Assembly: GCF_000482245.1 (NCBI RefSeq) | Contig: NZ_AWNH01000060.1 | Location: 1 to 64,000 of the forward strand | Length of the DNA: 64,000 nt | Origin: Leptolyngbya sp. Heron Island J | Lineage (GTDB): Bacteria > Cyanobacteriota > Cyanobacteriia > Phormidesmidales > Phormidesmidaceae | Direction of reading: 5' to 3' | Shown here: one piece after another, positions 1 to 64,000 of the stretch | How positions within the stretch are numbered: the first letter of the stretch is position 1 | How the letters are laid out: every line of letters starts with the position of its first letter | Translations under genes and position numbers: made by a program | The notes under the pieces: model-generated | The model's input: only the letters and a program-made list of their open reading frames with translations | What the model was told of the DNA's origin: nothing | The model's database searches: none

Positions 1-540
1 GTGGCCATTCCCCACGGTCTCTATGACCTTCAGCAAAACAAAGGGTACGTCCAAATTGGGACGAGTCGAGATACCTCAGAATTTGCCTGTGACTCCATCT
101 ATCATTGGTGGACTCACCATGGGAGCAATGACTATCCCACGGCCTCATCGATTCTCCTATTGTGTGATGCCGGAGGGAGCAACAATGCGCGTCACTATAT
201 CTTCAAGGAAGACCTCCAAACTTTAGCCAATGACTTGGGAATTGAGATTCGCGTTGCCCATTACCCACCCTATACCTCCAAATACAATCCTATTGAACAT
301 CGATTATTTGCTCAGATTTCACGCACCTGCCAAGGGGCCATTTTTGAATCGCTTGAAGCACTCAGCAACTTGATAGCTCAAACCTCTACCAAGACTGGAT
401 TATCCGTTGTGACCACGATTATCGATGCGGTCTATGAGACCGGACGTAAAGCTGCCGATGAGTTTAAGGCTCACATGCCCCTTCGCTTTGATGACCATTT
501 ACCTCAATGGAATTATGTCGCTCAACCACAACACATATAA
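1..540 (+). mobile_element. ISAzo13-type transposase, C-terminal part
   Basis: This is the last 179 residues of a DDE transposase, running off the left edge of the window. An acidic residue followed by GGSNNARHY (about residues 56-65) and the block PPYTSKYNPIEHRLF (about residues 89-103) are the second D and final E regions of the ISAzo13-like DDE fold, which moves the element by cutting and joining DNA at its ends. The GTG at position 1 is only where the window begins, so the true start lies upstream. The stop is at 538-540, and the neighbouring NTPase reading frame on the other strand continues into this DNA, so the element's end lies close to 541. I did not find terminal repeats because only one end is present. 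Family assignment is by motif; activity is unknown. Confidence 0.8.
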
Positions 541-1099
541 AATTGGAAGTTATTAAATCCTTATTCCTTAGCATGGCAGCATCAGTCCCTCGCTCACCAA
601 CAACATCTACAAGCTTTTTATTGGATTCCGATAGGTTTAGTAATGTCCCTAATACATCAGTGCTCAGCTTAACTAAGTTTTTGACCCGTTTCAGTTGGTC
701 ATCAGTAACCGCCCCCAACCGCCTTTCTGATTGGGTCTCCAGCTGGTTAAGAGTATCAAAATACTGATTATACCGATCCCAAAATGGATCTCCGCCCCAG
801 GTATCTACCTCAGCGATTTGGCTGTAGAGCTTAGCCATCAGCTTAATAGGCTCGCTAATACCTTCGGTTTGGCCATAGTACACAATGGCTGTTCGGGCCT
901 TTTCCCTAGCCAGTTCCAAAAGCTGTCGTGTCAGATGTGATTTACCAACACCCCCTGCTCCCCAAGGATGAAAGACGATAGGACTTTCTGAGGGCTTTTC
1001 TAAGGCAATTGCAAAGTCTTGGACAAAGTCTTCAGCTTCTGGTCGAGAAATAAAGGGCTCGGCAGGAGGCATAGTGCGAATATTAAGCAGGCTGACCAA
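464..1099 (-). pseudogene. P-loop NTPase (STAND/AAA-like), truncated by IS
   Basis: The frame encodes 211 residues. After a short lead-in, FISRPEAEDFVQDF precedes a Walker A motif, GAGGVGKSHL (about residues 47-56), followed by helical sequence of the kind found in AAA or NB-ARC (STAND) ATPases. Such proteins normally continue into a sensor region, often with repeats. Here the recognisable sequence stops near residue 185 (LRNKDLI), and the last 25 or so residues are read from transposase DNA in reverse, so the gene has lost its C-terminal part to the insertion. The start at 1099 is followed by natural protein sequence. No Walker B or sensor domain can be seen. Function is not known; defence or signalling STAND proteins are one possibility, by inference only. 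Confidence 0.65.
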
Positions 1100-1302
1100 A
1101 TTTTAACTTTTGTACCCTGGGGTGTCTTTGGCTAAACATCTTGATTTAAGGAATATTGACTGTTCTGGCACAATCCTCTGACTAGAGAACACTTTAAATT
1201 TTATTGATTCATCCTGGCCCATTGACTGAGTACAAATGTGCCCGTATTCTGGTCTATCAAGCCGCATTTGCGCGGTGATCATACAGAACTCAATCTTTGG
1301 CA

Positions 1303-1415
1303 CCGTTGGCAGGTGTTGCAGCACCTAGCCAACGGCTAACCCCCGCTGACGCAACCAGTCGGAGGCTTTGGTTATGGTACCTTAGCTGTCCCGATGTGCC
1401 TATTTCGGGGCAGCT
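1303..1415 (+). promoter_or_regulatory. Structured leader with three hairpins
   Basis: Three stems follow one another ahead of the small gene at 1472. The first pairs 1303-1315 with 1322-1335 (CCGTTGGCAGGTG against CACCTAGCCAACGG, one bulged A). The second is short, 1346-1350 with 1358-1362. The third pairs AGCTGTCCCGA (1384-1394) with TCGGGGCAGCT (1405-1415) with one G-U. None has a U-tract, so they are not ordinary terminators. A folded 5' leader controlling the small gene is an inference; I do not recognise a named riboswitch. Confidence 0.4.
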
Positions 1416-1471
1416 GAGGAGCGAGTTCTGGCTTCCTTGTCCTTTACGCTTACAAACAGGAAACCAGAACC

Positions 1472-1759
1472 ATGCCAACAACAATTGAACTGCAAACCGC
1501 AGCACCGTCCGCCTTTCGCGACGTGCCTGCCCCCGTTGTCTTACCTGCCATCCTGGCTACCACATCGCCATTCCAGCCCGATAAAGTCCGCCATTTGGTT
1601 TTTGGCACCACTGCCGCTGTGCAGTTCACCATCAAAGACCTCCACAGGCGCGGCTATGCCGAACCCAACGATTGGAGCCAACCCCTACCCACCGGACGCC
1701 CCGGTGAAGTCATGGCCATTTTGACCAAGCGTATTGAGCCAGAGCCCCAAATGTCGTAA
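1472..1759 (+). CDS. Small cyanobacterial protein, function unknown
   Basis: The product has 95 residues. The N-terminal half is Ala/Pro-rich and ordinary; the C-terminal half, from VRHLVFGTTAAV to GEVMAILTKRI, holds a pattern (W-x-x-P-L-P-T-G-x-P-x-E-V-M-x-x-L) that recurs in a decayed copy at 41750-41874 in this window and, from memory, in many short cyanobacterial ORFs. ATG at 1472 has an AGGA ten bases upstream. There is no signal peptide, membrane segment or catalytic motif. The gene sits between a structured leader and a MITE-like repeat, suggesting a mobile or lineage-specific neighbourhood. Role unknown. Confidence 0.6.
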   Translation: MPTTIELQTAAPSAFRDVPAPVVLPAILATTSPFQPDKVRHLVFGTTAAVQFTIKDLHRRGYAEPNDWSQPLPTGRPGEVMAILTKRIEPEPQMS

Positions 1760-1762
1760 TGC

Positions 1763-1880
1763 CGTAGGTTGGTGTTGAGCTGGCAAAACCCAACAAATCC
1801 AACCATTTTGCGCTTAGGGAGCCAGGCCATGACGCAATATATTCTGCATGTTGGGTTTCGTGCCTCAACGCCAACCTACG
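1763..1880. repeat. MITE-like inverted-repeat element
   Basis: A 118-bp stretch is bounded by 17-bp inverted arms with one mismatch: CGTAGGTTGGTGTTGAG (1763-1779) and CTCAACGCCAACCTACG (1864-1880). Inside is a second inverted pair, AAACCCAACA and TGTTGGGTTT. It has no coding capacity and fills the gap between the small gene and the Hsp70 stop. GTAGGTTGGG-type elements are widespread repeats in cyanobacterial genomes; that this one belongs to them is from memory. Confidence 0.65.
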
Positions 1881-1919
1881 AGATATCGCGGGGCACCCGG
1901 AGCCCAATGCCCCGAAAAC

Positions 1920-3488
1920 CTACTCTTCTTCATCGGCGGCCGCTAAGGCCGCCATCAAGGAACCTTCACTTAAATCAAACAGCTGATCCAAACTCTCCTT
2001 TGCCTGAACCAGTTCGCTGCTGGATAGCCTGCCAGTATCGGCATCACTAACCACTAGAGAGTTCTGTTGTCCAGCGCCCTTTTCGGTAGCCGTGACAGTG
2101 AGAATGCCGTTGATGTCAAAATCAAAGGAAACTTCTACCTGAATGGCACCTGCTGGTTTGGGGGGTAACCCTTCCACCATAAAAGACCCCAAGGGAACAT
2201 TTTCTTTGGCAATGGCATTTTCACCCTGATACACATCGATCTCCACTTTCTCCTGGTTATTGCTAGAGGTTGTGTAAATCTCAGAGCGCGATGTAGGAAT
2301 CACCGTATTGCGCGGAATAATCGTGCTGAACATCCCTGGCATCGGGATGCCCATGCCCACATCCATCATGGCGGCGATGCCAAGAGAGTGGGGGACGACA
2401 TCCACCAAAATCGACTCAATTTCAGCCCCTGAGAGCACACCGGCTTGCACCGCAGCCCCCATGGCGACACACAGGTCTGGCTCAAAGCTGCTGAGGGGTA
2501 CCCCTGGCAGATGGTTTTGTACCAGTCGTTGTACCAAAGGAATCCGGGTGGAGCCTCCTACCAACACGATCCGATCAAGGTCATCGCCTGCCATAGAGGC
2601 ATCACTCAGTGCCCGATCAATTGCTGCCAAGGTTTCCTTGAGCATGGGGCTAATCAAATGTTCAAAATCATCTCGGGCAATTTCTGTTTCCAGGTGCAGG
2701 GCGGTGCTGCCCTGGCTCACTAAAAATGGTTCTCGCACTGTGACAAAACCATGCTCACTCAGCTCAATTTTGGCGGCTTCTGCTGCTCGTAACAATCGGG
2801 CTTCAATCGCTGGATCGTCGGGTAGAGCTTCACCATGGACCTGCTGAAACTTGTCTGTTAAGTGGCGCTGCAGCTGGCGATCAAAGTCGTCTCCGCCCAA
2901 ACGATTATTGCCATGGCTGGCTAATACCTCGGTGACATCACCGGTAATATCGACAATGGAGACATCAAAGGTGCCTCCACCCAGGTCGTATACCAAAACG
3001 GTTTCTCCCTCTTCGCTGCGATTTTCAAAAACCAGTGCGGCAGCTGTGGGCTCATTTAAAATTTGCAAAACTTCCAACCCGGCAATCTCGCCAGCTTCTT
3101 TGGTGGCCTGACGCTGGGCATCAGTAAAGTAAGCGGGTACCGTAATCACTGCCTGGGTGATCGGTTCTTCGAGCACCTTTTCGGCCTCTGCCTTGAGGGT
3201 ACGCAAAATCATGGCCGAAATGGCCTGGGGGGAGTAGGTTTGATCGCCAAGAACAGCTTGAAAGTCTGTTCCCATATGACGCTTAATAGATTTAATTGTG
3301 CGTTCTGGAGCAGAAGCATACTGACGTAGGGCATAGGCTCCTACTAATAGCTGACCGTTGTTATCTAAACCCACACAGGAGGGCAGTAACAGTTCATCAT
3401 CATCGTCCGGAATCACCCAGGGTTGACCGCCATCCAGGGCAGCAACAACAGAATTAGTAGTGCCGAGATCAATACCGATAATGGCCAT
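1920..3488 (-). CDS. Short Hsp70-family chaperone
   Basis: The 522-residue product is an Hsp70 ATPase that should bind and release unfolded polypeptide in the cytosol. The nucleotide-binding domain has the phosphate-1 motif IGIDLGTTNS (residues 4-13), phosphate-2 VYDLGGGTFDVSI (about 166-178) and adenosine motif IVLVGGSTRIP (about 307-317). The hydrophobic linker is DVVPHSLGI (about 363-371), and a substrate-binding beta domain follows to about 480, including VYQGENAIAKEN and DINGILTVTATEKG. Canonical DnaK is about 630 residues; here the helical lid is cut to some 35 residues ending in Asp/Glu, so substrate capture is probably fast and weak. It is the last gene of a TPR-J-GrpE-Hsp70 operon, 60 bp after GrpE. 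It is a paralogue rather than the housekeeping DnaK. Confidence 0.93.
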   Translation of the reverse strand: MAIIGIDLGTTNSVVAALDGGQPWVIPDDDDELLLPSCVGLDNNGQLLVGAYALRQYASAPERTIKSIKRHMGTDFQAVLGDQTYSPQAISAMILRTLKAEAEKVLEEPITQAVITVPAYFTDAQRQATKEAGEIAGLEVLQILNEPTAAALVFENRSEEGETVLVYDLGGGTFDVSIVDITGDVTEVLASHGNNRLGGDDFDRQLQRHLTDKFQQVHGEALPDDPAIEARLLRAAEAAKIELSEHGFVTVREPFLVSQGSTALHLETEIARDDFEHLISPMLKETLAAIDRALSDASMAGDDLDRIVLVGGSTRIPLVQRLVQNHLPGVPLSSFEPDLCVAMGAAVQAGVLSGAEIESILVDVVPHSLGIAAMMDVGMGIPMPGMFSTIIPRNTVIPTSRSEIYTTSSNNQEKVEIDVYQGENAIAKENVPLGSFMVEGLPPKPAGAIQVEVSFDFDINGILTVTATEKGAGQQNSLVVSDADTGRLSSSELVQAKESLDQLFDLSEGSLMAALAAADEEE

Positions 3489-3548
3489 GGTTTAAAGGCG
3501 AGAATTTTATAGGGTAGAAAAATGTGCCTGGATAGACAATCGGGATTT

Positions 3549-4052
3549 TTAGGAACTTGATGATTGATGGTCAGTTGCTTCTGCAACAATTACCTGGGCT
3601 TCTCGTAACACTCGGTCTTGCCAACGATATCCTTTGAGAATTTCCTTAATGACCGTATTGGGGGGAGCTTCTGGACTGGCTTCTCGTCCCATGGCGTTCA
3701 TTTGGCTTGGATCAAAGGGGTACCCCAGGGTGTCGATGGGGGTTACTGCCTGGCGTTCTAATATGTCTAGAAGCGACTGCCGAATTAGAGAAACGCCATC
3801 GTAAGCACTCTTGACGACGGCATTGAGTTCGCCAGGGTGGTCAGGCGTTGGCTGGGTAGTCCAGGGAAATAATCTGCGCCACCAGTTACTGCTGTCGGCA
3901 GGCTGTTGCTGTTGCTGCTGCTGCGCCTGCTGCCAGTGGTTACAGGCACGGTCTAAGTCATCCAACACCGGTAACAGTTCTAGAAAAATTTGAGACTGCT
4001 GTTTCTGAAGCTGACGACGCTGGGCGATGCGATCGCGAGGAGACTGGGACAT
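3549..4052 (-). CDS. GrpE-like nucleotide exchange factor
   Basis: The 167-residue protein should exchange ADP for ATP on the Hsp70 encoded just downstream. The GrpE signature is present: LLPVLDDLDRACNHW in the helical region and GYPFDPSQMNAMGRE (about residues 108-122) followed by an ending rich in beta strand (VIKEILKGYRWQDRVLREAQVIVA). It is shorter than housekeeping GrpE (about 200 or more residues), with little of the long N-terminal dimer helix. A run of eight glutamines lies near residues 43-50, and a Trp-rich stretch follows it. The gene starts 20 bp after the J-protein stop, so the two are cotranscribed. Assignment to the family is firm; dedication to this Hsp70 is inferred from the operon. 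Confidence 0.9.
   Translation of the reverse strand: MSQSPRDRIAQRRQLQKQQSQIFLELLPVLDDLDRACNHWQQAQQQQQQQPADSSNWWRRLFPWTTQPTPDHPGELNAVVKSAYDGVSLIRQSLLDILERQAVTPIDTLGYPFDPSQMNAMGREASPEAPPNTVIKEILKGYRWQDRVLREAQVIVAEATDHQSSSS
3901..3933. repeat. CAG/CAA triplet run (poly-Gln)
   Basis: On the plus strand the run reads as consecutive CTG/TTG/CTGC units and encodes the poly-glutamine tract of the GrpE-like protein on the minus strand. Such a triplet run could change length by slippage. Confidence 0.6.
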
Positions 4053-4072
4053 TGGCGTTCTTATTAAAAGCG

Positions 4073-4369
4073 TTAAAAGGTAAGGCGGGTGAGCGTTTTT
4101 AGATCAACCTGAATCTTATCAGTGGCCTGCTCCCTGAGGGTAGCCAGGGTTTTATCATCAAAACTGGCTTCTAGCGGTTTGCGCTTAAAGAACTCTTCTA
4201 CGGTGACCGTGCTGCCTTGACGTACGGCATCATAGGCGGCTCGAATTGCTTTAAACTCCTGGGGGTGGGTATGGGCCGGAAATTCTTTTAGTTTGGCGTG
4301 ATAAGCCCGTTTAATCTCTTTGGGACTGGAACCAGGGGCAATACCTAGCTGTTCAAAAGGGTTGTTCAT
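4073..4369 (-). CDS. Small J-domain-like protein lacking HPD
   Basis: The 98-residue product is little more than a J domain. Helix I (PFEQLGIAPGSSPKEIKRAYH), helix II (AYHAKLKEFP) and helix III (PQEFKAIRAAYDAV) match DnaJ, which stimulates Hsp70 ATPase activity. The essential HPD tripeptide between helices II and III is absent: the sequence runs KEFPAHTHPQEFK. A C-terminal tail of about 35 residues follows, with no Gly/Phe region or zinc domain. It lies between the TPR gene and GrpE in the same operon (63 and 20 bp gaps). HPD-less J-like proteins exist in other bacteria, so this may be a family feature and not decay. It may tether Hsp70 without triggering it, which is inference. Confidence 0.8.
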   Translation of the reverse strand: MNNPFEQLGIAPGSSPKEIKRAYHAKLKEFPAHTHPQEFKAIRAAYDAVRQGSTVTVEEFFKRKPLEASFDDKTLATLREQATDKIQVDLKTLTRLTF

Positions 4370-4401
4370 AACTTATGTTGTAAATTTTCTAACGTGCAGA
4401 T

Positions 4402-4413
4402 GTTCCATGGAAC
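4402..4413. repeat. GTTCCATGGAAC palindrome
   Basis: A perfect 12-bp palindrome lies in the 63-bp gap between the TPR and J genes. The same 12 bases form the centre of the 50-bp palindrome at 22017-22066. It may be a worn copy of the same dispersed repeat. Confidence 0.4.
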
Positions 4414-4432
4414 GCCTATGGGATTGCATATA

Positions 4433-6958
4433 TTATCGAGATCGCCGAGAGCGTTTAGATTTTTTTGACTTCGGTGGTGGCCCAAAAAACTCTTGCTCAA
4501 AGGCGTCTGAGTCTTCAAAACCGCCAAAAATGGGCAAAGGGAATCCTTCGCCGGAGGCACCACCAAAGGGACCACCCGGCGGCATGGTTTCTCCCATTTC
4601 AGCGGCCATCATTTCCATAATGATTTGCTCCATTAATTCTGGTGGGACTTCTTCCCCAAACTGAGCCTGGGCCATTTTGGCGATCAGATTCACCATGTCC
4701 TGCATGGAAGGGGGGCGACCTGAGCGACTCATGCTAGACATGGCTGAACGGGTCATGGACTGGGACTGGAGCCATTCTTCATCACGGCAGGCATTTAGGG
4801 CCTCAGCATCCTGTAGCCGCCGAGCCAGGTCAAACCCCTGATCAAACAGTTCCTGATACTCAGGACTTTCGTAGGAAAATGTCGTTGCTTTGGCTAACAG
4901 CAACAGTGGATTTTGAGGTTCTTTGGATAATGCCTGATCTAGCCATGGTAACAATACAGATGTAGTTGTAAACCAACGCACATTCAGCTGTAGCTGGGCA
5001 ATGGCTTGATACGGCTTAGCTGTAGATTGTAGATAGTGATTGATGGGGGTAGTCAGACGATCAGCTTTCTTTTCTTTCACCGTCAGGTACACCAGGTTGG
5101 CAACTTGTGCCTCAGGCTGAGAGTTTATTAGCTGGACCAGCTGAGTGTGATAACGATTTTGCAAAGCGGCAAGGCCCTTTTTCCGTTTGGCATAGAGTGC
5201 CATTACTAAACAAATCGCCTGGAGTACGGGCATCTGTTCAGCCGGGTTTAAGGGGGTCAGCAGCGTCTCCCATTGATTAGCGGCTTTAGTTTGGTCAAAG
5301 GTCACGCGCTGATCTTTATTGGGGGTATCAGTAGCGGCATCGACAAAAATCTTGATGGCACGACTAGGGAAATCATGGCGCTCTAAATTGCCAGTGGCAT
5401 CCTGCAGCATAAAGAAGAGGCGGTAGGTAAAGATTTCCTGCCAGCGAGGAATATCGGGTTCAGTATCCAGATCGCCAAAAGCCTTGCCGTACTGACGCCT
5501 TACCTGCTTGATAGTATCGGTGTCACCGGTTTCTTCGAGACAGTTAATCAGCTCCTCGTAAATGTTGACAAAGCTGGAACCTCCTTTGAGAGCCTGGGTG
5601 AGTAGTGGAATCGCCTGCTGATAGTGCTTCCGTTTTGCCGCCAGCAGTCCCTGGCGACCAATCACAGAAGGCGAGTCGGCAGCCAATTTAATTGCTGGTT
5701 TCAGGGTTTGTTCCGCCTGTCCCAGTTTTTTGAGATTGATTAAATGGTCACAGGTCCAGCAGTGGAGATGGGCCAAAATAGACTGCTGTTGCGGCTTGGT
5801 CCAGGTGGTTTGCGTCTCTACCCATTGGACTAACTTTTTGACAACGCCTATGGCCGCCTGGTCAGCTCCACTTGCAAACATGGCCTGGCGGAGATGAATG
5901 GCAATTTGTGGGTCTTGGAGGGTAGGGGGTAATAAACGAGACCAGAACACCTCAGCATACTCAGGCTCATCCATCCTCATGGCGGCGTCACCAGCCAAGG
6001 TCATCAACGGGTCATGTAACTCCTGGAGTAGAGGAAATGTATTGGCTGTTTCCTTTGAAATGTTGAGAAACATTTGGGCCGCATCATAGACTTCGTCACT
6101 GTCGATCATGCGCAGGGTTTCTAGCACCAAAGCAGATTGCTTTTCTATCGGTGTGAGACCCTCAAGCGGAATATGTTCTGAAAAGTCGTGACTAAAGGTG
6201 TTGGCTAATTGAATCAGGGTCAGCCGGACAATAGCCGGATGCTTGTCATAATTGGGTGTGAAGGTTGAAAAGGGTGATAGGCCCATCAATGGGCGGTTGA
6301 GTCCTAAGGTTTGCTCAGCGTCTGTCCAATGGCCTGCCTGCTGTTTGGCATAGGCTCTCCAGGCAGATGGCCTATCTCCTGGAGTCATTGGACGATTCAC
6401 TTTGTCGAAATGGGCCAGCGCCGCTTCATAGGATTTTTGGGTGAGCGAGAGCAAACCTCGGGCCCAGTGGATATGGACGGCGTAAAAGCGCTGTTTCTTG
6501 GTTTCGATCAGGGTTTCTAGCGTGTCGATGTGATCATTGAGCACCAGCAGCTTGAGATAACATCCTCCCTGCTGCTTGGGCAGTTGTTTGGTGTCGAAGG
6601 CGGTTTGTACCAGGTCTAAAGCTGCCTGGGGCTGGTCCTGTTCAACTAAGCATTTAGCCAGCCAATAGTAGGCTTCACCCTGCTCACCGCAGACCCCCAT
6701 CTCCATGGCTTGCTGCAGGGTTTCCTCGGCTTTGCGGTAATTGCCTTGCTCAGCTTCATTGATACCCCAGGCCAGTAAAATATCTGCTTCGCTCAGCTCG
6801 ATATCACTGAGTTGATTAAGTTTCTGAGCCCGTTTTAACTTTGTCAGTGCCTGTTGATAGAGCCCCTGTTCATAGCATTGGTTAATCTGGTCACCCAACG
6901 ACGACTTTGACAGACTCGATAACTGTTTGAAAGACCGCTTAGAACGTCGCCTACCCAT
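4433..6958 (-). CDS. Large TPR protein of the chaperone operon
   Basis: The 841-residue protein is almost all paired helices of tetratricopeptide type (for example QGNYRKAEETLQQAMEMG near residue 72 and KRKHYQQAIPLLTQALKGG near 440), a scaffold for protein binding. The last 110 residues differ. A Met-rich helix, MQDMVNLIAKMAQAQFGEE and MEQIIMEMMAAEMGE, leads into a Gly/Pro-rich stretch (PPGGPFGGASGEGFPLP) and a Lys/Arg tail; the N-terminus is also basic (MGRRRSKRSFK). This recalls the eukaryotic cochaperones Hip and Hop, which join TPRs to a Gly/Met/Pro segment. There is no signal peptide or membrane helix. ATG at 6958 has a strong AAGGAGGT. First gene of the TPR-J-GrpE-Hsp70 operon. A substrate or Hsp70 adaptor role is inference. 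Confidence 0.85.
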   Translation of the reverse strand: MGRRRSKRSFKQLSSLSKSSLGDQINQCYEQGLYQQALTKLKRAQKLNQLSDIELSEADILLAWGINEAEQGNYRKAEETLQQAMEMGVCGEQGEAYYWLAKCLVEQDQPQAALDLVQTAFDTKQLPKQQGGCYLKLLVLNDHIDTLETLIETKKQRFYAVHIHWARGLLSLTQKSYEAALAHFDKVNRPMTPGDRPSAWRAYAKQQAGHWTDAEQTLGLNRPLMGLSPFSTFTPNYDKHPAIVRLTLIQLANTFSHDFSEHIPLEGLTPIEKQSALVLETLRMIDSDEVYDAAQMFLNISKETANTFPLLQELHDPLMTLAGDAAMRMDEPEYAEVFWSRLLPPTLQDPQIAIHLRQAMFASGADQAAIGVVKKLVQWVETQTTWTKPQQQSILAHLHCWTCDHLINLKKLGQAEQTLKPAIKLAADSPSVIGRQGLLAAKRKHYQQAIPLLTQALKGGSSFVNIYEELINCLEETGDTDTIKQVRRQYGKAFGDLDTEPDIPRWQEIFTYRLFFMLQDATGNLERHDFPSRAIKIFVDAATDTPNKDQRVTFDQTKAANQWETLLTPLNPAEQMPVLQAICLVMALYAKRKKGLAALQNRYHTQLVQLINSQPEAQVANLVYLTVKEKKADRLTTPINHYLQSTAKPYQAIAQLQLNVRWFTTTSVLLPWLDQALSKEPQNPLLLLAKATTFSYESPEYQELFDQGFDLARRLQDAEALNACRDEEWLQSQSMTRSAMSSMSRSGRPPSMQDMVNLIAKMAQAQFGEEVPPELMEQIIMEMMAAEMGETMPPGGPFGGASGEGFPLPIFGGFEDSDAFEQEFFGPPPKSKKSKRSRRSR

Positions 6959-7572
6959 GGGTGACCTCCTTGGACTGATGTTCTATTAGCCTAGTAGATG
7001 AAGTTCTGTAGTGAAAGCTTTGTAAGTTCGTTTTAAGTTTTCGTGAGCACCTGTTTGACGGTCAGGGCAACTCACCACAGGCTAATTTTTTCTTTCTGAT
7101 TTAGCCTCTAAATTCTCTCTTCAAAGGCTAGAATAATGATGCAGATCACAAGTTTTCTGTAAGGCAGATCGTATCTTGTGTTGATATTCCCCCACTGTAA
7201 CGTGCCTTGATTTGAATCATATTGTTCCTGGCAAGAGATCAGTTTGTAAACTGTCCTGGTTGTGGGTGTTAATCCTGCCTTTTAAGAACGAAATTGCAAT
7301 GCTTTAGCTTGTGACGGTTAGAAGAATGGTCCTGCTTTAGTATGTCTTCAAGAACAGGTAGCTAGGGTCTAGTTGTTGCCGCTGGGTGCTATCTATTACT
7401 CTCTTCGGAGAGTGCTCTACTCTATCTTTCACTTTGGTCAAGATAATTTTTATCTCTAACAGCATTAGTTCTTATTTATTAGAACGTTTGCTATATCGGA
7501 ATCAGGTGTGTCATATCCGCAGCGGCATTCACTTTCTCTTATCGTTGTCACCTTCAGGATGCACACACAGTA
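6959..7572. other. Intergenic region, nothing recognised
   Basis: Between the divergent TPR operon and the membrane protein gene there are about 610 bases. I see no conserved ORF, tRNA or strong hairpin. It must carry the promoters of both transcripts, but no convincing -35/-10 pair stands out. Confidence 0.5.
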
Positions 7573-8589
7573 ATGGCTGCACATTCAATGGGCTTACCAT
7601 CAGGCCTAATAGAAGATATTGATCTTGTTATTCGTCAGGATGCGCGCGAGTTAATTGAGCGTATTGAGCAGGGACTGGCGTCTGAGCATCTATCAAAACC
7701 TGCGTATCGTGAGTTGGGTAAGTTGCTGGAGCAAGTGCCGCACCTCGAACTTACTAATGACCAGATGCTGATGCCAATGATGCAGCTGGCGGTTAGTTTA
7801 TTGTTGCCGACAGAGGCTGCACCGAAGAATCATCAGTCTCCAGCGATGTCGATGGCAGAACGGGTATCGTTGGCTCGCGATATTCGCAAACGCATTGCCC
7901 GTGAGATTCGCATTTATCGAAATCCGCTGGCGGCTGTCTTGAGTGCGGGGGGCTCTCCTGCAGCACAGCTGATCTCGGGATTAACCTGGTTCACTATTAC
8001 AATTTCGCTGCTGATTGGTAGTACCACTGCCGTCCGTATGTTTTTGTCGAATCAATATGATATCGGTTATCAGCATGGTATTAGTCACGCCCAGCAGCCC
8101 AACTCTGAGGATGAGGCATCGGAGTCTGTTATGGATGATGTTGTCGTTGAGGGTGAACCCTGGGGGACTACGGCGATTGCGGAAGGAGAAGCCCAGGGGT
8201 CTCATGTGGAGCTGTTTTCGTCCCAAGAATGGCAGTATATTCAGCTGGTGCTGGCGGCAGGTGGTTTGGGTAGTATTGTCAGTGTGATGTTGCGATCGCG
8301 AAAATTGGAAAATCGTAACCGTTCGCAATCTGTGATTCCTTTCTTTATTGGCTTCTTTAAGCCAGTGGTAGGCACGGCCTTTAGTTTGCTAGCTGTGGCG
8401 CTCATTGAGTCAGAAATTGTAGTGGTATCTGGATTTAACCCCAGTGATGCAGAAACCCAGTCAAAGTATCTATACTTTGCGATCGCGTTTATCGCCGGAT
8501 TTAGTGAGGTGTTAGTCCCAGACTTTCTAGCGCGCACTGAAAAGTCAATGATATCTGGCAATAGTAACAAAAAGGATGATCTCTCCTAA
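7573..8589 (+). CDS. Membrane protein, function unknown
   Basis: The 338-residue protein has a soluble N-terminal part (about 1-130) with Glu/Arg-rich helices, a first membrane segment (about 136-156, LISGLTWFTITISLLIG), an acidic loop of about 65 residues (EDEASESVMDDVVVEGE), then hydrophobic stretches near 220-240, 263-283 and 298-318. The layout is a small polytopic membrane protein with a sizeable cytoplasmic domain. No enzymatic motif is visible and I do not recognise the family. ATG at 7573 is the first in frame; a later ATG at residue 6 is possible. It stands alone and is followed by a terminator. Confidence 0.75.
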   Translation: MAAHSMGLPSGLIEDIDLVIRQDARELIERIEQGLASEHLSKPAYRELGKLLEQVPHLELTNDQMLMPMMQLAVSLLLPTEAAPKNHQSPAMSMAERVSLARDIRKRIAREIRIYRNPLAAVLSAGGSPAAQLISGLTWFTITISLLIGSTTAVRMFLSNQYDIGYQHGISHAQQPNSEDEASESVMDDVVVEGEPWGTTAIAEGEAQGSHVELFSSQEWQYIQLVLAAGGLGSIVSVMLRSRKLENRNRSQSVIPFFIGFFKPVVGTAFSLLAVALIESEIVVVSGFNPSDAETQSKYLYFAIAFIAGFSEVLVPDFLARTEKSMISGNSNKKDDLS

Positions 8590-8610
8590 ATAGACTCGGA
8601 TCGATGTGTG

Positions 8611-8645
8611 ACGGCCCCGTAAAGAGAACACGGGGCCGTTAATTG
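8611..8645 (+). terminator. Terminator after membrane protein gene
   Basis: A ten-base stem ACGGCCCCGT (8611-8620) pairs with ACGGGGCCGT (8630-8639) over a nine-base loop, followed by a short T-rich stretch. The weak U-tract keeps confidence moderate. Confidence 0.6.
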
Positions 8646-8699
8646 GCGTTTGTGCAAGTTTAAAGTTGTATTAGCCGTTTTGTTGTTCCTGATTAGCCC

Positions 8700-9047
8700 A
8701 TGCTAAAGCCTACTGTTCTTGGTCTTTTAATACTGAGCACCATTTTATTGACCCATGCCCAGGCAGCTCAGCGGTATGGTGCGATCGCAATTTCTCAATC
8801 CGGTGACTGGGGAGTGACGACCAATTACTTATCCGTTGATAGTGCTGAGCGAGAAGCGCTCCGTAGCTGTGGCGATGTCAACTGTTCCATTCGAGTTTCA
8901 TTTCGGGGCTGCGGTGCGATCGCAGAACGCGATCGCACCCTTGCTTGGGGAGTAGCTTCTTCAAGTGTACGTGCTAGAGACCAGGCCCTGAGAGCGCTAG
9001 AGGGGCAGGGAGAGATTCTTGCCGAAGTGTGCAATCAAGCAAACTAA
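8700..9047 (+). CDS. DUF4189-type secreted protein
   Basis: The 115-residue protein begins with a signal peptide: MLKPTVLGLLILSTILLTHA, with likely cleavage near AQA-AQ (residues 20-23). The mature part starts YGAIAISQSGDWGVTTNY and contains SAEREALRSCG, VNCSIRVSFRGCGAIA and a final Cys, the pattern of the DUF4189 family: a small exported domain with paired cysteines, often repeated in larger proteins and of unknown function. Four cysteines could form two disulfides outside the cytoplasm. It is a single-gene unit. Confidence 0.75.
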   Translation: MLKPTVLGLLILSTILLTHAQAAQRYGAIAISQSGDWGVTTNYLSVDSAEREALRSCGDVNCSIRVSFRGCGAIAERDRTLAWGVASSSVRARDQALRALEGQGEILAEVCNQAN

Positions 9048-9102
9048 GGTGAGAAAGCTCACTCTGATTTGAGATCAACCAGACTGATGTTATGGCCTTA
9101 AA

Positions 9103-9134
9103 AAGGGCAACGGTGCGTTTAGACCCTTGCCCTT
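9103..9134 (+). terminator. Hairpin after DUF4189 gene
   Basis: AAGGGCAA (9103-9110) pairs with TTGCCCTT (9127-9134); two further G-C pairs can form inside past one mismatch. There is no good U-tract, so it may be a processing hairpin and not a true terminator. Confidence 0.4.
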
Positions 9135-9205
9135 GTATTGATAAAGTGAAGGTTAGGTAGCGCTTGGCATGACTGGCTGCTACCTTCTATTAGACAGAAA
9201 AACAG

Positions 9206-9505
9206 TTACTGAGAAAGCTTGGCTAACGAGTGGTCTATCGATGAAAATCGACTCGATAAAATTGGCAAAGGTGCAGGGGCTAGCTTTTTTTCTGCAGCTA
9301 TTTTGGTGAATTCTGCCTCTGAATGCTCAAGGTCTGAATGGCTAACATGGGGCAATTGTTGAAATGGTGATTCCGCTAAACAACATGTTTGCCAAGCAGA
9401 CTGAACCGGCACGCCCAGTTGTGAACAATTCCCCCCACGGCGGCCGATGTGTGTATAGAACCGACAAGCACCGCATCGAGCAATTTCACACTTTTTACTA
9501 CTCAT
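9206..9505 (-). CDS. Small Cys-rich cyanobacterial protein
   Basis: The 99-residue protein has its conserved part at the N-terminus: CGACRFYTHIGRRGGNCSQL and then VPVQSAWQTCCLAESPF, six or seven cysteines in the first 45 residues. The spacing suggests a metal site or iron-sulfur centre. The C-terminal half is less ordered. I recall very similar short proteins across cyanobacteria with no assigned role. ATG at 9505 is directly followed by conserved sequence. There is no signal peptide, so it is probably cytosolic. Confidence 0.75.
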   Translation of the reverse strand: MSSKKCEIARCGACRFYTHIGRRGGNCSQLGVPVQSAWQTCCLAESPFQQLPHVSHSDLEHSEAEFTKIAAEKKLAPAPLPILSSRFSSIDHSLAKLSQ

Positions 9506-9838
9506 GAAGAAATTATGGAGAGAGTTTACTACAAGCCTTCACCTATTGTTCATTGTGGGTTAATTACTCCGGAAACTCTCATGTCTCAAAAATGTTAAAA
9601 GCTTGATACGCCAAGCTTTGGCAGTGAGTTTATTAAAATTTCCTCATTAAGGTTTTCTTTATATTTTATTTAAATAAATCAACGTTTTTAAAATCTTTTT
9701 AAGAATTGACTGGGATCATCTGATGGTAGGTGTTTCCTGAAAACTAATTTTAAGATTTAGGTGGAATTACGGCTGTTAATTTATATCGAGTTTGACTGGA
9801 AAAACTGATTTTAGAATATCTATCTTTATCCCTTTGTG
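9506..9838. other. AT-rich intergenic region
   Basis: About 330 AT-rich bases without an ORF. One small hairpin, AAAGCTTG (9598-9605) with CAAGCTTT (9612-9619), is visible. The promoter of the minus-strand Cys-rich gene must lie here, but no box is clear. Confidence 0.4.
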
Positions 9839-10393
9839 TTATTTCCATGTTTTAGAAATACATAGCGCACACATGGTCCATCGGGCTAGTTCACCTGGTG
9901 GACAAAAACACTGACATTCTGGACACAACTCCTGGGATTTTTGCTGACTTTTTTTGATGTTTGCCCAGCGATTAAAGGCGGCTTCAGGTGTTTTTATCTG
10001 TGTTTCCTCAGGGGGGAGATCAGGTTCTGTTATTACGCCAATGTAACTGGGGTGAGCCTGAAGCTGGTTGCTAACAGGGGATATTTTGCGGACGGGTTTT
10101 GTATGCCACTGAGCGCTGGAAAAGCGAATGTCATCTAATGGCGTTGCGATCAGGCGATTGAGCTTGTGAAGAATACGCCGCCGTTCCAAGGTGAGGGTCT
10201 GCGCCCAGGAAGCGTTGGCTACGGTGACATAGAGGACATGGCGCTGAATGCTGGCTGGCTTTGTTTGCTGGGCAACCACATAGCCCACGGCTTTGGGCCA
10301 ATAGTCAGTAACCTGTCTAAATTGTTGCCGGGCCTGCCAGTTGGGATGGGCTTCAATATCAGTAATTAGCGATCGCAATCCGGAAAATCCCAT
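9839..10393 (-). CDS. dciA: DciA-like (DUF721) helicase loader
   Basis: The 184-residue protein has the DUF721/DciA core in its first 95 residues: W-x-x-A-V-G (YWPKAVGYVV), then HVLYVTVANASWAQTLTLERRRILHKLN. DciA brings the replicative helicase DnaB to DNA in bacteria that lack DnaC or DnaI, including cyanobacteria. A linker follows, then a C-terminal cysteine cluster, CPECQCFCPPGE with CALC, that looks like a zinc ribbon and is absent from the shortest family members. ATG at 10393. Its neighbours on the plus strand (SPOR-like protein, PspA) are unrelated in function. Confidence 0.8.
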   Translation of the reverse strand: MGFSGLRSLITDIEAHPNWQARQQFRQVTDYWPKAVGYVVAQQTKPASIQRHVLYVTVANASWAQTLTLERRRILHKLNRLIATPLDDIRFSSAQWHTKPVRKISPVSNQLQAHPSYIGVITEPDLPPEETQIKTPEAAFNRWANIKKSQQKSQELCPECQCFCPPGELARWTMCALCISKTWK

Positions 10394-10494
10394 TCCTACC
10401 CCTTTTGAACACCAGTCATTGCTTAACTAACGTGTTAACGTATGGTCTATTAGTGGCGGCTGCCCACCTTTATCTGTCATTTTAGCTGTGTCCC

Positions 10495-11778
10495 ATGGCT
10501 GCTTCTTCAGACAATACCTCCCCTTCAATGCCTCCTCGACCTGGTTCAGGGTCTGGAGCTGAAATCGCACCACAGCTAGAAAGTGTGTTGCGTAATCTTA
10601 ATGTCAATCTTGAGGATGAACTGACCCGCTATCGGCGTCAACGTCATGGCCGAGTACCGCCACCGCCGCCGCCACGTCGTGCCGCCCAGCGTCAAACTAT
10701 TGATCTGATTTCGGTGGCCGCCTCTGCGTCCGGTGATACGACCACTGAGGTTCCTAGCCATCCTGCTACGCCGCCGCCGCCGCCGCCCAACCCGTTTTTG
10801 CAGACAGCCGCCGAGCTAGAAAATGACGACGTTGATTTGCAAGATTTGTCAGACATAGAGCCGGCGGCGGATGAGCCTGTTCCAGAGGCTACAGAACAGG
10901 CTGACGCTGAGGTAGATAGCTCCTTGCCAGTACCGTCTGCTGATCTGCCAACAGACGGGTATTTGGAGTCATCAGAAGAATTGTTGAAGAGTATTGCAGA
11001 AGAACAAACCGAGCCAGCGGACGTTCCTGAACCTTATTCTCCTGAGCGTAAGAACAATATTTTGCTAAAGCTGGCAGGGTTGGCGCTGGTGCTGCTGGGT
11101 GGGGTGGCCGTTGGGTTTGCCATTACCTATCCATCGCAGTTGCAAAATTTGCGATCGCGGCTGTGGCCCAATGCCGAAACGAGTACAGCTGAGACCCCTG
11201 ATGCTGAGGCTGCCGATGAGGGCGACAGTGCTTTGCCAGAAGTGTCGGATTCCGAATCAGCGGCTGCCCCAACTGCTGGGGCAGATGGCTACCAGCCACC
11301 GGGTCCAGATCTCTCGACCCGAGAATTTAAAGAACTCGATGATGTTAAGGATCTGGTGACCTTAGATATTGATAGTGCTAATGGCAGCAGCGCTGCACCT
11401 GCAACGTCACCGTTGCCTAACCCGGCTCAATCGCCACTGCCTACACCGACGGAGTCAGCGGCGTCACCCACTAGTTCGCCTGATCCAACAGCAGCTGCAC
11501 CGACTCCAGCTGCAACACCGACTCCGACGACTCCGCCAGCTAGCCCATTACCCACCGATGCCAATGGCTCTAATTTTTATGTCATTGCCAGCTACACTGG
11601 CGATGCATCCTTAAATAAAGCACGTGAGCTGGTGCCCGATGCCTTTGTTCGCAACTTTGATGCTGGTGCCCGTATTCAGTTGGCTGCCTTTGATAATCGT
11701 GCCCAGGCGGAAGATCAAGTGGCGTTTCTAACCCAGCAAGGAATCACGGTAGAACTCTTTGGTCCGACGAACGAATAA
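10495..11778 (+). CDS. Single-pass membrane protein with SPOR-like end
   Basis: The 427-residue protein has a Pro-rich, acidic cytoplasmic region (about 1-185, with poly-Pro runs PPPPPPRR and PPPPPPNP), one membrane helix (about 190-213, LAGLALVLLGGVAVGFAITY), a long Pro/Ser/Thr/Ala linker (about 220-355) and a C-terminal domain of about 70 residues (SNFYVIASYTGDASLNKAREL to GITVELFGP). That domain resembles SPOR, which binds denuded peptidoglycan at septa. The order cytoplasm-helix-linker-SPOR is that of many cell-division proteins such as FtsN and DedD. The SPOR call rests on strand pattern and the residue-scavenging FDNRAQAEDQVAFLTQQG element, so it is probable, not certain. Confidence 0.7.
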   Translation: MAASSDNTSPSMPPRPGSGSGAEIAPQLESVLRNLNVNLEDELTRYRRQRHGRVPPPPPPRRAAQRQTIDLISVAASASGDTTTEVPSHPATPPPPPPNPFLQTAAELENDDVDLQDLSDIEPAADEPVPEATEQADAEVDSSLPVPSADLPTDGYLESSEELLKSIAEEQTEPADVPEPYSPERKNNILLKLAGLALVLLGGVAVGFAITYPSQLQNLRSRLWPNAETSTAETPDAEAADEGDSALPEVSDSESAAAPTAGADGYQPPGPDLSTREFKELDDVKDLVTLDIDSANGSSAAPATSPLPNPAQSPLPTPTESAASPTSSPDPTAAAPTPAATPTPTTPPASPLPTDANGSNFYVIASYTGDASLNKARELVPDAFVRNFDAGARIQLAAFDNRAQAEDQVAFLTQQGITVELFGPTNE

Positions 11779-11859
11779 TCTCCCTGCTATGCTAAAAGTG
11801 TCGGCTGCTGCTGTTCCTGAGCGGCCTGTCTGTGCTAGTTAGGCAAAAAAGGACTATCG

Positions 11860-12540
11860 ATGGGATTGTTAGATCGTTTCTTGCGGGTGGTACGCTCCAG
11901 CCTCAATGATGCTGTTCATGGGGCTGAAGATCCAGAGCAGCTGTTGGAGCAGGCAACTGCAAATATGCAGGAAAATTTGCTGCAGTTGAGACAGGCTGTA
12001 GCGGTTGCGATCGCTACTCAGAAACGCAGTGAACGCCAGTACGATCAGTCCTTAATCCAGGCGCGTGAATTTTATAACCGTGCCCAGAGTGCTCTGGCCA
12101 AAGGGAATGAGGTTTTGGCTCGCGAGGCCCTCAGCCGTCGTCAAAGTTATCTAGAAACTGCTAAGGCCTTAGAAGGTCAGCTACAGCAGCAGCAAATCAG
12201 CGTTAAACAGCTGAAAGCTAACATGCGGACGCTGGAAAGTAAGATTGCCCAGGCGCGCACTCAAAAGGACATGTACATCGCGCGGGCTCGCTCAGCCAAG
12301 GCCAGTCAAAGGTTGAACGAAATGATTACTCAGGTGAATGGCAGCCATTTTAATCAAATTGAAGACAAGATTCTAGATATGGAAGCCAATGCGGCGGCAG
12401 CGGCTGAATTTAATACCCTGAGTCAGGATACGTTAGACCAGAAATTCTCAGCTCTGGAGGCGGGACGTAATCCAGATAGCAATCCTGTAGATGTGGAGCT
12501 AGCTGCCCTCAAGGCGCGGCTAAATCTGCCTGAAAGTTAG
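11860..12540 (+). CDS. pspA: PspA/Vipp1 family membrane-remodelling protein
   Basis: The 226-residue protein is a long coiled-coil ESCRT-III-type protein. It opens with the amphipathic helix MGLLDRFLRVVRSSLNDAV, then AEDPEQLLEQATANMQENL, a heptad-rich stretch to about 190 and a short acidic end. PspA guards the cytoplasmic membrane; Vipp1/IM30 maintains thylakoids and carries an extra C-terminal helix of about 30 residues. The present protein ends soon after the core (ALKARLNLPES), which favours PspA, or a paralogue of Vipp1. AGGA precedes the ATG by seven bases. It follows the SPOR-like gene by 80 bp and could be cotranscribed. Confidence 0.9.
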   Translation: MGLLDRFLRVVRSSLNDAVHGAEDPEQLLEQATANMQENLLQLRQAVAVAIATQKRSERQYDQSLIQAREFYNRAQSALAKGNEVLAREALSRRQSYLETAKALEGQLQQQQISVKQLKANMRTLESKIAQARTQKDMYIARARSAKASQRLNEMITQVNGSHFNQIEDKILDMEANAAAAAEFNTLSQDTLDQKFSALEAGRNPDSNPVDVELAALKARLNLPES

Positions 12541-12659
12541 GTTGTGAGCCGTTGCTGATTGAGGGAATGAACCGTTCTGTTAAAAACGCCAGATATCAGT
12601 ATCTTGCAGATGCAATCATAATGCAGAGCAGCAATTTCGGTTTTTGAAACGGAGCCGTC

Positions 12660-13811
12660 CTAGAATAATTTTTGCTGATTATTGGCTTGCTTATAAACCG
12701 GCAAAGTGAAGTGAAACGTACTGCCTTTTTGAGGGACTGAATCCACCCAAATTTGACCATAGTGTGCCCTGACAATGCGCAAACACAGGGCCAAACCCAG
12801 ACCATAGCCATCCTGAGATTGGTCTCGCTGCAGTCGAAAACTCTCTTCGAAAATCCGGGCTTGCTTATCTGCAGGGATACCTGGTCCCGTATCTTGAATA
12901 CTCACTTGCACCTTTTGAGTGGTACGGTGTAGCGCTGTAATCACCACCTCACCACCATTGGGTGTGTATTTCACCGCATTGTCCAAAAGATTGGTAATCA
13001 CACGACGTACCTGGTTTGGATCAGCATGAACCTGAGGCAAGTCCTGAGGCATATCGAGGCGAATAATTTGTTCCTTGTCTTTGACTTTAGTGGCCATGGA
13101 GTGAATAACTTCCTGACACAGTTCCTGTAGGCTCAACTCCTTTGGAAAAATATGCAGCTCGACACTGGGACCATGGGCGGCCTGCAAAATATCGGTGATC
13201 ATCCGATCAATGGAACGGATTTGAGTCTTCGCATTTCGTAGGAGTTGTACCGTTAGCTCCGGTCGAAACCGTGATCGTCGTTCATGATTGGGGTCATATC
13301 CCATCTCCAGGGTCTCAATCGCAATGGAAGCAGCCGTCAGCGGATTGCGTAAATCATGGGCCAGCATGGCAATGATTCGATCCTTGAAATCTAGCTTGGC
13401 ATTGGCTTCTGCATTGAGCTGTTTGAGCCGAAAAATTTCATCTGAGAGGTGGATAATTTCCGTTGATTGGGCAATGGACGTAGTATCTACAGATTGTTGG
13501 GTGCGATCGCTACTTTCAGCCTCAATTTCTGTCTGCCAGCGAGACCACCAATAATCAATCTGCGAAATAATGTTGCTACCCGTTAAGGTTTGACGCCCCG
13601 CCTCCGAAATTTTAATCAGCGTGGGGGTGATCACCAGCCTGAAATGTTCGGCCAAATACGGTTGCTCACTGACATCAATCACCTCTAAAACCGGAGCAAT
13701 GACGCTTTCTAAGCCTTCAATATGCTGACGAATTTGACGCACTTGCTCAGCAGAGCTTGGCCGCTTATCAATAAACAGCAACAGCTTCAGCGGCACTTCA
13801 AGGGACGGCAT
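12660..13811 (-). CDS. sasA: Clock output histidine kinase SasA
   Basis: The 383-residue kinase has the KaiB-like thioredoxin fold at the N-terminus (about 1-95; LKLLLFIDKRPSSAEQV and FRLVITPTLIK), which docks on KaiC. After a linker and coiled coil comes the HisKA helix with phosphoacceptor His152 in MLAHDLRNPLTAASIA, then the HATPase domain with N-box NLLDNAVKYTPNGGE, G1 DTGPGIP and G2 GYGLGLAL. It autophosphorylates when bound to KaiC and passes phosphate to RpaA, setting day/night transcription. There is no membrane segment. The length and order match the family closely. No kai genes lie in this window. Confidence 0.96.
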   Translation of the reverse strand: MPSLEVPLKLLLFIDKRPSSAEQVRQIRQHIEGLESVIAPVLEVIDVSEQPYLAEHFRLVITPTLIKISEAGRQTLTGSNIISQIDYWWSRWQTEIEAESSDRTQQSVDTTSIAQSTEIIHLSDEIFRLKQLNAEANAKLDFKDRIIAMLAHDLRNPLTAASIAIETLEMGYDPNHERRSRFRPELTVQLLRNAKTQIRSIDRMITDILQAAHGPSVELHIFPKELSLQELCQEVIHSMATKVKDKEQIIRLDMPQDLPQVHADPNQVRRVITNLLDNAVKYTPNGGEVVITALHRTTQKVQVSIQDTGPGIPADKQARIFEESFRLQRDQSQDGYGLGLALCLRIVRAHYGQIWVDSVPQKGSTFHFTLPVYKQANNQQKLF

Positions 13812-14199
13812 AGATGAACGTTTGACTCCTGCTCAGCGATACGGGATATCCAATGACTGGGTGCCTAGCTAGCCAGTTATTCCTTTAGCCTACATCTTTC
13901 CAACGTTCGATGGTGGTAGCTCCTCAAAAGAATTATCTAGCCTGTCCTGTCCCAGTTGCCCTCAGACGCGCTCTATGCCAGTTACAAAACCCACCCATGC
14001 GGAATCAAAAGCCTTGAATTGTAGGGAATGATAGCAACTACATCGCTGGCCAAGATAAGGGCAATCGTTAAAGAGATATTAAAGGAAAATGCCTGATCAA
14101 GTTTTCAGATATATATCTCACCTACAGTGAAATGTAGAGCTTCCTTTTGATTGCATCCAGTCATTCGTTAGCGGTACTCGGTAGATACAGTGAGGCGCG
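13812..14199. other. Intergenic region, nothing recognised
   Basis: About 390 bases between divergent genes. It should hold the sasA promoter (minus) and that of the next gene (plus). I see no strong boxes, RNA genes or repeats. Confidence 0.45.
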
Positions 14200-14205
14200 G
14201 TGGTT

Positions 14206-14775
14206 ATGCAGGTTTTAGCAGTTATTCAACGTCACATCCGTCAGCAGTATATGCAAACTCAAGTGAGTGATCTGCTGCATATGGGAGCTTTAGCGATGGG
14301 TGCTGCAACACTGCTAGTGACTCATACAGCCCAAGCCAGAATGGCAATATCGTCATCGGCGGAAAACAATGCAGTCGTTATCCATCCTCTACTCGCGCAA
14401 ACCGCTCCGGTTGTTTCTGATCATCTGAGTAATGGTATTTATCTCTTTGGTGAAAAGCCCTTGCCGGATCAGTTGCAAACCGCGTACATGATTTTTGAAG
14501 CACAGGCTGGGCAAGTGGTCGGAGCCTTTTATTCTCCTCACTCATCCTTCGATTGTTTTCGAGGCAGCGTGGAAAATACACAGCTCTCGTTAGCAATTAC
14601 TGAAACCTATTCTCAGGAAGAATACGCCTACGCCCTCGATCTTGAAGATACTCCTGTGGCTGGCCCTGGCAGCAGACAATTTGCGATTGAAGGATTCCAT
14701 CAAATTGAAGCCGTTAGTGAAAATGATCTACGCATGCTGAGCACCTGCCAGGCTCACTATAGTCAGACTATTTGA
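14206..14775 (+). CDS. Secreted protein, function unknown
   Basis: The product has 189 residues. A hydrophobic stretch near residues 22-40 (LLHMGALAMGAATLLVTHTAQA) ends in an AQA cleavage site, so the mature protein is exported to the periplasm or thylakoid lumen. The mature part contains LPDQLQTAYMIFEAQAGQVVGAFYSP and two cysteines (SSFDCFRG and STCQAHY) that could pair. No catalytic motif is seen; I recall similar uncharacterised cyanobacterial proteins. ATG at 14206 lies ten bases after GAGG; GTG at 14200 is the alternative start. Confidence 0.7.
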   Translation: MQVLAVIQRHIRQQYMQTQVSDLLHMGALAMGAATLLVTHTAQARMAISSSAENNAVVIHPLLAQTAPVVSDHLSNGIYLFGEKPLPDQLQTAYMIFEAQAGQVVGAFYSPHSSFDCFRGSVENTQLSLAITETYSQEEYAYALDLEDTPVAGPGSRQFAIEGFHQIEAVSENDLRMLSTCQAHYSQTI

Positions 14776-14920
14776 TCTGAGCATTTCTTTCTCCATTCGT
14801 TTAATCAGCTACAGTTTCTTTCTGCAAGCTAATTTATTTTCCTAGAAGCATTTGCTGACTATCCAATGATGCAGAAATAATGTCTTGGCTATTTGCTAAG
14901 GCATTGTTTTATCTTGGTAA

Positions 14921-15418
14921 GTGAAAATCTTTAGTTTTCCTCTGGTAATTGTAGGTGTGAACGCAGCAGAACAAGCCCGCAGCATCGAATATGCAAGCAA
15001 GATAGCCGCTACTGTTGGTGCCTTTAAAGGGCACCTCCCTGACTTACGCTCTGACCTTAAGCCCTGGGCCAACGATCCCGATACGCGGGACCTAATTGAT
15101 CCTGATTCCATCGACATTGGGTTTCATTTTCCTGGTTTTAGTCGTTCGTTTAATTGTCGTAGCTTGTTGGTCCAGATTCGTCTTCATGCAGTCGCTGATG
15201 AGACCAGTCAGGGGGCAGCTGATACCGTTGCAAATATTGTTAAGGCGATTGGTGTTGATGTTGTCGGGTTTAATCACCATGGTCAGCAGTGGCATCTTTC
15301 CACCATTAACAATTGGCAGTTTGAAGGCGTGGCCCCACCCAAAGCAACCGCCGGAGAAAAGATTAAACTGTGCTGTCGGCAAATTTTTCAGGTATTCAAT
15401 CCAGAAATTGAGATCTAG
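14921..15418 (+). CDS. Conserved hypothetical protein
   Basis: The product has 165 residues from a GTG start (MKIFSFPLVIVGVNAAEQ). It is probably soluble, with a well-mixed composition and conserved-looking parts GFHFPGFSRSFNCRSLLVQIRLH and QWHLSTINNWQFEG. No family is recognised and no active-site motif stands out. It precedes aroB by 85 bp on the same strand. An overlapping frame on the opposite strand has poorer composition, so I treat this one as the gene. Function unknown. Confidence 0.6.
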   Translation: MKIFSFPLVIVGVNAAEQARSIEYASKIAATVGAFKGHLPDLRSDLKPWANDPDTRDLIDPDSIDIGFHFPGFSRSFNCRSLLVQIRLHAVADETSQGAADTVANIVKAIGVDVVGFNHHGQQWHLSTINNWQFEGVAPPKATAGEKIKLCCRQIFQVFNPEIEI

Positions 15419-15503
15419 TGGTTGGTTTGAATAGACGCTCTCGATGACATGCCCGTAGGGCTATTGGGCAGTAGGATAGTTGAGTATATTGTGATTCAAC
15501 TCA

Positions 15504-16598
15504 ATGAAGACCGTTATCCCCGTCGAGCTTCCCCAAACCCAATATGACATCAATATTGCTACTGACGGGTTGCAATACTTGGGCCCCTGGCTTGCCGCTG
15601 TTGGTAGACAAGGTAAAGTGCTGCTTGTTTCCAATCCAGTTATTTTTAAGCATTATGGAGAAACTATACTCAACTCCTTAACTGAGGCTGGTTTTGAAGT
15701 CTGTCAGTGTATTTTGCCTGCTGGGGAACGCTACAAAACCCTGCGCTCGATCGAAAAAATTCACAATGTCGCCTTTGAAAATCGCCTAGAGCGCAGTTCC
15801 ACGCTGGTGGCTCTCGGGGGTGGTGTTATCGGTGATATGACAGGATTTGCTGCAGCTACCTGGCTGCGAGGCATTGCGGTTGTTCAGGTGCCCACCTCAC
15901 TGCTGGCTATGGTTGATGCTTCCATGGGCGGCAAAACCGGTGTCAATCACCCTCAGGGTAAAAATCTAATTGGCGCGTTTCATCAACCCAGCTTAGTTCT
16001 AATCGATCCCAACGTTCTTGCCACCCTTCCTGGTCGTGAATTTCGCGCTGGTATGGCGGAAGTCATCAAGTACGGCATTATCTGGAATGAAGGGCTATTT
16101 GAACAGCTAGAACAGGCTAAGCGTCTCGACCAGATGCGCTATGTTGGCGAAGAGCTGCTGCACGATATTCTTAAGCATTCTTGTCAGGCTAAGGCTGACG
16201 TTGTCAGCCAGGACGAAAAGGAAGCTGGACTACGGGCCATTCTTAACTATGGGCATACCATTGGCCATGCTGTTGAAAGCTTGACTGGGTACAAGTTGGT
16301 TAACCATGGTGAAGCAGTCGGGATTGGGATGGTGGCAGCAGGTGCGATCGCAACCGCCATGGATCTTTGGTCCCAAACCGCTACCGATCGTCAGCTCGCC
16401 ATCATCAAAAAAGCCGGGTTACCCACCCAGTTACCTGCCAACCTCAACATTGACGACATTCTTACTACCCTCCGCAGCGACAAAAAAGTCCAATCTGGTA
16501 AAGTCCGCTTTGTCCTCCCCAAGCGCATCGGCGCAGCCTTCGTCACCGACCAGGTAACCGACGACATCATCCGCAGTGTTCTGGAGACAATGTTTTAA
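15504..16598 (+). CDS. aroB: 3-dehydroquinate synthase
   Basis: The 364-residue enzyme converts DAHP to 3-dehydroquinate, step two of the shikimate pathway, using NAD and a divalent metal in the cytosol. The NAD-binding block is [20 protein letters not shown] (about residues 104-123), then [12 protein letters not shown] and [10 protein letters not shown]. Metal ligands fall in GMAEVIKYG (Glu), [11 protein letters not shown] (His) and [11 protein letters not shown] (His). The length is usual for the family. ATG at 15504 starts conserved sequence. It is followed by hisB 68 bp away, with a dispersed repeat in the gap. Confidence 0.97.
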
Positions 16599-16625
16599 AA
16601 GCCTTTCACACTGATGAATTCTGTT

Positions 16626-16652
16626 TAGGGCGGCTACGAAGGCAGCCCCTAC
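16626..16652. repeat. GTAGGGG-type dispersed repeat
   Basis: TAGGGCGGCT and AGCCCCTA form an imperfect hairpin with loop ACGAAGGC, in the aroB-hisB gap. It belongs to a class of small palindromic repeats ending in GTAGGGG/CCCCTAC seen elsewhere in this window (22017, 38419, 41716). Confidence 0.5.
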
Positions 16653-16666
16653 ATTTCATAATCACC

Positions 16667-17302
16667 ATGCAAACAACAGACAATCGAACCGCCAATATCG
16701 AATTCCCCACCCGTACTGCCACCGTCACCCGCACCACCAAAGAAACTGATGTCACCGTCACCCTCAACGTCGACGGTACCGGACAGTGCAATGCCAATAC
16801 CGGCATTCCCTTTCTTGATCACATGCTCCATCAAATTGCCTCCCATGGCCTCTTCGATCTCGATATCCAGGCTCAAGGCGACCTCGAAATCGACGACCAC
16901 CACACCAACGAAGACGTCGGCATCACCCTTGGCATGGCCCTCCACCAGGCCCTTGGTAACCGCAAAGGCATCGTCCGCTTTGGCCACTTTGTCGCCCCTC
17001 TAGACGAATCCCTGATCCAGGTCTCCCTGGATTTCTCCGGTCGCCCTTACCTCGCCTATGGTCTCGACATCCCCACCCAGCGCGTTGGCACTTACGACAC
17101 CCAGCTTGTACGCGAATTCTTTATGGCCGTCGTTCACCATAGCCTCATGACCCTCCATATCCGGCAGCTGGACGGCATTAACTCCCACCACATCATCGAA
17201 GCCACCTTCAAAGCCTTTGCCCGTGCCATGCGCATGGCCACCGAAATTGATCCTCGCCGAGCCCATGCCATTCCTAGCTCTAAAGGCGTTTTACAGGTGT
17301 GA
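16667..17302 (+). CDS. hisB: Imidazoleglycerol-phosphate dehydratase
   Basis: The 211-residue enzyme removes water from imidazole-glycerol phosphate in histidine synthesis, using two manganese ions. The metal-binding blocks are present: [27 protein letters not shown] and, in the second half, [11 protein letters not shown] and [16 protein letters not shown]. It is the monofunctional form, without the phosphatase domain of enteric HisB, as in other cyanobacteria. A lead-in of about 20 residues precedes the conserved start [17 protein letters not shown] at 16667. No other his gene is adjacent. Confidence 0.96.
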
Positions 17303-17367
17303 GCCTCAATGTCCACACAGTGGATAGAATAAGTACAAAGGTATCTTACTGAGACCGGGAGCAGGCC

Positions 17368-18060
17368 ATGACCGCAACTATTCCCAATGTCCAGACATCT
17401 CAGATTATCTATCCCAGCGGAGATGGCACGCCCGTGGCTGAGACCTTTGACCATCTCTATGCCTTGCTGATTACCCTAGAAGTATTACGTCAGTATTTGA
17501 AGGATCAGCAAGCAACTGTTCTAGGTAATCAATTTCTGTACTACGCCCAAGGGCTACTTAACATGCGGGTAGCTCCTGATGTCATGGTGATTTTTGATGT
17601 AGAACCCGGTGGTCGTGATAACTACAAAATCTGGGAAGAAGGCTCGGTGCCAGCCGTCATTTTTGAAATGACCTCCAAAGGTACCCGGCAAAAAGATGAA
17701 ATTAGCAAGTATGACCTCTATGAAGCCATGGGTGTGCTCGAATACTGGCAGTTCGATCCCAAGGGTGAATGGATTAATGACCGTCTGCGCGGATATCGTC
17801 TGGACGAGAATACTTACAAACCGATTACCAATAATGTCAGTCAGGTTCTAGGGTTACGCTTAGCGGTAGCCGATACTTTGATTGAGTTCTATAAGTTAGA
17901 CACTGGAGACAAACTTCTGATTCCTGATGAACTAAAAGAGCGAGCCGATCAAGAAGCCCAGCGAGCCGATCAAGAAGCCCAGCGGGCTGACAGGGCAGAA
18001 GCGGAGTTAAATGCACTCAAGGCAAAACTCAAGGCTCAGGGGATTGAGCTAGAGGATTAG
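17368..18060 (+). CDS. Uma2-family (DUF820) nuclease-like protein
   Basis: The 230-residue protein has a PD-(D/E)XK-like Uma2 domain in its first 180 residues: VAPDVMVIFD supplies Asp and VPAVIFEMTSKGTRQKDE supplies Glu, followed by the typical KYDLYEAMGVLEYWQFDP. The tail is a heptad repeat (RADQEAQ twice, then RADRAEAELNALKAKLKAQG) that should form a coiled coil. Uma2 genes are numerous in cyanobacteria, usually stand alone, and have no proven substrate. GGAGCAGGCC precedes the ATG. The tail repeat is a perfect 21-bp duplication in DNA, so its length may vary. Confidence 0.9.
   Translation: MTATIPNVQTSQIIYPSGDGTPVAETFDHLYALLITLEVLRQYLKDQQATVLGNQFLYYAQGLLNMRVAPDVMVIFDVEPGGRDNYKIWEEGSVPAVIFEMTSKGTRQKDEISKYDLYEAMGVLEYWQFDPKGEWINDRLRGYRLDENTYKPITNNVSQVLGLRLAVADTLIEFYKLDTGDKLLIPDELKERADQEAQRADQEAQRADRAEAELNALKAKLKAQGIELED
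17941..17982 (+). repeat. 21-bp tandem duplication in coiled-coil tail
   Basis: Two identical 21-bp units beginning CGAGCCGATCAAGAAGCCCA run head to tail and encode consecutive heptads of the Uma2 protein tail; a diverged third unit follows. Confidence 0.7.
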
Positions 18061-18066
18061 ATTAGG

Positions 18067-19734
18067 TTAGAAAACTTGCCCATCGGCTAGAGGTAGAGTC
18101 AGATATGTGTCGCCATCCTGATAGACCGTCAGGGTTATAGTTCGATGCTCTATGGTTGGCACTCTATCTAGAGGAAATGTCCGGGTACCACCAGGGTTAA
18201 CGCTATAGGCAGGAAAGCAAGCTGCACTGAGGCTCAACCTTAACGCCTGTCCAGGTATCAGACGAAAACAGGTGGGATGCAAAGGTAGCGAAATGGTTTG
18301 GGGCTGACCTCCATCAATGCGGCTGTAGCCTTGAGTAAGATTAAAAACTCTATGGTTTGGGTAAACCACCGACAGTACGGCACACAGGTCATAGCTGGAT
18401 GCATCTGCCTCAATATTCACCGTTACCGTTACGTTGCCAACTACAGCCAGCTCTGTGTCTAGCAACCCTGTAGTATAGGTCAGAACATCGCTGCGGCCGT
18501 CAATAGCACTGCGCTCAAAGCAGCCCGATGGGAAACTGGCATGTCCCCCTAGAGAGGGCACAGGTCGCCACGGATCATGGACTAAGACATCAGAAACTGG
18601 GGGGGCTACCGATACTTGCTTACTAGGTAAGACCAACGCTCCATCATCCTCGCGCATGGCGGCCAGACCAGAGCTTTTCAGCTCATAGGTTTGCGTTGGA
18701 GAACGGCTGGGCCACTGGTCAAATCGTTGCCATTGATGGCTACCCATTTCAAACAGATGAATCGGGGGTTGATCCAGTAGCCCCGTATCGTTGTCTTTAA
18801 GCCAAGAATCAAACCACTGAATTTGCAATTTATCGATGGGATTCATCGCCTCAGAGCCAAAATCCCAATCGCCCACCTTGCGACTCCAGGGAATGTGACT
18901 CCATGGACCCACTCGCAAAGGCTGGGGATACTGACTTTTCGTGGCCATTTCCTTAAAGAGCCGGAGATCGCCTGTCAGGTAGGGATCAAACCAACCGCCC
19001 ACGTGAAGCATTGGCAGATCCACATCAGTCAAATCAGGTTTCAGCGTGTGCCAATAATCATCATCTTTAGGATGGGCAATCCAACTGTGCCAAAACGAAT
19101 CTGGAGCATACTGCTTCAGTACATCAGGGGTAGCTGTGACGGCCCCATTCAAGGGTAGGTTTCGAGAGGCAGTTCTGAGAGCATTAAAAGCAGTCGGATC
19201 TCCCTGCAAACGGGCTGTTTCTGCGGCTAGCTGAATTGCCCAGCCTAAACCTGCCTGCAGCCGCAGCGCACCATTTTCATAGGCCCAATCGTGGTAAAGG
19301 TCGTAGCCCACCATGGCGGGTGCCAAAGCCTTGAGTGCCGGGGGCTGAGACTGCGCGGCATAAAGCTGGGTCATGCCCTGGTAGGAAAACCCATACATGC
19401 CCACATGTCCATTGCTGCCAGGGAGTTGAGCGGCCCACTGAACGCTGTCGTAGCCGTCATCTACTTCATGGGCAAATAGCTCAAACACGCCCTCGGACGT
19501 GCCACGCCCGCGTACATCCTGAATTACCACAATGTAGCCATGGGCGGCATACCAGGTGGGATGAGCATAGACAACGGTGGATGCGATCGCACGCCCATAG
19601 GGTTGTCGCATCAACAACACAGGCCATGGACCGGCTGCATCAGGAAAGTACACATCCGCATCCAGACGTTGACCATCCCGAGTCTGCAGCGAATATACTT
19701 GCTTTGGCTTAACAGGCAAAAAATGAGACGACAT
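18067..19734 (-). CDS. CocE/NonD-type alpha/beta hydrolase
   Basis: The 555-residue serine hydrolase resembles cocaine esterase and X-Pro dipeptidyl peptidases. The nucleophile is Ser117 in GMYGFSYQGMTQ; Asp probably lies in VGGWFDPYLTGD and His in VGPWSHIPW. The early block RDGQRLDADVYFPDAAGPWP and DVRGRGTSEG are family hallmarks, and the C-terminal 200 residues form the jelly-roll domain. It should cleave an ester or amide bond; the natural substrate is unknown. There is no signal peptide. Its start overlaps the stop of the upstream cupin (TAATG), so the two are translationally coupled. Confidence 0.92.
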   Translation of the reverse strand: MSSHFLPVKPKQVYSLQTRDGQRLDADVYFPDAAGPWPVLLMRQPYGRAIASTVVYAHPTWYAAHGYIVVIQDVRGRGTSEGVFELFAHEVDDGYDSVQWAAQLPGSNGHVGMYGFSYQGMTQLYAAQSQPPALKALAPAMVGYDLYHDWAYENGALRLQAGLGWAIQLAAETARLQGDPTAFNALRTASRNLPLNGAVTATPDVLKQYAPDSFWHSWIAHPKDDDYWHTLKPDLTDVDLPMLHVGGWFDPYLTGDLRLFKEMATKSQYPQPLRVGPWSHIPWSRKVGDWDFGSEAMNPIDKLQIQWFDSWLKDNDTGLLDQPPIHLFEMGSHQWQRFDQWPSRSPTQTYELKSSGLAAMREDDGALVLPSKQVSVAPPVSDVLVHDPWRPVPSLGGHASFPSGCFERSAIDGRSDVLTYTTGLLDTELAVVGNVTVTVNIEADASSYDLCAVLSVVYPNHRVFNLTQGYSRIDGGQPQTISLPLHPTCFRLIPGQALRLSLSAACFPAYSVNPGGTRTFPLDRVPTIEHRTITLTVYQDGDTYLTLPLADGQVF

Positions 19735-20195
19735 TAAATACTGCGAGTACGATTCAGCACCGCCATGTCCTCTTCATCAAGTTCTGCCGGTATACCTTCA
19801 CGAATCAATTCGGCAAAATCCTCATTCGGTACCATCACACTAAGCAAGTAGAGGCGCTGTGCACTGGTATTTTCCACAAAATGAACGCCGTGGGATGGCA
19901 CTAAAATACTGTCACCTGTGCGAATCATTGAGCTTTTACCATCACAGACAACGCGACCTTCCCCTTGCAGTACGTAAAACATTTCAACGGCTACTTGATG
20001 ACGATGGGTGGGCGTTCTGCCTCCCGCGTCAAAAATTTCTACGCAGCAGGTGAGCTTGGCATGCCCCAGGGTGGGGTCCACTAAGAGCGCTAAGCGGTTT
20101 TTATCCTCGGGACTAATGCGAAATACCTGATAATCTTCGGGCGACTTCAATACGGGTAAAACGCAGCTTGTAGGCAGAGCACAGGTACTTTTCAT
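19734..20195 (-). CDS. Cupin-domain protein
   Basis: The 153-residue single-domain cupin carries motif 1, TPTHRHQVAVEMFYVLQGEG (about residues 61-80), and motif 2, VPSHGVHFVEN (about 106-116). Two histidines of HRH, the Glu and the later His should bind a metal. Small cupins like this act as dioxygenases, isomerases or sugar-sensing proteins; the substrate cannot be read from sequence. The stop overlaps the hydrolase start by one base, so the two probably act on the same compound or pathway, which is inference. Confidence 0.85.
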   Translation of the reverse strand: MKSTCALPTSCVLPVLKSPEDYQVFRISPEDKNRLALLVDPTLGHAKLTCCVEIFDAGGRTPTHRHQVAVEMFYVLQGEGRVVCDGKSSMIRTGDSILVPSHGVHFVENTSAQRLYLLSVMVPNEDFAELIREGIPAELDEEDMAVLNRTRSI

Positions 20196-20716
20196 TATTT
20201 AAACGGTAGCAGCGCTACTTCAGCTTAAAAATCACCTCTGCACCCAGAGTGTTCTTGCAATAATTTTTCACTTACTACCCAGAGGGTGCTGCCACATTGG
20301 TGACATGTTTATACGGTTTTATACGGTCTTTGATTGCAGTCTAAAGGGCACACTTTTTAATCTGTAGACGTCCTTGCTTTAGATGTCACAGCTAGCCAGG
20401 GTATTTTTAGCGATTTTCGCTCAATTGCGAAATCGCAAATATCCTCTGTAGGCTGATAAAATAGGCCATTGCGATGCTAGCTTCCGGCTATTATTGCATT
20501 TAGCTCAAAAAATCATCACAGTTGTTTTACTGTTTTGTCTGCTGGCCTTTGGAAGTCTGTAACGTGCATATTTGGCTAGTTGCTTCATATGTCTAAAGTA
20601 AGAAGGGTACACTCTAGCTGAAACCAGAAGTTTTGATCCAACCAAGAGAGTTTTTAACCTTTGACATTATTCGATTGCTAGCTGTTTGCTAATGACTTCC
20701 GTAGGACTTCAATGCC
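20196..20716. other. Intergenic region with one hairpin
   Basis: About 520 bases between divergent genes. A near-perfect hairpin, GCGATTTTCGC (20410-20420) with GCGAAATCGC (20426-20435 or so), is visible, and TTTATACGGT is repeated twice in tandem near 20308-20328. No RNA gene or ORF is recognised. Confidence 0.4.
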
Positions 20717-20809
20717 ATGAGTAGTAAAACTAATAGTCCATTGGGAAATGCCAGCATAGTGATAGGCGTGTGGCATCACGAGACAAACCTCTGCGTCGTA
20801 TCGGTGTAA
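20717..20809 (+). CDS. Possible 30-residue leader peptide
   Basis: An ATG at 20717, ten bases after AGGA, opens a 30-codon frame ending at 20807-20809 (TAA). The stop shares its last A with the ATG at 20809 that opens the response regulator domain (TAATG). This overlap is the main evidence; the peptide itself has no recognisable motif. It could couple or attenuate translation of the next gene, or be chance. Confidence 0.3.
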   Translation: MSSKTNSPLGNASIVIGVWHHETNLCVVSV

Positions 20810-22020
20810 TGGTGAAGGCAGCTGATCCCATCGCAGATATTTTGGTGATCGATGACGATCCGATCATTCGGCGTATCCTTCAGCGGATGCTGCAAAGTCA
20901 GGGATATCGTGTGGCGATTGCAGAAACTGCTGCTGCTGGCTTAGAGCAAGCATTGGCAATTACTCCTCCGGTAATCCTTTGTGACTGGCGTTTGCCCGGC
21001 TCTGTGGATGGGTTAGAAATTTGTCGCCGTCTCAAGGAGCATCCAGATTTATCCATGAGTTCGTTCTTGTTAATTACGGCTCATGCGGAAACGGCTAGTC
21101 GAGTGGAAGCCTTAGAGGCGGGTGCTGACGATCTGCTGATGAAACCGATTGACATGGCGGAATTGAAAGCTCGTGTTAAATCTGGAATGCGGCTATGCCA
21201 GCTCACCCGCGATTTGAAAAAGCAAAAGCAGTATCTAGAGAATGAGCTGGCAGAAGCGGCCTCTTACGTGCAGTCACTGCTGCCCAGAGATACGGATAAG
21301 CCCCCTGTCAAAATTCAAACCCGGTTTCTGCCCTCGCAACAGCTGGGGGGAGACTGCTTTGATTTTTACTGGTTAGATCCTGACTATCTGGTGATGTATT
21401 TGCTGGATGTTTCAGGCCATGGCTTAGGGGCCGCACTACTGTCGACATCGGTCCTGAATGTATTGCGATCGCAATCTTTACCCGGCACCAATTTTTATCG
21501 GCCCGACAAAGTGCTCGAAAGTCTGAATAACATGTTTCAGATGACCGACCAAAACGAGAAGTATTTCACCATTTGGTACGGTGTTTACAACCGAGTCAAT
21601 CGTCAGCTGATGTATGCCAGTGCTGGCCATCCTCCGGCCATACTATTGTCCTCGCCCCCTGCCACAGCTGAAAAGACCAACGGGAATGGCGCTGCTGTAA
21701 TGGCTGAAACGATGCGTTTACGTACACCCGGTATGCCCATTGGCATGATGCCTAATACAACTTATACCTGGAAGCGCTGTTCAATTCCAGATGATAGTTA
21801 TCTATACATCTTTAGTGACGGTGTTTACGAGGTTCCAGAAACATCTGTGTCTGAAGCGGGTGAAATTCTTGGATTAGACAGCTTTATTGAGCATATTGTG
21901 AAATGCCCTCGTCCAGGGCAGCTCGATCAGCTGATTAGCCACGCAATCATGCCCACCAATGTCGATGTCACTCAGGATTTGGCCGATGATCTCTCGCTGT
22001 TGGAAATTAATTTTAGTTAA
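20809..22020 (+). CDS. Response regulator with PP2C-type phosphatase
   Basis: The 403-residue protein joins a receiver domain (about 1-115; acidic pair in VIDDDPII, phosphoacceptor Asp in LCDWRLP, Lys in LMKPIDM) to a short coiled coil (DLKKQKQYLENELAEAASYVQ) and a RsbU/SpoIIE-type PP2C phosphatase (about 170-400; GGDCFDFYWL, LLDVSGHGLGAALLS, YASAGHPPAILL, SDGVYEVPE). Such proteins dephosphorylate anti-sigma antagonists when their receiver is phosphorylated, linking a two-component input to a partner switch. I chose ATG at 20809 because the receiver begins shortly after and an upstream frame ends on it; GTG at 20770 is the alternative (416 residues). The partner kinase is not adjacent. Confidence 0.9.
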   Translation: MVKAADPIADILVIDDDPIIRRILQRMLQSQGYRVAIAETAAAGLEQALAITPPVILCDWRLPGSVDGLEICRRLKEHPDLSMSSFLLITAHAETASRVEALEAGADDLLMKPIDMAELKARVKSGMRLCQLTRDLKKQKQYLENELAEAASYVQSLLPRDTDKPPVKIQTRFLPSQQLGGDCFDFYWLDPDYLVMYLLDVSGHGLGAALLSTSVLNVLRSQSLPGTNFYRPDKVLESLNNMFQMTDQNEKYFTIWYGVYNRVNRQLMYASAGHPPAILLSSPPATAEKTNGNGAAVMAETMRLRTPGMPIGMMPNTTYTWKRCSIPDDSYLYIFSDGVYEVPETSVSEAGEILGLDSFIEHIVKCPRPGQLDQLISHAIMPTNVDVTQDLADDLSLLEINFS

Positions 22021-22066
22021 TTGCATGTAGGGGGTGTTCCATGGAACACCCCCTACATGCAATTAA
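22017..22066. repeat. Perfect 50-bp palindrome between convergent genes
   Basis: From TTAATTGCATGTAGGGGGTG to its exact reverse complement, centred on CCATGG at 22041/22042, the 25-base halves match without a mismatch. It overlaps the stop of the phosphatase gene and ends 15 bp before the stop of the convergent VKOR gene. It could act as a two-way terminator, but with no loop and no T-run; the GTAGGGGG ends mark it as the dispersed repeat class. Confidence 0.75.
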
Positions 22067-22080
22067 TTCCCTACGAAAAT

Positions 22081-22992
22081 TTAATTCTTAAAGTCCGTCG
22101 GACCTTGATAACCAGATGCGGATGCCAGGGTTTCTAATGTTTGAGTCCCCGCTAAAAATTGACCATTGACTTCCCATGTAGGAAAGCCAGTGACTTCAGG
22201 AACAGCACGACATAGGGATGCCTGAGAGTTAGCGCCATCATCAGCGCATTCAATGTAGGGCATATACTTTTTGGCTTCTTGGCCAAATAGCTGCTTTTGG
22301 TCAAAGCAGTGAGGACACCAGTATGCGCCATACATCTTTGCATCCACTTCTTGGAGATGCTTGGCTAAGGCTACTTCTGCTGGGCCGGAGATGGTTGTAA
22401 CTGCAGGACCGCTATTGCCTGCTGCAGTTGCCGCTGGTCCATTAATACTGATGGAATACATGCCAATGGTGGCCACTAGGGTGACTACGCCGATGATGAT
22501 GCCGCGAAAGGCGAGCGCTCCTTGATCTTCCCACTGACGCCCTAGAAGAGTGAGCAGGAACATAAGCGCTGTAAAGACAGCAGAAGCAATGCAATAGAGG
22601 CAAGCGGCCTGTAGCTCTGTAGCCAGTAGATACATTAAATATCCACTAAAGACCATCATGCCTGTCGCGCCAACAAATAAGAGTGGCCAGGTTAGATTTT
22701 CTAGCTTTTGGCGTTGTTTGATGTCTTTACTAATCAATGATGGTCCTAGGGATAACGCCACCATAGACAAGTAGGCGAGACAGCCAAACAGCGTTAGCGG
22801 AATCCCAAAAACTTCGGCGTAGGCACTGTTTAACACCTGATCGCAGCCCTTTACAGGACAGGCAGCATCGTTACCCATCAACTTAATTACCGTTAGATAG
22901 CCTGTGCCCAGGGCTCCAACGGTTGCGATCGCACCAATAGCTGGGCGCGACCAACGGTAAATTCCACGAGTTTCTTTACGGCGACGTCCCAT
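22081..22992 (-). CDS. VKOR-thioredoxin fusion
   Basis: The 303-residue protein is a bacterial homologue of vitamin K epoxide reductase. Four or five membrane helices fill residues 20-190. The loop cysteines are in CPVKGCDQVLNSAYAEVFG and the active CXXC is ACLYCIAS. A C-terminal thioredoxin domain (about 205-300) has CPHC in GAYWCPHCFDQKQLF and a further Cys pair (CADDGANSQASLC). It passes electrons from newly formed disulfides to quinone, making disulfide bonds in the lumen; in cyanobacteria it supports photosystem assembly. ATG at 22992. It lies 155 bp downstream of the BtpA gene on the same strand. Confidence 0.95.
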   Translation of the reverse strand: MGRRRKETRGIYRWSRPAIGAIATVGALGTGYLTVIKLMGNDAACPVKGCDQVLNSAYAEVFGIPLTLFGCLAYLSMVALSLGPSLISKDIKQRQKLENLTWPLLFVGATGMMVFSGYLMYLLATELQAACLYCIASAVFTALMFLLTLLGRQWEDQGALAFRGIIIGVVTLVATIGMYSISINGPAATAAGNSGPAVTTISGPAEVALAKHLQEVDAKMYGAYWCPHCFDQKQLFGQEAKKYMPYIECADDGANSQASLCRAVPEVTGFPTWEVNGQFLAGTQTLETLASASGYQGPTDFKN

Positions 22993-23147
22993 AGTTTATA
23001 GATAACTCTAAGCTCATCAAGATAAACAAAAGGCAGGATAGACCCAGGTAGATAATCTGCTCCCCCGACTGCATATTAGACAAAAAATAGGGGCTTCGGT
23101 AATGATATGCCACAATCATCAATGTGGAGATGTACCATGGCATATCC

Positions 23148-23960
23148 CTAGGTTGGTGATGCGATCTCATCCATAAATTGACCGACACGGTTAGGATCTA
23201 CGGCTTGCTCAATCTGCCCCCACCGTTTCAAAGAGCTAGAAACAATCACACCATCCGCCGACTGTATCAGCTGGTGAATATTGTCTACGGTTGCACCGCT
23301 GCCGATTAAAACCGGTGTTTCGCCCGCAGCCGCTTTCGCCTTTGCCAAATCTTGACTCGTGGGCGGATGGCCTGTAGCTCCACCAGAGACAATCACGGCA
23401 TCTGCTAAGCCTCGATGAATAGTATCGGCCACAACATTGGCCATCCCTGTTTCCGTAGCGAGTGTACCCACAGGAGCGGCATGTTTGACCAACACATCCG
23501 CAAATACCTTGATATCGACACCAAGTTCACGACGATAGCGCATCAGCTGATGCGCATCCCCCTCAATTAGGCCCTGATCGGTGGCCATCACTCCGGTTAG
23601 CACATTCACCCGAACAAATTCGGCTCCTGTACAGGCGGCAATCGCCAAGCCACTGTGGGCGTCATTGCGCAAAACATTGAGGCCAATAGGGACGGCTACA
23701 AGCTGCCGTAGCCGACTAACGACAATGGTCATGGCGCTGACCACTGCAGGGTCAACAGCGCCCTTAGTAAACGGTGCATCAAAAAAATTTTCTACAATAA
23801 TGCCATTAACACCACCGGACGCCAAGGCAACGGCCTCCTGTACGGCCCGGTCTATGACCATCTGTAAGGAGCCTTGCCAGCGAGCGGATGTCGGGAGGGG
23901 CAGCAGATGCACTACCCCAATCACAGGGGTTGATGTCTTAAAAAGTTCGTTTAACTCCAC
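23148..23960 (-). CDS. btpA: BtpA-family photosystem I biogenesis protein
   Basis: The 270-residue protein is a TIM-barrel-like member of the BtpA/SgcQ family. Diagnostic parts are IGVVHLLPLPTSARWQGS, GGVNGIIVENFFDAPF, VPIGLNVLRNDAHSGLAIA, VNVLTGVMATDQGLIEG and IVSGGATGHPPTSQDLAKAK. In Synechocystis BtpA is a thylakoid-associated protein needed for stable photosystem I reaction centre proteins. Length is normal. ATG at 23960. Neighbouring VKOR also serves thylakoid protein maturation, and psaL lies elsewhere in the window. Confidence 0.93.
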   Translation of the reverse strand: MELNELFKTSTPVIGVVHLLPLPTSARWQGSLQMVIDRAVQEAVALASGGVNGIIVENFFDAPFTKGAVDPAVVSAMTIVVSRLRQLVAVPIGLNVLRNDAHSGLAIAACTGAEFVRVNVLTGVMATDQGLIEGDAHQLMRYRRELGVDIKVFADVLVKHAAPVGTLATETGMANVVADTIHRGLADAVIVSGGATGHPPTSQDLAKAKAAAGETPVLIGSGATVDNIHQLIQSADGVIVSSSLKRWGQIEQAVDPNRVGQFMDEIASPT

Positions 23961-24302
23961 AAGATCTCAAAAATTGAACAAGAATTGAATTGTTTGCCAT
24001 CATTGCAAGCAGCTGAGCTGAAATCAGCAGGATGTGCCAAGATTGATGAGGCTTATCCAGATTAAGCCCTCATGGGGAGTTGCAAGCATTTTTTCACTCA
24101 GACACAGTGACAAGGTTTCCTAAGCAAATCAACTTTTTCCATGGGCATTCCACAGAATTGTATAGTTATGTTATAATTTCTTTAGTTGGGCAAAAACAAT
24201 CGCTATCTGTTCAAATTTTGGATGATAGGGTAGGGTGCTAAGTCATCCGTGCGATCGCAACGCCTGCTTCGGAGACTAGCATTTTGTTTCTCACAAGAAT
24301 TT
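23961..24302. other. Divergent intergenic region
   Basis: About 340 bases between btpA (minus) and rimO (plus). TATAAT at 24172-24177 is a good -10 box for rimO-crhR, but no clear -35 precedes it. The transcript would then have a leader of roughly 120 bases, fitting a gene pair known to be cold and redox controlled in Synechocystis. Confidence 0.4.
24172..24177 (+). promoter_or_regulatory. Candidate -10 box of rimO-crhR
   Basis: TATAAT, perfect to consensus, 126 bases before the chosen rimO start. No -35 at normal spacing is evident, so it might depend on an activator. Confidence 0.35.
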
Positions 24303-25664
24303 ATGGTTCGTAAACCAACTGTCGCCATTTCTCACCTGGGTTGTGAGAAGAACCGAGTTGACACTGAGCATATGCTGGGACTGCTCGTTAAAGCTGGTTA
24401 CCAAGTTGATGCAAATGAAGAGCTTGCCGATTACGTTATCGTTAACACCTGCAGCTTTATAGAAGATGCTCGTCGAGAGTCGGTTCGTACCCTGGTAGAG
24501 CTGGCAGAGGCGAAGAAAAAAGTTGTGATCACAGGATGCCTGGCTCAGCATTTTCAATCGGAGCTGCTTGACGAGATTCCAGAAGCTGTTGCATTAGTAG
24601 GCACAGGAGACTATCACCGAATTGTTAATGTCATTGAGCGCGCTGAAGCAGGCGAACGGGTTAAAGCTGTTTCTAGCGAGCCAACTTACATTGCCGACGA
24701 AACGGTTCCCCGCTATCGCACCACTAGCGAAGGAGTAGCCTATGTTCGAGTTGCTGAAGGTTGTGACTATCGCTGTGCTTTTTGCATAATTCCCCATTTG
24801 CGCGGTAATCAACGCTCTCGACCGATCGAGTCAATTGTGGCCGAAGCGCATCAGCTCGCTGCTGAAGGTGTGCAGGAATTGGTATTGATCTCGCAAATTA
24901 CCACCAACTACGGTGTTGATCTCTACGGTAAACCCAAGCTGGCAGAGCTTTTGCGAGCTTTGGGTGATGTGGACGTTCCTTGGATTCGGATGCATTATGC
25001 CTATCCTACGGGGCTAACCCCGGATGTGCTGGATGCCATTCGTGAGACGCCTAATGTTTTGCCTTATTTAGATTTGCCTTTGCAACATTCTCACCCAGAG
25101 ATACTACGGGCAATGAATCGACCCTGGCAGGGACGCGTAAATGATGACATTATTCAACGGCTAAAAACTGCTTTGCCGGATGCCGTCCTACGCACCACAT
25201 TTATTGTTGGTTTCCCAGGCGAAACAGAGTCTCATTTTGATCATCTCAAGGCGTTCATACAACGTCATGAGTTTGATCACGTTGGTGTATTTACCTTTTC
25301 TGCTGAAGCGGGGACCCCAGCAGCTAATTTACCAAATCAAATTGATCCAGCAGTGATGCATCAGCGGCGGGAAGATCTGATGCTGACTCAGCAGGAAATT
25401 TCTTTTAGGCGGAATCAAATGCAAATTGGCAGAGTTGTGGATGTTTTGGTTGAGCAAGAGAACCCCAGCCAGGATCAATGCATTGGCCGATCTGCTCGTT
25501 TTGCTCCCGATGTTGATGGTCTGGTCTATGTCAAAGGTGCACCCCCCTTGGCGCAGATAGTACCTGTACAGATTACTGGAGCGGACACCTATGACCTCTT
25601 TGGTACTGTCGCGACCGACCATACCAATGCTCTCATGCCAACGCCTGCAAGTGTTTCTCTTTAA
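24303..25664 (+). CDS. rimO: Ribosomal protein S12 methylthiotransferase
   Basis: The 453-residue radical-SAM enzyme adds a methylthio group to a conserved Asp of ribosomal protein S12. The N-terminal UPF0004 domain has cysteines in [26 protein letters not shown] and TGCLAQ, binding the auxiliary cluster. The radical-SAM cluster motif is [25 protein letters not shown] domain closes the protein (about 380-440). I chose ATG at 24303 because the family starts here; the GTG at 24249 adds 18 unlikely residues. crhR follows 39 bp later: the rimO-crhR order is that of Synechocystis slr0082-slr0083. The substrate gene rpsL is at 60752. Confidence 0.96.
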
Positions 25665-25703
25665 AAATCCCGCCTGCACTCAATTGACCTCAAAGGAGTC
25701 TAA

Positions 25704-27101
25704 ATGACATTGTCTTTTGCTGACCTCGGGTTGTCTGAACCCCAAGCTCAACATTTGGATGAACTTGGCTTTAAAGAGCCTACCCCTATTCAAGCCCAAG
25801 CAATTCCTCACATGCTTGCCGGGCATGATGTCGTGGGTCTAGCCCAGACTGGAACTGGCAAAACGGCTGCTTTTTCCCTACCTATTTTGGAGCAGCTGAA
25901 TGTCAATAAGCGTGCTGTACAGGCATTGGTGCTGACACCTACCCGTGAGCTTGCCATGCAGGTTTGCCAGGCTGTGCAAGGCCTCAAGCACAGCTCTCAG
26001 CTGCGGATATTGCCTGTCTATGGTGGTCAATCCATCGAACGTCAGCTCAGTCAGCTACGTCGTGGTGTACATATGGTAGTGGGCACCCCGGGGCGAATTT
26101 TAGATTTACTCAGTCGAGGCGCGCTCAGTTTTGAACAACTTAGTTGGTTAGTCTTAGACGAAGCGGATGAAATGCTCAATATGGGCTTTATCCAGGACGT
26201 TGAAAATATTCTCAGTCATGCTCCTGCAGAGCGGCAAACAGCCTTTTTCTCTGCCACTATGGAACCGGCAATACGTGAGCTGGCTGCCAAATTTCTCAAG
26301 TCGCCAGTTACCGTTAAGGTTAAGGCTCAAAACACAGCGCCTAAGCGGATTACTCAGCTCGCCTATGTAGTGCCCCCCGGTTGGAGTAAGCCCCGTGCCC
26401 TCATGCCGATTCTGGAAATGGAAGATCCAGAATCGGCCATTATTTTTGTGCGAACTCGTCGTACTGCCGCCGAACTAACTCGTCAGCTGCAGTTTGCTGG
26501 TCACAGTGTGGACGAATATCACGGTGATCTCAATCAGGCTCAGCGAGAGCGTCTGTTGTTGCGCTTTAAGCAGGGACAGGTCCGGTGGGTAGTGGCTACC
26601 GACATTGCTGCTCGAGGTATTCATGTGGACAACTTGACCCATGTGATTAACTATGAGCTGCCTGATAATTTAGACAGCTATGTCCATCGCATTGGTCGAA
26701 CCGGTCGTGCGGGTCAAGAAGGTCGAGCTGTTTCCATTGTTCATCCCTTAGAAAAGTATCAGCTACGTCAGATTGAGCGTCGCCTCAAGCAAGAACTAGA
26801 TTTTTGCAAAGTGCCTACTCGCGCGGAAATTGCTGCTCGTTCTCTTGAGAAATTGCAGAAGCAGGTCAAAGAGGCCGTTACTAGTGAACGCCTAGCCTCA
26901 TTTTTGCCTATCGTTTCTCAGCTTACTGAAGAGTACGATCCCCACACAGTTGCGGCGGCAGCTTTGCAAATGGCTTACGATCAGACTCGCCCAGCTTGGA
27001 TGCGTGGTGAAGAGGAGTCATCTTACATGGCTGCAGAAGAACCGCGTCGTCAGCGTAGCCGTCGTGCTCGTCGTCGTCGCCAGATTGAAACATCTGCTTA
27101 A
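25704..27101 (+). CDS. crhR: DEAD-box RNA helicase CrhR
   Basis: The 465-residue ATP-dependent RNA helicase has every core motif: Q-motif lead-in FKEPTPIQAQAIP, I AQTGTGKTAAF, Ia PTRELAMQV, Ib TPGRILD, II VLDEADEML, III SATMEPA, IV IIFVRTRR, V ATDIAARGIHV and VI HRIGRTGRAG. After the helicase core comes a helical extension (about 370-440) and a basic tail (RRQRSRRARRRRQ). In Synechocystis CrhR unwinds and anneals RNA, is induced by cold and reduced plastoquinone, and is cotranscribed with rimO. AAGGAG precedes the ATG. The C-terminal Arg-rich tail probably helps RNA binding. Confidence 0.93.
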   Translation: MTLSFADLGLSEPQAQHLDELGFKEPTPIQAQAIPHMLAGHDVVGLAQTGTGKTAAFSLPILEQLNVNKRAVQALVLTPTRELAMQVCQAVQGLKHSSQLRILPVYGGQSIERQLSQLRRGVHMVVGTPGRILDLLSRGALSFEQLSWLVLDEADEMLNMGFIQDVENILSHAPAERQTAFFSATMEPAIRELAAKFLKSPVTVKVKAQNTAPKRITQLAYVVPPGWSKPRALMPILEMEDPESAIIFVRTRRTAAELTRQLQFAGHSVDEYHGDLNQAQRERLLLRFKQGQVRWVVATDIAARGIHVDNLTHVINYELPDNLDSYVHRIGRTGRAGQEGRAVSIVHPLEKYQLRQIERRLKQELDFCKVPTRAEIAARSLEKLQKQVKEAVTSERLASFLPIVSQLTEEYDPHTVAAAALQMAYDQTRPAWMRGEEESSYMAAEEPRRQRSRRARRRRQIETSA

Positions 27102-27118
27102 TAAGGTTTATTGCTTGC

Positions 27119-27137
27119 GTTCAGTTAAAAACTGAAC
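27119..27137 (+). other. Perfect 8-bp hairpin after crhR
   Basis: GTTCAGTT (27119-27126) and AACTGAAC (27130-27137) enclose an AAA loop. No T-run follows; it may be an RNA processing or stability element. Confidence 0.4.
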
Positions 27138-27159
27138 AAAGTTATGCGCAATACATCTA

Positions 27160-27202
27160 CACCTCGCCTAAGATGGGCTTATAGCCTGTCTTAGGTGGGG
27201 TG
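27160..27202 (+). terminator. Long G-U containing hairpin after crhR
   Basis: CACCTCGCCTAAGA (27160-27173) pairs over 14 positions with TCTTAGGTGGGGTG (27189-27202), two being G-U in RNA. There is no U-tract and the next gene starts 8 bases later, so it could equally be a 5' structure limiting access to that start. Confidence 0.45.
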
Positions 27203-27209
27203 TCATACT

Positions 27210-27422
27210 ATGTTGGTGATTCTGCTAGACAATCAGGTGATTCCGTCAACGGCTGTCTGCGGCAGTTGTCTAATGGCTAATCAGAGTGGTCAGCCTCGGG
27301 TACGTGATGGCAAGTTAGGCTGTGCCAGCCAATTAGAATCGGCTACAACGTTGCCTCAATACCAGTGTCAGATGGGGTTTCGGTTAGCCAATATCGAATC
27401 ATTTCAGCAGTGCGAGATTTAG
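27210..27422 (+). CDS. Small Cys-motif protein
   Basis: The 70-residue product starts MLVILLDNQVIPSTAVCGSC and holds CGSC, a Cys in GKLGCASQLE and another in YQCQMGFRL. The four to five cysteines suggest a zinc or iron-sulfur site. I recall similar short cyanobacterial proteins with the same CGSCL and CQMGFR elements, without a known role. The ATG at 27210 comes right after the hairpin at 27160-27202, with no clear Shine-Dalgarno free of it. An upstream ATG at 27195 sits inside the hairpin and is less likely. Confidence 0.6.
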   Translation: MLVILLDNQVIPSTAVCGSCLMANQSGQPRVRDGKLGCASQLESATTLPQYQCQMGFRLANIESFQQCEI

Positions 27423-27599
27423 CGAGTTGCTGTCCGTGTGGCCGTCTGGTAGACGTAATGACTTTACAGAAACCGTACGACGCCTGAGAAAAGCTGCGCT
27501 ATGCTGAGGAAAGCTTTGGGCAATTACGGTAGCTTGTGCAGTTTCCGTTACTGCTGCAACGCTTTTTGTTTACTACTTTATTCCTTTTCAAGTATTCCT

Positions 27600-28106
27600 A
27601 TGACTTGGCGCAGCACAACTGAAACCTCGGACAAGCTCCTTGGAAGCTTGCCCTACCTCTTGCCTTTGCTTGACGCTATTCTTGTAGGCAGAGCCCTTTT
27701 TAAGCTGATTGCAAACTTCCCAGTGTTAGCCCCTGTAGGTGAGGTTCTCTGGCTTTTGACTACACCTGTTAGGATTGCTTACAGTTTAATGCCATTGGGT
27801 CTAGGCTCACTTGTGGTCTTCTTTGCTCTGTTCCTGTTAGTGGTGCGGAATCCAAATATCAGTCACTTTATTCGCTTCAACACACTACAGGCAATTTTAA
27901 TTGGTTTCATTATTTCTATTGGTGGCCTTTTACTGGGCTTGCTTCAGCTTCCTGGTCTAGAACTAATCATTGATTCTTTCTACAACGTCTTGCTGTTTGG
28001 TGGCTTAGCGGCGGTTGGCTACTCAATTTTTCAGTGTTTAATGGGTCGCTATCCAGAGATTCCTACTATTTCAGAAGCTGTCAATATCCAAATCGGCAGA
28101 TTTTAA
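27600..28106 (+). CDS. Tic20-family membrane protein
   Basis: The 168-residue protein has four hydrophobic helices and the family hallmarks LLGSLPYLLPLLDAILVG, HFIRFNTLQAILIGF and a short C-terminal tail. Plastid Tic20 is a channel component of the inner envelope translocon. The cyanobacterial relatives sit in membranes with unknown task. I chose ATG at 27600 (MTWRSTTETSD) because the conserved part begins there; the longer frame from 27501 adds 33 residues with no similarity that I recognise. It ends 122 bp before rpsF. Confidence 0.85.
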   Translation: MTWRSTTETSDKLLGSLPYLLPLLDAILVGRALFKLIANFPVLAPVGEVLWLLTTPVRIAYSLMPLGLGSLVVFFALFLLVVRNPNISHFIRFNTLQAILIGFIISIGGLLLGLLQLPGLELIIDSFYNVLLFGGLAAVGYSIFQCLMGRYPEIPTISEAVNIQIGRF

Positions 28107-28228
28107 AGGATCTAGAGGGCTTAGCTAGTTGGTCTAGTCATGTTGAACCGTGCTGTATTCCTGTTAGGATGATAAGTCCTTGCTTGGCTGCGACTGGTAG
28201 CCAAGCCATTGAGTCCACAAGGAGTAGC

Positions 28229-28573
28229 ATGAGTAATTTTTACGAAACGATGTATATTCTGCGGCCTGATATTAGCGATGAGGCTGTCGATAATACCATT
28301 GGTAAATACCAGGGCATGATTAAGGATAAGGGTGGTGAGGTCTTAGAAACCCAGCATCGTGGCAAGCGGCGGTTGTCCTACGAAATTAATCGCTACCGCG
28401 AAGGTATCTATATTCAGATGAATTATCAGGCACCCGGAGACACAATTGCTCCTATGGAGCGGGATATGCGTCTGAGTGAAGATGTTATTCGCTATCTGAC
28501 TCTAGTAGTTGACGAACCTCAAGAAGCTGAAGCTGATGAGGCTCCTTCTCAGGCTGCACCTCTAGGTTCTTAG
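28229..28573 (+). CDS. rpsF: 30S ribosomal protein S6
   Basis: The 114-residue protein binds 16S rRNA with S18 on the small-subunit platform. MSNFYETMYILRPDISDEAV, RGKRRLSYEINRYREGIYIQMNYQ (core) and ALVVDEPQEAEADEAPSQ-like acidic tail fit S6. The ATG at 28229 has AAGGAG seven bases before; the longer upstream frame is out-of-place translation of the Tic20 region. The acidic tail is longer than in E. coli before glutamylation. S18 is not adjacent. A terminator follows. Confidence 0.95.
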   Translation: MSNFYETMYILRPDISDEAVDNTIGKYQGMIKDKGGEVLETQHRGKRRLSYEINRYREGIYIQMNYQAPGDTIAPMERDMRLSEDVIRYLTLVVDEPQEAEADEAPSQAAPLGS

Positions 28574-28635
28574 GTTCACTTAGCAGGGTTTTAGCTAACG
28601 ATTGATTGATCTTGAGCCTGACGTAAATATTTTTT

Positions 28636-28685
28636 AGATAGAGGGTTGTGGTTCCGTTAGAGGAGCTACGACCTTCTATCTTTTG
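28636..28685 (+). terminator. Terminator after rpsF
   Basis: AGATAGAGGGTTG (28636-28648) pairs over 13 positions with CGACCTTCTATCT (28669-28681), two being G-U, and TTT follows. A run of T precedes the left arm, so it might work in both directions. Confidence 0.6.
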
Positions 28686-29017
28686 GAGAAAATTACAAAC
28701 CTAAAGTATAAAAGCCTTGCATTTTGCGAAATTGGTGCTAAATTTGTGGGCACTCGGGTGTTAGAGTTTTAATCCCCTTAAGGCAAGTAGCTGTGTGTGC
28801 CTTTGGTCTGCCAATTTTACATGGTTGATTTTTGCCAATGTTGGGATTTTTAATCGTCAGCATCGTAATTGTCTGCTGGTATGCCAGGATGCTTTTGGTT
28901 TAAGCTGCTGGTTTTCTCAATGTTTACCTGTTAGTAATTCCGCTGTTGGCTAGTCAACGATTTGAATTAGTTGGCAACAGCTTTAGAAGTCCTTGTTATT
29001 ACTGTAGGAGTGATCTC
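28686..29017. other. Intergenic region, nothing firm
   Basis: About 330 bases. A 21-codon frame with a hydrophobic peptide starts at 28838 but has no ribosome binding site and matches no small photosystem subunit. A promoter for the coiled-coil gene should be here. Confidence 0.4.
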
Positions 29018-29575
29018 GTGGCCCAATTGACTAAGTTAAGAACATCTGATGCTCAGGTGGAAGTTGCTCGTTTGCAAGAAGAGTTGCACATGAGAGATCA
29101 GCTGGTCCAACAGCTGTCTCAAGAACTCTTTCGCCTGGTTAAAGGTAATCAGGACTTTTTGCCGTCAGCGGATGTTTCTGATCGTCATCAGGCTGAGGTT
29201 AGGGCTTTGCGGGAGCAGCTCCAGGGTGTGGAAACTCAGGTAGCGTTTTACCAGGATCAGATTAAAAGCCGGGATGAGGAGATTCATCAAATGCGACAGA
29301 CAGTTCAGGAGCTGACTGATCGCACTCGAATGTTGGAGCAGGTGGTACAAGAACTCCCGAAAATTTATAAGCAAAAGTTCTCTGAGCGGATGCTGGCGGT
29401 TAAGGAGCGGGTTGCTCGTATTCAGCAGGAGAATCGTCAGCTGAATGCAGAGTTGCAAAATGTTAGCTACCGTTTGGCTGTGAGAACTCGTCGTACGCAG
29501 CACTGTCTTGATTTACCTACATTTCCTCAATCCATGTTAGGAGTTACGCCAATGGCTAGCTTTTCCGAAGCTTAA
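29018..29575 (+). CDS. Coiled-coil protein
   Basis: The 185-residue product is a long coiled coil (about residues 10-150: VEVARLQEELHMRDQLVQQL and further heptads) with a basic end, VSYRLAVRTRRTQHCLDLP. I recall similar proteins in cyanobacteria but no function. GTG at 29018 is preceded by AGGAG with a seven-base gap, which decides this start over TTG at 28946 (209 residues). There is no membrane segment. It is a single-gene unit closed by a strong terminator. Confidence 0.75.
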   Translation: MAQLTKLRTSDAQVEVARLQEELHMRDQLVQQLSQELFRLVKGNQDFLPSADVSDRHQAEVRALREQLQGVETQVAFYQDQIKSRDEEIHQMRQTVQELTDRTRMLEQVVQELPKIYKQKFSERMLAVKERVARIQQENRQLNAELQNVSYRLAVRTRRTQHCLDLPTFPQSMLGVTPMASFSEA

Positions 29576-29610
29576 TTTTTAGCGGTGATTAATCCTTTAA
29601 CTTGGTCATA

Positions 29611-29637
29611 AACCTTCCCCACGGGGAAGGTTTTTTA
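29611..29637 (+). terminator. Strong intrinsic terminator
   Basis: AACCTTCCCC and GGGGAAGGTT pair around a short CAC/ACG turn, followed by TTTTTT. It is the clearest intrinsic terminator on the plus strand here. Confidence 0.85.
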
Positions 29638-29800
29638 AATGATGATTTTGCTGGTGAGGTTAGGGTTTTTACGGTCACTTCTTTGTATAGAAATGGGATC
29701 GTATACGGTCATTTAGATGAAATTCAGTGGTTTTCATCACGTCAGTTCCCACGACTGTAAGAAAAAATGAATAAAATAGAAGAAAGATAAACCCGCCTCT

Positions 29801-30442
29801 ATGCATACTGTCTCGCTGACGTTTGACTTTTTTTCCCTCGAAACGATCGAAGCATTGGCCCAAGACTATGGCTACTGGGCCATTTTTTTTGGCATCATGC
29901 TTGAGAATATGGGGTTGCCCTTGCCAGGAGAAACCGTGACCCTGGTCGGTGGCTTTTTAGCTGGTAGTGAAGAACTTCTCTATCGTTGGGTTTTGTCCAG
30001 TGCGATCGCAGGTGCTGTCCTTGGCGATAGTATGGGCTACTGGATCGGGTTTTATGGCGGCTGGCCTTTGTTATTGAAGTTGGGCAGTCTATTTCGCATT
30101 GATGAAGCGGCCCTGGTCAATATTCGAGAACAGTTTAGTCAGAATGCCGATAAAGCAGTGATTTTTGGCCGATTTGTAGCGTTACTGCGTATTTTCGCTG
30201 GTCCCTTAGCGGGGATTGCCCAAATGCCCTATTGGAAGTTTTTATTATGTAATTTGTTAGGGGCTAGCCTGTGGGGCACTGCCATGGTGACCTTGGCATT
30301 TTTTGTAGGTCGCTTAATTCCCCTGGCTACGCTGGTGGGGTGGGTGGCCCAATTCACTGTAGCCGCCCTTGTGCTTGTGGTTCTCTGGGTTTCCGTTTTT
30401 TGGTGGTTAGAGCGTCGGCAGCATACCCCAGCACCCGACTGA
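29801..30442 (+). CDS. DedA-family membrane protein
   Basis: The 213-residue protein has the DedA/VTT fold: several membrane helices, the re-entrant block GIMLENMGLPLPGETVTLVGGFLAG, DSMGYWIGFYGGWPLL and FGRFVALLRIFAGPLAGIAQMP. Family members flip undecaprenyl phosphate or other lipids across the inner membrane. The Arg in GRFVALLR and the acidic residues in the first block are the known essential positions. ATG at 29801. It is followed after 118 bp by the small membrane peptide and cobU. Confidence 0.9.
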   Translation: MHTVSLTFDFFSLETIEALAQDYGYWAIFFGIMLENMGLPLPGETVTLVGGFLAGSEELLYRWVLSSAIAGAVLGDSMGYWIGFYGGWPLLLKLGSLFRIDEAALVNIREQFSQNADKAVIFGRFVALLRIFAGPLAGIAQMPYWKFLLCNLLGASLWGTAMVTLAFFVGRLIPLATLVGWVAQFTVAALVLVVLWVSVFWWLERRQHTPAPD

Positions 30443-30560
30443 TCCGATTATTTGCCTAGGATGACGTTACATCAACGGGATTGATTTTGAGTGCATCCGC
30501 CGATGTAATCTGTGCTGTACCAGTGGAATAATTGGCACAGTTAGCACGCAGGATATACCA

Positions 30561-30695
30561 ATGAGCGGCGTTGAATTAATTATCTTTTGGGCAGGACCAG
30601 CGGTTGGATTAGCTATTTCTCTGGCTGCCTGGCTCTATGAAGGACATGCCACAGCCCATGGGAATAGTAGTCAGCCTAACCATGATTCGGTTTAA
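30561..30695 (+). CDS. 44-residue membrane peptide coupled to cobU
   Basis: ATG at 30561 follows GGATATACCA and opens a 44-codon frame: one membrane helix (about 4-26, VELIIFWAGPAVGLAISLAA, then WLYEGH) and a hydrophilic tail. Its stop shares one base with the cobU start (TAATG), which argues strongly for translation. It is too short for most gene callers. It resembles no cobalamin protein I know. It might help anchor CobU or a partner at the membrane, which is inference. Confidence 0.6.
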   Translation: MSGVELIIFWAGPAVGLAISLAAWLYEGHATAHGNSSQPNHDSV

Positions 30696-31240
30696 TGTCT
30701 AAGGTGATTTTGGTGACAGGTCCAACCCGTTCTGGTAAGAGTGAATGGGCTGAACATTGGGCTCAACAAAGTCAAAAATCAGTGATTTACATTGCCACCT
30801 CAACAGTATCTGCCGACGATCTTGAGTGGCAGCAGCGTATTGAGCGGCATCAAAAGCGTCGACCCATAGGCTGGCAAACCAAAGAAGTGCCTAAAAACCT
30901 GGTACAAGCTATCCAAGCTGCCGACCAAAACGATTGCTTATTAGTAGATTCTTTGGGGACCTGGTTGGCCAACCTTCTCGATCAGGATGAGTCATTCTGG
31001 TACCAATGTGTTGAGGAACTCATTGCCATTCTCAGTGCGCCTCCTTGTGATGTGATTTTGGTAGCTGAAGAGACTGGTTGGGGCGTGGTGCCTGCCCATC
31101 CCCTGGGGCGTATATTTCGGGATCGGCTTGGGGATTTGGTGCGACGGGTTGGTGCGATCTCAACTCAAGTCTATCTAGTTACGGGTGGTTATGCCCTCGA
31201 CCTAACGCAGTTCGGTACACCGCTGCCGCCCAAGGCTTAA
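30695..31240 (+). CDS. cobU: Adenosylcobinamide kinase/guanylyltransferase
   Basis: The 181-residue bifunctional enzyme phosphorylates adenosylcobinamide and transfers GMP to it, late in cobalamin assembly or salvage. P-loop GPTRSGKSEWAEHW (about residues 8-21) lies at the N-terminus; the guanylate-accepting His is in RIERHQKRRP; LLVDSLGTWLANLL and VAEETGWGVVPAHPLGRIFRDRLG are family blocks. Length is normal. Its start overlaps the 44-residue peptide stop. No other cob genes are in the window, as usual for scattered cyanobacterial pathways. Confidence 0.95.
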   Translation: MSKVILVTGPTRSGKSEWAEHWAQQSQKSVIYIATSTVSADDLEWQQRIERHQKRRPIGWQTKEVPKNLVQAIQAADQNDCLLVDSLGTWLANLLDQDESFWYQCVEELIAILSAPPCDVILVAEETGWGVVPAHPLGRIFRDRLGDLVRRVGAISTQVYLVTGGYALDLTQFGTPLPPKA

Positions 31241-31423
31241 TCTTTTGGCGAAGGACGGCAGCATGAGAACAGGGGAATGAATCAGAACCATCTGAATATG
31301 TGCACATATCACATACATTGAGAATAGGTTAACGTCTGCGTTCTTCTAAAAATGGAGCGTTAGGATAAAACTGTGACAGTCAACGTGCTGTAGTAAATGT
31401 TGTTTCACAGTACGAGGTGGTCT

Positions 31424-31924
31424 ATGGCGTCCCTTAGAGAAGTTCAAGATTATTTAGCTTATTGGTTCCAGCTAGGTAAATCGGTGCACATCAAGAATGG
31501 GCGGAGTATTCAGAGACCAATTCCAGTATTAGAAGGTCATCAATTTAGCCGGGCGTTTCAAGATTGCTGGCGATCAATTATGGCTATTGAGGGTCGTGAT
31601 TGTTACCTGGAAGGTACTCAGGAGACTATTGAGCAGCTGCTATCCCCGCAATGGGAAATTACTAGTTGTCCCCGCTGTAGCATTCCAACAGCCATGTCTG
31701 CAGTGATGCCAGTGGCTCAGCTTTGCCCCTGTGGCGATATCGATACTTGGCCCAATGATGACCTGCCTGCTCCTCACATGCCAATTAATAACAGAAGACA
31801 CTTTAGTCGGCTGAAAACGCGGCTAAATGAGCATCCTCGCTGTGATCAGCCCCATAAATGCGCATCTGAAGATCATCAGCCTGGTGATGTCAGCAAAGTT
31901 GTTGTTAACAACGATGAAAAATAG
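31424..31924 (+). CDS. Zinc-ribbon-like cyanobacterial protein
   Basis: The 166-residue product has an N-terminal helical part (SLREVQDYLAYWFQLGKSV) with EGHQFSRAFQDCW, a four-Cys ribbon (SCPRCSIP and LCPCGDI, about residues 80-105) and a hydrophilic His/Cys-containing tail. The Cys pairs suggest a bound zinc. I recall related short proteins in other cyanobacteria with no role given. ATG at 31424 follows GAGGTGG; a start at 31397 would add nine residues. Confidence 0.65.
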   Translation: MASLREVQDYLAYWFQLGKSVHIKNGRSIQRPIPVLEGHQFSRAFQDCWRSIMAIEGRDCYLEGTQETIEQLLSPQWEITSCPRCSIPTAMSAVMPVAQLCPCGDIDTWPNDDLPAPHMPINNRRHFSRLKTRLNEHPRCDQPHKCASEDHQPGDVSKVVVNNDEK

Positions 31925-31978
31925 ACATGGGCAGCTCCCTATTGTCGAGGGGTTTGTCAGCCCTCGCTTTATGAGTGA

Positions 31979-32914
31979 TCAGCTCACCGTTCGCTCTACG
32001 TCATGAACGTAAAAGTCGTGGGCCATCAGTGTATTTGGGAAAATTGCTTTAGCTTCTGACAGTAAGTCCTTAAGCTGAATTGTGTTGCCAGGGGCGTAAC
32101 GAGGGCTAAAGTGAGTGAGGATTAGTTGGTTCACTTGGGCGGCTAGAGCGACCTGAGCCGCCATAGTAGATGTGGAATGGAGTCGCTGATAGGCTAGCTC
32201 AGCATCCTGGTGGGCAAAGGTCGATTCGTGGATGAGTACACTGGCGTGTTCGGAGAGTTCAATAGCGCGATCGCAAAAAATCGTATCGGTGCAGTACACC
32301 AATTTTCTACCCTGAATAGTCTCTCCGCACAGCTCAGTACCATTAATCATGCGACCATCCGGCAGAGTTACCACCTCACCGCGTTTCAGCCGTCCATAGA
32401 TCGGTCCTGGTGCAATTCCTAATGCTGTAGCCCGTTTGACATCAAAATGACCTACGCGATCTTTTTCCACAATACGATAGCCAAAGGCTGGAACCCGATG
32501 CTCTAGTCGCTGACAATAAACCGTAAACTCACCGTCATCCAGTACCTTGCCAGGTTCTACCGTATGCACCTTAAACGGATAGGACAGATGGGTTTGGGAG
32601 TAACGACGGCAAGCCTGCAAATACTCATTCAATTTGGGCGGACCATAAATATCAATCCGCGATACGTTGCCTGCTAGGCCACAGCTAGCCAATAGCCCCA
32701 TCAGGCCAAAAATATGATCACCGTGCATATGGGTGATAAAAATGCGGCGAATCTGGCTAGACTTCAAGTCGCTTTTGAGAAACTGATGTTGGGTGCCTTC
32801 ACCACAATCCAGGAGCCATACTTCCGCACGCTGAGGCAGTCGCAGCGCAACGCTTGACACATTGCGTGCCCTAGTAGGAACACCGGAACTCGTACCAAGA
32901 AACGTAATTTGCAA
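31979..32914 (-). CDS. rnz: Ribonuclease Z
   Basis: The 311-residue metallo-beta-lactamase-fold enzyme trims the 3' ends of tRNA precursors. [17 protein letters not shown] (residues 4-20) and the zinc motif [11 protein letters not shown] (about 61-71) are diagnostic; further ligands come from the His in HRVPAFGY, the Asp in CTDTIFCDR and HFSPRY. The flexible exosite arm is present around 150-190. Length fits the short RNase Z form. ATG at 32914. Its promoter lies in the region next to the candidate sRNA. Confidence 0.96.
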
Positions 32915-33250
32915 GGGAAAATAGGGAGAATTGGAGAACAGGGCTGGCAGACCTCCCTCATTATCATCGACAGAGGCTAGATTTGAGTGTGACCTTGCTG
33001 TGTCAAGCTCGTTGACCTAAGTTAGCTCCACAAAACAACGACGTCGCCAGATACGGACAAAGTTTATACAAAATCTAGGGTTTTTCCCGTTAATGCATCA
33101 AGATTTCCTGACTTTTCTTTTGTCTTATTAATTTAGTTTGATGGGTCAACGCATTGGATGGCAACCTTTGAGTAGTTTTACTGAGTAACTACTACATGAA
33201 CTCATCGCAATTTAGTAAAGATTCATCACAGAAAAAAGTGTACTGATTGT
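32915..33250. other. Intergenic region upstream of rnz
   Basis: About 335 AT-rich bases holding the rnz promoter on the minus strand and upstream sequence of the candidate sRNA on the plus strand. No ORF. TAGTTTTACTGAGTAACTAC near 33174 forms a weak imperfect hairpin. Confidence 0.4.
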
Positions 33251-33257
33251 TACAATG
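33250..33257 (+). promoter_or_regulatory. HLR1-like half-site over -10 box
   Basis: GTTACAAT at 33249/50-33256 includes TACAAT, a fair -10 box (33251-33256), and matches the HLR1 half-site used by the response regulator RpaB. The second half-site is poor. This position would allow repression until high light, as for Synechocystis psrR1; that analogy is inference. Confidence 0.35.
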
Positions 33258-33262
33258 TCGTA

Positions 33263-33371
33263 CGGAGATTGATTAGACAGTGCGCACCCCGCATTTTCAA
33301 CCACCTCCAAATGAGAGATAAACGCAAAGTCAAAAGACTTTTTAAATCGGTTCTGCAAGGGACCGATTTTT
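33263..33371 (+). ncRNA. Candidate sRNA, PsrR1-like
   Basis: A transcript starting about seven bases after TACAAT would be near 109 nt and end at a clean intrinsic terminator: TCGGTTC (33347-33353), loop TGCAAG, GGACCGA (33360-33366), then TTTTTCTTTT. Between lies an unpaired CAACCACCTCCAAATGAG, complementary to a Shine-Dalgarno GGAGG. No ORF or gene on the plus strand explains this terminator. Size, layout and the ACCTCC core recall PsrR1 (SyR1), which silences photosystem I and phycobilisome mRNAs in high light. I recall the PsrR1 sequence only loosely, so homology is unproven. Confidence 0.45.
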
Positions 33372-33376
33372 CTTTT
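33347..33376 (+). terminator. Intrinsic terminator of candidate sRNA
   Basis: Seven-base stem with one G-U, six-base loop, T5CT4 tail. In the reverse direction the tail is only TTTA, so it is better suited to the plus strand; it may also help end the minus-strand gene at 33432. Confidence 0.75.
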
Positions 33377-33431
33377 CGCAAATTATTCTGAATTACTTTA
33401 CGGCTGGACTATTGAGAAAAGCCATAGTTGC

Positions 33432-34265
33432 CTAGTTGTTGGAGCCCTGCGGCTTAACTAAAGCCTGCTGGAGATAGTGAATAAAATGATCGGTAGCATG
33501 CTCAATTAGAGCAGGCCGGATGCGTTGACGATAGGTGCGATTAAATATGCTGCCCTTAATTACATCGCGTTTGATTAATAGATAGGCCCGAATTCGTTCA
33601 GAAATACGTGAACGGACTTCTGAACCATTAATAATCATGCCTTCAGGGGATACCCTGGCACCAAACATATCCACCAGGTAACGCCGCACGGTGTTGGCGT
33701 AGTTTAGCCAGCGAGCTTCCAGAATAGCGGCTTTGACTGACAAGTCAGGGGTTTCGTACAGCAGTCGTCCAACGGCAAAGGCCACTAGGTCAGATGCATA
33801 GTCTTGTTCAGATGCAAATTTGTTTAACAGGTCGTTGAAAAGCTCTGGCTGATAGTTGGCAGCACCTTGTTTGTCGAGATACACCTCAATGGGTTGGGCT
33901 GTATCACCAATGGCGGCAGTATATTCACGACTGTCATAGCCCCGTCCAGTGAACACCTTTGACGTGACCCACAGAAAACCATCTGTGAGGGTGGACTTCA
34001 GGTTGCCTCCCCAAGTTTGGTCTGATAAGGCTGCCATAAAGTGAGCAAAGTCAATACTCTGCTCCATAAGCACAACGGATTGGTTGTCCAACTCACCGCT
34101 GATGAAGTCCGGATTGCTACCCGCTACCATCTCCCAAAATCTATTGGCATAGGAAGCGCGGGTGTAAGCCCGCAAAGACCGCACAATTTGAATTGATGAT
34201 TGCCGGGGGCGCTGCTGCTGGTAATCGTCAATAAACTGCAGCATTTTGTCCAAAGGTGCTGACAT
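33432..34265 (-). CDS. Conserved hypothetical protein
   Basis: The 277-residue soluble, mainly helical protein has no signal peptide or membrane segment. Recognisable stretches are SIQIVRSLRAYTRASYANRF, VLMEQSIDFAHFMAALSDQT and YRQRIRPALIEHATDHFIHY. I do not recognise a domain. The length and well-mixed composition argue for a genuine gene. ATG at 34265 is preferred; GTG at 34280 adds five residues. It lies 100 bp downstream of the giant membrane protein gene and could be cotranscribed with it. Confidence 0.7.
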   Translation of the reverse strand: MSAPLDKMLQFIDDYQQQRPRQSSIQIVRSLRAYTRASYANRFWEMVAGSNPDFISGELDNQSVVLMEQSIDFAHFMAALSDQTWGGNLKSTLTDGFLWVTSKVFTGRGYDSREYTAAIGDTAQPIEVYLDKQGAANYQPELFNDLLNKFASEQDYASDLVAFAVGRLLYETPDLSVKAAILEARWLNYANTVRRYLVDMFGARVSPEGMIINGSEVRSRISERIRAYLLIKRDVIKGSIFNRTYRQRIRPALIEHATDHFIHYLQQALVKPQGSNN

Positions 34266-34367
34266 TGGTTCACACGGCACAGGTAACTATGGATGCTAGG
34301 TTAGCGCTAAATGGTAAGGCCGTTAGCCATGATGAATGGCTTATTTACCCAAATTTGTGGGGGTGAT

Positions 34368-37300
34368 CTACTCCCAGCTGCCGAGCAGGTCAGACCAGTG
34401 ATTGAGAAGCTGACTAATCTGGGTCCGGCGTGCTTCAAATGTGGCGGCTACCCAAATGAGGGCAATACCGAGCAGAATGCCGATAGCCCAGAGCAGGCGA
34501 CCATCGGTACTGATAAATATTGTGATGGTACGCAATATTTGTAGGACAAAGGTGAGGGTCCCGGTATAGAGATAGGCGCGTACCTGCATCATCAGACCAA
34601 TGCCAATAAAGCCTCCACTAATCAGCAGACTCAGGCCGATAAACAGGGGGGAAGTCGTTTCAGCCTGAAACAAAGCTGTTAGCCCTATCAGTAGGGTGGC
34701 AAAGCTTCGTAAACGATGGCGTTCTTGACGAGCTGAAACAGGTTGCCAGTGAGAATCTACTTCGAGGATGTACAACACGGATAGCCCTAGCATGGTGCCT
34801 AGCCATAGTGGCGTCATCCATCCCTGGTTGATGAGGTAGCGTAATAATGACCAGTTGAGTAATCCCAAGCTGATATAGCTCAGGCGGACTGCCCGCCACT
34901 GTTTAGCCATGAGTGCATAAAAGGCTCCCACCAGTAGCAGGCTCTGGGTTTTCACCGTAAGTATGCTGAGAAGAGTTGCCATGACTGGCCAACTCAAGGC
35001 CATGCGTTGCCAGGGGCGTATAGGCCATCCCCAGCGTTGCCAGGGTAATCTGAGTATGATCAGGCTCAGACCACAGGTCAGTAATGCTCCCCAGCCCCCA
35101 ATAAACGTTGGATTTGGTAGCAGCTGCACCGTGCCGTAGGGCAGGCTAATGGTGGCGATTATCAAACCACTCCAGGTCCATTGTTGTTGGTTTGGACGGC
35201 GATCGCTGGGGGCATCGTTAAGCTCCGGGGCAGAAACCCAGTGATAGTTACCTCGGAGTCCGGCATAGAGGATCAACAAACTGGCTGTGCTTAGCCAAAG
35301 CCATAGGCCTAGACGACTATGACCGCTGACCATGGCTATGGCGGCTAATGTCACCGCTAGCAACCAATGGAATAGCGAGACGATATTGACTTCAGTGGCT
35401 GTCAGCTGGCTGTAACGTTGCACCCAGCGATGGCAGAGCAAATACAGAGCTGCGATCGCACTTCCTACCAAGGCTAGTAACGTGAATCCATCCCCTGGCT
35501 GCCCACCACTAGTCTGTAGCATCCGGTATATCACCAGCTCATAGATACCCAGGGAAAGCAGCCCAAGACCGCCATACCTTAAAGGGTGTAAATCCGCTTG
35601 GCGGCTACCGATGGCCAGGGTCACAATACCCACAACAATTGCATAGAAACCGGTGGCTGCTGTGAAGCTTAGATGTCCCAGTGCTAGACCTAGAGCACCG
35701 TAAGTCAACGGGATGTAGTGCCAGCTTGATGGATAAGTTGGCTGTCTTCTGGCTACAGAGAGTGTGCCTAGCAGCTGGGTTAAGAGCCCCAATGCCACCA
35801 TGGCAGCTCCTAATATTTGAGGACTGCTCTCCTGTTGCCAAAGCAGTAGCCCCATGGTCACTAGCAGTCCTACCCCAAAGGCCAGCTCCCAGTAGTTGAG
35901 ATTTGTTAGCCGTTTGCTGACCAATCTCGATAGCAATAGGATGACGGCTGCTATACCGTAGCGTAAAAATAATTCAGTTCCACTAGCGCCGATAATCCAA
36001 TCGATGAAATTGGGACCCAGACTATAGACGAGGGCCGTGATCAGAGTAAGGCCGAGATGTAATGCGATCGCTAACGTTTGACTCCAGCCCTGGCTGGCCG
36101 CACCGTAGGCTTGTAGCAAGGGCCGTGATTGGCGGCTGAGCTGTCGAGCCAGAATGCTAAGAATAGAGGCCAAGAAGGCCACGACTAGAAGGAACTGAGC
36201 ACTCTTCTCCGGCCATGCTGGTGACAGCAGCCAAAGAGCACCCGTATGACCACCCCCAACAGCAAAGCCCACGGCCAGGACGGGCAGCGACGGTTGCCTA
36301 GGCCAGCGACAGCTATGGATTAGCAGGAGTCCAGCCCCTGTAAATAAGGCAATCGTAGCTGTCTGCCAGGAACTGAGCAGGAAAAGCTGTCCCCCTAAAG
36401 CCACGACCGCCAGTGTTGTGATCTGTTGGGGAGAACTGGCTTCCCGTCGGTAGAGCAGCCAAGTCAGTACCCCAGGCACTACCAACCAGCTCAGGTTGAA
36501 CCAGCTACTCCAGGTGTTTAGCAAAAGGCTGTAAGCGATGACACTTAGTCCAATGCCCAGATACCAGGCTGACTGGCGACATTGCGGGTAACGAGTATCA
36601 GCAACACTGATGCACCATTCCACTGTTGTCAGGCCCAGAAAGATCAGAGCGTATTGCCAGGTACTCCAGTTGCCCAACCAGCCGCTGATAATATCCACAC
36701 CACTGAGGCAGGTAACAATCGCTGATAGGTGGGTGCTGTAAATTAGCCATTTAGTAGCAGGTCGACGCAGACGGGTAATCATCCCGAGCGTGAGCGTTTG
36801 CCCAATCAGACTTAGCATTAACAAAAATGATTGAGCCTGGGGTAGTGTACAAAGCACCAATACGGGACTGATGCCAATGGCTAGTTTCTCAGTCAGCTGT
36901 GCCCAGGCAATCTGGTCTCTTTGCCGAAAACTTTTAGCTCCCAGCAGCATCACCCCGACATAGCCATACATCCACAAACCTGCAAAATGAATGGCGTTGA
37001 CAGGTGCGATGCCAAAGCGTTCAACTACCGTGAGCAGGGTCTGTCGGAGGCCGATGGGTAAGGTTAACCAAACTAATCCACAGGCCTGCAGTCCGATCAG
37101 CCACAGCAGATATAAGGTACGCAGCTGATGACCTATTTCAGGTTGGTGTTTTAAGCGTCTCAGCAGGAGCCAAACTGCTAAGCCACTGACCCCTAATGCC
37201 TGCATTGGCTGCTGTGGAATGGTGACCAGCCAGCCGAAGAACATTAACCCTGCCCCTACCTGAGGCCACAGGGGATAGTGCAGTCTTAGGAGCATCCATC

Positions 37301-38204
37301 CACCTACACCCAGGGCTAGTCCCAGCTGAGACAGAGGAACCTGGGCTATCCATAGGCTGCGGGTTAGGAGAATGAGCAGTGCGATCGCAACTAAAATGCT
37401 TGCCGACTGAGACACCGACCCTTGGGGTTCATCTGTTTCAGAAACTTGAGTATTATCAGCTGCCCAGACCAGATTGACAGCGCTGCCTAAAGTGCCCAAG
37501 TAGGTTGCTAGCACTGGCCATGGTCCCAAGCCCCATCCCCAGTGCAACCAACTCAAACCCAGTAAATTCAACCCGGTGCGTCTTGATGAGGCTAGTGCCA
37601 GGGTGAGGACACTTAAGCCAATGCTGGCTAAACTGGCCAATCCGACTGCTGTATGTGCCAGTCTCAAATCATCCATCATCCACAGGTTTAAGGGAATCAG
37701 GAGCAGTGTTGCCGCCTTCAGCATTTGGGCTGTAGTTTGTAGTTTGGCTTGACCGGCTGCCCAGCAACTAGCGCCACCAAAGGCGAGGGTATAGACCAGC
37801 AAAATGGCATATTGGCCCAGAGGCGAAAAAGACTGCCATTGGCTGGCGGCCAACACTCCTGACGACACTATTACCAAAAACACGCCTAAAAACAGCAGCC
37901 ACAGCACGCTAACTTCTGCCAGAAATGACTGCATCAGACGTGATTTAAAGCCTGAAAATAGAGGGGACCTGGCAGCTGTTGTGGCTTCACCCCTGACAGC
38001 CTCTGCCGCCGTTTCCTCAGGCAATGCTTGTCGCTCCTCGACTGGAACTTGATAGGGAATTGGCAGCTGACTACATAGCTTGTGCCCAATCCCAATCACT
38101 TGCTCTTCAGACAGTAGGCCCAGTCCTATCCAGCGATCTAACTCATCCAAAAGATAAGCGTGAGCTGCATCGGTTTCTAGATCAACCGGAATTTTTAGCC
38201 ACAT
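34368..38204 (-). CDS. Giant polytopic membrane protein
   Basis: The 1278-residue protein begins with a soluble region (about 1-85; LLDELDRWIGLGLLSEEQVIGIG resembles the start of DUF2157 proteins), and from about residue 95 to the end is an almost unbroken series of hydrophobic segments, perhaps thirty or more, joined by short loops. Trp, Leu and Gly are abundant. No transporter signature or catalytic motif is visible. I recall similarly sized uncharacterised cyanobacterial proteins. ATG at 38204 has GGAG six bases before, which favours it over 38234. It precedes the 33432 gene. Function unknown. Confidence 0.8.
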   Translation of the reverse strand: MWLKIPVDLETDAAHAYLLDELDRWIGLGLLSEEQVIGIGHKLCSQLPIPYQVPVEERQALPEETAAEAVRGEATTAARSPLFSGFKSRLMQSFLAEVSVLWLLFLGVFLVIVSSGVLAASQWQSFSPLGQYAILLVYTLAFGGASCWAAGQAKLQTTAQMLKAATLLLIPLNLWMMDDLRLAHTAVGLASLASIGLSVLTLALASSRRTGLNLLGLSWLHWGWGLGPWPVLATYLGTLGSAVNLVWAADNTQVSETDEPQGSVSQSASILVAIALLILLTRSLWIAQVPLSQLGLALGVGGWMLLRLHYPLWPQVGAGLMFFGWLVTIPQQPMQALGVSGLAVWLLLRRLKHQPEIGHQLRTLYLLWLIGLQACGLVWLTLPIGLRQTLLTVVERFGIAPVNAIHFAGLWMYGYVGVMLLGAKSFRQRDQIAWAQLTEKLAIGISPVLVLCTLPQAQSFLLMLSLIGQTLTLGMITRLRRPATKWLIYSTHLSAIVTCLSGVDIISGWLGNWSTWQYALIFLGLTTVEWCISVADTRYPQCRQSAWYLGIGLSVIAYSLLLNTWSSWFNLSWLVVPGVLTWLLYRREASSPQQITTLAVVALGGQLFLLSSWQTATIALFTGAGLLLIHSCRWPRQPSLPVLAVGFAVGGGHTGALWLLSPAWPEKSAQFLLVVAFLASILSILARQLSRQSRPLLQAYGAASQGWSQTLAIALHLGLTLITALVYSLGPNFIDWIIGASGTELFLRYGIAAVILLLSRLVSKRLTNLNYWELAFGVGLLVTMGLLLWQQESSPQILGAAMVALGLLTQLLGTLSVARRQPTYPSSWHYIPLTYGALGLALGHLSFTAATGFYAIVVGIVTLAIGSRQADLHPLRYGGLGLLSLGIYELVIYRMLQTSGGQPGDGFTLLALVGSAIAALYLLCHRWVQRYSQLTATEVNIVSLFHWLLAVTLAAIAMVSGHSRLGLWLWLSTASLLILYAGLRGNYHWVSAPELNDAPSDRRPNQQQWTWSGLIIATISLPYGTVQLLPNPTFIGGWGALLTCGLSLIILRLPWQRWGWPIRPWQRMALSWPVMATLLSILTVKTQSLLLVGAFYALMAKQWRAVRLSYISLGLLNWSLLRYLINQGWMTPLWLGTMLGLSVLYILEVDSHWQPVSARQERHRLRSFATLLIGLTALFQAETTSPLFIGLSLLISGGFIGIGLMMQVRAYLYTGTLTFVLQILRTITIFISTDGRLLWAIGILLGIALIWVAATFEARRTQISQLLNHWSDLLGSWE

Positions 38205-38234
38205 ACCACACTCCACAGGCTGACGTTTTCTCAT

Positions 38235-38741
38235 ACGACGTCATCTTTTGATTGTGACTAGCCTATTCCCCAAAGCCAATGAGTGTAACGAAGCGTATAT
38301 GGGGCGCTACGAGATTAGCGATATGCCTTGAACTACAGCGAAGTCAGCCGAAGTTTTCTTGGCAAGAGTCCTGATCTGCTGTCAAAAGAGAATATTTCTG
38401 TGTATCCCAGAGATACGCCAGGGCTGCCACCAGGGAATGTCCCTACAAGAATTTTCCCCGATGCTAATTTCTGATGGCCGCTCCCTGAACTGTTAAGTAA
38501 TTTAACGTTGTACCTATTCGTGCTTAACAAAGCTGTTGCATTCCTCATGTTTGGTTAGCTTCTGTGAGATTATTGGGCTCAGATGCGGCCAGGGCGCTGG
38601 TGTGTCATGTCGGTGCTGCGCTATTTCTAGGTTTCTGGGAATGGCAGTATTAGGGGTGACTCATAGCCTCAGCGATTTGGTCAGTGTTATAAATTCGAAT
38701 TTCCCGTCTTACGACTGTCCATTACATAGGAAGACGTTCTT
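38235..38741. other. Divergent intergenic region before psaL
   Basis: About 500 bases between the giant gene (minus) and psaL (plus). It contains a dispersed repeat at 38419-38447 and TATAAA at 38688-38693, a possible -10 box 50 bases before psaL. No psaI ORF is present on either side of psaL. Confidence 0.45.
38419..38450. repeat. Dispersed repeat, copy A
   Basis: CAGGGCTGCCACCAGGGAAT continuing to GTCCCTACA matches copy B at 41715-41746 at about four of five positions; AGGG and CCCT ends form a weak hairpin. Confidence 0.6.
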
Positions 38742-39224
38742 ATGGCAACTAGTTTTGCAAGCGCAACTGGAGCCCCCGAAGTGGGTAACGTTGCGACTCC
38801 GATTAACTCCTCTGCGGTTGCACGTACTTACATTAATAATTTGCCTGCTTACCGTGCAGGCTTGTCTCCGTTTAGCCGTGGCCTAGAAGTGGGTATTGCC
38901 CATGGCTACTGGTTCTATGGTCCTTTTGCTTTATTAGGTCCCTTGCGCAATACCGACTACAGTGCTGTAGCTGGTGCACTGTCTGCGGTGAGCTTTGTCT
39001 TTATCCTGACTGTAGCGCTTGCGATATACAGTGCTACTAATCCTGATGGACCTGAGGGCACACTGACAACTCCTAACCCTCCTGAGTCCTATGCGACTCG
39101 TGAAGGTTGGAGCAACTTTGCCAGCGGTTTCTTTATTGGCGGCTGCGGTGGCGCTGTGTTTGCATTTTTGCTAACTCAGAGTCCTCATCTGCTACCTCTA
39201 CAAGCAATTTTTGGTGGCATGTAG
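38742..39224 (+). CDS. psaL: Photosystem I subunit XI
   Basis: The 160-residue thylakoid membrane protein forms the centre of photosystem I trimers. The order is typical: soluble N-terminus with TPINSSAVARTYINNLPAYR, then SPFSRGLEVGIAHGYWFYGPFALLGPLR with the chlorophyll-binding His, two membrane helices (SAVAGALSAVSFVFILTVAL and GFFIGGCGGAVFAFLLTQ), and GWSNFASG between. AGGA precedes the ATG by ten bases. psaI, often beside psaL, is absent here. BtpA at 23148 supports photosystem I stability. Confidence 0.98.
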   Translation: MATSFASATGAPEVGNVATPINSSAVARTYINNLPAYRAGLSPFSRGLEVGIAHGYWFYGPFALLGPLRNTDYSAVAGALSAVSFVFILTVALAIYSATNPDGPEGTLTTPNPPESYATREGWSNFASGFFIGGCGGAVFAFLLTQSPHLLPLQAIFGGM

Positions 39225-39269
39225 GGCTAGCGACTGCTAGGGAATTTTAGGCAAATTGTTTTCAGTGTT

Positions 39270-39296
39270 CAGCGCCTCCTTTATGGGGGCGCTGAC
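39270..39296 (+). terminator. Terminator-like hairpin after psaL
   Basis: CAGCGCC and GGGCGCTG pair over a loop of about ten bases; the tail is ACGCTTT, a weak U-tract. Confidence 0.55.
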
Positions 39297-39423
39297 GCTT
39301 TAAACAGCTGTATTGCTGCTCCTTGAGGTGGCTTTAGTTATAAGGGATAGTCAAATCGTCAAAACTTCAGCTCGACTCATTCCCTAAATTAGCAATCGTT
39401 AAACAGCTTTTTGATGTTGGTCT

Positions 39424-41595
39424 ATGGATTTGTTTGAGCAACATCGGCAAACGTTAATAGATAAAGAAGCGCCCCTGGCGGCGCGTATGCGTCCGCGCAG
39501 TCTGGATGACTATGTAGGGCAGGATGCTATCGTCGGTCCTGGTCGATTGCTACGTCGGGCAATTCAGGCGGATCAGCTGTCGTCGCTGCTGTTTTATGGA
39601 CCACCAGGCACAGGTAAGACGACTCTGGCCCAGGTAATTGCTAATACAACCAAGGCCCACTTTATTGCTATTAATGCGGTGCTGGCTGGTGTTAAGGATA
39701 TTCGGAGTGCGATCGCAACCGCCCAAGACCTGCGTGGACAGCAGGGCCAACGCACTATCCTCTTTGTGGATGAAGTCCACCGCTTTAACAAAGCCCAACA
39801 AGATGCCCTATTGCCCTGGGTAGAAAACGGCACGGTTATTTTAATTGGAGCCACCACTGAAAATCCCTATTTTGAAGTCAATAAGGCTTTGGTCAGCCGG
39901 TCGCGAGTGTTTCAGCTCAAGCCCCTAGAACTCGACGACCTGCGCCAGATTGTGCAGCAAACACTGACAGATAAAGAACGGGGCTATGGTGATCGCACTG
40001 TCCAGATCGACGATGATGCCCTCGACCATCTAGCCAATGTGGCCAACGGTGATGCCCGCGCCCTGCTCAATGCTCTGGAACTAGCGGTAGAGACCACGCC
40101 AGATGCTCACATTTCCCTGGCAGTTGCTGAAGAATCCATCCAGCAGCGGGCCGTCCTTTATGACAAAGAAGGCGACGCCCACTTTGACACCATCAGCGCC
40201 TTTATTAAAAGCATGCGCGGTTCTGATCCCGATGCCACCCTCTACTGGTTAGCCCGGATGGTCTACGCCGGCGAGGACCCCCGCTACATTTTTCGACGCA
40301 TGGTGATTTTTGCCGGGGAAGATGTGGGGTTGGCGGACCCCCATGCGGTGGTGGTAGTCAACAGCTGCGCCCAGGCGTTTGACCGCGTAGGTATGCCAGA
40401 AGGTCGTTATCCATTGGCGCAAGCGGCGTTATACCTGGCCACGTGCCCTAAGTCCAATAGCGTTATGGGCTTTTTTGATGCCCTGGCCACCGTTGAAAAA
40501 GAGCGGGAAGCAGAGGTGCCTAATCCACTGCGGGATGCCAATCGCGATAAACAAGAATTTGGTCATGGCCAAGGCTATCTCTATCCCCATGCTTACCGAG
40601 ATCACTGGGTCGAACAGCAGTATTTACCCGGTAGTCTCCAGGGCCAGGTGTTTTATCAGCCGTCAAATCAGGGCTATGAAGATGCGATTCGGCTGGAGGT
40701 GACCCGCAAACGGGAAGCGCAGCTGGCGGCAGTGATGGAGGCAGATTTGCCAGAGGTGCTCACCTTTGGACCCACAGATAAGGCGCAAGAACAGTGGCTG
40801 CAGCGAACCCTTGGCAATGCGGGAGAGCAGCTGCGGCAGGTGTGCGATCGCGTCTATGCCACTCTCAAACCCCAGCGACACCATGTCTTGCTCGACCTTA
40901 ATGCTGGCCTGCTCACCTGGGAAGCTCTACGCCAGGTTCCTGAAGGTGGCGTCTATGCCCGCGCGGCGACCGATCAAATTCGCCAGGCTATGGGTGAACA
41001 GGCGCAATTTTTAGATACGCTGACTCGACCCAAACTGTTCTCTAGCTCTTTAGATGCCCTGGCTAATGCCTTGGAAACTAAGGCAAAGGACGTCATGTTT
41101 GATGGCATTGTGGGACGAAATGTTTTTAAAGGGGCTTGCGATCGCACCCAGTTTCTCAAGCAATTGGCCGGTTACTTAGCCCCAAGCGGCAAACTAGTCC
41201 TGGCAGAAACGATTCCCTTTCGCACCCTGCGGCTCTATAGTTTGCTGCCTCCTCGGGCCTTACCCCCCAAACTTTTTCAGCAGCTGCAGCAGACAGAAGA
41301 TCGGCTCTACACTGATGATCCAAAACAGTATTGGGATCTGCCAACAGTGTCTGATTGGTTTGTAGATAGTGGTTTAACCGCTGAAATTGAACTGCTGCAG
41401 CTATCAAACGAACTCACTCTCACTCCACAGTTGCAGCAGCGCTGGTTTGCTGATAATTCTCGCTACATGATGCATTTGGCAAAAGATTTATCGAGCCAAG
41501 ATCTAGCCACTGTTCGCAACTCCTATCTCAAAGAGCTGAGAAACACACTTTCTTGGGAAACGGATGTTGCTCTGATTATGGCTCAACGCACCTGA
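39424..41595 (+). CDS. RarA-type AAA ATPase fused to methyltransferase-like domain
   Basis: The 723-residue protein has RarA/MgsA in its first 425 residues: [19 protein letters not shown], Walker [16 protein letters not shown], Walker [20 protein letters not shown], sensor [18 protein letters not shown], and the tetramer domain ([34 protein letters not shown]). RarA acts at stalled replication forks. Residues 450-723 look like a class I methyltransferase: [26 protein letters not shown] in the glycine-rich loop place and [13 protein letters not shown] at strand 5. The canonical GxGxG is not clear. Such fusions occur in other cyanobacteria. ATG at 39424. Confidence 0.9.
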
Positions 41596-41714
41596 TTGCC
41601 CAGTATCAGAACGTTTTACCCGACTATGGGTACGAACATGTGTGCCATCTAATTTTTGGCAGCCCGATTGTTGTGCGTCTTATACGAAATCCTGACTGAT
41701 AGCGTCCGATATCG

Positions 41715-41746
41715 CAGGGCATCCACCAGGGAATGCCCCTACAGAA
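41715..41746. repeat. Dispersed repeat, copy B
   Basis: AGGGCAT (41716-41722) pairs with ATGCCCCT (41733-41740) around CCACCAGGGA; the whole unit matches copy A at 38419. Confidence 0.6.
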
Positions 41747-41759
41747 CCGGCCATTTTTA

Positions 41760-41874
41760 ATCGGGTTTGATGAATTCGGATCTGGTATACCTAATGTCTG
41801 GGGTAAGCCATTGCCAGCCGGGCAACCCAACGAGGTGATGGCCGTTTTGATGCAGCGGATACGAGTAAGCTAGC
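41760..41874 (+). pseudogene. Frameshifted relic of the 95-residue family
   Basis: Frame one gives PNVWGKPLPAG, then after an extra G in a run of four (41120-type GGGG at 41820-41823) a second frame gives QPNEVMAVLMQRI and a stop at 41872-41874. Joined, they match PNDWSQPLPTGRPGEVMAIL of the intact gene at 1472. There is no start codon or N-terminal half left, so it is a relic of that family. Confidence 0.55.
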
Positions 41875-42002
41875 ACCGGTTTTTGCCTTTTCCTTGGGGA
41901 AAATAGGGTGGTCAGCCGGGTGGGTATTATGTCTATTCTGCTGACACCTCACCCTTTTTATGTTGAGCCACTTGCTCTAAACCATTTACTGAATCATTGA
42001 CT

Positions 42003-43403
42003 TCAAAATTCACTACTGTCCACAATCAGATTTTCGAAAGATATCTGTAAATCCTTGGTCAACGTGGCGACTGCTTTACGGCGGCTTTGTTTGTAATCAT
42101 CTTTGCGATCGCTAACGCAAATCGGCTCTCCCACCGTCAGCAGTGCTTCCCGTTTGCCCAGAGATGGCCGAGGAAACGGGTTTTTGCCCTGAATTCGTGT
42201 CACCATATCCGCCAATAACAACACCGTCTCCGCAAACCGATCCGCCGTCGGCTTTTCCAATACATAGCGCCCGGTTACCGCCACAAAACTTTCCACCAAC
42301 CGCATATGCCACATCCGCAGATCGGCTTCTTCCGCAATTCGATCCGCCAGCCCTCGCTCTACTGAGGAAAGCGCCGCTTCCTCCCTCAAATCTTCGCGAA
42401 AGATCCGCTCCCAACCAGCCTGTTCTAGACGGCGACAGCGATCAATTACAGAGCCTTTAGGTTTGAGATTAAAGTACTTTTCTGCCACAGCTAAGGCCCC
42501 GTTTAGCAAATGCTGTAATCGTAAGGCGAGCTGCTCATTCGCATCCAGGTCTGATTTAGGATCGGGTCGCTCTAAACCATAAATCTGTTGATAATATCCC
42601 TCCATCAACGCCAGTAGGTGCTTAGCCAATCGGTAGAGACGCCCATAGAGGTTTGTAATTTGAGCCGTGGGTAACTCTACAGGGGGAATAACCTGTTCGC
42701 TAGAATTATCTATTCCACTTTTGGTCTCCAATTGGCTCAATAGTTGATCAATCGCGTCCCAAGGGGGATTGATATATCGGTATTGAATCCCCAGCGGCAC
42801 AATGTAGACGGGTTCCGACCGTTGAACTTTAGCTAAATCTTCGACACACCAGAAGGCTAGTTGAGGTACTCCCGGCTCCAAGGGGCTAACAATTTCGTTA
42901 TGGCCGTTATTTCCTCCTTCTGGAGCGGCAGCCAGGGGAAACTGCCCCTGTACTAATAGCTTTCTTGCCGCCTTCAGAGCGACTAAATCAAGCTTGCCTC
43001 GTTGGATGGATACTCCCCCTAAGCGAGAACAAAGCCAGCTTACCCAGCGACCAGCCCATAGGGGAATGCCTCGGTCGTAAATAAAATGACTATGGACTGG
43101 CTGCAGTGCTATGCCTGATTGTGCTGCGGCCTTAGGAACTGCCTGCCAGAGTAGATGGGCCATGCCATAGGCATCTTCGGTAGCTGGATGACGAAATGCC
43201 ATTATCAAGCGGTTATTCCCCGTTTGAAAATCACTATAAAGCTGGGCCAGGGTAGCTGCATTTCTAACCTTGATGTTGGTCAGGTCGGTTTGCCAGCGAA
43301 CCCAGATAGGCAAAATTCCCCTGGTCAGGTGTCGTACCCAAGGGTTAAAACGTTCAGGAATAAAATCTAAAGGGGGTTGTGCACGGATAATGGCGTTTGT
43401 CAA
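42003..43403 (-). CDS. PlsC-like acyltransferase
   Basis: The 466-residue protein has glycerol-phosphate acyltransferase blocks: HX4D as FRHPATED (about residues 71-78), the region GIPLWAGRWVSWLCSRLGGVSIQRG and block III as PLAAAPEGGNNGHNE (about 155-170). These enzymes put a fatty acid on lysophosphatidate or a similar acceptor in membrane lipid synthesis. The C-terminal 250 residues are an extension without a motif that I know, giving a longer protein than classical PlsC (about 240). The start is TTG, supported by GGAGGG eight bases upstream; no ATG is available. Substrate not determined. Confidence 0.85.
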   Translation of the reverse strand: MTNAIIRAQPPLDFIPERFNPWVRHLTRGILPIWVRWQTDLTNIKVRNAATLAQLYSDFQTGNNRLIMAFRHPATEDAYGMAHLLWQAVPKAAAQSGIALQPVHSHFIYDRGIPLWAGRWVSWLCSRLGGVSIQRGKLDLVALKAARKLLVQGQFPLAAAPEGGNNGHNEIVSPLEPGVPQLAFWCVEDLAKVQRSEPVYIVPLGIQYRYINPPWDAIDQLLSQLETKSGIDNSSEQVIPPVELPTAQITNLYGRLYRLAKHLLALMEGYYQQIYGLERPDPKSDLDANEQLALRLQHLLNGALAVAEKYFNLKPKGSVIDRCRRLEQAGWERIFREDLREEAALSSVERGLADRIAEEADLRMWHMRLVESFVAVTGRYVLEKPTADRFAETVLLLADMVTRIQGKNPFPRPSLGKREALLTVGEPICVSDRKDDYKQSRRKAVATLTKDLQISFENLIVDSSEF

Positions 43404-43994
43404 AGCCGAAGCCCTCCAACAAGCAGCAGTTGCTTAATGATTCCTTAATAGATACAGCCCTTATTAGCTAAATCGTGATGATGATTTTGGGATGTGCTAG
43501 TTTCTATATTGCCCCCAAAAAGCTTCTGAAACCCCCATAGGTTTTGCCTTACGGATTCAGGAGAACAAATATTAACCTTGGAGGATTTTAATATTTGGTG
43601 ATAGCTTTTAAAGCTTCTATAAAAGACTATCCGCCAAATCACTGATATTGGATGAGCAAGGTTTAATGAAAAAGACATAAATAACGCACTACCTTTTGAT
43701 AGGTTCACATCCTATAAAAGATTGCTGAGCGCTTGTAATAAAGTCCGATTGAACAAGGGCTTTCATGTGTTCCCTCGCTGTTGTAAATTGCATCTCTTAG
43801 AGATTGTATATAGCCTGAACAACGGGGGGTACTACGGGTGAACAGCAATTTTTCATTAGCTACTCATTTAACTTTTATCTTCCTACCCCAAGCAAGCTGA
43901 CCTATAACTGCAGTTTGCCTGTGAATCTACTGAATTAGGGTGACAATCGACCGCACTTATAGCCTGTTGCTGTTAAGTTGTTTAGTCATTGTCC
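43404..43994. other. AT-rich intergenic region
   Basis: About 590 bases between divergent genes. An 87-codon frame on the minus strand (43445-43708) has no ribosome site and no recognisable motif. A TAGGTTCACATCCTATAAAA stretch near 43701-43720 may include a promoter. No RNA gene seen. Confidence 0.4.
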
Positions 43995-44606
43995 ATGTCC
44001 ACGCTTAGAGCTTCCTGTCCTAGCAGCCCTGTGAAAAAATCAGCTGGTAATGTCATCAGCGACAATGTTCTATCACTTCCTTGGGATGCTTTGTTTAATA
44101 ACGTCGAAAACGATTTTGACGTTGCTAATACCGTTGCTGATTCTATATTGAAAGCTAAGGATCGTTGTCAAATTACTCCCTTTTATGTTCAAGCTGTCAT
44201 TGCTAATTCTTCTGTATTTTTAGTCTCTAACACAGGCAGTTCTGAAACGCTGCATCTCACCCATGCCGGTACCTGTTGGCTTTTAGGAAAATCTGGAACC
44301 TGTGCTTTGCCAGTGGCTGATTCAACGGTCGATCCTTGCCATGCGGTCATTCGTTGCACTCCTGAGTCTGGATTTTTTATTGCCGATGTTGGTAGCCAAG
44401 CTGGAACTCGCTTGAATCGTCGTCGCCTGGTGCCGCAAAAACGGCAGGCCCTCAGGGATGGCGACATGATTGAGCTGGGGGAACTGGTTTTGGAATTTTT
44501 TGTGGATAACTTTGACCGCGTCAAAGATCCTCTGGATGCTTGTGAAATTACCTACACCGGTTATGAGATCACCTACACCGGCATGGAGACTTATCCAGGC
44601 AGTTGA
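43995..44606 (+). CDS. FHA-domain protein
   Basis: The 203-residue protein holds an FHA phosphothreonine-binding domain in residues 80-180: WLLGKSGTCALPVADSTVDPCHAVIR and FFIADVGSQAGTRLNRRRL replace the usual GR, S-H and N motifs (LLGK for LGR, DPCHA for SRxHA, GTRLN for GTFVN). A disordered N-terminus precedes it. The tail repeats EITYTGYEITYTGMETY. FHA proteins assemble kinase-regulated complexes; none of the neighbours is an obvious Ser/Thr kinase. ATG at 43995 is chosen over TTG at 43989. Confidence 0.8.
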   Translation: MSTLRASCPSSPVKKSAGNVISDNVLSLPWDALFNNVENDFDVANTVADSILKAKDRCQITPFYVQAVIANSSVFLVSNTGSSETLHLTHAGTCWLLGKSGTCALPVADSTVDPCHAVIRCTPESGFFIADVGSQAGTRLNRRRLVPQKRQALRDGDMIELGELVLEFFVDNFDRVKDPLDACEITYTGYEITYTGMETYPGS

Positions 44607-44636
44607 GCATAGGGTGAAGCTGTAATCAAGCGGTGT

Positions 44637-45809
44637 CTATGTACGCTGATACTGGCCGCCCGGTAATTGGGTGATAACGCCAGCCAGCTCTAACTGTAAT
44701 AGGCCACTCAGCAGGGCACTCGTGTCTAGCTGGGTGGCTTTTACTAAGTTATCTAAGCTAATAGGTACGTCGGGGATCACGTGTAGGAGCTGTTGTAGGG
44801 CTATATCCAGTTCGATTGCTGGTGTGTCATCAGGCTTGGTCTGTGTGGCGTTGGATAATGATGACTGCGTAGTGTTGTTGGCCGCAGTGGTATCACTATT
44901 GATGGTGGGCTTAGTGATAGTACGGTTGGCGATGCCAATATTGAGTAGTTCTTTAACCAGTGGATCTTCACCCAGGATAATAGCTGCGCCAGTATTGATG
45001 AGGGCTAAACATCCCTCGCCGGTGTGATTGTCCAGACTGTTGGGGAGTGCATAAACGTGACGACCATAGTCATTGGCTAAATAGGCGGTGATGAGTGCCC
45101 CTGATTTTTTGGGGGCTTCGGTGACTAGGGTGGCATGGCTGAGACCGGCAATGATGCGATTGCGTCTTGGAAAATGCCCCCGATCTGGTGGAGTGCCGTC
45201 GGGGTACTCGCTGACAATCAAGCCGGTTTCTAGGATGCGCTGATAGATTTTTGCATTGCTGCGGGGGTAGACGACATCTACTCCAGTTCCCAGTACGGCG
45301 ATGGTCTGGCCATGGTTGTCCAGGCAACTTTGATGGGCGCAGGTGTCAATGCCGTTGGCTAGACCGGACGCAATAGTGATCTTGTGTTGACTTAGGCAAC
45401 GACTTAGTCGATGGGTCCAACGTCGCCCATAGGTGCTGGGGTGACGAGTGCCAACCATGGCTACGGTAAGGCTGGGGGAATTGTTAGGGCGAAACGGGCC
45501 TCGATAGTAGAGGGCGGGGGGTGGGTCTGGGATTTCCCATAGCAGCTTGGGGTAGTCTGTGTCGGCGGGTGTCCAGAAGTTGGGGCACTGAGCCTCGTGT
45601 TTTTCGAGTAGCTGTTCGGGATTGAGGTGCGATCGCACCTCCCGAATATGATCGGCAATTACCAGGCCAATGCCATCGACAGCCAATAGGTCAGCTGGAG
45701 AAGCCTGCCATGCCAGCTCCAGTGAGCCAAACCGCTCATGCAATCGTTTAATCAATACTGGCCCCACATCTTTAATGTTTGACCAGGCCAGCCAATATGC
45801 TCGTTCCAA
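44637..45809 (-). CDS. dprA: DNA-processing protein DprA
   Basis: The 390-residue protein protects incoming single-stranded DNA and loads RecA during natural transformation. An N-terminal helix-hairpin-helix region (DLLAVDGIGLVIADHI) precedes the Rossmann-fold core: VGTRHPSTYGRRWTHRLSR, ASGLANGIDTCAHQ, LGTGVDVVYPRSNAKIY, LIVSEYPDGTPPDRGHFPRRNRIIAGLS and EAPKKSGALITA. A Thr/Asn-rich linker leads to a C-terminal winged helix (about 330-390). The frame opens with TTG at 45809 (LERAYWLAW read as Met). The organism is probably capable of DNA uptake, though competence genes are not nearby. Confidence 0.95.
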   Translation of the reverse strand: MERAYWLAWSNIKDVGPVLIKRLHERFGSLELAWQASPADLLAVDGIGLVIADHIREVRSHLNPEQLLEKHEAQCPNFWTPADTDYPKLLWEIPDPPPALYYRGPFRPNNSPSLTVAMVGTRHPSTYGRRWTHRLSRCLSQHKITIASGLANGIDTCAHQSCLDNHGQTIAVLGTGVDVVYPRSNAKIYQRILETGLIVSEYPDGTPPDRGHFPRRNRIIAGLSHATLVTEAPKKSGALITAYLANDYGRHVYALPNSLDNHTGEGCLALINTGAAIILGEDPLVKELLNIGIANRTITKPTINSDTTAANNTTQSSLSNATQTKPDDTPAIELDIALQQLLHVIPDVPISLDNLVKATQLDTSALLSGLLQLELAGVITQLPGGQYQRT

Positions 45810-45916
45810 CCTAGATTGCCTATTACTTCAACGATTCTAGGATGCCCATAAAGACTATGGTTGGCTATAGCTGAGCAGCTGAGCGTCTTGGCGTCATCAA
45901 TGTTTCAACCTGCAGT

Positions 45917-46579
45917 CTAAGTCTGTGGCTGCCGCTGCTGTTTGAGATAGTCAAATACGCTCTTATCACCAATATCAGGCGGAATTGGCTGTATCAGTTT
46001 GCGGATGGCGAAAACAGCAAACAAAATCGCCCAAGCAATTAATAATCCCTGTCCTACCTGTGCAGGCATCGCACCTGCCATGTGGGCCAGTAATAAGCTG
46101 GGCACCAATAGCACCAGCAGTTTGGTTTCTAACCGATTAAAACAGAATGCTTCTTTGAAAAAGATGCCGGTTAAAGCGGCAAAGGTAAACCCGACGCCAA
46201 AAATTGACAAAGGTTGTTCATAAACTGTCAAAGCTAGGGGCCCGGAGACCATGATTGTAAGTCCTAGGCTAGCCAGACCGCCTATTAGCCAAAAAACTTG
46301 TAGGGTTTGGTGTAGCGATCTCAAATAGATATGAATGAACCACAGACTAATGCCTAACCCTAACCACATAGTCAGGTAGCAGGCCGATATAGCCCACAGT
46401 AGACCTGGGCTGCCATTTCCCAGGTTGAGCAACAACACACCCAGGGCAAAGCTGAAAGCGGCTATGGCCAGACCGCTACGATAAATCATCACCTCACGTC
46501 GATCATCTGAGGTAATTACAAAGGTGCCAAACTGCCCTTCATAGGACTCTAAACTCGTATCTGACGGTGCAGTTACCAT
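45917..46579 (-). CDS. DUF2301 membrane protein
   Basis: The 220-residue protein has a short soluble N-terminus with YEGQFGTFVITSDDRREVMIYR and six or seven membrane helices, ending in a hydrophilic VFDYLKQQRQP. The layout and the block FGVGFTFAALTGIFFKEAFCFNRLETKLL are those of the DUF2301 family, conserved in cyanobacteria and of unknown role. ATG at 46579 has AGGAGG five bases before and is preferred over the longer frame from 46612. It lies 46 bp after the sensor kinase gene and is probably cotranscribed with it. Confidence 0.85.
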   Translation of the reverse strand: MVTAPSDTSLESYEGQFGTFVITSDDRREVMIYRSGLAIAAFSFALGVLLLNLGNGSPGLLWAISACYLTMWLGLGISLWFIHIYLRSLHQTLQVFWLIGGLASLGLTIMVSGPLALTVYEQPLSIFGVGFTFAALTGIFFKEAFCFNRLETKLLVLLVPSLLLAHMAGAMPAQVGQGLLIAWAILFAVFAIRKLIQPIPPDIGDKSVFDYLKQQRQPQT

Positions 46580-46625
46580 GCCTACCTCCTGAGCTGGGCT
46601 AAATCCATGCAAGTGCTATCCCTGA

Positions 46626-48308
46626 TCAAGGTGTAAAGGATAGCGGTAACTCAATCGTAAAACACGTCTGATTATTTCCGCTGGTTACGGCAATCACACC
46701 GTTGATGTGATGCACGAGCTTCTGCACCAGGGCCAAACCCAAACCGGTGCCGCCTTGCTTCCATGGGTCGGCGCTGGGTATGCGGTAAAACTTATCAAAA
46801 ATCCGAGGAAGTTCATCTTGGGGAATTTCTACGCCCGTATTGACGAGGGTAAATCTTAAGGTATCGTCATTGACCTGGGCTACAGACAGCGTGATTTCCC
46901 CGCCAGGAGGGGTGTATTTGCAGGCATTATTGAGTAGTTCTGCCCAAATTCTATCTAGACTCGACAGATCTGACTGGAAGTGCTCAACGGTCTCAGCGAT
47001 GGCTACTTTTAACTGCTGCTGACGGCTAGTAGCCCGTTCTTGAAAACTACTGACCAGGGCAGGCAACCATTCATGCATTTGAATCGTTTGCAACGCTAGC
47101 TCATGATTGCCGACATCCAGACGCTGCAGGTCTAGCAAATCGTTAATTAAGCTGATTTCGCGCTCACATTCTTCTTTGAGAATACGATAGTAGCGGGCGA
47201 TGCGACCTTGTTCAGCGTCGGGTTTGGCCAGCTCGTGCTCCAGCCCCAGCTCTTGGGTTAGGGTCACCCCCAGCAATTGCAATGCCACACGCATACTAGT
47301 GACTGGGGTGCGTAATTCATGGGAAACAGTGCTTAAAAAATCGTCTTTGAGGGTATTGACCTGTTCTAGCTCGCGGACCTGAGACTGTGATTCTTGATAG
47401 AGACGGGCCTGGCGAATGGCAATGGCACATTGGTTAGCTACCTGTTGCACCAGACGAATTTCATATTCGCTAAAGCCGTGCTCTTTATTATTAATTAGCC
47501 ATAGATCCCCTAGAACTCCCCGATCATCAAAAATCGAACAAGCTAACATCGACACTAGCCCCCGCACTGGGTTGGGTGCAATGGAACAAAATTGAAAGTA
47601 CTGCCCTTCTAGCAGCTGATGATACACCTCTGGAAAGGACTCCATTTGGGAGACACGACCTCGGTCCGATGGCAGGGTGGTGTATTCGTAGTAGATAGTG
47701 GAAGTCCCTTGCTCCAGGTCATAGAGAGAGGTGTTGGAGCCTCTGACATTGAGGGCTTCGGTAATTTCCTGAACCGCTGTCTGTAGAATCTGTTTTTCGT
47801 CTAGACTGTCCCGTACCCGATCGGTAATGCGTTTGAGGGTGGCTTCAAACTCTGTGAGCTGGTCGAGGGCACTGTTACATTCCTCTAGCTGTTGTTGGAT
47901 CTGTTTGTTAACAGTCCGAACTTGTACCAGTTCACTGATGTCTTTAAGGGTATTGACTAACACCGGGCCACTATTTGTGTGGAGTAGAGAGCGCTCGCCT
48001 AAAAAGTGACGTTGGCCGCGATGGGTCTTAATGACAATAGGTTGATCACTGGCTGTCTCTGTGGTGAAAAAGTGGGTGTCTTGCGATCGCAATAAGTCTG
48101 CATCCATCACAGCTGCCACTTCATGGTCCAGACAGCCCTCAAGTTTCTCTGGGGAGGTGTCTAGAAGTTGGCAACAGACCGTATTAGCAAACAGCCATCG
48201 CTGATCTGGCCCTTTGACATAGACAGGAGCTGCAACTGCATTCAATGAGCTAGCCATTAGGTCAATCAGATCGTGGATATCAACACTAGATGCAACAGAT
48301 AGACTCAT
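46626..48308 (-). CDS. PAS-GAF sensor histidine kinase
   Basis: The 560-residue kinase has a PAS domain (about 15-125; VYVKGPDQRWLFANTVCCQLL), a coiled coil (NKQIQQQLEECNSALDQL), a GAF domain (about 155-310; CSIFDDRGVLGDLWLINNKEHGFSEYEIRLVQQVANQCAIAI), then HisKA with the phosphoacceptor His in TVSHELRTPVTSM and HATPase with NLLNNACKYTPPGGE-like N-box (LLNNACKYTPPG) and GGTGLGLALVQKLV. There is no membrane segment, so it senses a cytosolic signal. No Cys suitable for a bilin is clear in the GAF pocket. ATG at 48308 is preferred; TTG at 48326 is possible. No cognate regulator is adjacent. Confidence 0.92.
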   Translation of the reverse strand: MSLSVASSVDIHDLIDLMASSLNAVAAPVYVKGPDQRWLFANTVCCQLLDTSPEKLEGCLDHEVAAVMDADLLRSQDTHFFTTETASDQPIVIKTHRGQRHFLGERSLLHTNSGPVLVNTLKDISELVQVRTVNKQIQQQLEECNSALDQLTEFEATLKRITDRVRDSLDEKQILQTAVQEITEALNVRGSNTSLYDLEQGTSTIYYEYTTLPSDRGRVSQMESFPEVYHQLLEGQYFQFCSIAPNPVRGLVSMLACSIFDDRGVLGDLWLINNKEHGFSEYEIRLVQQVANQCAIAIRQARLYQESQSQVRELEQVNTLKDDFLSTVSHELRTPVTSMRVALQLLGVTLTQELGLEHELAKPDAEQGRIARYYRILKEECEREISLINDLLDLQRLDVGNHELALQTIQMHEWLPALVSSFQERATSRQQQLKVAIAETVEHFQSDLSSLDRIWAELLNNACKYTPPGGEITLSVAQVNDDTLRFTLVNTGVEIPQDELPRIFDKFYRIPSADPWKQGGTGLGLALVQKLVHHINGVIAVTSGNNQTCFTIELPLSFTP

Positions 48309-48498
48309 TGGATAGTTGCTAGACAATAGGGTGACGTTATGCCCTAACTATGCCCTGGTTTATGAGCAAACAGTTAACAATGTATCGCTAAGTCAATCGT
48401 TTTCTGTGAAAACCGTAATTATACGGACGTCATCACGAAGCAAATGAACGCTGCCTGTGTCCCTGTAGAATTCTAGAGTTTGTTTCTTGTTTCAGACT

Positions 48499-49164
48499 AT
48501 GGGTGCTGCTCCCACTGATTGCTCTATGGACTGCTTGCTATCTCCCAACATTGATTGGCGAGCCCTGACCTACCCCACCCTCAAACTAGGGGTGCTTGCG
48601 TCTGGAAATGGCAGTAACTTTGAGGCCATTATGGCCGCTATCGAGCGTCAGGAACTCAAAGCCCAGGTTAGTGTTGTCATTTGCAATAACCCTGGCGCTA
48701 AAGTGCTTGAACGTGCCGCTAAGTGGTCCATTCCTAGCGTACTGCTTAACCACCGTGAGTTTGAGTCACGCGAGTTGCTTGATCAGGCCATGATCAAAAC
48801 TTTGACCGACTATGGTGTGGGCTGGGTAATTATGGCGGGTTGGATGCGGCGGGTCACCCACCATCTGATTGATGGGTTTGCCGGACGTCTACTCAATATT
48901 CATCCCAGCTTATTGCCCAGTTTCCCTGGACTCCATGCCGTTCAGCAAGCTCTGGATGCGGGGGTTAAACTGGCAGGCTGTACCGTACATCATGTGGAGC
49001 TAGCAGTGGATAGTGGTCCGATCATCCTGCAGGCGGCTGTACCGGTGCTGCCAGGGGATGATGAGGCAAGTCTGCAAGCTCGGATTCAAATTCAAGAGCA
49101 TCGCATTTATCCGGCTGCAATTGCGCTGGCGGCATATCAGCAAGCCACGGCCTTAAAGCTATAG
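48499..49164 (+). CDS. purN: Phosphoribosylglycinamide formyltransferase
   Basis: The 221-residue enzyme transfers a formyl group from 10-formyl-THF to GAR, the third step of purine synthesis. LGVLASGNGSNFEAIMAAI gives the phosphate loop; the catalytic Asn and His lie in LLNIHPSLLPSFPGLHAVQQAL, followed by GCTVHHVELAVDSGPIILQAAVPVLPGDD with the catalytic Asp. An N-terminal lead of about 30 residues precedes the core. ATG at 48499 is used; TTG at 48487 is possible. Confidence 0.95.
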   Translation: MGAAPTDCSMDCLLSPNIDWRALTYPTLKLGVLASGNGSNFEAIMAAIERQELKAQVSVVICNNPGAKVLERAAKWSIPSVLLNHREFESRELLDQAMIKTLTDYGVGWVIMAGWMRRVTHHLIDGFAGRLLNIHPSLLPSFPGLHAVQQALDAGVKLAGCTVHHVELAVDSGPIILQAAVPVLPGDDEASLQARIQIQEHRIYPAAIALAAYQQATALKL

Positions 49165-49298
49165 ATGGCGGATAATGCAGAAGATTCGGTCAACTTTTTA
49201 AATGCCCCTCTAAGCGATCCGGGGCGATTGGTCACCCGCGATCCGGAAGTTGGATAAGCCATGACGAAGGTATAAATATCGACGCCTGCTTGTCTATT

Positions 49299-49523
49299 AT
49301 GTTTAACGCGACTCAACTTATTGGCAGAGATTTAGAAGCTTTGGTGCGTACTGCACTGATGCATGGTGAGTTAGCGCCCGGTGTAGGACAGGCGGTTGCA
49401 CGGTATCGAGCCAAGTCTGATTTGACGGCTGCAGAACAACGGCAATTAGAGATTTTAGATAATGCGATCGCAGATGGATGTATTGTGACTGTCTGGGTTC
49501 CAGTTGATAGCTATCCTGCTTAG
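49299..49523 (+). CDS. Small conserved protein
   Basis: The 74-residue, mostly helical product (ATQLIGRDLEALVRTALMHG, then LTAAEQRQLEILDNAIADGC and VTVWVPVDSYP) has no catalytic motif or membrane segment. I recall similar short cyanobacterial proteins without function. ATG at 49299 starts the conserved part; 49290 adds three residues. It stands 135 bp after purN on the same strand. Confidence 0.65.
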   Translation: MFNATQLIGRDLEALVRTALMHGELAPGVGQAVARYRAKSDLTAAEQRQLEILDNAIADGCIVTVWVPVDSYPA

Positions 49524-49612
49524 TCTGATCGGCTTTCTCAGAGGCAAGTGGTCATCTATAGTAGTTATTAGGGTAGCTATATAGCTGCTCAACTGCTGCT
49601 TTTTGAAACATC

Positions 49613-50323
49613 ATGCTCTTGAGTTCGATATTTCATCGCTGCCGCTGGATAGCTGTAGTTGCGATCGCATTAGTTATTAACCTCATAGCTGTTGCACCTG
49701 CTAATGCCACCGGGGTATACGATCTGCCCATCAGCCCTAGCATGGACAACTGGGTGTTAGATAACGCCAATCAAATCACTCGCCTGAACGAGAGCAACCT
49801 CAATAAAGACCTCAAACAACTGGCAGCCGCAACCGAACAAGAAGTTCGCTATGTAACTATTCATCGTCTAGACTACGGCGAGACCGCTCAAAGTTTGGCT
49901 GAGCAGCTGTTCTCTCGCTGGTTTCCCACTCCAGAAGCTGGAGCCAATCAGACGATAATTGTTCTAGATGATGTCACCAACAATATTGGTATCAAGGTTG
50001 GTGAAGAAACCTCAGCACTACTGTCTACAGAGATTGCTGAAAGTATTACTCAAGAGACGATGAAAGCGCCACTGCTCAAGAGTAATAGCTACAATCGGTC
50101 ATTTGACGATGCGACTGTGCGCTTAGCAGCCGTATTAGCTGGTGAACCCGACCCCGGTCCTCCAGTCATTGAAGAAGTGATTAATGTGGAAGGCACATTT
50201 GCGACGGCGGAAGAAACCGAAGAAAATCGGGCCAGTTCCACTTGGATTGTTGTCATATTGTTGATTTTGGCGACGGTGATTCCTATGGCTACCTACTACT
50301 GGTATCAGTCCATAGGGGGGTAG
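49613..50323 (+). CDS. TPM-domain protein, Psb32-like
   Basis: The 236-residue protein has a signal peptide (about 1-33, ending ANATG), a TPM domain (about 45-175; VLDNANQITRLNESNLNKDL, VRYVTIHRLDYGETAQSLAEQLFSRWFP, QTIIVLDDVTNNIGIKVG) and a single C-terminal membrane helix (about 208-228) with few residues after it. This is the layout of cyanobacterial Psb32 (Sll1390) and plant TLP18.3, thylakoid proteins that aid photosystem II repair. Domain order supports export to the lumen with a membrane anchor. A strong terminator follows. Confidence 0.85.
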   Translation: MLLSSIFHRCRWIAVVAIALVINLIAVAPANATGVYDLPISPSMDNWVLDNANQITRLNESNLNKDLKQLAAATEQEVRYVTIHRLDYGETAQSLAEQLFSRWFPTPEAGANQTIIVLDDVTNNIGIKVGEETSALLSTEIAESITQETMKAPLLKSNSYNRSFDDATVRLAAVLAGEPDPGPPVIEEVINVEGTFATAEETEENRASSTWIVVILLILATVIPMATYYWYQSIGG

Positions 50324-50370
50324 CGCTGGCGGCAGCCACAACAAATTTGTCACAACAAATTTACCCAAAG

Positions 50371-50397
50371 AAAGCGACCCAAATTTGGGTCGCTTTT
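50371..50397. terminator. Bidirectional terminator
   Basis: AAAGCGACCC and GGGTCGCTTT pair over AAATTT, with TTTTT to the right and AAAG-type A-run to the left. It serves the Psb32-like gene and possibly the convergent gap1. Confidence 0.85.
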
Positions 50398-50445
50398 TAC
50401 TTAGCTCTCAATTCAAAGATTTAGAAATCAACCTTGGCCCCTGGC

Positions 50446-51516
<1,071 letters not shown>

Positions 51517-51703
51517 CTAATGCTCATAGATGGTGTACAAAATTACTGCCTCAATCAGCGAGCAGCTTGTACTTTGTATGGCTGATTAGCTGGACTTCCT
51601 GGGGATCGTCGGTTTTCCTTTATAGTTAGCGTTACCTATATAAAATAGGATTTCGAAACGTAGGCAAATATGTCTGAATTGAGATTATCCGTAATAAAAT
51701 TCT

Positions 51704-52303
51704 TCAAAGAATTTTAGGGTCTTGCCACGGAACTATCGGCTCAATGGATGAAATTTGGTGGTGTATCGTTTGGCTGATGTCAGCCCATGCCTGTTGATCG
51801 AGTGCGGGGGTGGATGGCATCGGAGCCAAGGGATTTTCGAAGGTTAACCAAGAACGACAGCCGCTGTAATCAGACTGCCAGTCAATCGTGATTGGGGTGA
51901 CCAATCGATGTACGCGTAGCAACAGCAAATGTAAGGGTTGACTGGGTTTCCACCGAAACCGTTCTGTGACAAATCGCTCATTCCAAATATGAAATGGCAG
52001 GAGTGACTGTACTGATTGCTCATTTCTGATGGTCCATACCTGGGTAATATCGGCCCAGGCTTGCAAGGCGATGCTTTCAGGATGCCAACCAGATTCAACA
52101 GCCGTGACCTGTTGAGCCCACTGTGGTTTTAATAGATGAGCTTTTTGGTGTTCATAGGTTGGGTACAGCCAGACTTGATGATGGGGGACTTGAAAATGGT
52201 GACCCACTTCCCGAATACCGCCCTTCCGTAGCAGCAGAATTGTTTGCCCTTGTACAAGGGCATCTACCGCCACAGCCCATTCCTTAAGAGCGCTCTGAAG
52301 CAT
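51704..52303 (-). CDS. DUF1802-family protein
   Basis: The 199-residue soluble protein has the DUF1802 layout: N-terminal LKEWAVAVDALVQGQTILLLRKGGIRE, then FQVPHHQVWLYPTYEHQKAHLLKP, and ALQAWADI and RVHRLVTPITID further on. The first block looks like a Nudix-type or similar beta element with a KGGI turn, but no Nudix box is present. Function unknown in bacteria. It is downstream of glsF on the same strand with 83 bp between; that gap holds a hairpin that covers the ribosome binding site. Confidence 0.85.
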   Translation of the reverse strand: MLQSALKEWAVAVDALVQGQTILLLRKGGIREVGHHFQVPHHQVWLYPTYEHQKAHLLKPQWAQQVTAVESGWHPESIALQAWADITQVWTIRNEQSVQSLLPFHIWNERFVTERFRWKPSQPLHLLLLRVHRLVTPITIDWQSDYSGCRSWLTFENPLAPMPSTPALDQQAWADISQTIHHQISSIEPIVPWQDPKIL

Positions 52304-52357
52304 AAGTGCTACCCCTCCAAAATCGCGCTTCTAAACCCGATAGGGGTAGCACTTTAT
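52301..52357 (-). promoter_or_regulatory. Hairpin covering the DUF1802 ribosome binding site
   Basis: AAGTGCTACCCCT (52304-52316) and AGGGGTAGCACTT (52342-52354) are exact 13-bp inverted repeats. Read on the minus strand, the second arm includes part of GGAGGGG and reaches the ATG at 52303. Pairing would hide the ribosome site; it could also slow or end glsF transcription. Confidence 0.55.
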
Positions 52358-52386
52358 GGCTACCCCGCTGCGAAACTACTGGCCGA

Positions 52387-55300
52387 TTAACCAACCGTAG
52401 TAACAATCGTTTCGGTATTAGCCAGGGTCTCAGGACGATCAGCTTCAGAGGGAGGCACTACTTGCCAGAACTTAGGCAGATAGCCCTCCCAATTTGCCAA
52501 AATGCGAGTGGCTTTGGTGCTACCTGTCCGCTCTGCATGGTGGCTAATTATTTCCTTAAGTTGCTGCGCTCCTGCTGCTGTGATTACCCGCTGCACCTTA
52601 ACAATTTCAGGATTGACTCGGGTGGGGAAATCACCCTGTTCGTCTAGGAAGTAGCCCAAACCCCCGGTCATTCCTGCACCAACATTACGACCGACTCCGC
52701 CAAGACAAACGACCACGCCCCCGGTCATATACTCACAGCAGTGGTCCCCTGCTCCTTCAATGACTGCCTGAGCCTTTGAGTTACGTACGGCAAAGCGTTC
52801 ACCGGCTTTACCAAAGGCATACAGGGTACCGCCTGTAGCGCCATAGAGACAGGTATTGCCGACAATAACGTTCTCAGATGGGTCGTACTGAACCCCCTCA
52901 AATGGTTTGATGATCAGCTCACCCCCATGCATGCCTTTGCCCACGTAGTCGTTGGCTTCGCCGATTAAACGTAGGGTCATGCCCGGTAAATTAAAGGCCC
53001 CAAAGCTCTGACCGACACTGCCTTTGAATGTGAGGTTCAATTTTCCAGCAAAGCCAGTATTGCCATACTGTTTGGCGATGGCACCGGACACCCGAGTGCC
53101 TACGGAACGGTCAGTGTTGATGACATCAAAGGTCTTACTGAGTGCAGTCTGGTTGGCAATGGCTTGCTGAATTGCTTGATCCGCTAGCATGGTATCGTCC
53201 AGAACTGGTCCATTGCTGTTGATATCACCGTGGTCTAGCCAACTGCGATCGCTACGAGTATCGGGCAGCTGAGTCAGAATATCTAAGTTTAATCCTTGAG
53301 TCTTAGTCAGATTAGTCTCTACTCGAGTTGTCAGCAGATCGGCGCGACCAATCACCTCTTGTAACGAGCGATAACCCAAATGGGCTAGTAGCGATCGCAC
53401 CTCTTCGGCCACAAAGTAGAAGAAATTGACCACGTGTTCAGGAATGCCAGTAAAGCGCTTCCGCAGTTCCTCACGCTGGGTAGTGACCCCCACTGGACAG
53501 CTATTTGTATGGCAAACGCGGGCCATAATGCAGCCTTCGGCAATCATGGCGATGGTGCCAAAGCCATATTCTTCGGCTCCCATCAGGGCCCCCATAATCA
53601 CATCCCAACCAGTTTTGAGACCGCCGTCTACTCGCAGTAAAACGCGATCTCGTAGCTGATTGGCAATCAATACCCGGTGAACCTCAGTCAGACCGAGTTC
53701 CCAGGGAACCCCCGCGTGTTTGATGGAGCTGAGGGGAGACGCACCGGTTCCCCCATCGTGACCAGATATCTGGATAATGTCCGCATTGGCCTTGGCCACA
53801 CCCGCTGCAATTGTGCCAATGCCAATTTCAGACACCAGCTTTACAGAAACTCCTGCTGCTGGATTGATCTGGTGCAGATCAAAAATTAGCTGAGCCAGAT
53901 CTTCAATTGAATAAATATCGTGGTGGGGAGGCGGTGAAATCAAAGTTACACCAGGCTTGGAACGCCGTAGTGAGGCAATATAGTCACTAACTTTACGACC
54001 GGGGAGCTGACCGCCTTCACCCGGTTTCGCACCCTGGGCCATTTTGATTTCAATTTGCCTGGCGCTCATCAGGTACTCAGGTGTGACGCCAAAGCGCCCT
54101 GAGGCTACCTGTTTGATGGCAGAGCAGGCAGTGTCGCCAGGTTGTAAGCCTTTCAAGTGTGGTAGTGTCGCCGAAAGACCATTATCATCCACATCGTTGA
54201 TGGGCTTAAACCGGACGGAATCCTCGCCACCTTCACCAGAGTTCGATTTGCCGCCAATGCGGTTCATTGCGATCGCAAGTGTCTCATGGGCTTCCCGAGA
54301 CAGTGCGCCCAGGGACATACCACCGGTACAGAAGCGGCGCATAATCGCCTCAACCGGTTCTACCTCATCCACAGAGATCGGTTCACGGTTGCTCTTCAAG
54401 TCCAACAAGTCACGCAGAGCTGCTGTCGGGCTGCCCTTAAGCTGTTCCTGGTACAAAGCGTAGTGGTCATACTGATTTGACTTCACAGCCTTATGTAGCA
54501 GTTTAGTCAGCTGGGGGCTGTTGCTGTGATATTCTCCCTTGGGTCGTGCCTGTACAAACCCCATATGCTCCAGACGCTTGGTAGTAAGCTCGGGAAAGGC
54601 TTTGCTATGGAAGCGCATGGTTTCTTGAGCCAGGTCTGCGACGCTCAAACCGCCCAAGCGAGAAATACTGCCCTTAAATCCCGCCGCCAACAACTCTGGC
54701 CCAATCCCAATGGCTTCAAAAATTTGGGCTCCCTGATAGCTAGACAGCAAAGAAATTCCCATTTTTGAGAGAATCTTCAGCAGGCCAGCTTCAACAGCCT
54801 TGCGATAGTTGGCCTGGGCTCCATTGAGCGTGGTGACTGGTAGTTTGCCAGTTTCCATTAGCTTTTGGGTTTTGCTGTTGGCCCACCAGTGGCGCACACT
54901 TTCCAGTGCCAGATGGGGACAAACTGCGCTGGCACCATAGCCGATAAGACAGGCAAAGTGATGGGTGCTCCAGCATTGGGCTGTATCGACTAATAGTGAT
55001 GCTTGCATCCGTAGACCATTGCCAATCAGGTGATGGTGAACGGCCCCCACCGCTAACAGCGGTGGGATGTAGGTCTGGGTAGCAGAAAGGGTGGCGGGTT
55101 CGCCGCCGGAGTCGATGCGATCGCTAAGAATCAGCACCTCAGCTCCTGCCTTTACGGCTGCATCTGCCTGTTGACAAAGAACTTCGAGGGCCTGGCTCAA
55201 GCCTGCAGGACCCGCTTCAGCTGAGTACAGAGTGGAAATGCTGGCAGTTGGTAGGCTGCCCTGGCGAATGAGTTCTAGCTCATTGTCATTAATAACGGGT

Positions 55301-57033
55301 GATTCTAGCTTTATCAGCTGACTGGGTTGCTCAGCCAACAGATTATGACGTTGACCCAGCTGCATCTGTAGTGACATCACGAGTCGTTCACGCAGTGGGT
55401 CAATCGGGGGATTGGTGACCTGGGCAAACCTCTGCTTAAAGTAGTTGTAGAGCAGATGAGGCTTTTCTGAAAGCACAGCCAAGGGTGCGTCATTGCCCAT
55501 ACAGTATGTGGGCTCTTTTCCTTGGGAGGCCATGTCCTGAATAATCATATCCAGGTCCTCAGCGGTATAGCCAAAGGCGGTTTGCTGAGTGAGTAGAGAC
55601 TTTCCTGCCAGCTGGGGCTGCCCACGAAAGAGCTGAGGAGAAATCTCTTGGCGATGATTCTTTACCCACTCCCCATAGGGTTGCGCCTGGGCAACCCGCT
55701 GTTTAATATCCCAGTTCTTAAGAATTTCATGGGTCTCAAAGTCAATGGCAATCATTTGACCAGGACCCAACCGTCCCTTTTCCATCACCTCTTCGGTGGG
55801 TAACTCAACCACGCCTGCTTCAGACGATACGACGAGATAACCGCTACGGGTAATGGCATAGCGGGCCGGGCGTAGTCCGTTGCGATCCAGTGTTGCTCCC
55901 ACCTGTTTCCCGTCGCTAAACACCACCAGCGCTGGACCATCCCAGGGCTCTTGTACACCGCTGTAGTACTCGTAAAAGTCGGTGATTTCCGGATAGTTCA
56001 GCAGATCAGGCTGATTAAGATACGCCTCGGGTACCATCATCATCAAGGCCTGAGCCGGTGTACGTCCTGAGCGCACCAACAGCTCCATCACATTGTCTAA
56101 GTTGGCAGAATCGCTATTGTCAGCGTTCACAATGGGCTTTATCTGCTCTATGCTCTCTCCCCAGACAGGGCTCGCTAAATCAGCCTCGCGAGCCATCATC
56201 CAGTTGATGTTGCCGATCAGCGTGTTGATTTCCCCGTTGTGTCCTAAAAGACGCATGGGGTGGGCCAGGGGCCACTTGGGCATAGTGTTAGTGCTAAAGC
56301 GACGGTGGTATACCGCAAAAGCACTTTCGTAATCACTGTCTTGCAGATCGAGATAAAACTGACCGAGGACATCACTACGTACCATGCCCTTATAGACCAA
56401 GGTACGGCTAGAGAATGAGCACATATAAGCTTCTTTGAGAGCTACTGCTAGCTCATCACTGCTTTGAAAGGCTTCTAAAGCTCTTAGCCAGGCGCGGCGT
56501 AACAAAAATAACTGACGCTCTAGTTCATCGCCTGTAGCTGTTGATTCAACCAGGACTTGTTCAATTCGTGGCTCAAATTCTCGTGCCAGGGTGCCCAGGG
56601 TATCGGATGCTACGGGGACAGGACGCCAACCAAGTAGAGTGACGCCCGCTGCCTCAGTGACTTCGGCAAATTTTTGCTTCGCAACTTTTGCAGCTTCACT
56701 ATGGCGAGGTAAAAATGTCATACCGACGCCGACATTGTCTGGTTTTAGCGATTGACTACCCGCCCAGCGCTGCAAAATTTTCCAGGGAATTGCGGTCATG
56801 ATACCTGCGCCATCGCCAGAATCCTGGTCAGCGCAGCAGCCCCCCCGGTGTTCCATACAGCTAAGGGCATGCAGGGCATCGGTAACTAAGCGGTGACTAG
56901 CACGTCCTTGCTGATCAGCAATAAACCCTACACCACAGGCGTCTCGTTCTTCCACCAGTGATTTAGGCCCCAATGACTCAAAGCCTTGGAGTTGCTGATT
57001 CGATTGCACATTGTTTACACGCTTATTACCCAT
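52387..57033 (-). CDS. glsF: Ferredoxin-dependent glutamate synthase
   Basis: The 1548-residue enzyme makes two glutamates from glutamine and 2-oxoglutarate with photosynthetic electrons. The N-terminal amidotransferase has nucleophile Cys in [15 protein letters not shown], exposed after a propeptide of about 32 residues. The FMN domain holds the iron-sulfur cysteines in [16 protein letters not shown], followed by [21 protein letters not shown], which matches plant and algal Fd-GOGAT and not the NADPH form. The C-terminal beta-helix ([21 protein letters not shown]) completes it. ATG at 57033 is chosen for the propeptide length; 57120 is an alternative. No small subunit gene is adjacent. Confidence 0.95.
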
Positions 57034-57780
57034 GAGCCAGTCGCAAGAAGAAAATAAAAAACGATTGAGCGCCTGCTGCTGGATGACATTGCCAGCAGCC
57101 GATACTGATAGCGATTGCAAATTAATCCCCTGGATGCGCTCTTGGGGACGATCGCGATGGTTATCTCAGAAATGGCAGACTATGAAGAAATCTGCCTGAG
57201 TAAAGGACTTACTCACATCAGTCAACACCGCTGAACAGGACTGATATGTATAAATTCATACTCCCAGCAGTCCTATATGGGATATCTCCCAAATGTAAGC
57301 CATCGCTTGTAGGCACTTGCAATGGCCTGTTTGCTATGACAGTGATCACACTATCTTCGCATTTTAAAAGTAAATCAAATTTAGCGATTCTTCACTGAAC
57401 CTAACAAACTGCGTTGGAAAAATTTCTCAAAATTCTTGAGGATTGATATTATCAAGCGCTCCACTTGGATTCGTCAAGATTTTTTAAGTGTTTCCAACAG
57501 ATCAGGTTTAGGCAGGATTAGCGATATTTGTGCTGCTTGTGGTGCGCTCGCCAGTATGCCTGAGACTCACTATTCAGGTTTTATAGCTTATGGTTCAGCC
57601 GTTCCAGCGTTGTTGAACTGGTGTTGTATGTGAGTGATTTTATAGTGGCTATACTGTCCATAATGATCGCGTTACAGGTAGTACTCTGAGGGTAGCTTCA
57701 GCAGCAATGGGGTCTAGACGTAACTATCTGGCGACCATTCCTTGGGGCTAATTCGCTTCATCTCGTTTAATACGTCGCCC
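57034..57780. other. Divergent region between glsF and exported protein
   Basis: About 750 bases (the first 87 may be the N-terminus of glsF). It contains the NtcA-like site, a TATACT box near 57649 and no recognisable ORF or RNA. Confidence 0.4.
57248..57261. promoter_or_regulatory. Candidate NtcA site upstream of glsF
   Basis: GTATAAATTCATAC is GTA-N8-TAC, the consensus of the nitrogen regulator NtcA, and is symmetric. It lies 128 bp upstream of the longer glsF start and 215 bp upstream of the shorter one. I do not see a good TAN3T box at the canonical 20-24 base spacing. Confidence 0.45.
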
Positions 57781-59619
57781 ATGTCAGTACGAGAGCCTCG
57801 GTCATTTCACCTTAAATCGTCACTAAAGTATTTTGTCCTGCTGCTATGTGTTTGTGGTTTTGTCCTGGGAGGGGCTCAGATTGATTCACAGCCAGCTCTG
57901 ACTCAGGTTATTACCGCTTCCATTGGTCGATTGGCGTTGGTGAAAGCTGCAGAACCTACTGCCATTGGTCGGCAACTGCGTGTAAATGGACGCCTAGTGA
58001 ATGGTGAATGGCAAAAGCGACGTGATTTGATTGGGATTTCTGACGGCGCGCTCGCAACTCAGTTAGGCGTTAATTTGGGCAGCACTGGTACGCCTGCCCA
58101 ACAGCCGGTCGTATGGTTTAACTCCACCAATCAAGGATTGCTGACATTGCCCGCCTGGCATTACGAAAATACTCGTTATGTCGATATTGCTCCGCTGGTG
58201 CGTCAACATGGCTGGCAGGTTAAGTCCCAAGGATCGGTTCTAGATATAACGCTGCCCGCTAGCCAGATCATGGCCGTCCGTCAGGGTCGGCAAACATGGG
58301 GGAATCGTCTGGTATTAGATCTCAGTCGGGCCACTGCTTGGCAGGTAAGTCCGGCCGCTAATAGTATTACGGTGACAGTTGATGCGGCGATGGATGAGGG
58401 GGCGATCGCAAACTTTAAACCAGCGTCAGATAACAGCCTAAAAAGCGTCACCGTTAGCTCTAGTGGTGCGCGGACCACTCTAACATTGACAGTTGCTGAT
58501 TACCTGCAAGCCCGCGTTTGGAGCCTGGCCGAACCCGCTCGTTTGGTGATCGATATTCGCCCTGACGCCCTAGAACCAAGAGAGATTCTCTGGGCCGATG
58601 GTGTGCAGTTTCAACAGCGTTACGTTGCACTAAACAGCCAACGTTTTCCTGTGTACACCTTGAGTCTGGATGCCAATCAATCTAACTTTTCCCTGCTGCC
58701 TCTGTGGGCGTTTCCCAATCAAGCGCCAGGTATTAAGCCCCCAGCGGATTTAGCGTCTCAGTGGCAGACAGCGGCTCTAATCAATGGCGGTTTTTTTAAT
58801 CGCAACAATCAGCTACCTCTAGGAGCGTTACGCTACAACAATCGGTGGATTTCCGGACCAATTCTGGGGCGTGGGGCCATTGGTTGGGATAATCAGGGCA
58901 AAGTGCTCATGGACCGTTTGACCCTGGCGGCTACGGTAACTGCAAGTAATCAAACCTACACTGTTGACACGCTAAACAGTGGCTATGTCAAAGCTGGCAT
59001 TGCCCGATATACCGAAAACTGGGGTTCTCAATATACAAGCCTAATCGACAATGAAGTTGTTGTTACTATTCAGAATAATCAAGTAGTACAGCGGCGTACC
59101 CTGGGAACTGCAGGGCAAGACACTGTCAGTATTCCTCAAGGTAGCTACCTATTGGTTCTGCGCTCCTTTAACTCTGCTGCATCAGCTTTCCCACCGGGCA
59201 TCACCGTTACCCTGAATCAGCAATCCCAGCCTTCTAGTTTTGATCAATTTCCCCATGTCCTGGGGGCGGGGCCTCTATTGGTAGCCAATGGACAACTTGT
59301 GCTAGACGCTCAACGAGAAGCCTTTAGCCGCAATTTTATAGAAGGGCGGGCCTCCAGAAGTGCGATTGGTACCACCCCCAATGGCCAAATCAAACTGGTG
59401 ACCATTCAAGGGCGAGTTGGCGGGCGTGGCCCCACCCTATTAGAAGCTGCCCGAATTTTACAAAGACTTGGCTGCACTGATGCGCTGAACCTAGATGGCG
59501 GTAGCTCATCCAGTCTTTATCTGAGTGGTCGGTTAATCAACCGGCATCCCCGCACGGCTGCTCGCATCAATAATGCTTTGGGAGTATTTACTCAGTCTTC
59601 CACCACCAATAGTCCGTAA
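57781..59619 (+). CDS. Exported phosphodiester glycosidase-like protein
   Basis: The 612-residue protein has a signal peptide or anchor (about 11-33, KYFVLLLCVCGFVLGGAQ), a copper-amine-oxidase-like or stalk region (about 45-150; VNGRLVNGEWQKRRDLIGISDG and YVDIAPLVRQHGW), an AMIN-like part (about 155-270; GNRLVLDLSRATAWQV and ARLVIDIRPDA) and a C-terminal NAGPA/DUF2233 domain (about 320-605; ALINGGFFNRNNQLPLGAL, GRASRSAIGTTPNGQIKLV and DALNLDGGSSSSLYLSG). NAGPA domains cleave sugar phosphodiesters; the final GGSSS block is diagnostic. It probably acts on cell-wall glycans outside the membrane. ATG at 57781 preferred over TTG at 57742. Confidence 0.85.
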   Translation: MSVREPRSFHLKSSLKYFVLLLCVCGFVLGGAQIDSQPALTQVITASIGRLALVKAAEPTAIGRQLRVNGRLVNGEWQKRRDLIGISDGALATQLGVNLGSTGTPAQQPVVWFNSTNQGLLTLPAWHYENTRYVDIAPLVRQHGWQVKSQGSVLDITLPASQIMAVRQGRQTWGNRLVLDLSRATAWQVSPAANSITVTVDAAMDEGAIANFKPASDNSLKSVTVSSSGARTTLTLTVADYLQARVWSLAEPARLVIDIRPDALEPREILWADGVQFQQRYVALNSQRFPVYTLSLDANQSNFSLLPLWAFPNQAPGIKPPADLASQWQTAALINGGFFNRNNQLPLGALRYNNRWISGPILGRGAIGWDNQGKVLMDRLTLAATVTASNQTYTVDTLNSGYVKAGIARYTENWGSQYTSLIDNEVVVTIQNNQVVQRRTLGTAGQDTVSIPQGSYLLVLRSFNSAASAFPPGITVTLNQQSQPSSFDQFPHVLGAGPLLVANGQLVLDAQREAFSRNFIEGRASRSAIGTTPNGQIKLVTIQGRVGGRGPTLLEAARILQRLGCTDALNLDGGSSSSLYLSGRLINRHPRTAARINNALGVFTQSSTTNSP

Positions 59620-60041
59620 AATCACCAGTGATTGAAGCAAGCTTGAAGGTATTTCCCCTAAGTTGAAGACTGCGTTTAATTAATTACATTGGCCGCCTTG
59701 CTTGCGCCGCCCATCTAATTTCCGCTGTTATGATGAGACCTGGGTCAAAAGAAGAATTATTGCGATCGCTCATAGCAAATAGAGGCATTATTTTTTGTAG
59801 TGCACCATATCTGTAAAAAGCGATTTATTAAACTTCCCTGTAGATTACGATTTCCTTTTTTTGCGGTCACTAAACCGTTATTCAAATTCCACGCTGATCC
59901 CAATCAGCGCAGTTATAACGCCTACTGCTCAGCTACTGAGGGTTAAGCACGTTTTAGCCTTGGCAATGCCTACAAAGGCTCGCCACAACAAATCGTAGCC
60001 ACTATCTGTATCTGTACTTTTCCAAAACAGGAACTATTACT
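59620..60041. other. Intergenic region, small hairpin only
   Basis: About 420 bases. GCTGAT and ATCAGC near 59892-59908 make a small hairpin, and one GCGATCGC site is present near 59762. No ORF or RNA gene recognised. Confidence 0.4.
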
Positions 60042-60470
60042 ATGGTCCAAACTCAAGATCGCCCTAAGTCTTCCGCTCAAGAAACCAAAGAGGGCTTGAC
60101 CACTGTTAAAAATAATTCTCCCATAAGCGATACTCGCCCTTGGGGGTCGTTTACTGTCCTTGAAGAAGGTAAAGGCTATAAAATCAAGCGGATTGAAGTT
60201 AAGCCTGGCCATCGTCTAAGCCTGCAGATGCATCATCATCGTAGTGAGCATTGGATCGTGGTGTCTGGCACTGCCAAAGTGATCTGCGGTGATCAAGAAA
60301 TCCTACTTTGCACCAATCAGTCCACCTACGTACCTGCTTGTACAGCCCACCGGCTAGAGAACTCAGGTGTTATTCCTCTGATACTGATCGAAGTACAAAA
60401 TGGCGAATACTTAGGCGAGGACGACATCATCCGTTTTCAGGATGACTACGCCCGCACAGACAGCAAGTAG
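60042..60470 (+). CDS. Stand-alone mannose-6-phosphate isomerase cupin
   Basis: The 142-residue product equals the C-terminal cupin of type II phosphomannose isomerases (ManC/AlgA). RPWGSFTVLEEGKGYKIKRIEV, PGHRLSLQMHHHRSEHWIVVSGTA and the final LIEVQNGEYLGEDDIIRFQDDY are the family's hallmarks; the last Asp/Arg and the metal-binding histidines (Q-M-H-H-H, E-H) are present. It interconverts fructose-6-phosphate and mannose-6-phosphate for glycan synthesis. The guanylyltransferase domain of ManC is absent. An N-terminal disordered stretch of about 30 residues precedes. Short forms like this are common in cyanobacteria. Confidence 0.88.
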   Translation: MVQTQDRPKSSAQETKEGLTTVKNNSPISDTRPWGSFTVLEEGKGYKIKRIEVKPGHRLSLQMHHHRSEHWIVVSGTAKVICGDQEILLCTNQSTYVPACTAHRLENSGVIPLILIEVQNGEYLGEDDIIRFQDDYARTDSK

Positions 60471-60674
60471 GCTCTACTGTTTAGGTCAGCAGCGGCGGCG
60501 GCAATCTTCAGGAGCCGTCATGTAATACTGAGTATCCCAGGTAGGTCTTATCTATCTGGGATATTTGGTTTCAAAGTCTGATAAGCCAAACTTTTCCTCC
60601 ATATCCAATACAATCTTTGTAGAAATGCGACTACTAAAGTTTCTGTTCGCTAGTCACTAGAGACCAAGAAAATA

Positions 60675-60704
60675 TTGACAATAAAACCCTAAAATCGATA
60701 CGAT
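60675..60704 (+). promoter_or_regulatory. Candidate str operon promoter
   Basis: TTGACA (60675-60680) and TACGAT (60699-60704) are separated by 18 bases, about 50 bases before rpsL. The -35 is perfect and the -10 fair, a plausible housekeeping promoter. Confidence 0.55.
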
Positions 60705-60751
60705 GGGGTCTTGTGAAAACTTCGAAGCAATAGGCATTTGCCTTTCTCAGT

Positions 60752-61126
60752 ATGCCAACCATTCAACAGCTCATTCGGAGTGAGCGCAGTAACGCTCAAA
60801 AGAAGACAAAATCCCCAGCGCTGAAGAGTTGCCCTCAGCGTCGTGGAGTCTGTACTCGGGTATATACCACCACACCTAAGAAGCCTAATTCAGCACTAAG
60901 GAAAGTGGCCAGGGTTCGACTAACGTCTGGTTTTGAAGTGACTGCCTACATTCCAGGCATTGGTCATAACCTACAGGAACACTCCGTTGTGATGATTCGC
61001 GGCGGTCGTGTTAAAGATCTTCCCGGTGTCCGCTACCACATTATTCGCGGCACCCTTGATACCGCTGGGGTAAAGGATCGTCGTCAAGGTCGTTCCAAGT
61101 ATGGCGCTAAGCGCCCTAAGGAGTAA
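60752..61126 (+). CDS. rpsL: 30S ribosomal protein S12
   Basis: The 124-residue protein lines the decoding centre. [45 protein letters not shown], and [21 protein letters not shown] are standard; the Asp in VKDLPGV is the residue that RimO methylthiolates, and RimO is encoded at 24303. Lys in [12 protein letters not shown] is the classic streptomycin-resistance site and is wild type. First gene of the str operon, preceded by a good promoter. Confidence 0.99.
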
Positions 61127-61289
61127 CGGGTCTGCGGCAGCGCACTACGGGAGATGGGTAGGTGTGACCCTTGTATTCCGTGTAGTTGCAGTGCGTTTGC
61201 TAGTGTATCCGCCACAGACTCTCTAGCTAGATTGTGTTGACGTTAGTCAGCTCTTAGCACTCAACTCATACGTCTAACAAAGGATTACT

Positions 61290-61760
61290 ATGTCTCGTCG
61301 TTCGAGCGCTCAAAAGCGCGTTGTTCCGCCTGATTCTGTATATAGCAGCCGATTGGTTAGCATGATGGTTCGGCGCATCATGGTCAGCGGTAAAAAGTCC
61401 TTAGCACTCCGCATTGTCTATGGAGCCTTTAAGCTCATTGAAGAGCGCACTGGGAATGAGCCTTTAGAGGTTTTTGAGCAAGCAGTTCGCAACACCACAC
61501 CCTTGGTTGAAGTGAAGGCCCGTCGTGTAGGTGGTGCTACCTACCAGGTTCCTATGGAGGTGCGTGCCGATCGAGGTACTGCGCTCTCTCTTCGCTGGAT
61601 TTCCCAGTTTGCTCGCCAGAGAGCAGGTAAGAGCATGGCTATTAAACTGGCTAACGAACTTATGGATGCTGCCAATGAAACCGGTGGCGCTGTCCGTAAG
61701 CGTGAAGAAACTCATCGGATGGCAGAGGCTAACAAAGCCTTTGCTCATTACCGCTACTGA
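61290..61760 (+). CDS. rpsG: 30S ribosomal protein S7
   Basis: The 156-residue protein binds the 3' major domain of 16S rRNA and starts head assembly. [60 protein letters not shown] and [15 protein letters not shown] are S7 blocks. AAGGA lies a few bases before the ATG. The 163-bp gap after rpsL shows no clear terminator, so the two are cotranscribed. Confidence 0.99.
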
Positions 61761-61838
61761 TGGTTGGGTGAAGTTCCCCCTCGTCAGTTGTCATTGTAAA
61801 AATGCAACTTTCAGATACGTTGTTTGAAGGTTATAGCC

Positions 61839-63914
61839 ATGGCACGCACCTCTCCAATAGAAAAAGTTAGAAATATCGGGATTGCCGCTCACGTTGATGC
61901 CGGTAAAACCACAACAACTGAACGTATTCTCTTTTACTCTGGCGTTGTCCATAAGATTGGAGAAGTGCATGATGGTAATGCCGTCACAGACTGGATGGAG
62001 CAAGAGCAGGAACGTGGTATCACGATTACTGCGGCTGCCATTAGTACTAGCTGGCGTGATCATCAGATCAACATTATTGATACGCCTGGTCACGTAGATT
62101 TCACCATTGAAGTAGAGCGTTCAATGCGTGTGCTAGATGGTGTGATCGTTGTTTTTGATTCAGTTGGTGGTGTGCAGCCTCAGTCAGAAACTGTTTGGCG
62201 ACAGGCAGATCGATACAACGTTCCACGTATCGCTTTTGTCAATAAGATGGATCGCACGGGAGCAAGCTTCTTTTCGGTCTATCAGCAGGTTCGTGAGCGT
62301 CTTAAGGCTAATGCGGTTCCTATCCAGATCCCAATCGGTGCCGAAGACCAATTTCGGGGTGTAGTGGACCTGGTGAGGATGCGGGCCCACATTTATGCCA
62401 ATGACCTAGGGACAGACATTGAAGAAACTGACATTCCTGATGAACTTCGGGAACAGGCAGAGGAATATAGAACGCTGTTGCTTGAGTCCATTGTTGAAGC
62501 TGACGATGCTCTGATGGAGAGATACCTTGAGGGCGAGGAACTCAGTAGTCAGGAAATTATGAACGCAGTGCGTGCAGGGGTAACTAGTGGTGACTTAGTG
62601 CCAATGCTCTGTGGTTCAGCATTTAAGAACAAAGGTGTTCAGCTTTTGTTAGATGCCGTAGTTGATTATTTGCCCTCTCCATTGGATATACCACCTATTC
62701 AGGGCACATTGCCTAATGGAGATATGGGCGAGCGGCCTCCTGAAGACGATGGTCCACTTGCTGCTTTAGCATTCAAGATTATGTCAGATCCCTACGGGCG
62801 ACTGACATTCATCCGAATGTATTCGGGTGTTTTGACAAAGGGCAGCTACGTTTATAACGCTACTAAGGACAAAAAAGAGCGAATTTCTCGATTAATTGTC
62901 CTCAAAGCGGATGAGCGTATAGAGGTTGATGAGCTTCGGTCTGGTGATTTGGGTGCCGTGTTAGGGCTCAAAGATACAACGACGGGCGACACAATCTGCA
63001 CCACAGATAGCCCGATTGTGCTAGAGTCTCTATTCGTGCCAGAACCTGTTATATCCGTTGCTGTGGAACCCAAAACCAAGCAGGATATGGAAAAGCTGGC
63101 CAAAGCTTTACAATCACTGTCCGAGGAAGATCCTACATTCAGGGTGTTTACCGACCCTGAAACTAATCAGACGGTGATTGCAGGCATGGGGGAGCTTCAC
63201 CTGGATATTCTCGTGGATCGTATGAAGCGAGAATTTAAGGTAGAGGCAAACATCGGCGCACCTCAGGTGGCCTATCGCGAAACTATTCGCAAGGCAGTTA
63301 CCGGTGAAGGTAAGTTTGTGCGCCAAAGCGGTGGTAAAGGACAGTTCGGTCACGTAGTGATTAAAGTTGAGCCAGGGGATGAAGGCTCCGGATTTGAGTT
63401 CGAATCTAAGATTGTTGGCGGTACAGTGCCTAAAGAATATGTTGGTCCTGCAGAAGCTGGCATGAAAGAAAAGTGCGAATCTGGTATTCTAGCTGGGTAT
63501 CCCATGATCGACCTTAAAGTCAAACTGGTTGATGGTTCTTACCACGATGTAGACTCATCTGAAATGGCCTTTAAGATCGCTGGATCAATGGCTATTCAGG
63601 ATGCAGTCACAAAGGCTTCTCCAGTACTACTGGAACCTATGATGAAAATCGAAGTTGAAGCTCCTGAGGAGTTTCTTGGTGACATCATGGGAGACCTTAA
63701 CTCTCGTCGAGGCCAGATTGAGGGTATGGGGTCCGAGAGTGGGCAGGCCAGGGTAAGTGCAAACGTACCTTTGGCTGAAATGTTTGGCTATGCCACTGAT
63801 ATCCGCTCAAAGACTCAGGGTCGAGGCATATTCTCTATGGAGTTTAGTCACTACGCGGAAGTTCCGCGCAACGTGGCTGATGCGGTTATCGCTAGAAACA
63901 AAGGGAACGCATAA
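61839..63914 (+). CDS. fusA: Elongation factor G
   Basis: The 691-residue GTPase moves tRNA and mRNA after peptide bond formation. G1 [12 protein letters not shown] (about 17-28), switch [18 protein letters not shown]4 [11 protein letters not shown] and G5 GSAFKNKG are present, with the other four domains following to [18 protein letters not shown] and the final [17 protein letters not shown] typical length. ATG at 61839 follows AAGG; TTG at 61824 adds five residues. One oddity: the usual [11 protein letters not shown] reads [11 protein letters not shown] here (Asp107), while the second conserved Cys (258, LCGSAF) is kept. Cys at the first position is the redox-sensitive one in other EF-Gs. 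Confidence 0.98.
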
Positions 63915-63940
63915 ATTAGTTTAGGGACACAGTAAATACA

Positions 63941-64000
63941 TGGCACGCGAAAAGTTTGAAAGAAGTAAGCCCCACGTTAACATTGGCACAATTGGCCACG
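63941..64000 (+). CDS. tuf: Elongation factor Tu, N-terminal start
   Basis: Twenty codons reach the right edge: MAREKFERSKPHVNIGTIGH, the start of EF-Tu before the G1 loop. It follows fusA by 26 bp, completing the usual str operon order. The rest lies outside the window. Confidence 0.95.

Follow-up and report, generated by a model that had tools for sequence, protein, structure and literature searches.

A predicted small RNA of a broad cyanobacterial family, distinct from PsrR1, beside rnz in Leptolyngbya sp. Heron Island J

The genome of Leptolyngbya sp. Heron Island J very probably encodes, as judged by sequence comparison, a regulatory-type RNA of approximately 114 nt that belongs to a broad family in cyanobacteria. 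It is not PsrR1, the small RNA (sRNA) that is induced by high light and targets psaL, psaJ, chlN and cpcA, since membership of the corresponding Rfam family, RF02701, was tested and not found. The RNA was first proposed in a sequence-only reading of the window (that is, the whole stretch of 64,000 nucleotides analysed here), and the existence of an sRNA gene is well supported by promoter, terminator, covariation and breadth of conservation. The locus has the general features of trans-encoded sRNAs, namely its own promoter, an intrinsic terminator, a position in an intergenic gap and the lack of a conserved open reading frame (ORF), and we put at roughly 0.6 the probability that it is a free-standing, trans-encoded small regulatory RNA gene, the product of which base-pairs with mRNAs through an open patch. 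The computed evidence, described below, comprises the anatomy and conservation of the gene, the covariation of its hairpin and terminator, its membership of the family and the lack of a PsrR1 match.

Results

Anatomy of the locus

The window lies on contig C60 of the host genome (G000; 8.06 Mb). The element occupies a gap (32915-33431) bounded by two minus-strand genes, rnz (31979-32914) and an ORF of 282 aa (33432-34280) that has no Pfam match at E<=0.001. The sequence-only reading had described a -10 box, a transcribed stretch and a strong terminator without a plus-strand gene; these are borne out at 33239-33376 (+), and both its coordinates and its description of the element are correct (Table 1). 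A gene that we take from its sequence to be cobU-like lies near rnz both in the window (30695-31240, +) and in locus L097 (269-817), a shared neighbourhood.

Table 1. Features of the predicted sRNA gene, in window coordinates
Feature	Position	Strand	Basis
Upstream element GTAAAGATTCATCACAGAAAA, possible activator site	33215-33235	+	raised information content in 45 non-redundant members; function putative
Core promoter TGTACTGATTGTTACAAT, conserved TGT then extended -10 TGT-TACAAT (33248-33256)	33239-33256	+	conserved columns
Predicted sRNA, about 114 nt	33263-33376	+	start placed about 7 nt past the -10 (predicted)
5' GGAG, predicted partner CUCC 33305-33308	33264-33267	+	folding; covariation not above shuffles
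Internal hairpin AGUGCG..CGCAUU	33279-33295	+	folding; hairpin of the wider alignment covaries
ACCTCC, anti-Shine-Dalgarno-like motif	33303-33308	+	conserved in genus; predicted mostly paired
Conserved GAGAGATAAACG patch, likely recognition site (putative)	33313-33324	+	alignments, accessibility
Small hairpin AAAGUC-AAAA-GACUUU	33326-33341	+	folding, congener alignment
Intrinsic terminator	33344-33376	+	folding; helix covaries across 38 sequences

The TACAAT at 33251-33256 has TGT directly before it and so forms an extended -10; a scan for two-box sigma-70 promoters called none at this site. Across 45 non-redundant members of the family the columns of TGT and TG.TACAAT carry the commonest base in 39-45 sequences, and an upstream element with a consensus close to GWAAGWTTTATRACAAAA is visible in the same set. 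At the other end, the terminator stem (33344-33369) has 11 pairs and a loop of 4, followed by TTCTTTT, and has the most pairs among six terminator-like sites in 31000-36000, a region for which shuffles average 4.5 sites of any kind. The RNA from 33267 to 33376 folds at -26.2 kcal/mol (z -3.36), and one of 200 shuffles was equally good.

Only one plus-strand ORF in the gap reaches 40 aa (33269-33391, TTG start), and it might be read as a small-protein gene in place of an RNA gene, given that its 40 aa span the element and that ATG AGA GAT AAA occurs within the conserved core. Against this, the frame reads through the terminator and is broken by small indels among the congeners, the ATG is missing in L006 and L009, and no conserved reading frame was found in the aligned relatives. 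We rejected this explanation, which is extremely improbable.

Distribution of the family

The DNA of the element is present in all seven congeners with 87-91% identity, and G011, which belongs to another genus, has a 35-base match at the same rnz/282-aa locus. Promoter and core (CTCCA..TGAGAGAT.AACGCAAAGTC) are nearly invariant among nine aligned sequences, from which covariance model R1 was made; it matches 41 of 63 genomes of the window's family at E<=1e-3. Model R2, composed of six of the nine and 19 new R1 matches, matches 97 of the 388 genomes of the class at the same threshold. Model R3, built from 38 sequences with a structure supplied by hand, matches 192 of the 388 cyanobacterial genomes, representing 93 of 159 genera, at E<=0.1, and 37 of its 38 training genomes fall among those searched. 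By hand count 182 of the 388 are matched at E<=1e-3, with ten more between 1e-3 and 0.1, although the E-values are rough; the remaining 206 have no R3 match at E<=1e-3. Within the window's own family R3 matches 57 of 60 genomes at E<=0.1 (three of them at E>1e-3), and the three that it misses are genomes 61-83% complete. Besides the element itself, R3 matches the host genome at two other places at E<=0.1, and these may be paralogues. When the core pattern GAGAGATNAACGCAAAGTC was sought in the 388 genomes with two mismatches allowed, the matches beyond the genus and G011 carried one or two mismatches, at a frequency that looks about that of a reversed control.

The family does not correspond to any Rfam family in the members scanned. 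No match in the window reached the gathering score, and no Rfam family fitted the RNA in any of the 46 members covered (of 78), comprising ten loci at E<=1 and sets of 18 and 17 at gathering, while the window locus and nine of these were also scanned at E<=10. The matches above cut-off were two neighbouring tRNAs and two PsrR1 controls only; at E<=10 a few weak matches overlap the RNA or promoter, far below their cut-offs. In 33150-33450 the best-scoring match over the element at E<=10 is to GibS, whose 19.9 bits (E 1.3) fall far short of the cut-off of 115, and it was discarded as a chance match. A search of main texts, mostly outside subscription journals, with letter strings from the family returned only papers that are unrelated as judged by title.

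Gene order provides a separate line of evidence. Upstream of the sRNA, on the same strand and within the fetched flank, rqcH (NFACT) is found in 42 of 78 members, one per genome, with NFACT domains confirmed for L020; nine other members lie between rnz and the 282-aa gene, one lies beside rnz only and 26 have none of these neighbours. Ten of 17 R3 matches outside the training set, hand-picked from those listed, are likewise linked to rqcH. Synteny formed no part of the covariance models, and the rqcH linkage is independent support for the family. In six loci (L090, L091, L102, L103, L312 and L316) the sRNA is found not by rqcH but near a recurrent ORF (..ALKEWAVAVDAL..) or a pyruvate kinase-like gene, the name being one that we presume for some neighbours from their sequence. 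With such neighbours in place of rqcH, the sRNA gene seems to have been relocated more than once.

Structural conservation

Covariation was tested on MAFFT alignment A6, which contains 38 sequences. Across the whole structure 84.2% of cells pair, compared with 76.1% in shuffles and 29-51% when the structure is slid, a comparison that favours the unslid version because the tested structure was derived partly from the fold of one row. The terminator has 60 cells changed on both sides against 15.4 in shuffles, and the internal hairpin 26 against 13.8, neither value being reached in any of 500 shuffles; when pairs rather than cells changed on both sides are counted, the internal hairpin is not above shuffles (242/500), and likewise by some other measures. 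In many distant relatives this position is taken by a longer hairpin that contains UUGGGAACGCGCA. For the 5' GGAG:CUCC helix the figure is 78.9% against 78.2% in shuffles, of which 175 of 500 are as good. The idea of a covarying GGAG:CUCC helix was therefore rejected, as it is not above shuffles when counted alone, and the helix is retained as a prediction from folding.

Two candidate interaction sites

The sequence-only reading had singled out ACCTCC, within CAACCACCTCCAAATGAG (33298-33315), as an open seed for Shine-Dalgarno sites and had proposed its conservation in relatives as a check. The motif is kept in all eight sequences of the genus, so that this much of the expectation stands, but it has become TTCTCC in L009, of the next genus. 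Many distant members have YUUCYUCC at the position, and in the f32 genomes fetched (L304-L307 and L321) a GGUUUUGACUCU-type sequence replaces the CUCC motif. An open seed is doubtful, because the motif is predicted to be mostly paired, with an unpaired fraction of 0.20 in the window and a mean of 0.27 over the 67 of 78 members in which it was located. The corresponding fractions for the GAGA patch are 0.56 and 0.58 (67/78 members), while in L009 the patch is predicted to be mostly paired (0.18 unpaired). Hence, on grounds of predicted accessibility, we infer that the GAGA patch is the recognition site and that the role of CUCC is conditional. Many relatives have GAGAGAACAACG in place of GAGAGATAAACG, and an exact complement of the patch, sought in the window, was found only opposite the patch itself.

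The patch varies between lineages and would also suit a protein-binding site. The RNA might accordingly be a sponge or scaffold: an RNA-binding protein would attach to the GAGA..ACAACG patch and be titrated or carried by the RNA, with no pairing to mRNA. Both the greater accessibility of the patch relative to the CU motif and its retention over distant families, while much else varies, are consistent with such a role; however, a CUCC-type motif is also retained in many lineages and no protein partner is known, and we regard a sponge or scaffold as unlikely, though worth bearing in mind beside the preferred reading of an RNA that pairs with mRNAs.

The promoter and the HLR1 motif

An HLR1 motif in the core promoter was reportedly linked to psrR1 by Kadowaki in 2016. 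The motif recognized by RpaB is KTTACAWW-N2-KTTACAWW (PMC13421787). In our promoter GTTACAAT constitutes one full HLR1 half, and 43 of 45 members match it at 7 or 8 of 8 positions, whereas ten bases further upstream the octamer fits no better than background (a mean of 3.7 positions against 3.4). HLR1 is unproven here, because the upstream octamer is at background and the matching octamer is itself the extended -10, and a two-half HLR1 site is not supported by the promoter sequences. A scan of the host genome for HLR1 with up to two mismatches returned 206 sites, compared with 253 for a reversed control; among 30 of the sites inspected, one preceded a terminator, without a CU motif. Two identical sites with two mismatches are psbA promoters (C17:44184, L352 1485, +; and C20:8530, L353, -) that share the near-HLR1 sequence TTTACAAAAGTTTACGGT, as expected under RpaB control in this genome.

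Comparison with PsrR1

The suggestion that the element is a PsrR1 homologue is not supported, as RF02701 has no match here and alignment scores equal those of shuffles. A search with this covariance model, the check that had been proposed, gave no match at 33150-33450 even at E<=10, and none was found in ten family loci at E<=10 or in sets of 18 and 17 at gathering. The same model recovered positive controls from Synechocystis-like loci (L355, 68.6 bits; L356, 60.2 bits; cut-off 42). In Synechocystis 6803 SyR1 lies in the spacer between fabF and hoxH, and its oligonucleotides have been published (Voss et al. 2009, PMC2662882). Control loci were located among 388 genomes with a 22-mer from a published SyR1 oligonucleotide, which matched six genomes. 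Three of these belong to genus g55, namely G257 and G293 with exact matches and G123 with two mismatches; in the remaining three the surrounding sequence is not SyR1-like. The second SyR1 oligonucleotide is found 85 nt upstream in both L354 and L355, and L355 is placed between a ketoacyl synthase gene and hoxH. The host genome has 0 matches to the 22-mer with up to three mismatches, and no similarity to SyR1, its UUCUCCUAGAUAUG region included, was found.

In the reverse direction, R3 finds nothing in the PsrR1 loci by default, and nothing at their place with filters off; R2 with filters off aligns only 12-17 bases at the PsrR1 terminators (E 6.9 or more) and has better-scoring matches elsewhere in the same loci. 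Local alignment of PsrR1 with 78 members yields a mean score of 14.15, compared with 13.88 for dinucleotide shuffles (57 of 200 as high), and a best score of 21 compared with 20.4 (80 of 200). By the same test the window RNA against members from outside the genus exceeds all 200 shuffles, and two distant groups within the family give a weaker signal (3/200 on the mean, 42/200 on the best). The test is blind to Synechocystis-like PsrR1 against a candidate from S. elongatus, so that very remote kinship could be missed if that candidate is PsrR1.

The candidate in question is an sRNA-like element between thiG-like and secreted-protein genes (L266 ~6330-6481, +; L273 near 1501-1650, -). It has a CU-rich segment and an almost perfect HLR1 site (GTTACAAA-AG-TTTACAGA), and may be the PsrR1 of the S. 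elongatus-like lineage. It was chosen by means of coordinates in PMC6091082, a presumed orientation and the HLR1 site. As a PsrR1 control, L266 ~6350-6481 was set aside because RF02701 misses its close relative L273 at E<=10, and it is unlike Synechocystis-like PsrR1 in the alignment test. R3 with filters off gives a near whole-length alignment in L273 (7.8 bits, E 0.24) that is the best of 12 kb and not significant. BLAST of the L266 candidate in 53 genomes matched G034 at 2e-63 and all others at E 0.0028 or more; seven of the weaker matches were inspected and none resembled the RNA.

Several features could nevertheless be explained if the element were PsrR1, or a strongly diverged orthologue, that represses photosynthesis mRNAs in high light: its similar size, its CU-rich Shine-Dalgarno-complementary element, the GTTACAAT-type half-site in the core promoter, the order GGUUUC-CUCC-AUUGA that some members have in common with the RF02701 consensus, and the lack of an R3 match in four Synechocystis-like genomes of genus g55. 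RF02701 has no match here or in the tested family loci, R3 misses PsrR1, alignment to the 78 members equals shuffles and the upstream HLR1 octamer is at background, and we rejected this identity as improbable. A common origin is equally improbable: a single ancestral sRNA under light or redox control would have split into two diverging lines, one being the widespread form that is often linked to rqcH and the other PsrR1, as a local derivative in Synechocystis. Such an origin is allowed by the lack of family matches in g55 and the shared GGUUUC-CUCC-AUUGA order, and no alignment supports it.

Discussion

Returning to a regulatory RNA that base-pairs with mRNAs, we infer transcription, start site, mode of pairing, targets and regulation from the features above. 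The extended -10 promoter, preceded by conserved sequence, would direct initiation near 33263, and transcription would end at the terminator near 33376, giving an RNA in which a 5' domain with a hairpin is followed by the mostly unpaired GAGAGAUAAACG patch and then the terminator. Most likely the open patch would act by pairing with target mRNAs, and ACCUCC, predicted to be paired with the 5' GGAG, could bind Shine-Dalgarno sequences once opened. About half of the sampled cyanobacterial genomes have this RNA, with its conserved promoter and open patch, and the members scanned have no match in Rfam 15; its wide spread and the conservation of promoter and patch make it a good candidate for a core regulator at the post-transcriptional level. 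With the covariance model the family can be sought directly in strains for which dRNA-seq data already exist, and the gene, often situated behind rqcH, is easy to locate and delete.

Among known systems, the Yfr2 family resembles this one in being a widely conserved family of cyanobacterial sRNAs and differs, by description only, in its size, loop and 5' end; Yfr2a has approximately 80 nt, a central loop of 12 nt and a conserved unpaired 5' end (PMC2662882). Yfr1 is likewise pan-cyanobacterial and has a conserved CUCC-containing motif that is presumably unpaired, but it is shorter (54-57 nt in PMC4734099, 65 nt in PMC6202907), its motif CACUCCUCACACC is absent from 33239-33376, and the window has no Rfam match to it at gathering. 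PsrR1, of 131 nt (PMC6202907), differs in that covariance models find no match in either direction, in that its seed UUGAGUUCUCCUA is absent here, and in its neighbours, which are fabF and hoxH in Synechocystis, compared with rnz here and rqcH in 42 of 78 relatives. Like the element, PsrR1 (SyR1) is a free-standing sRNA of comparable size that has a promoter and a terminator of its own and, before the terminator, a CU-rich, Shine-Dalgarno-complementary stretch.
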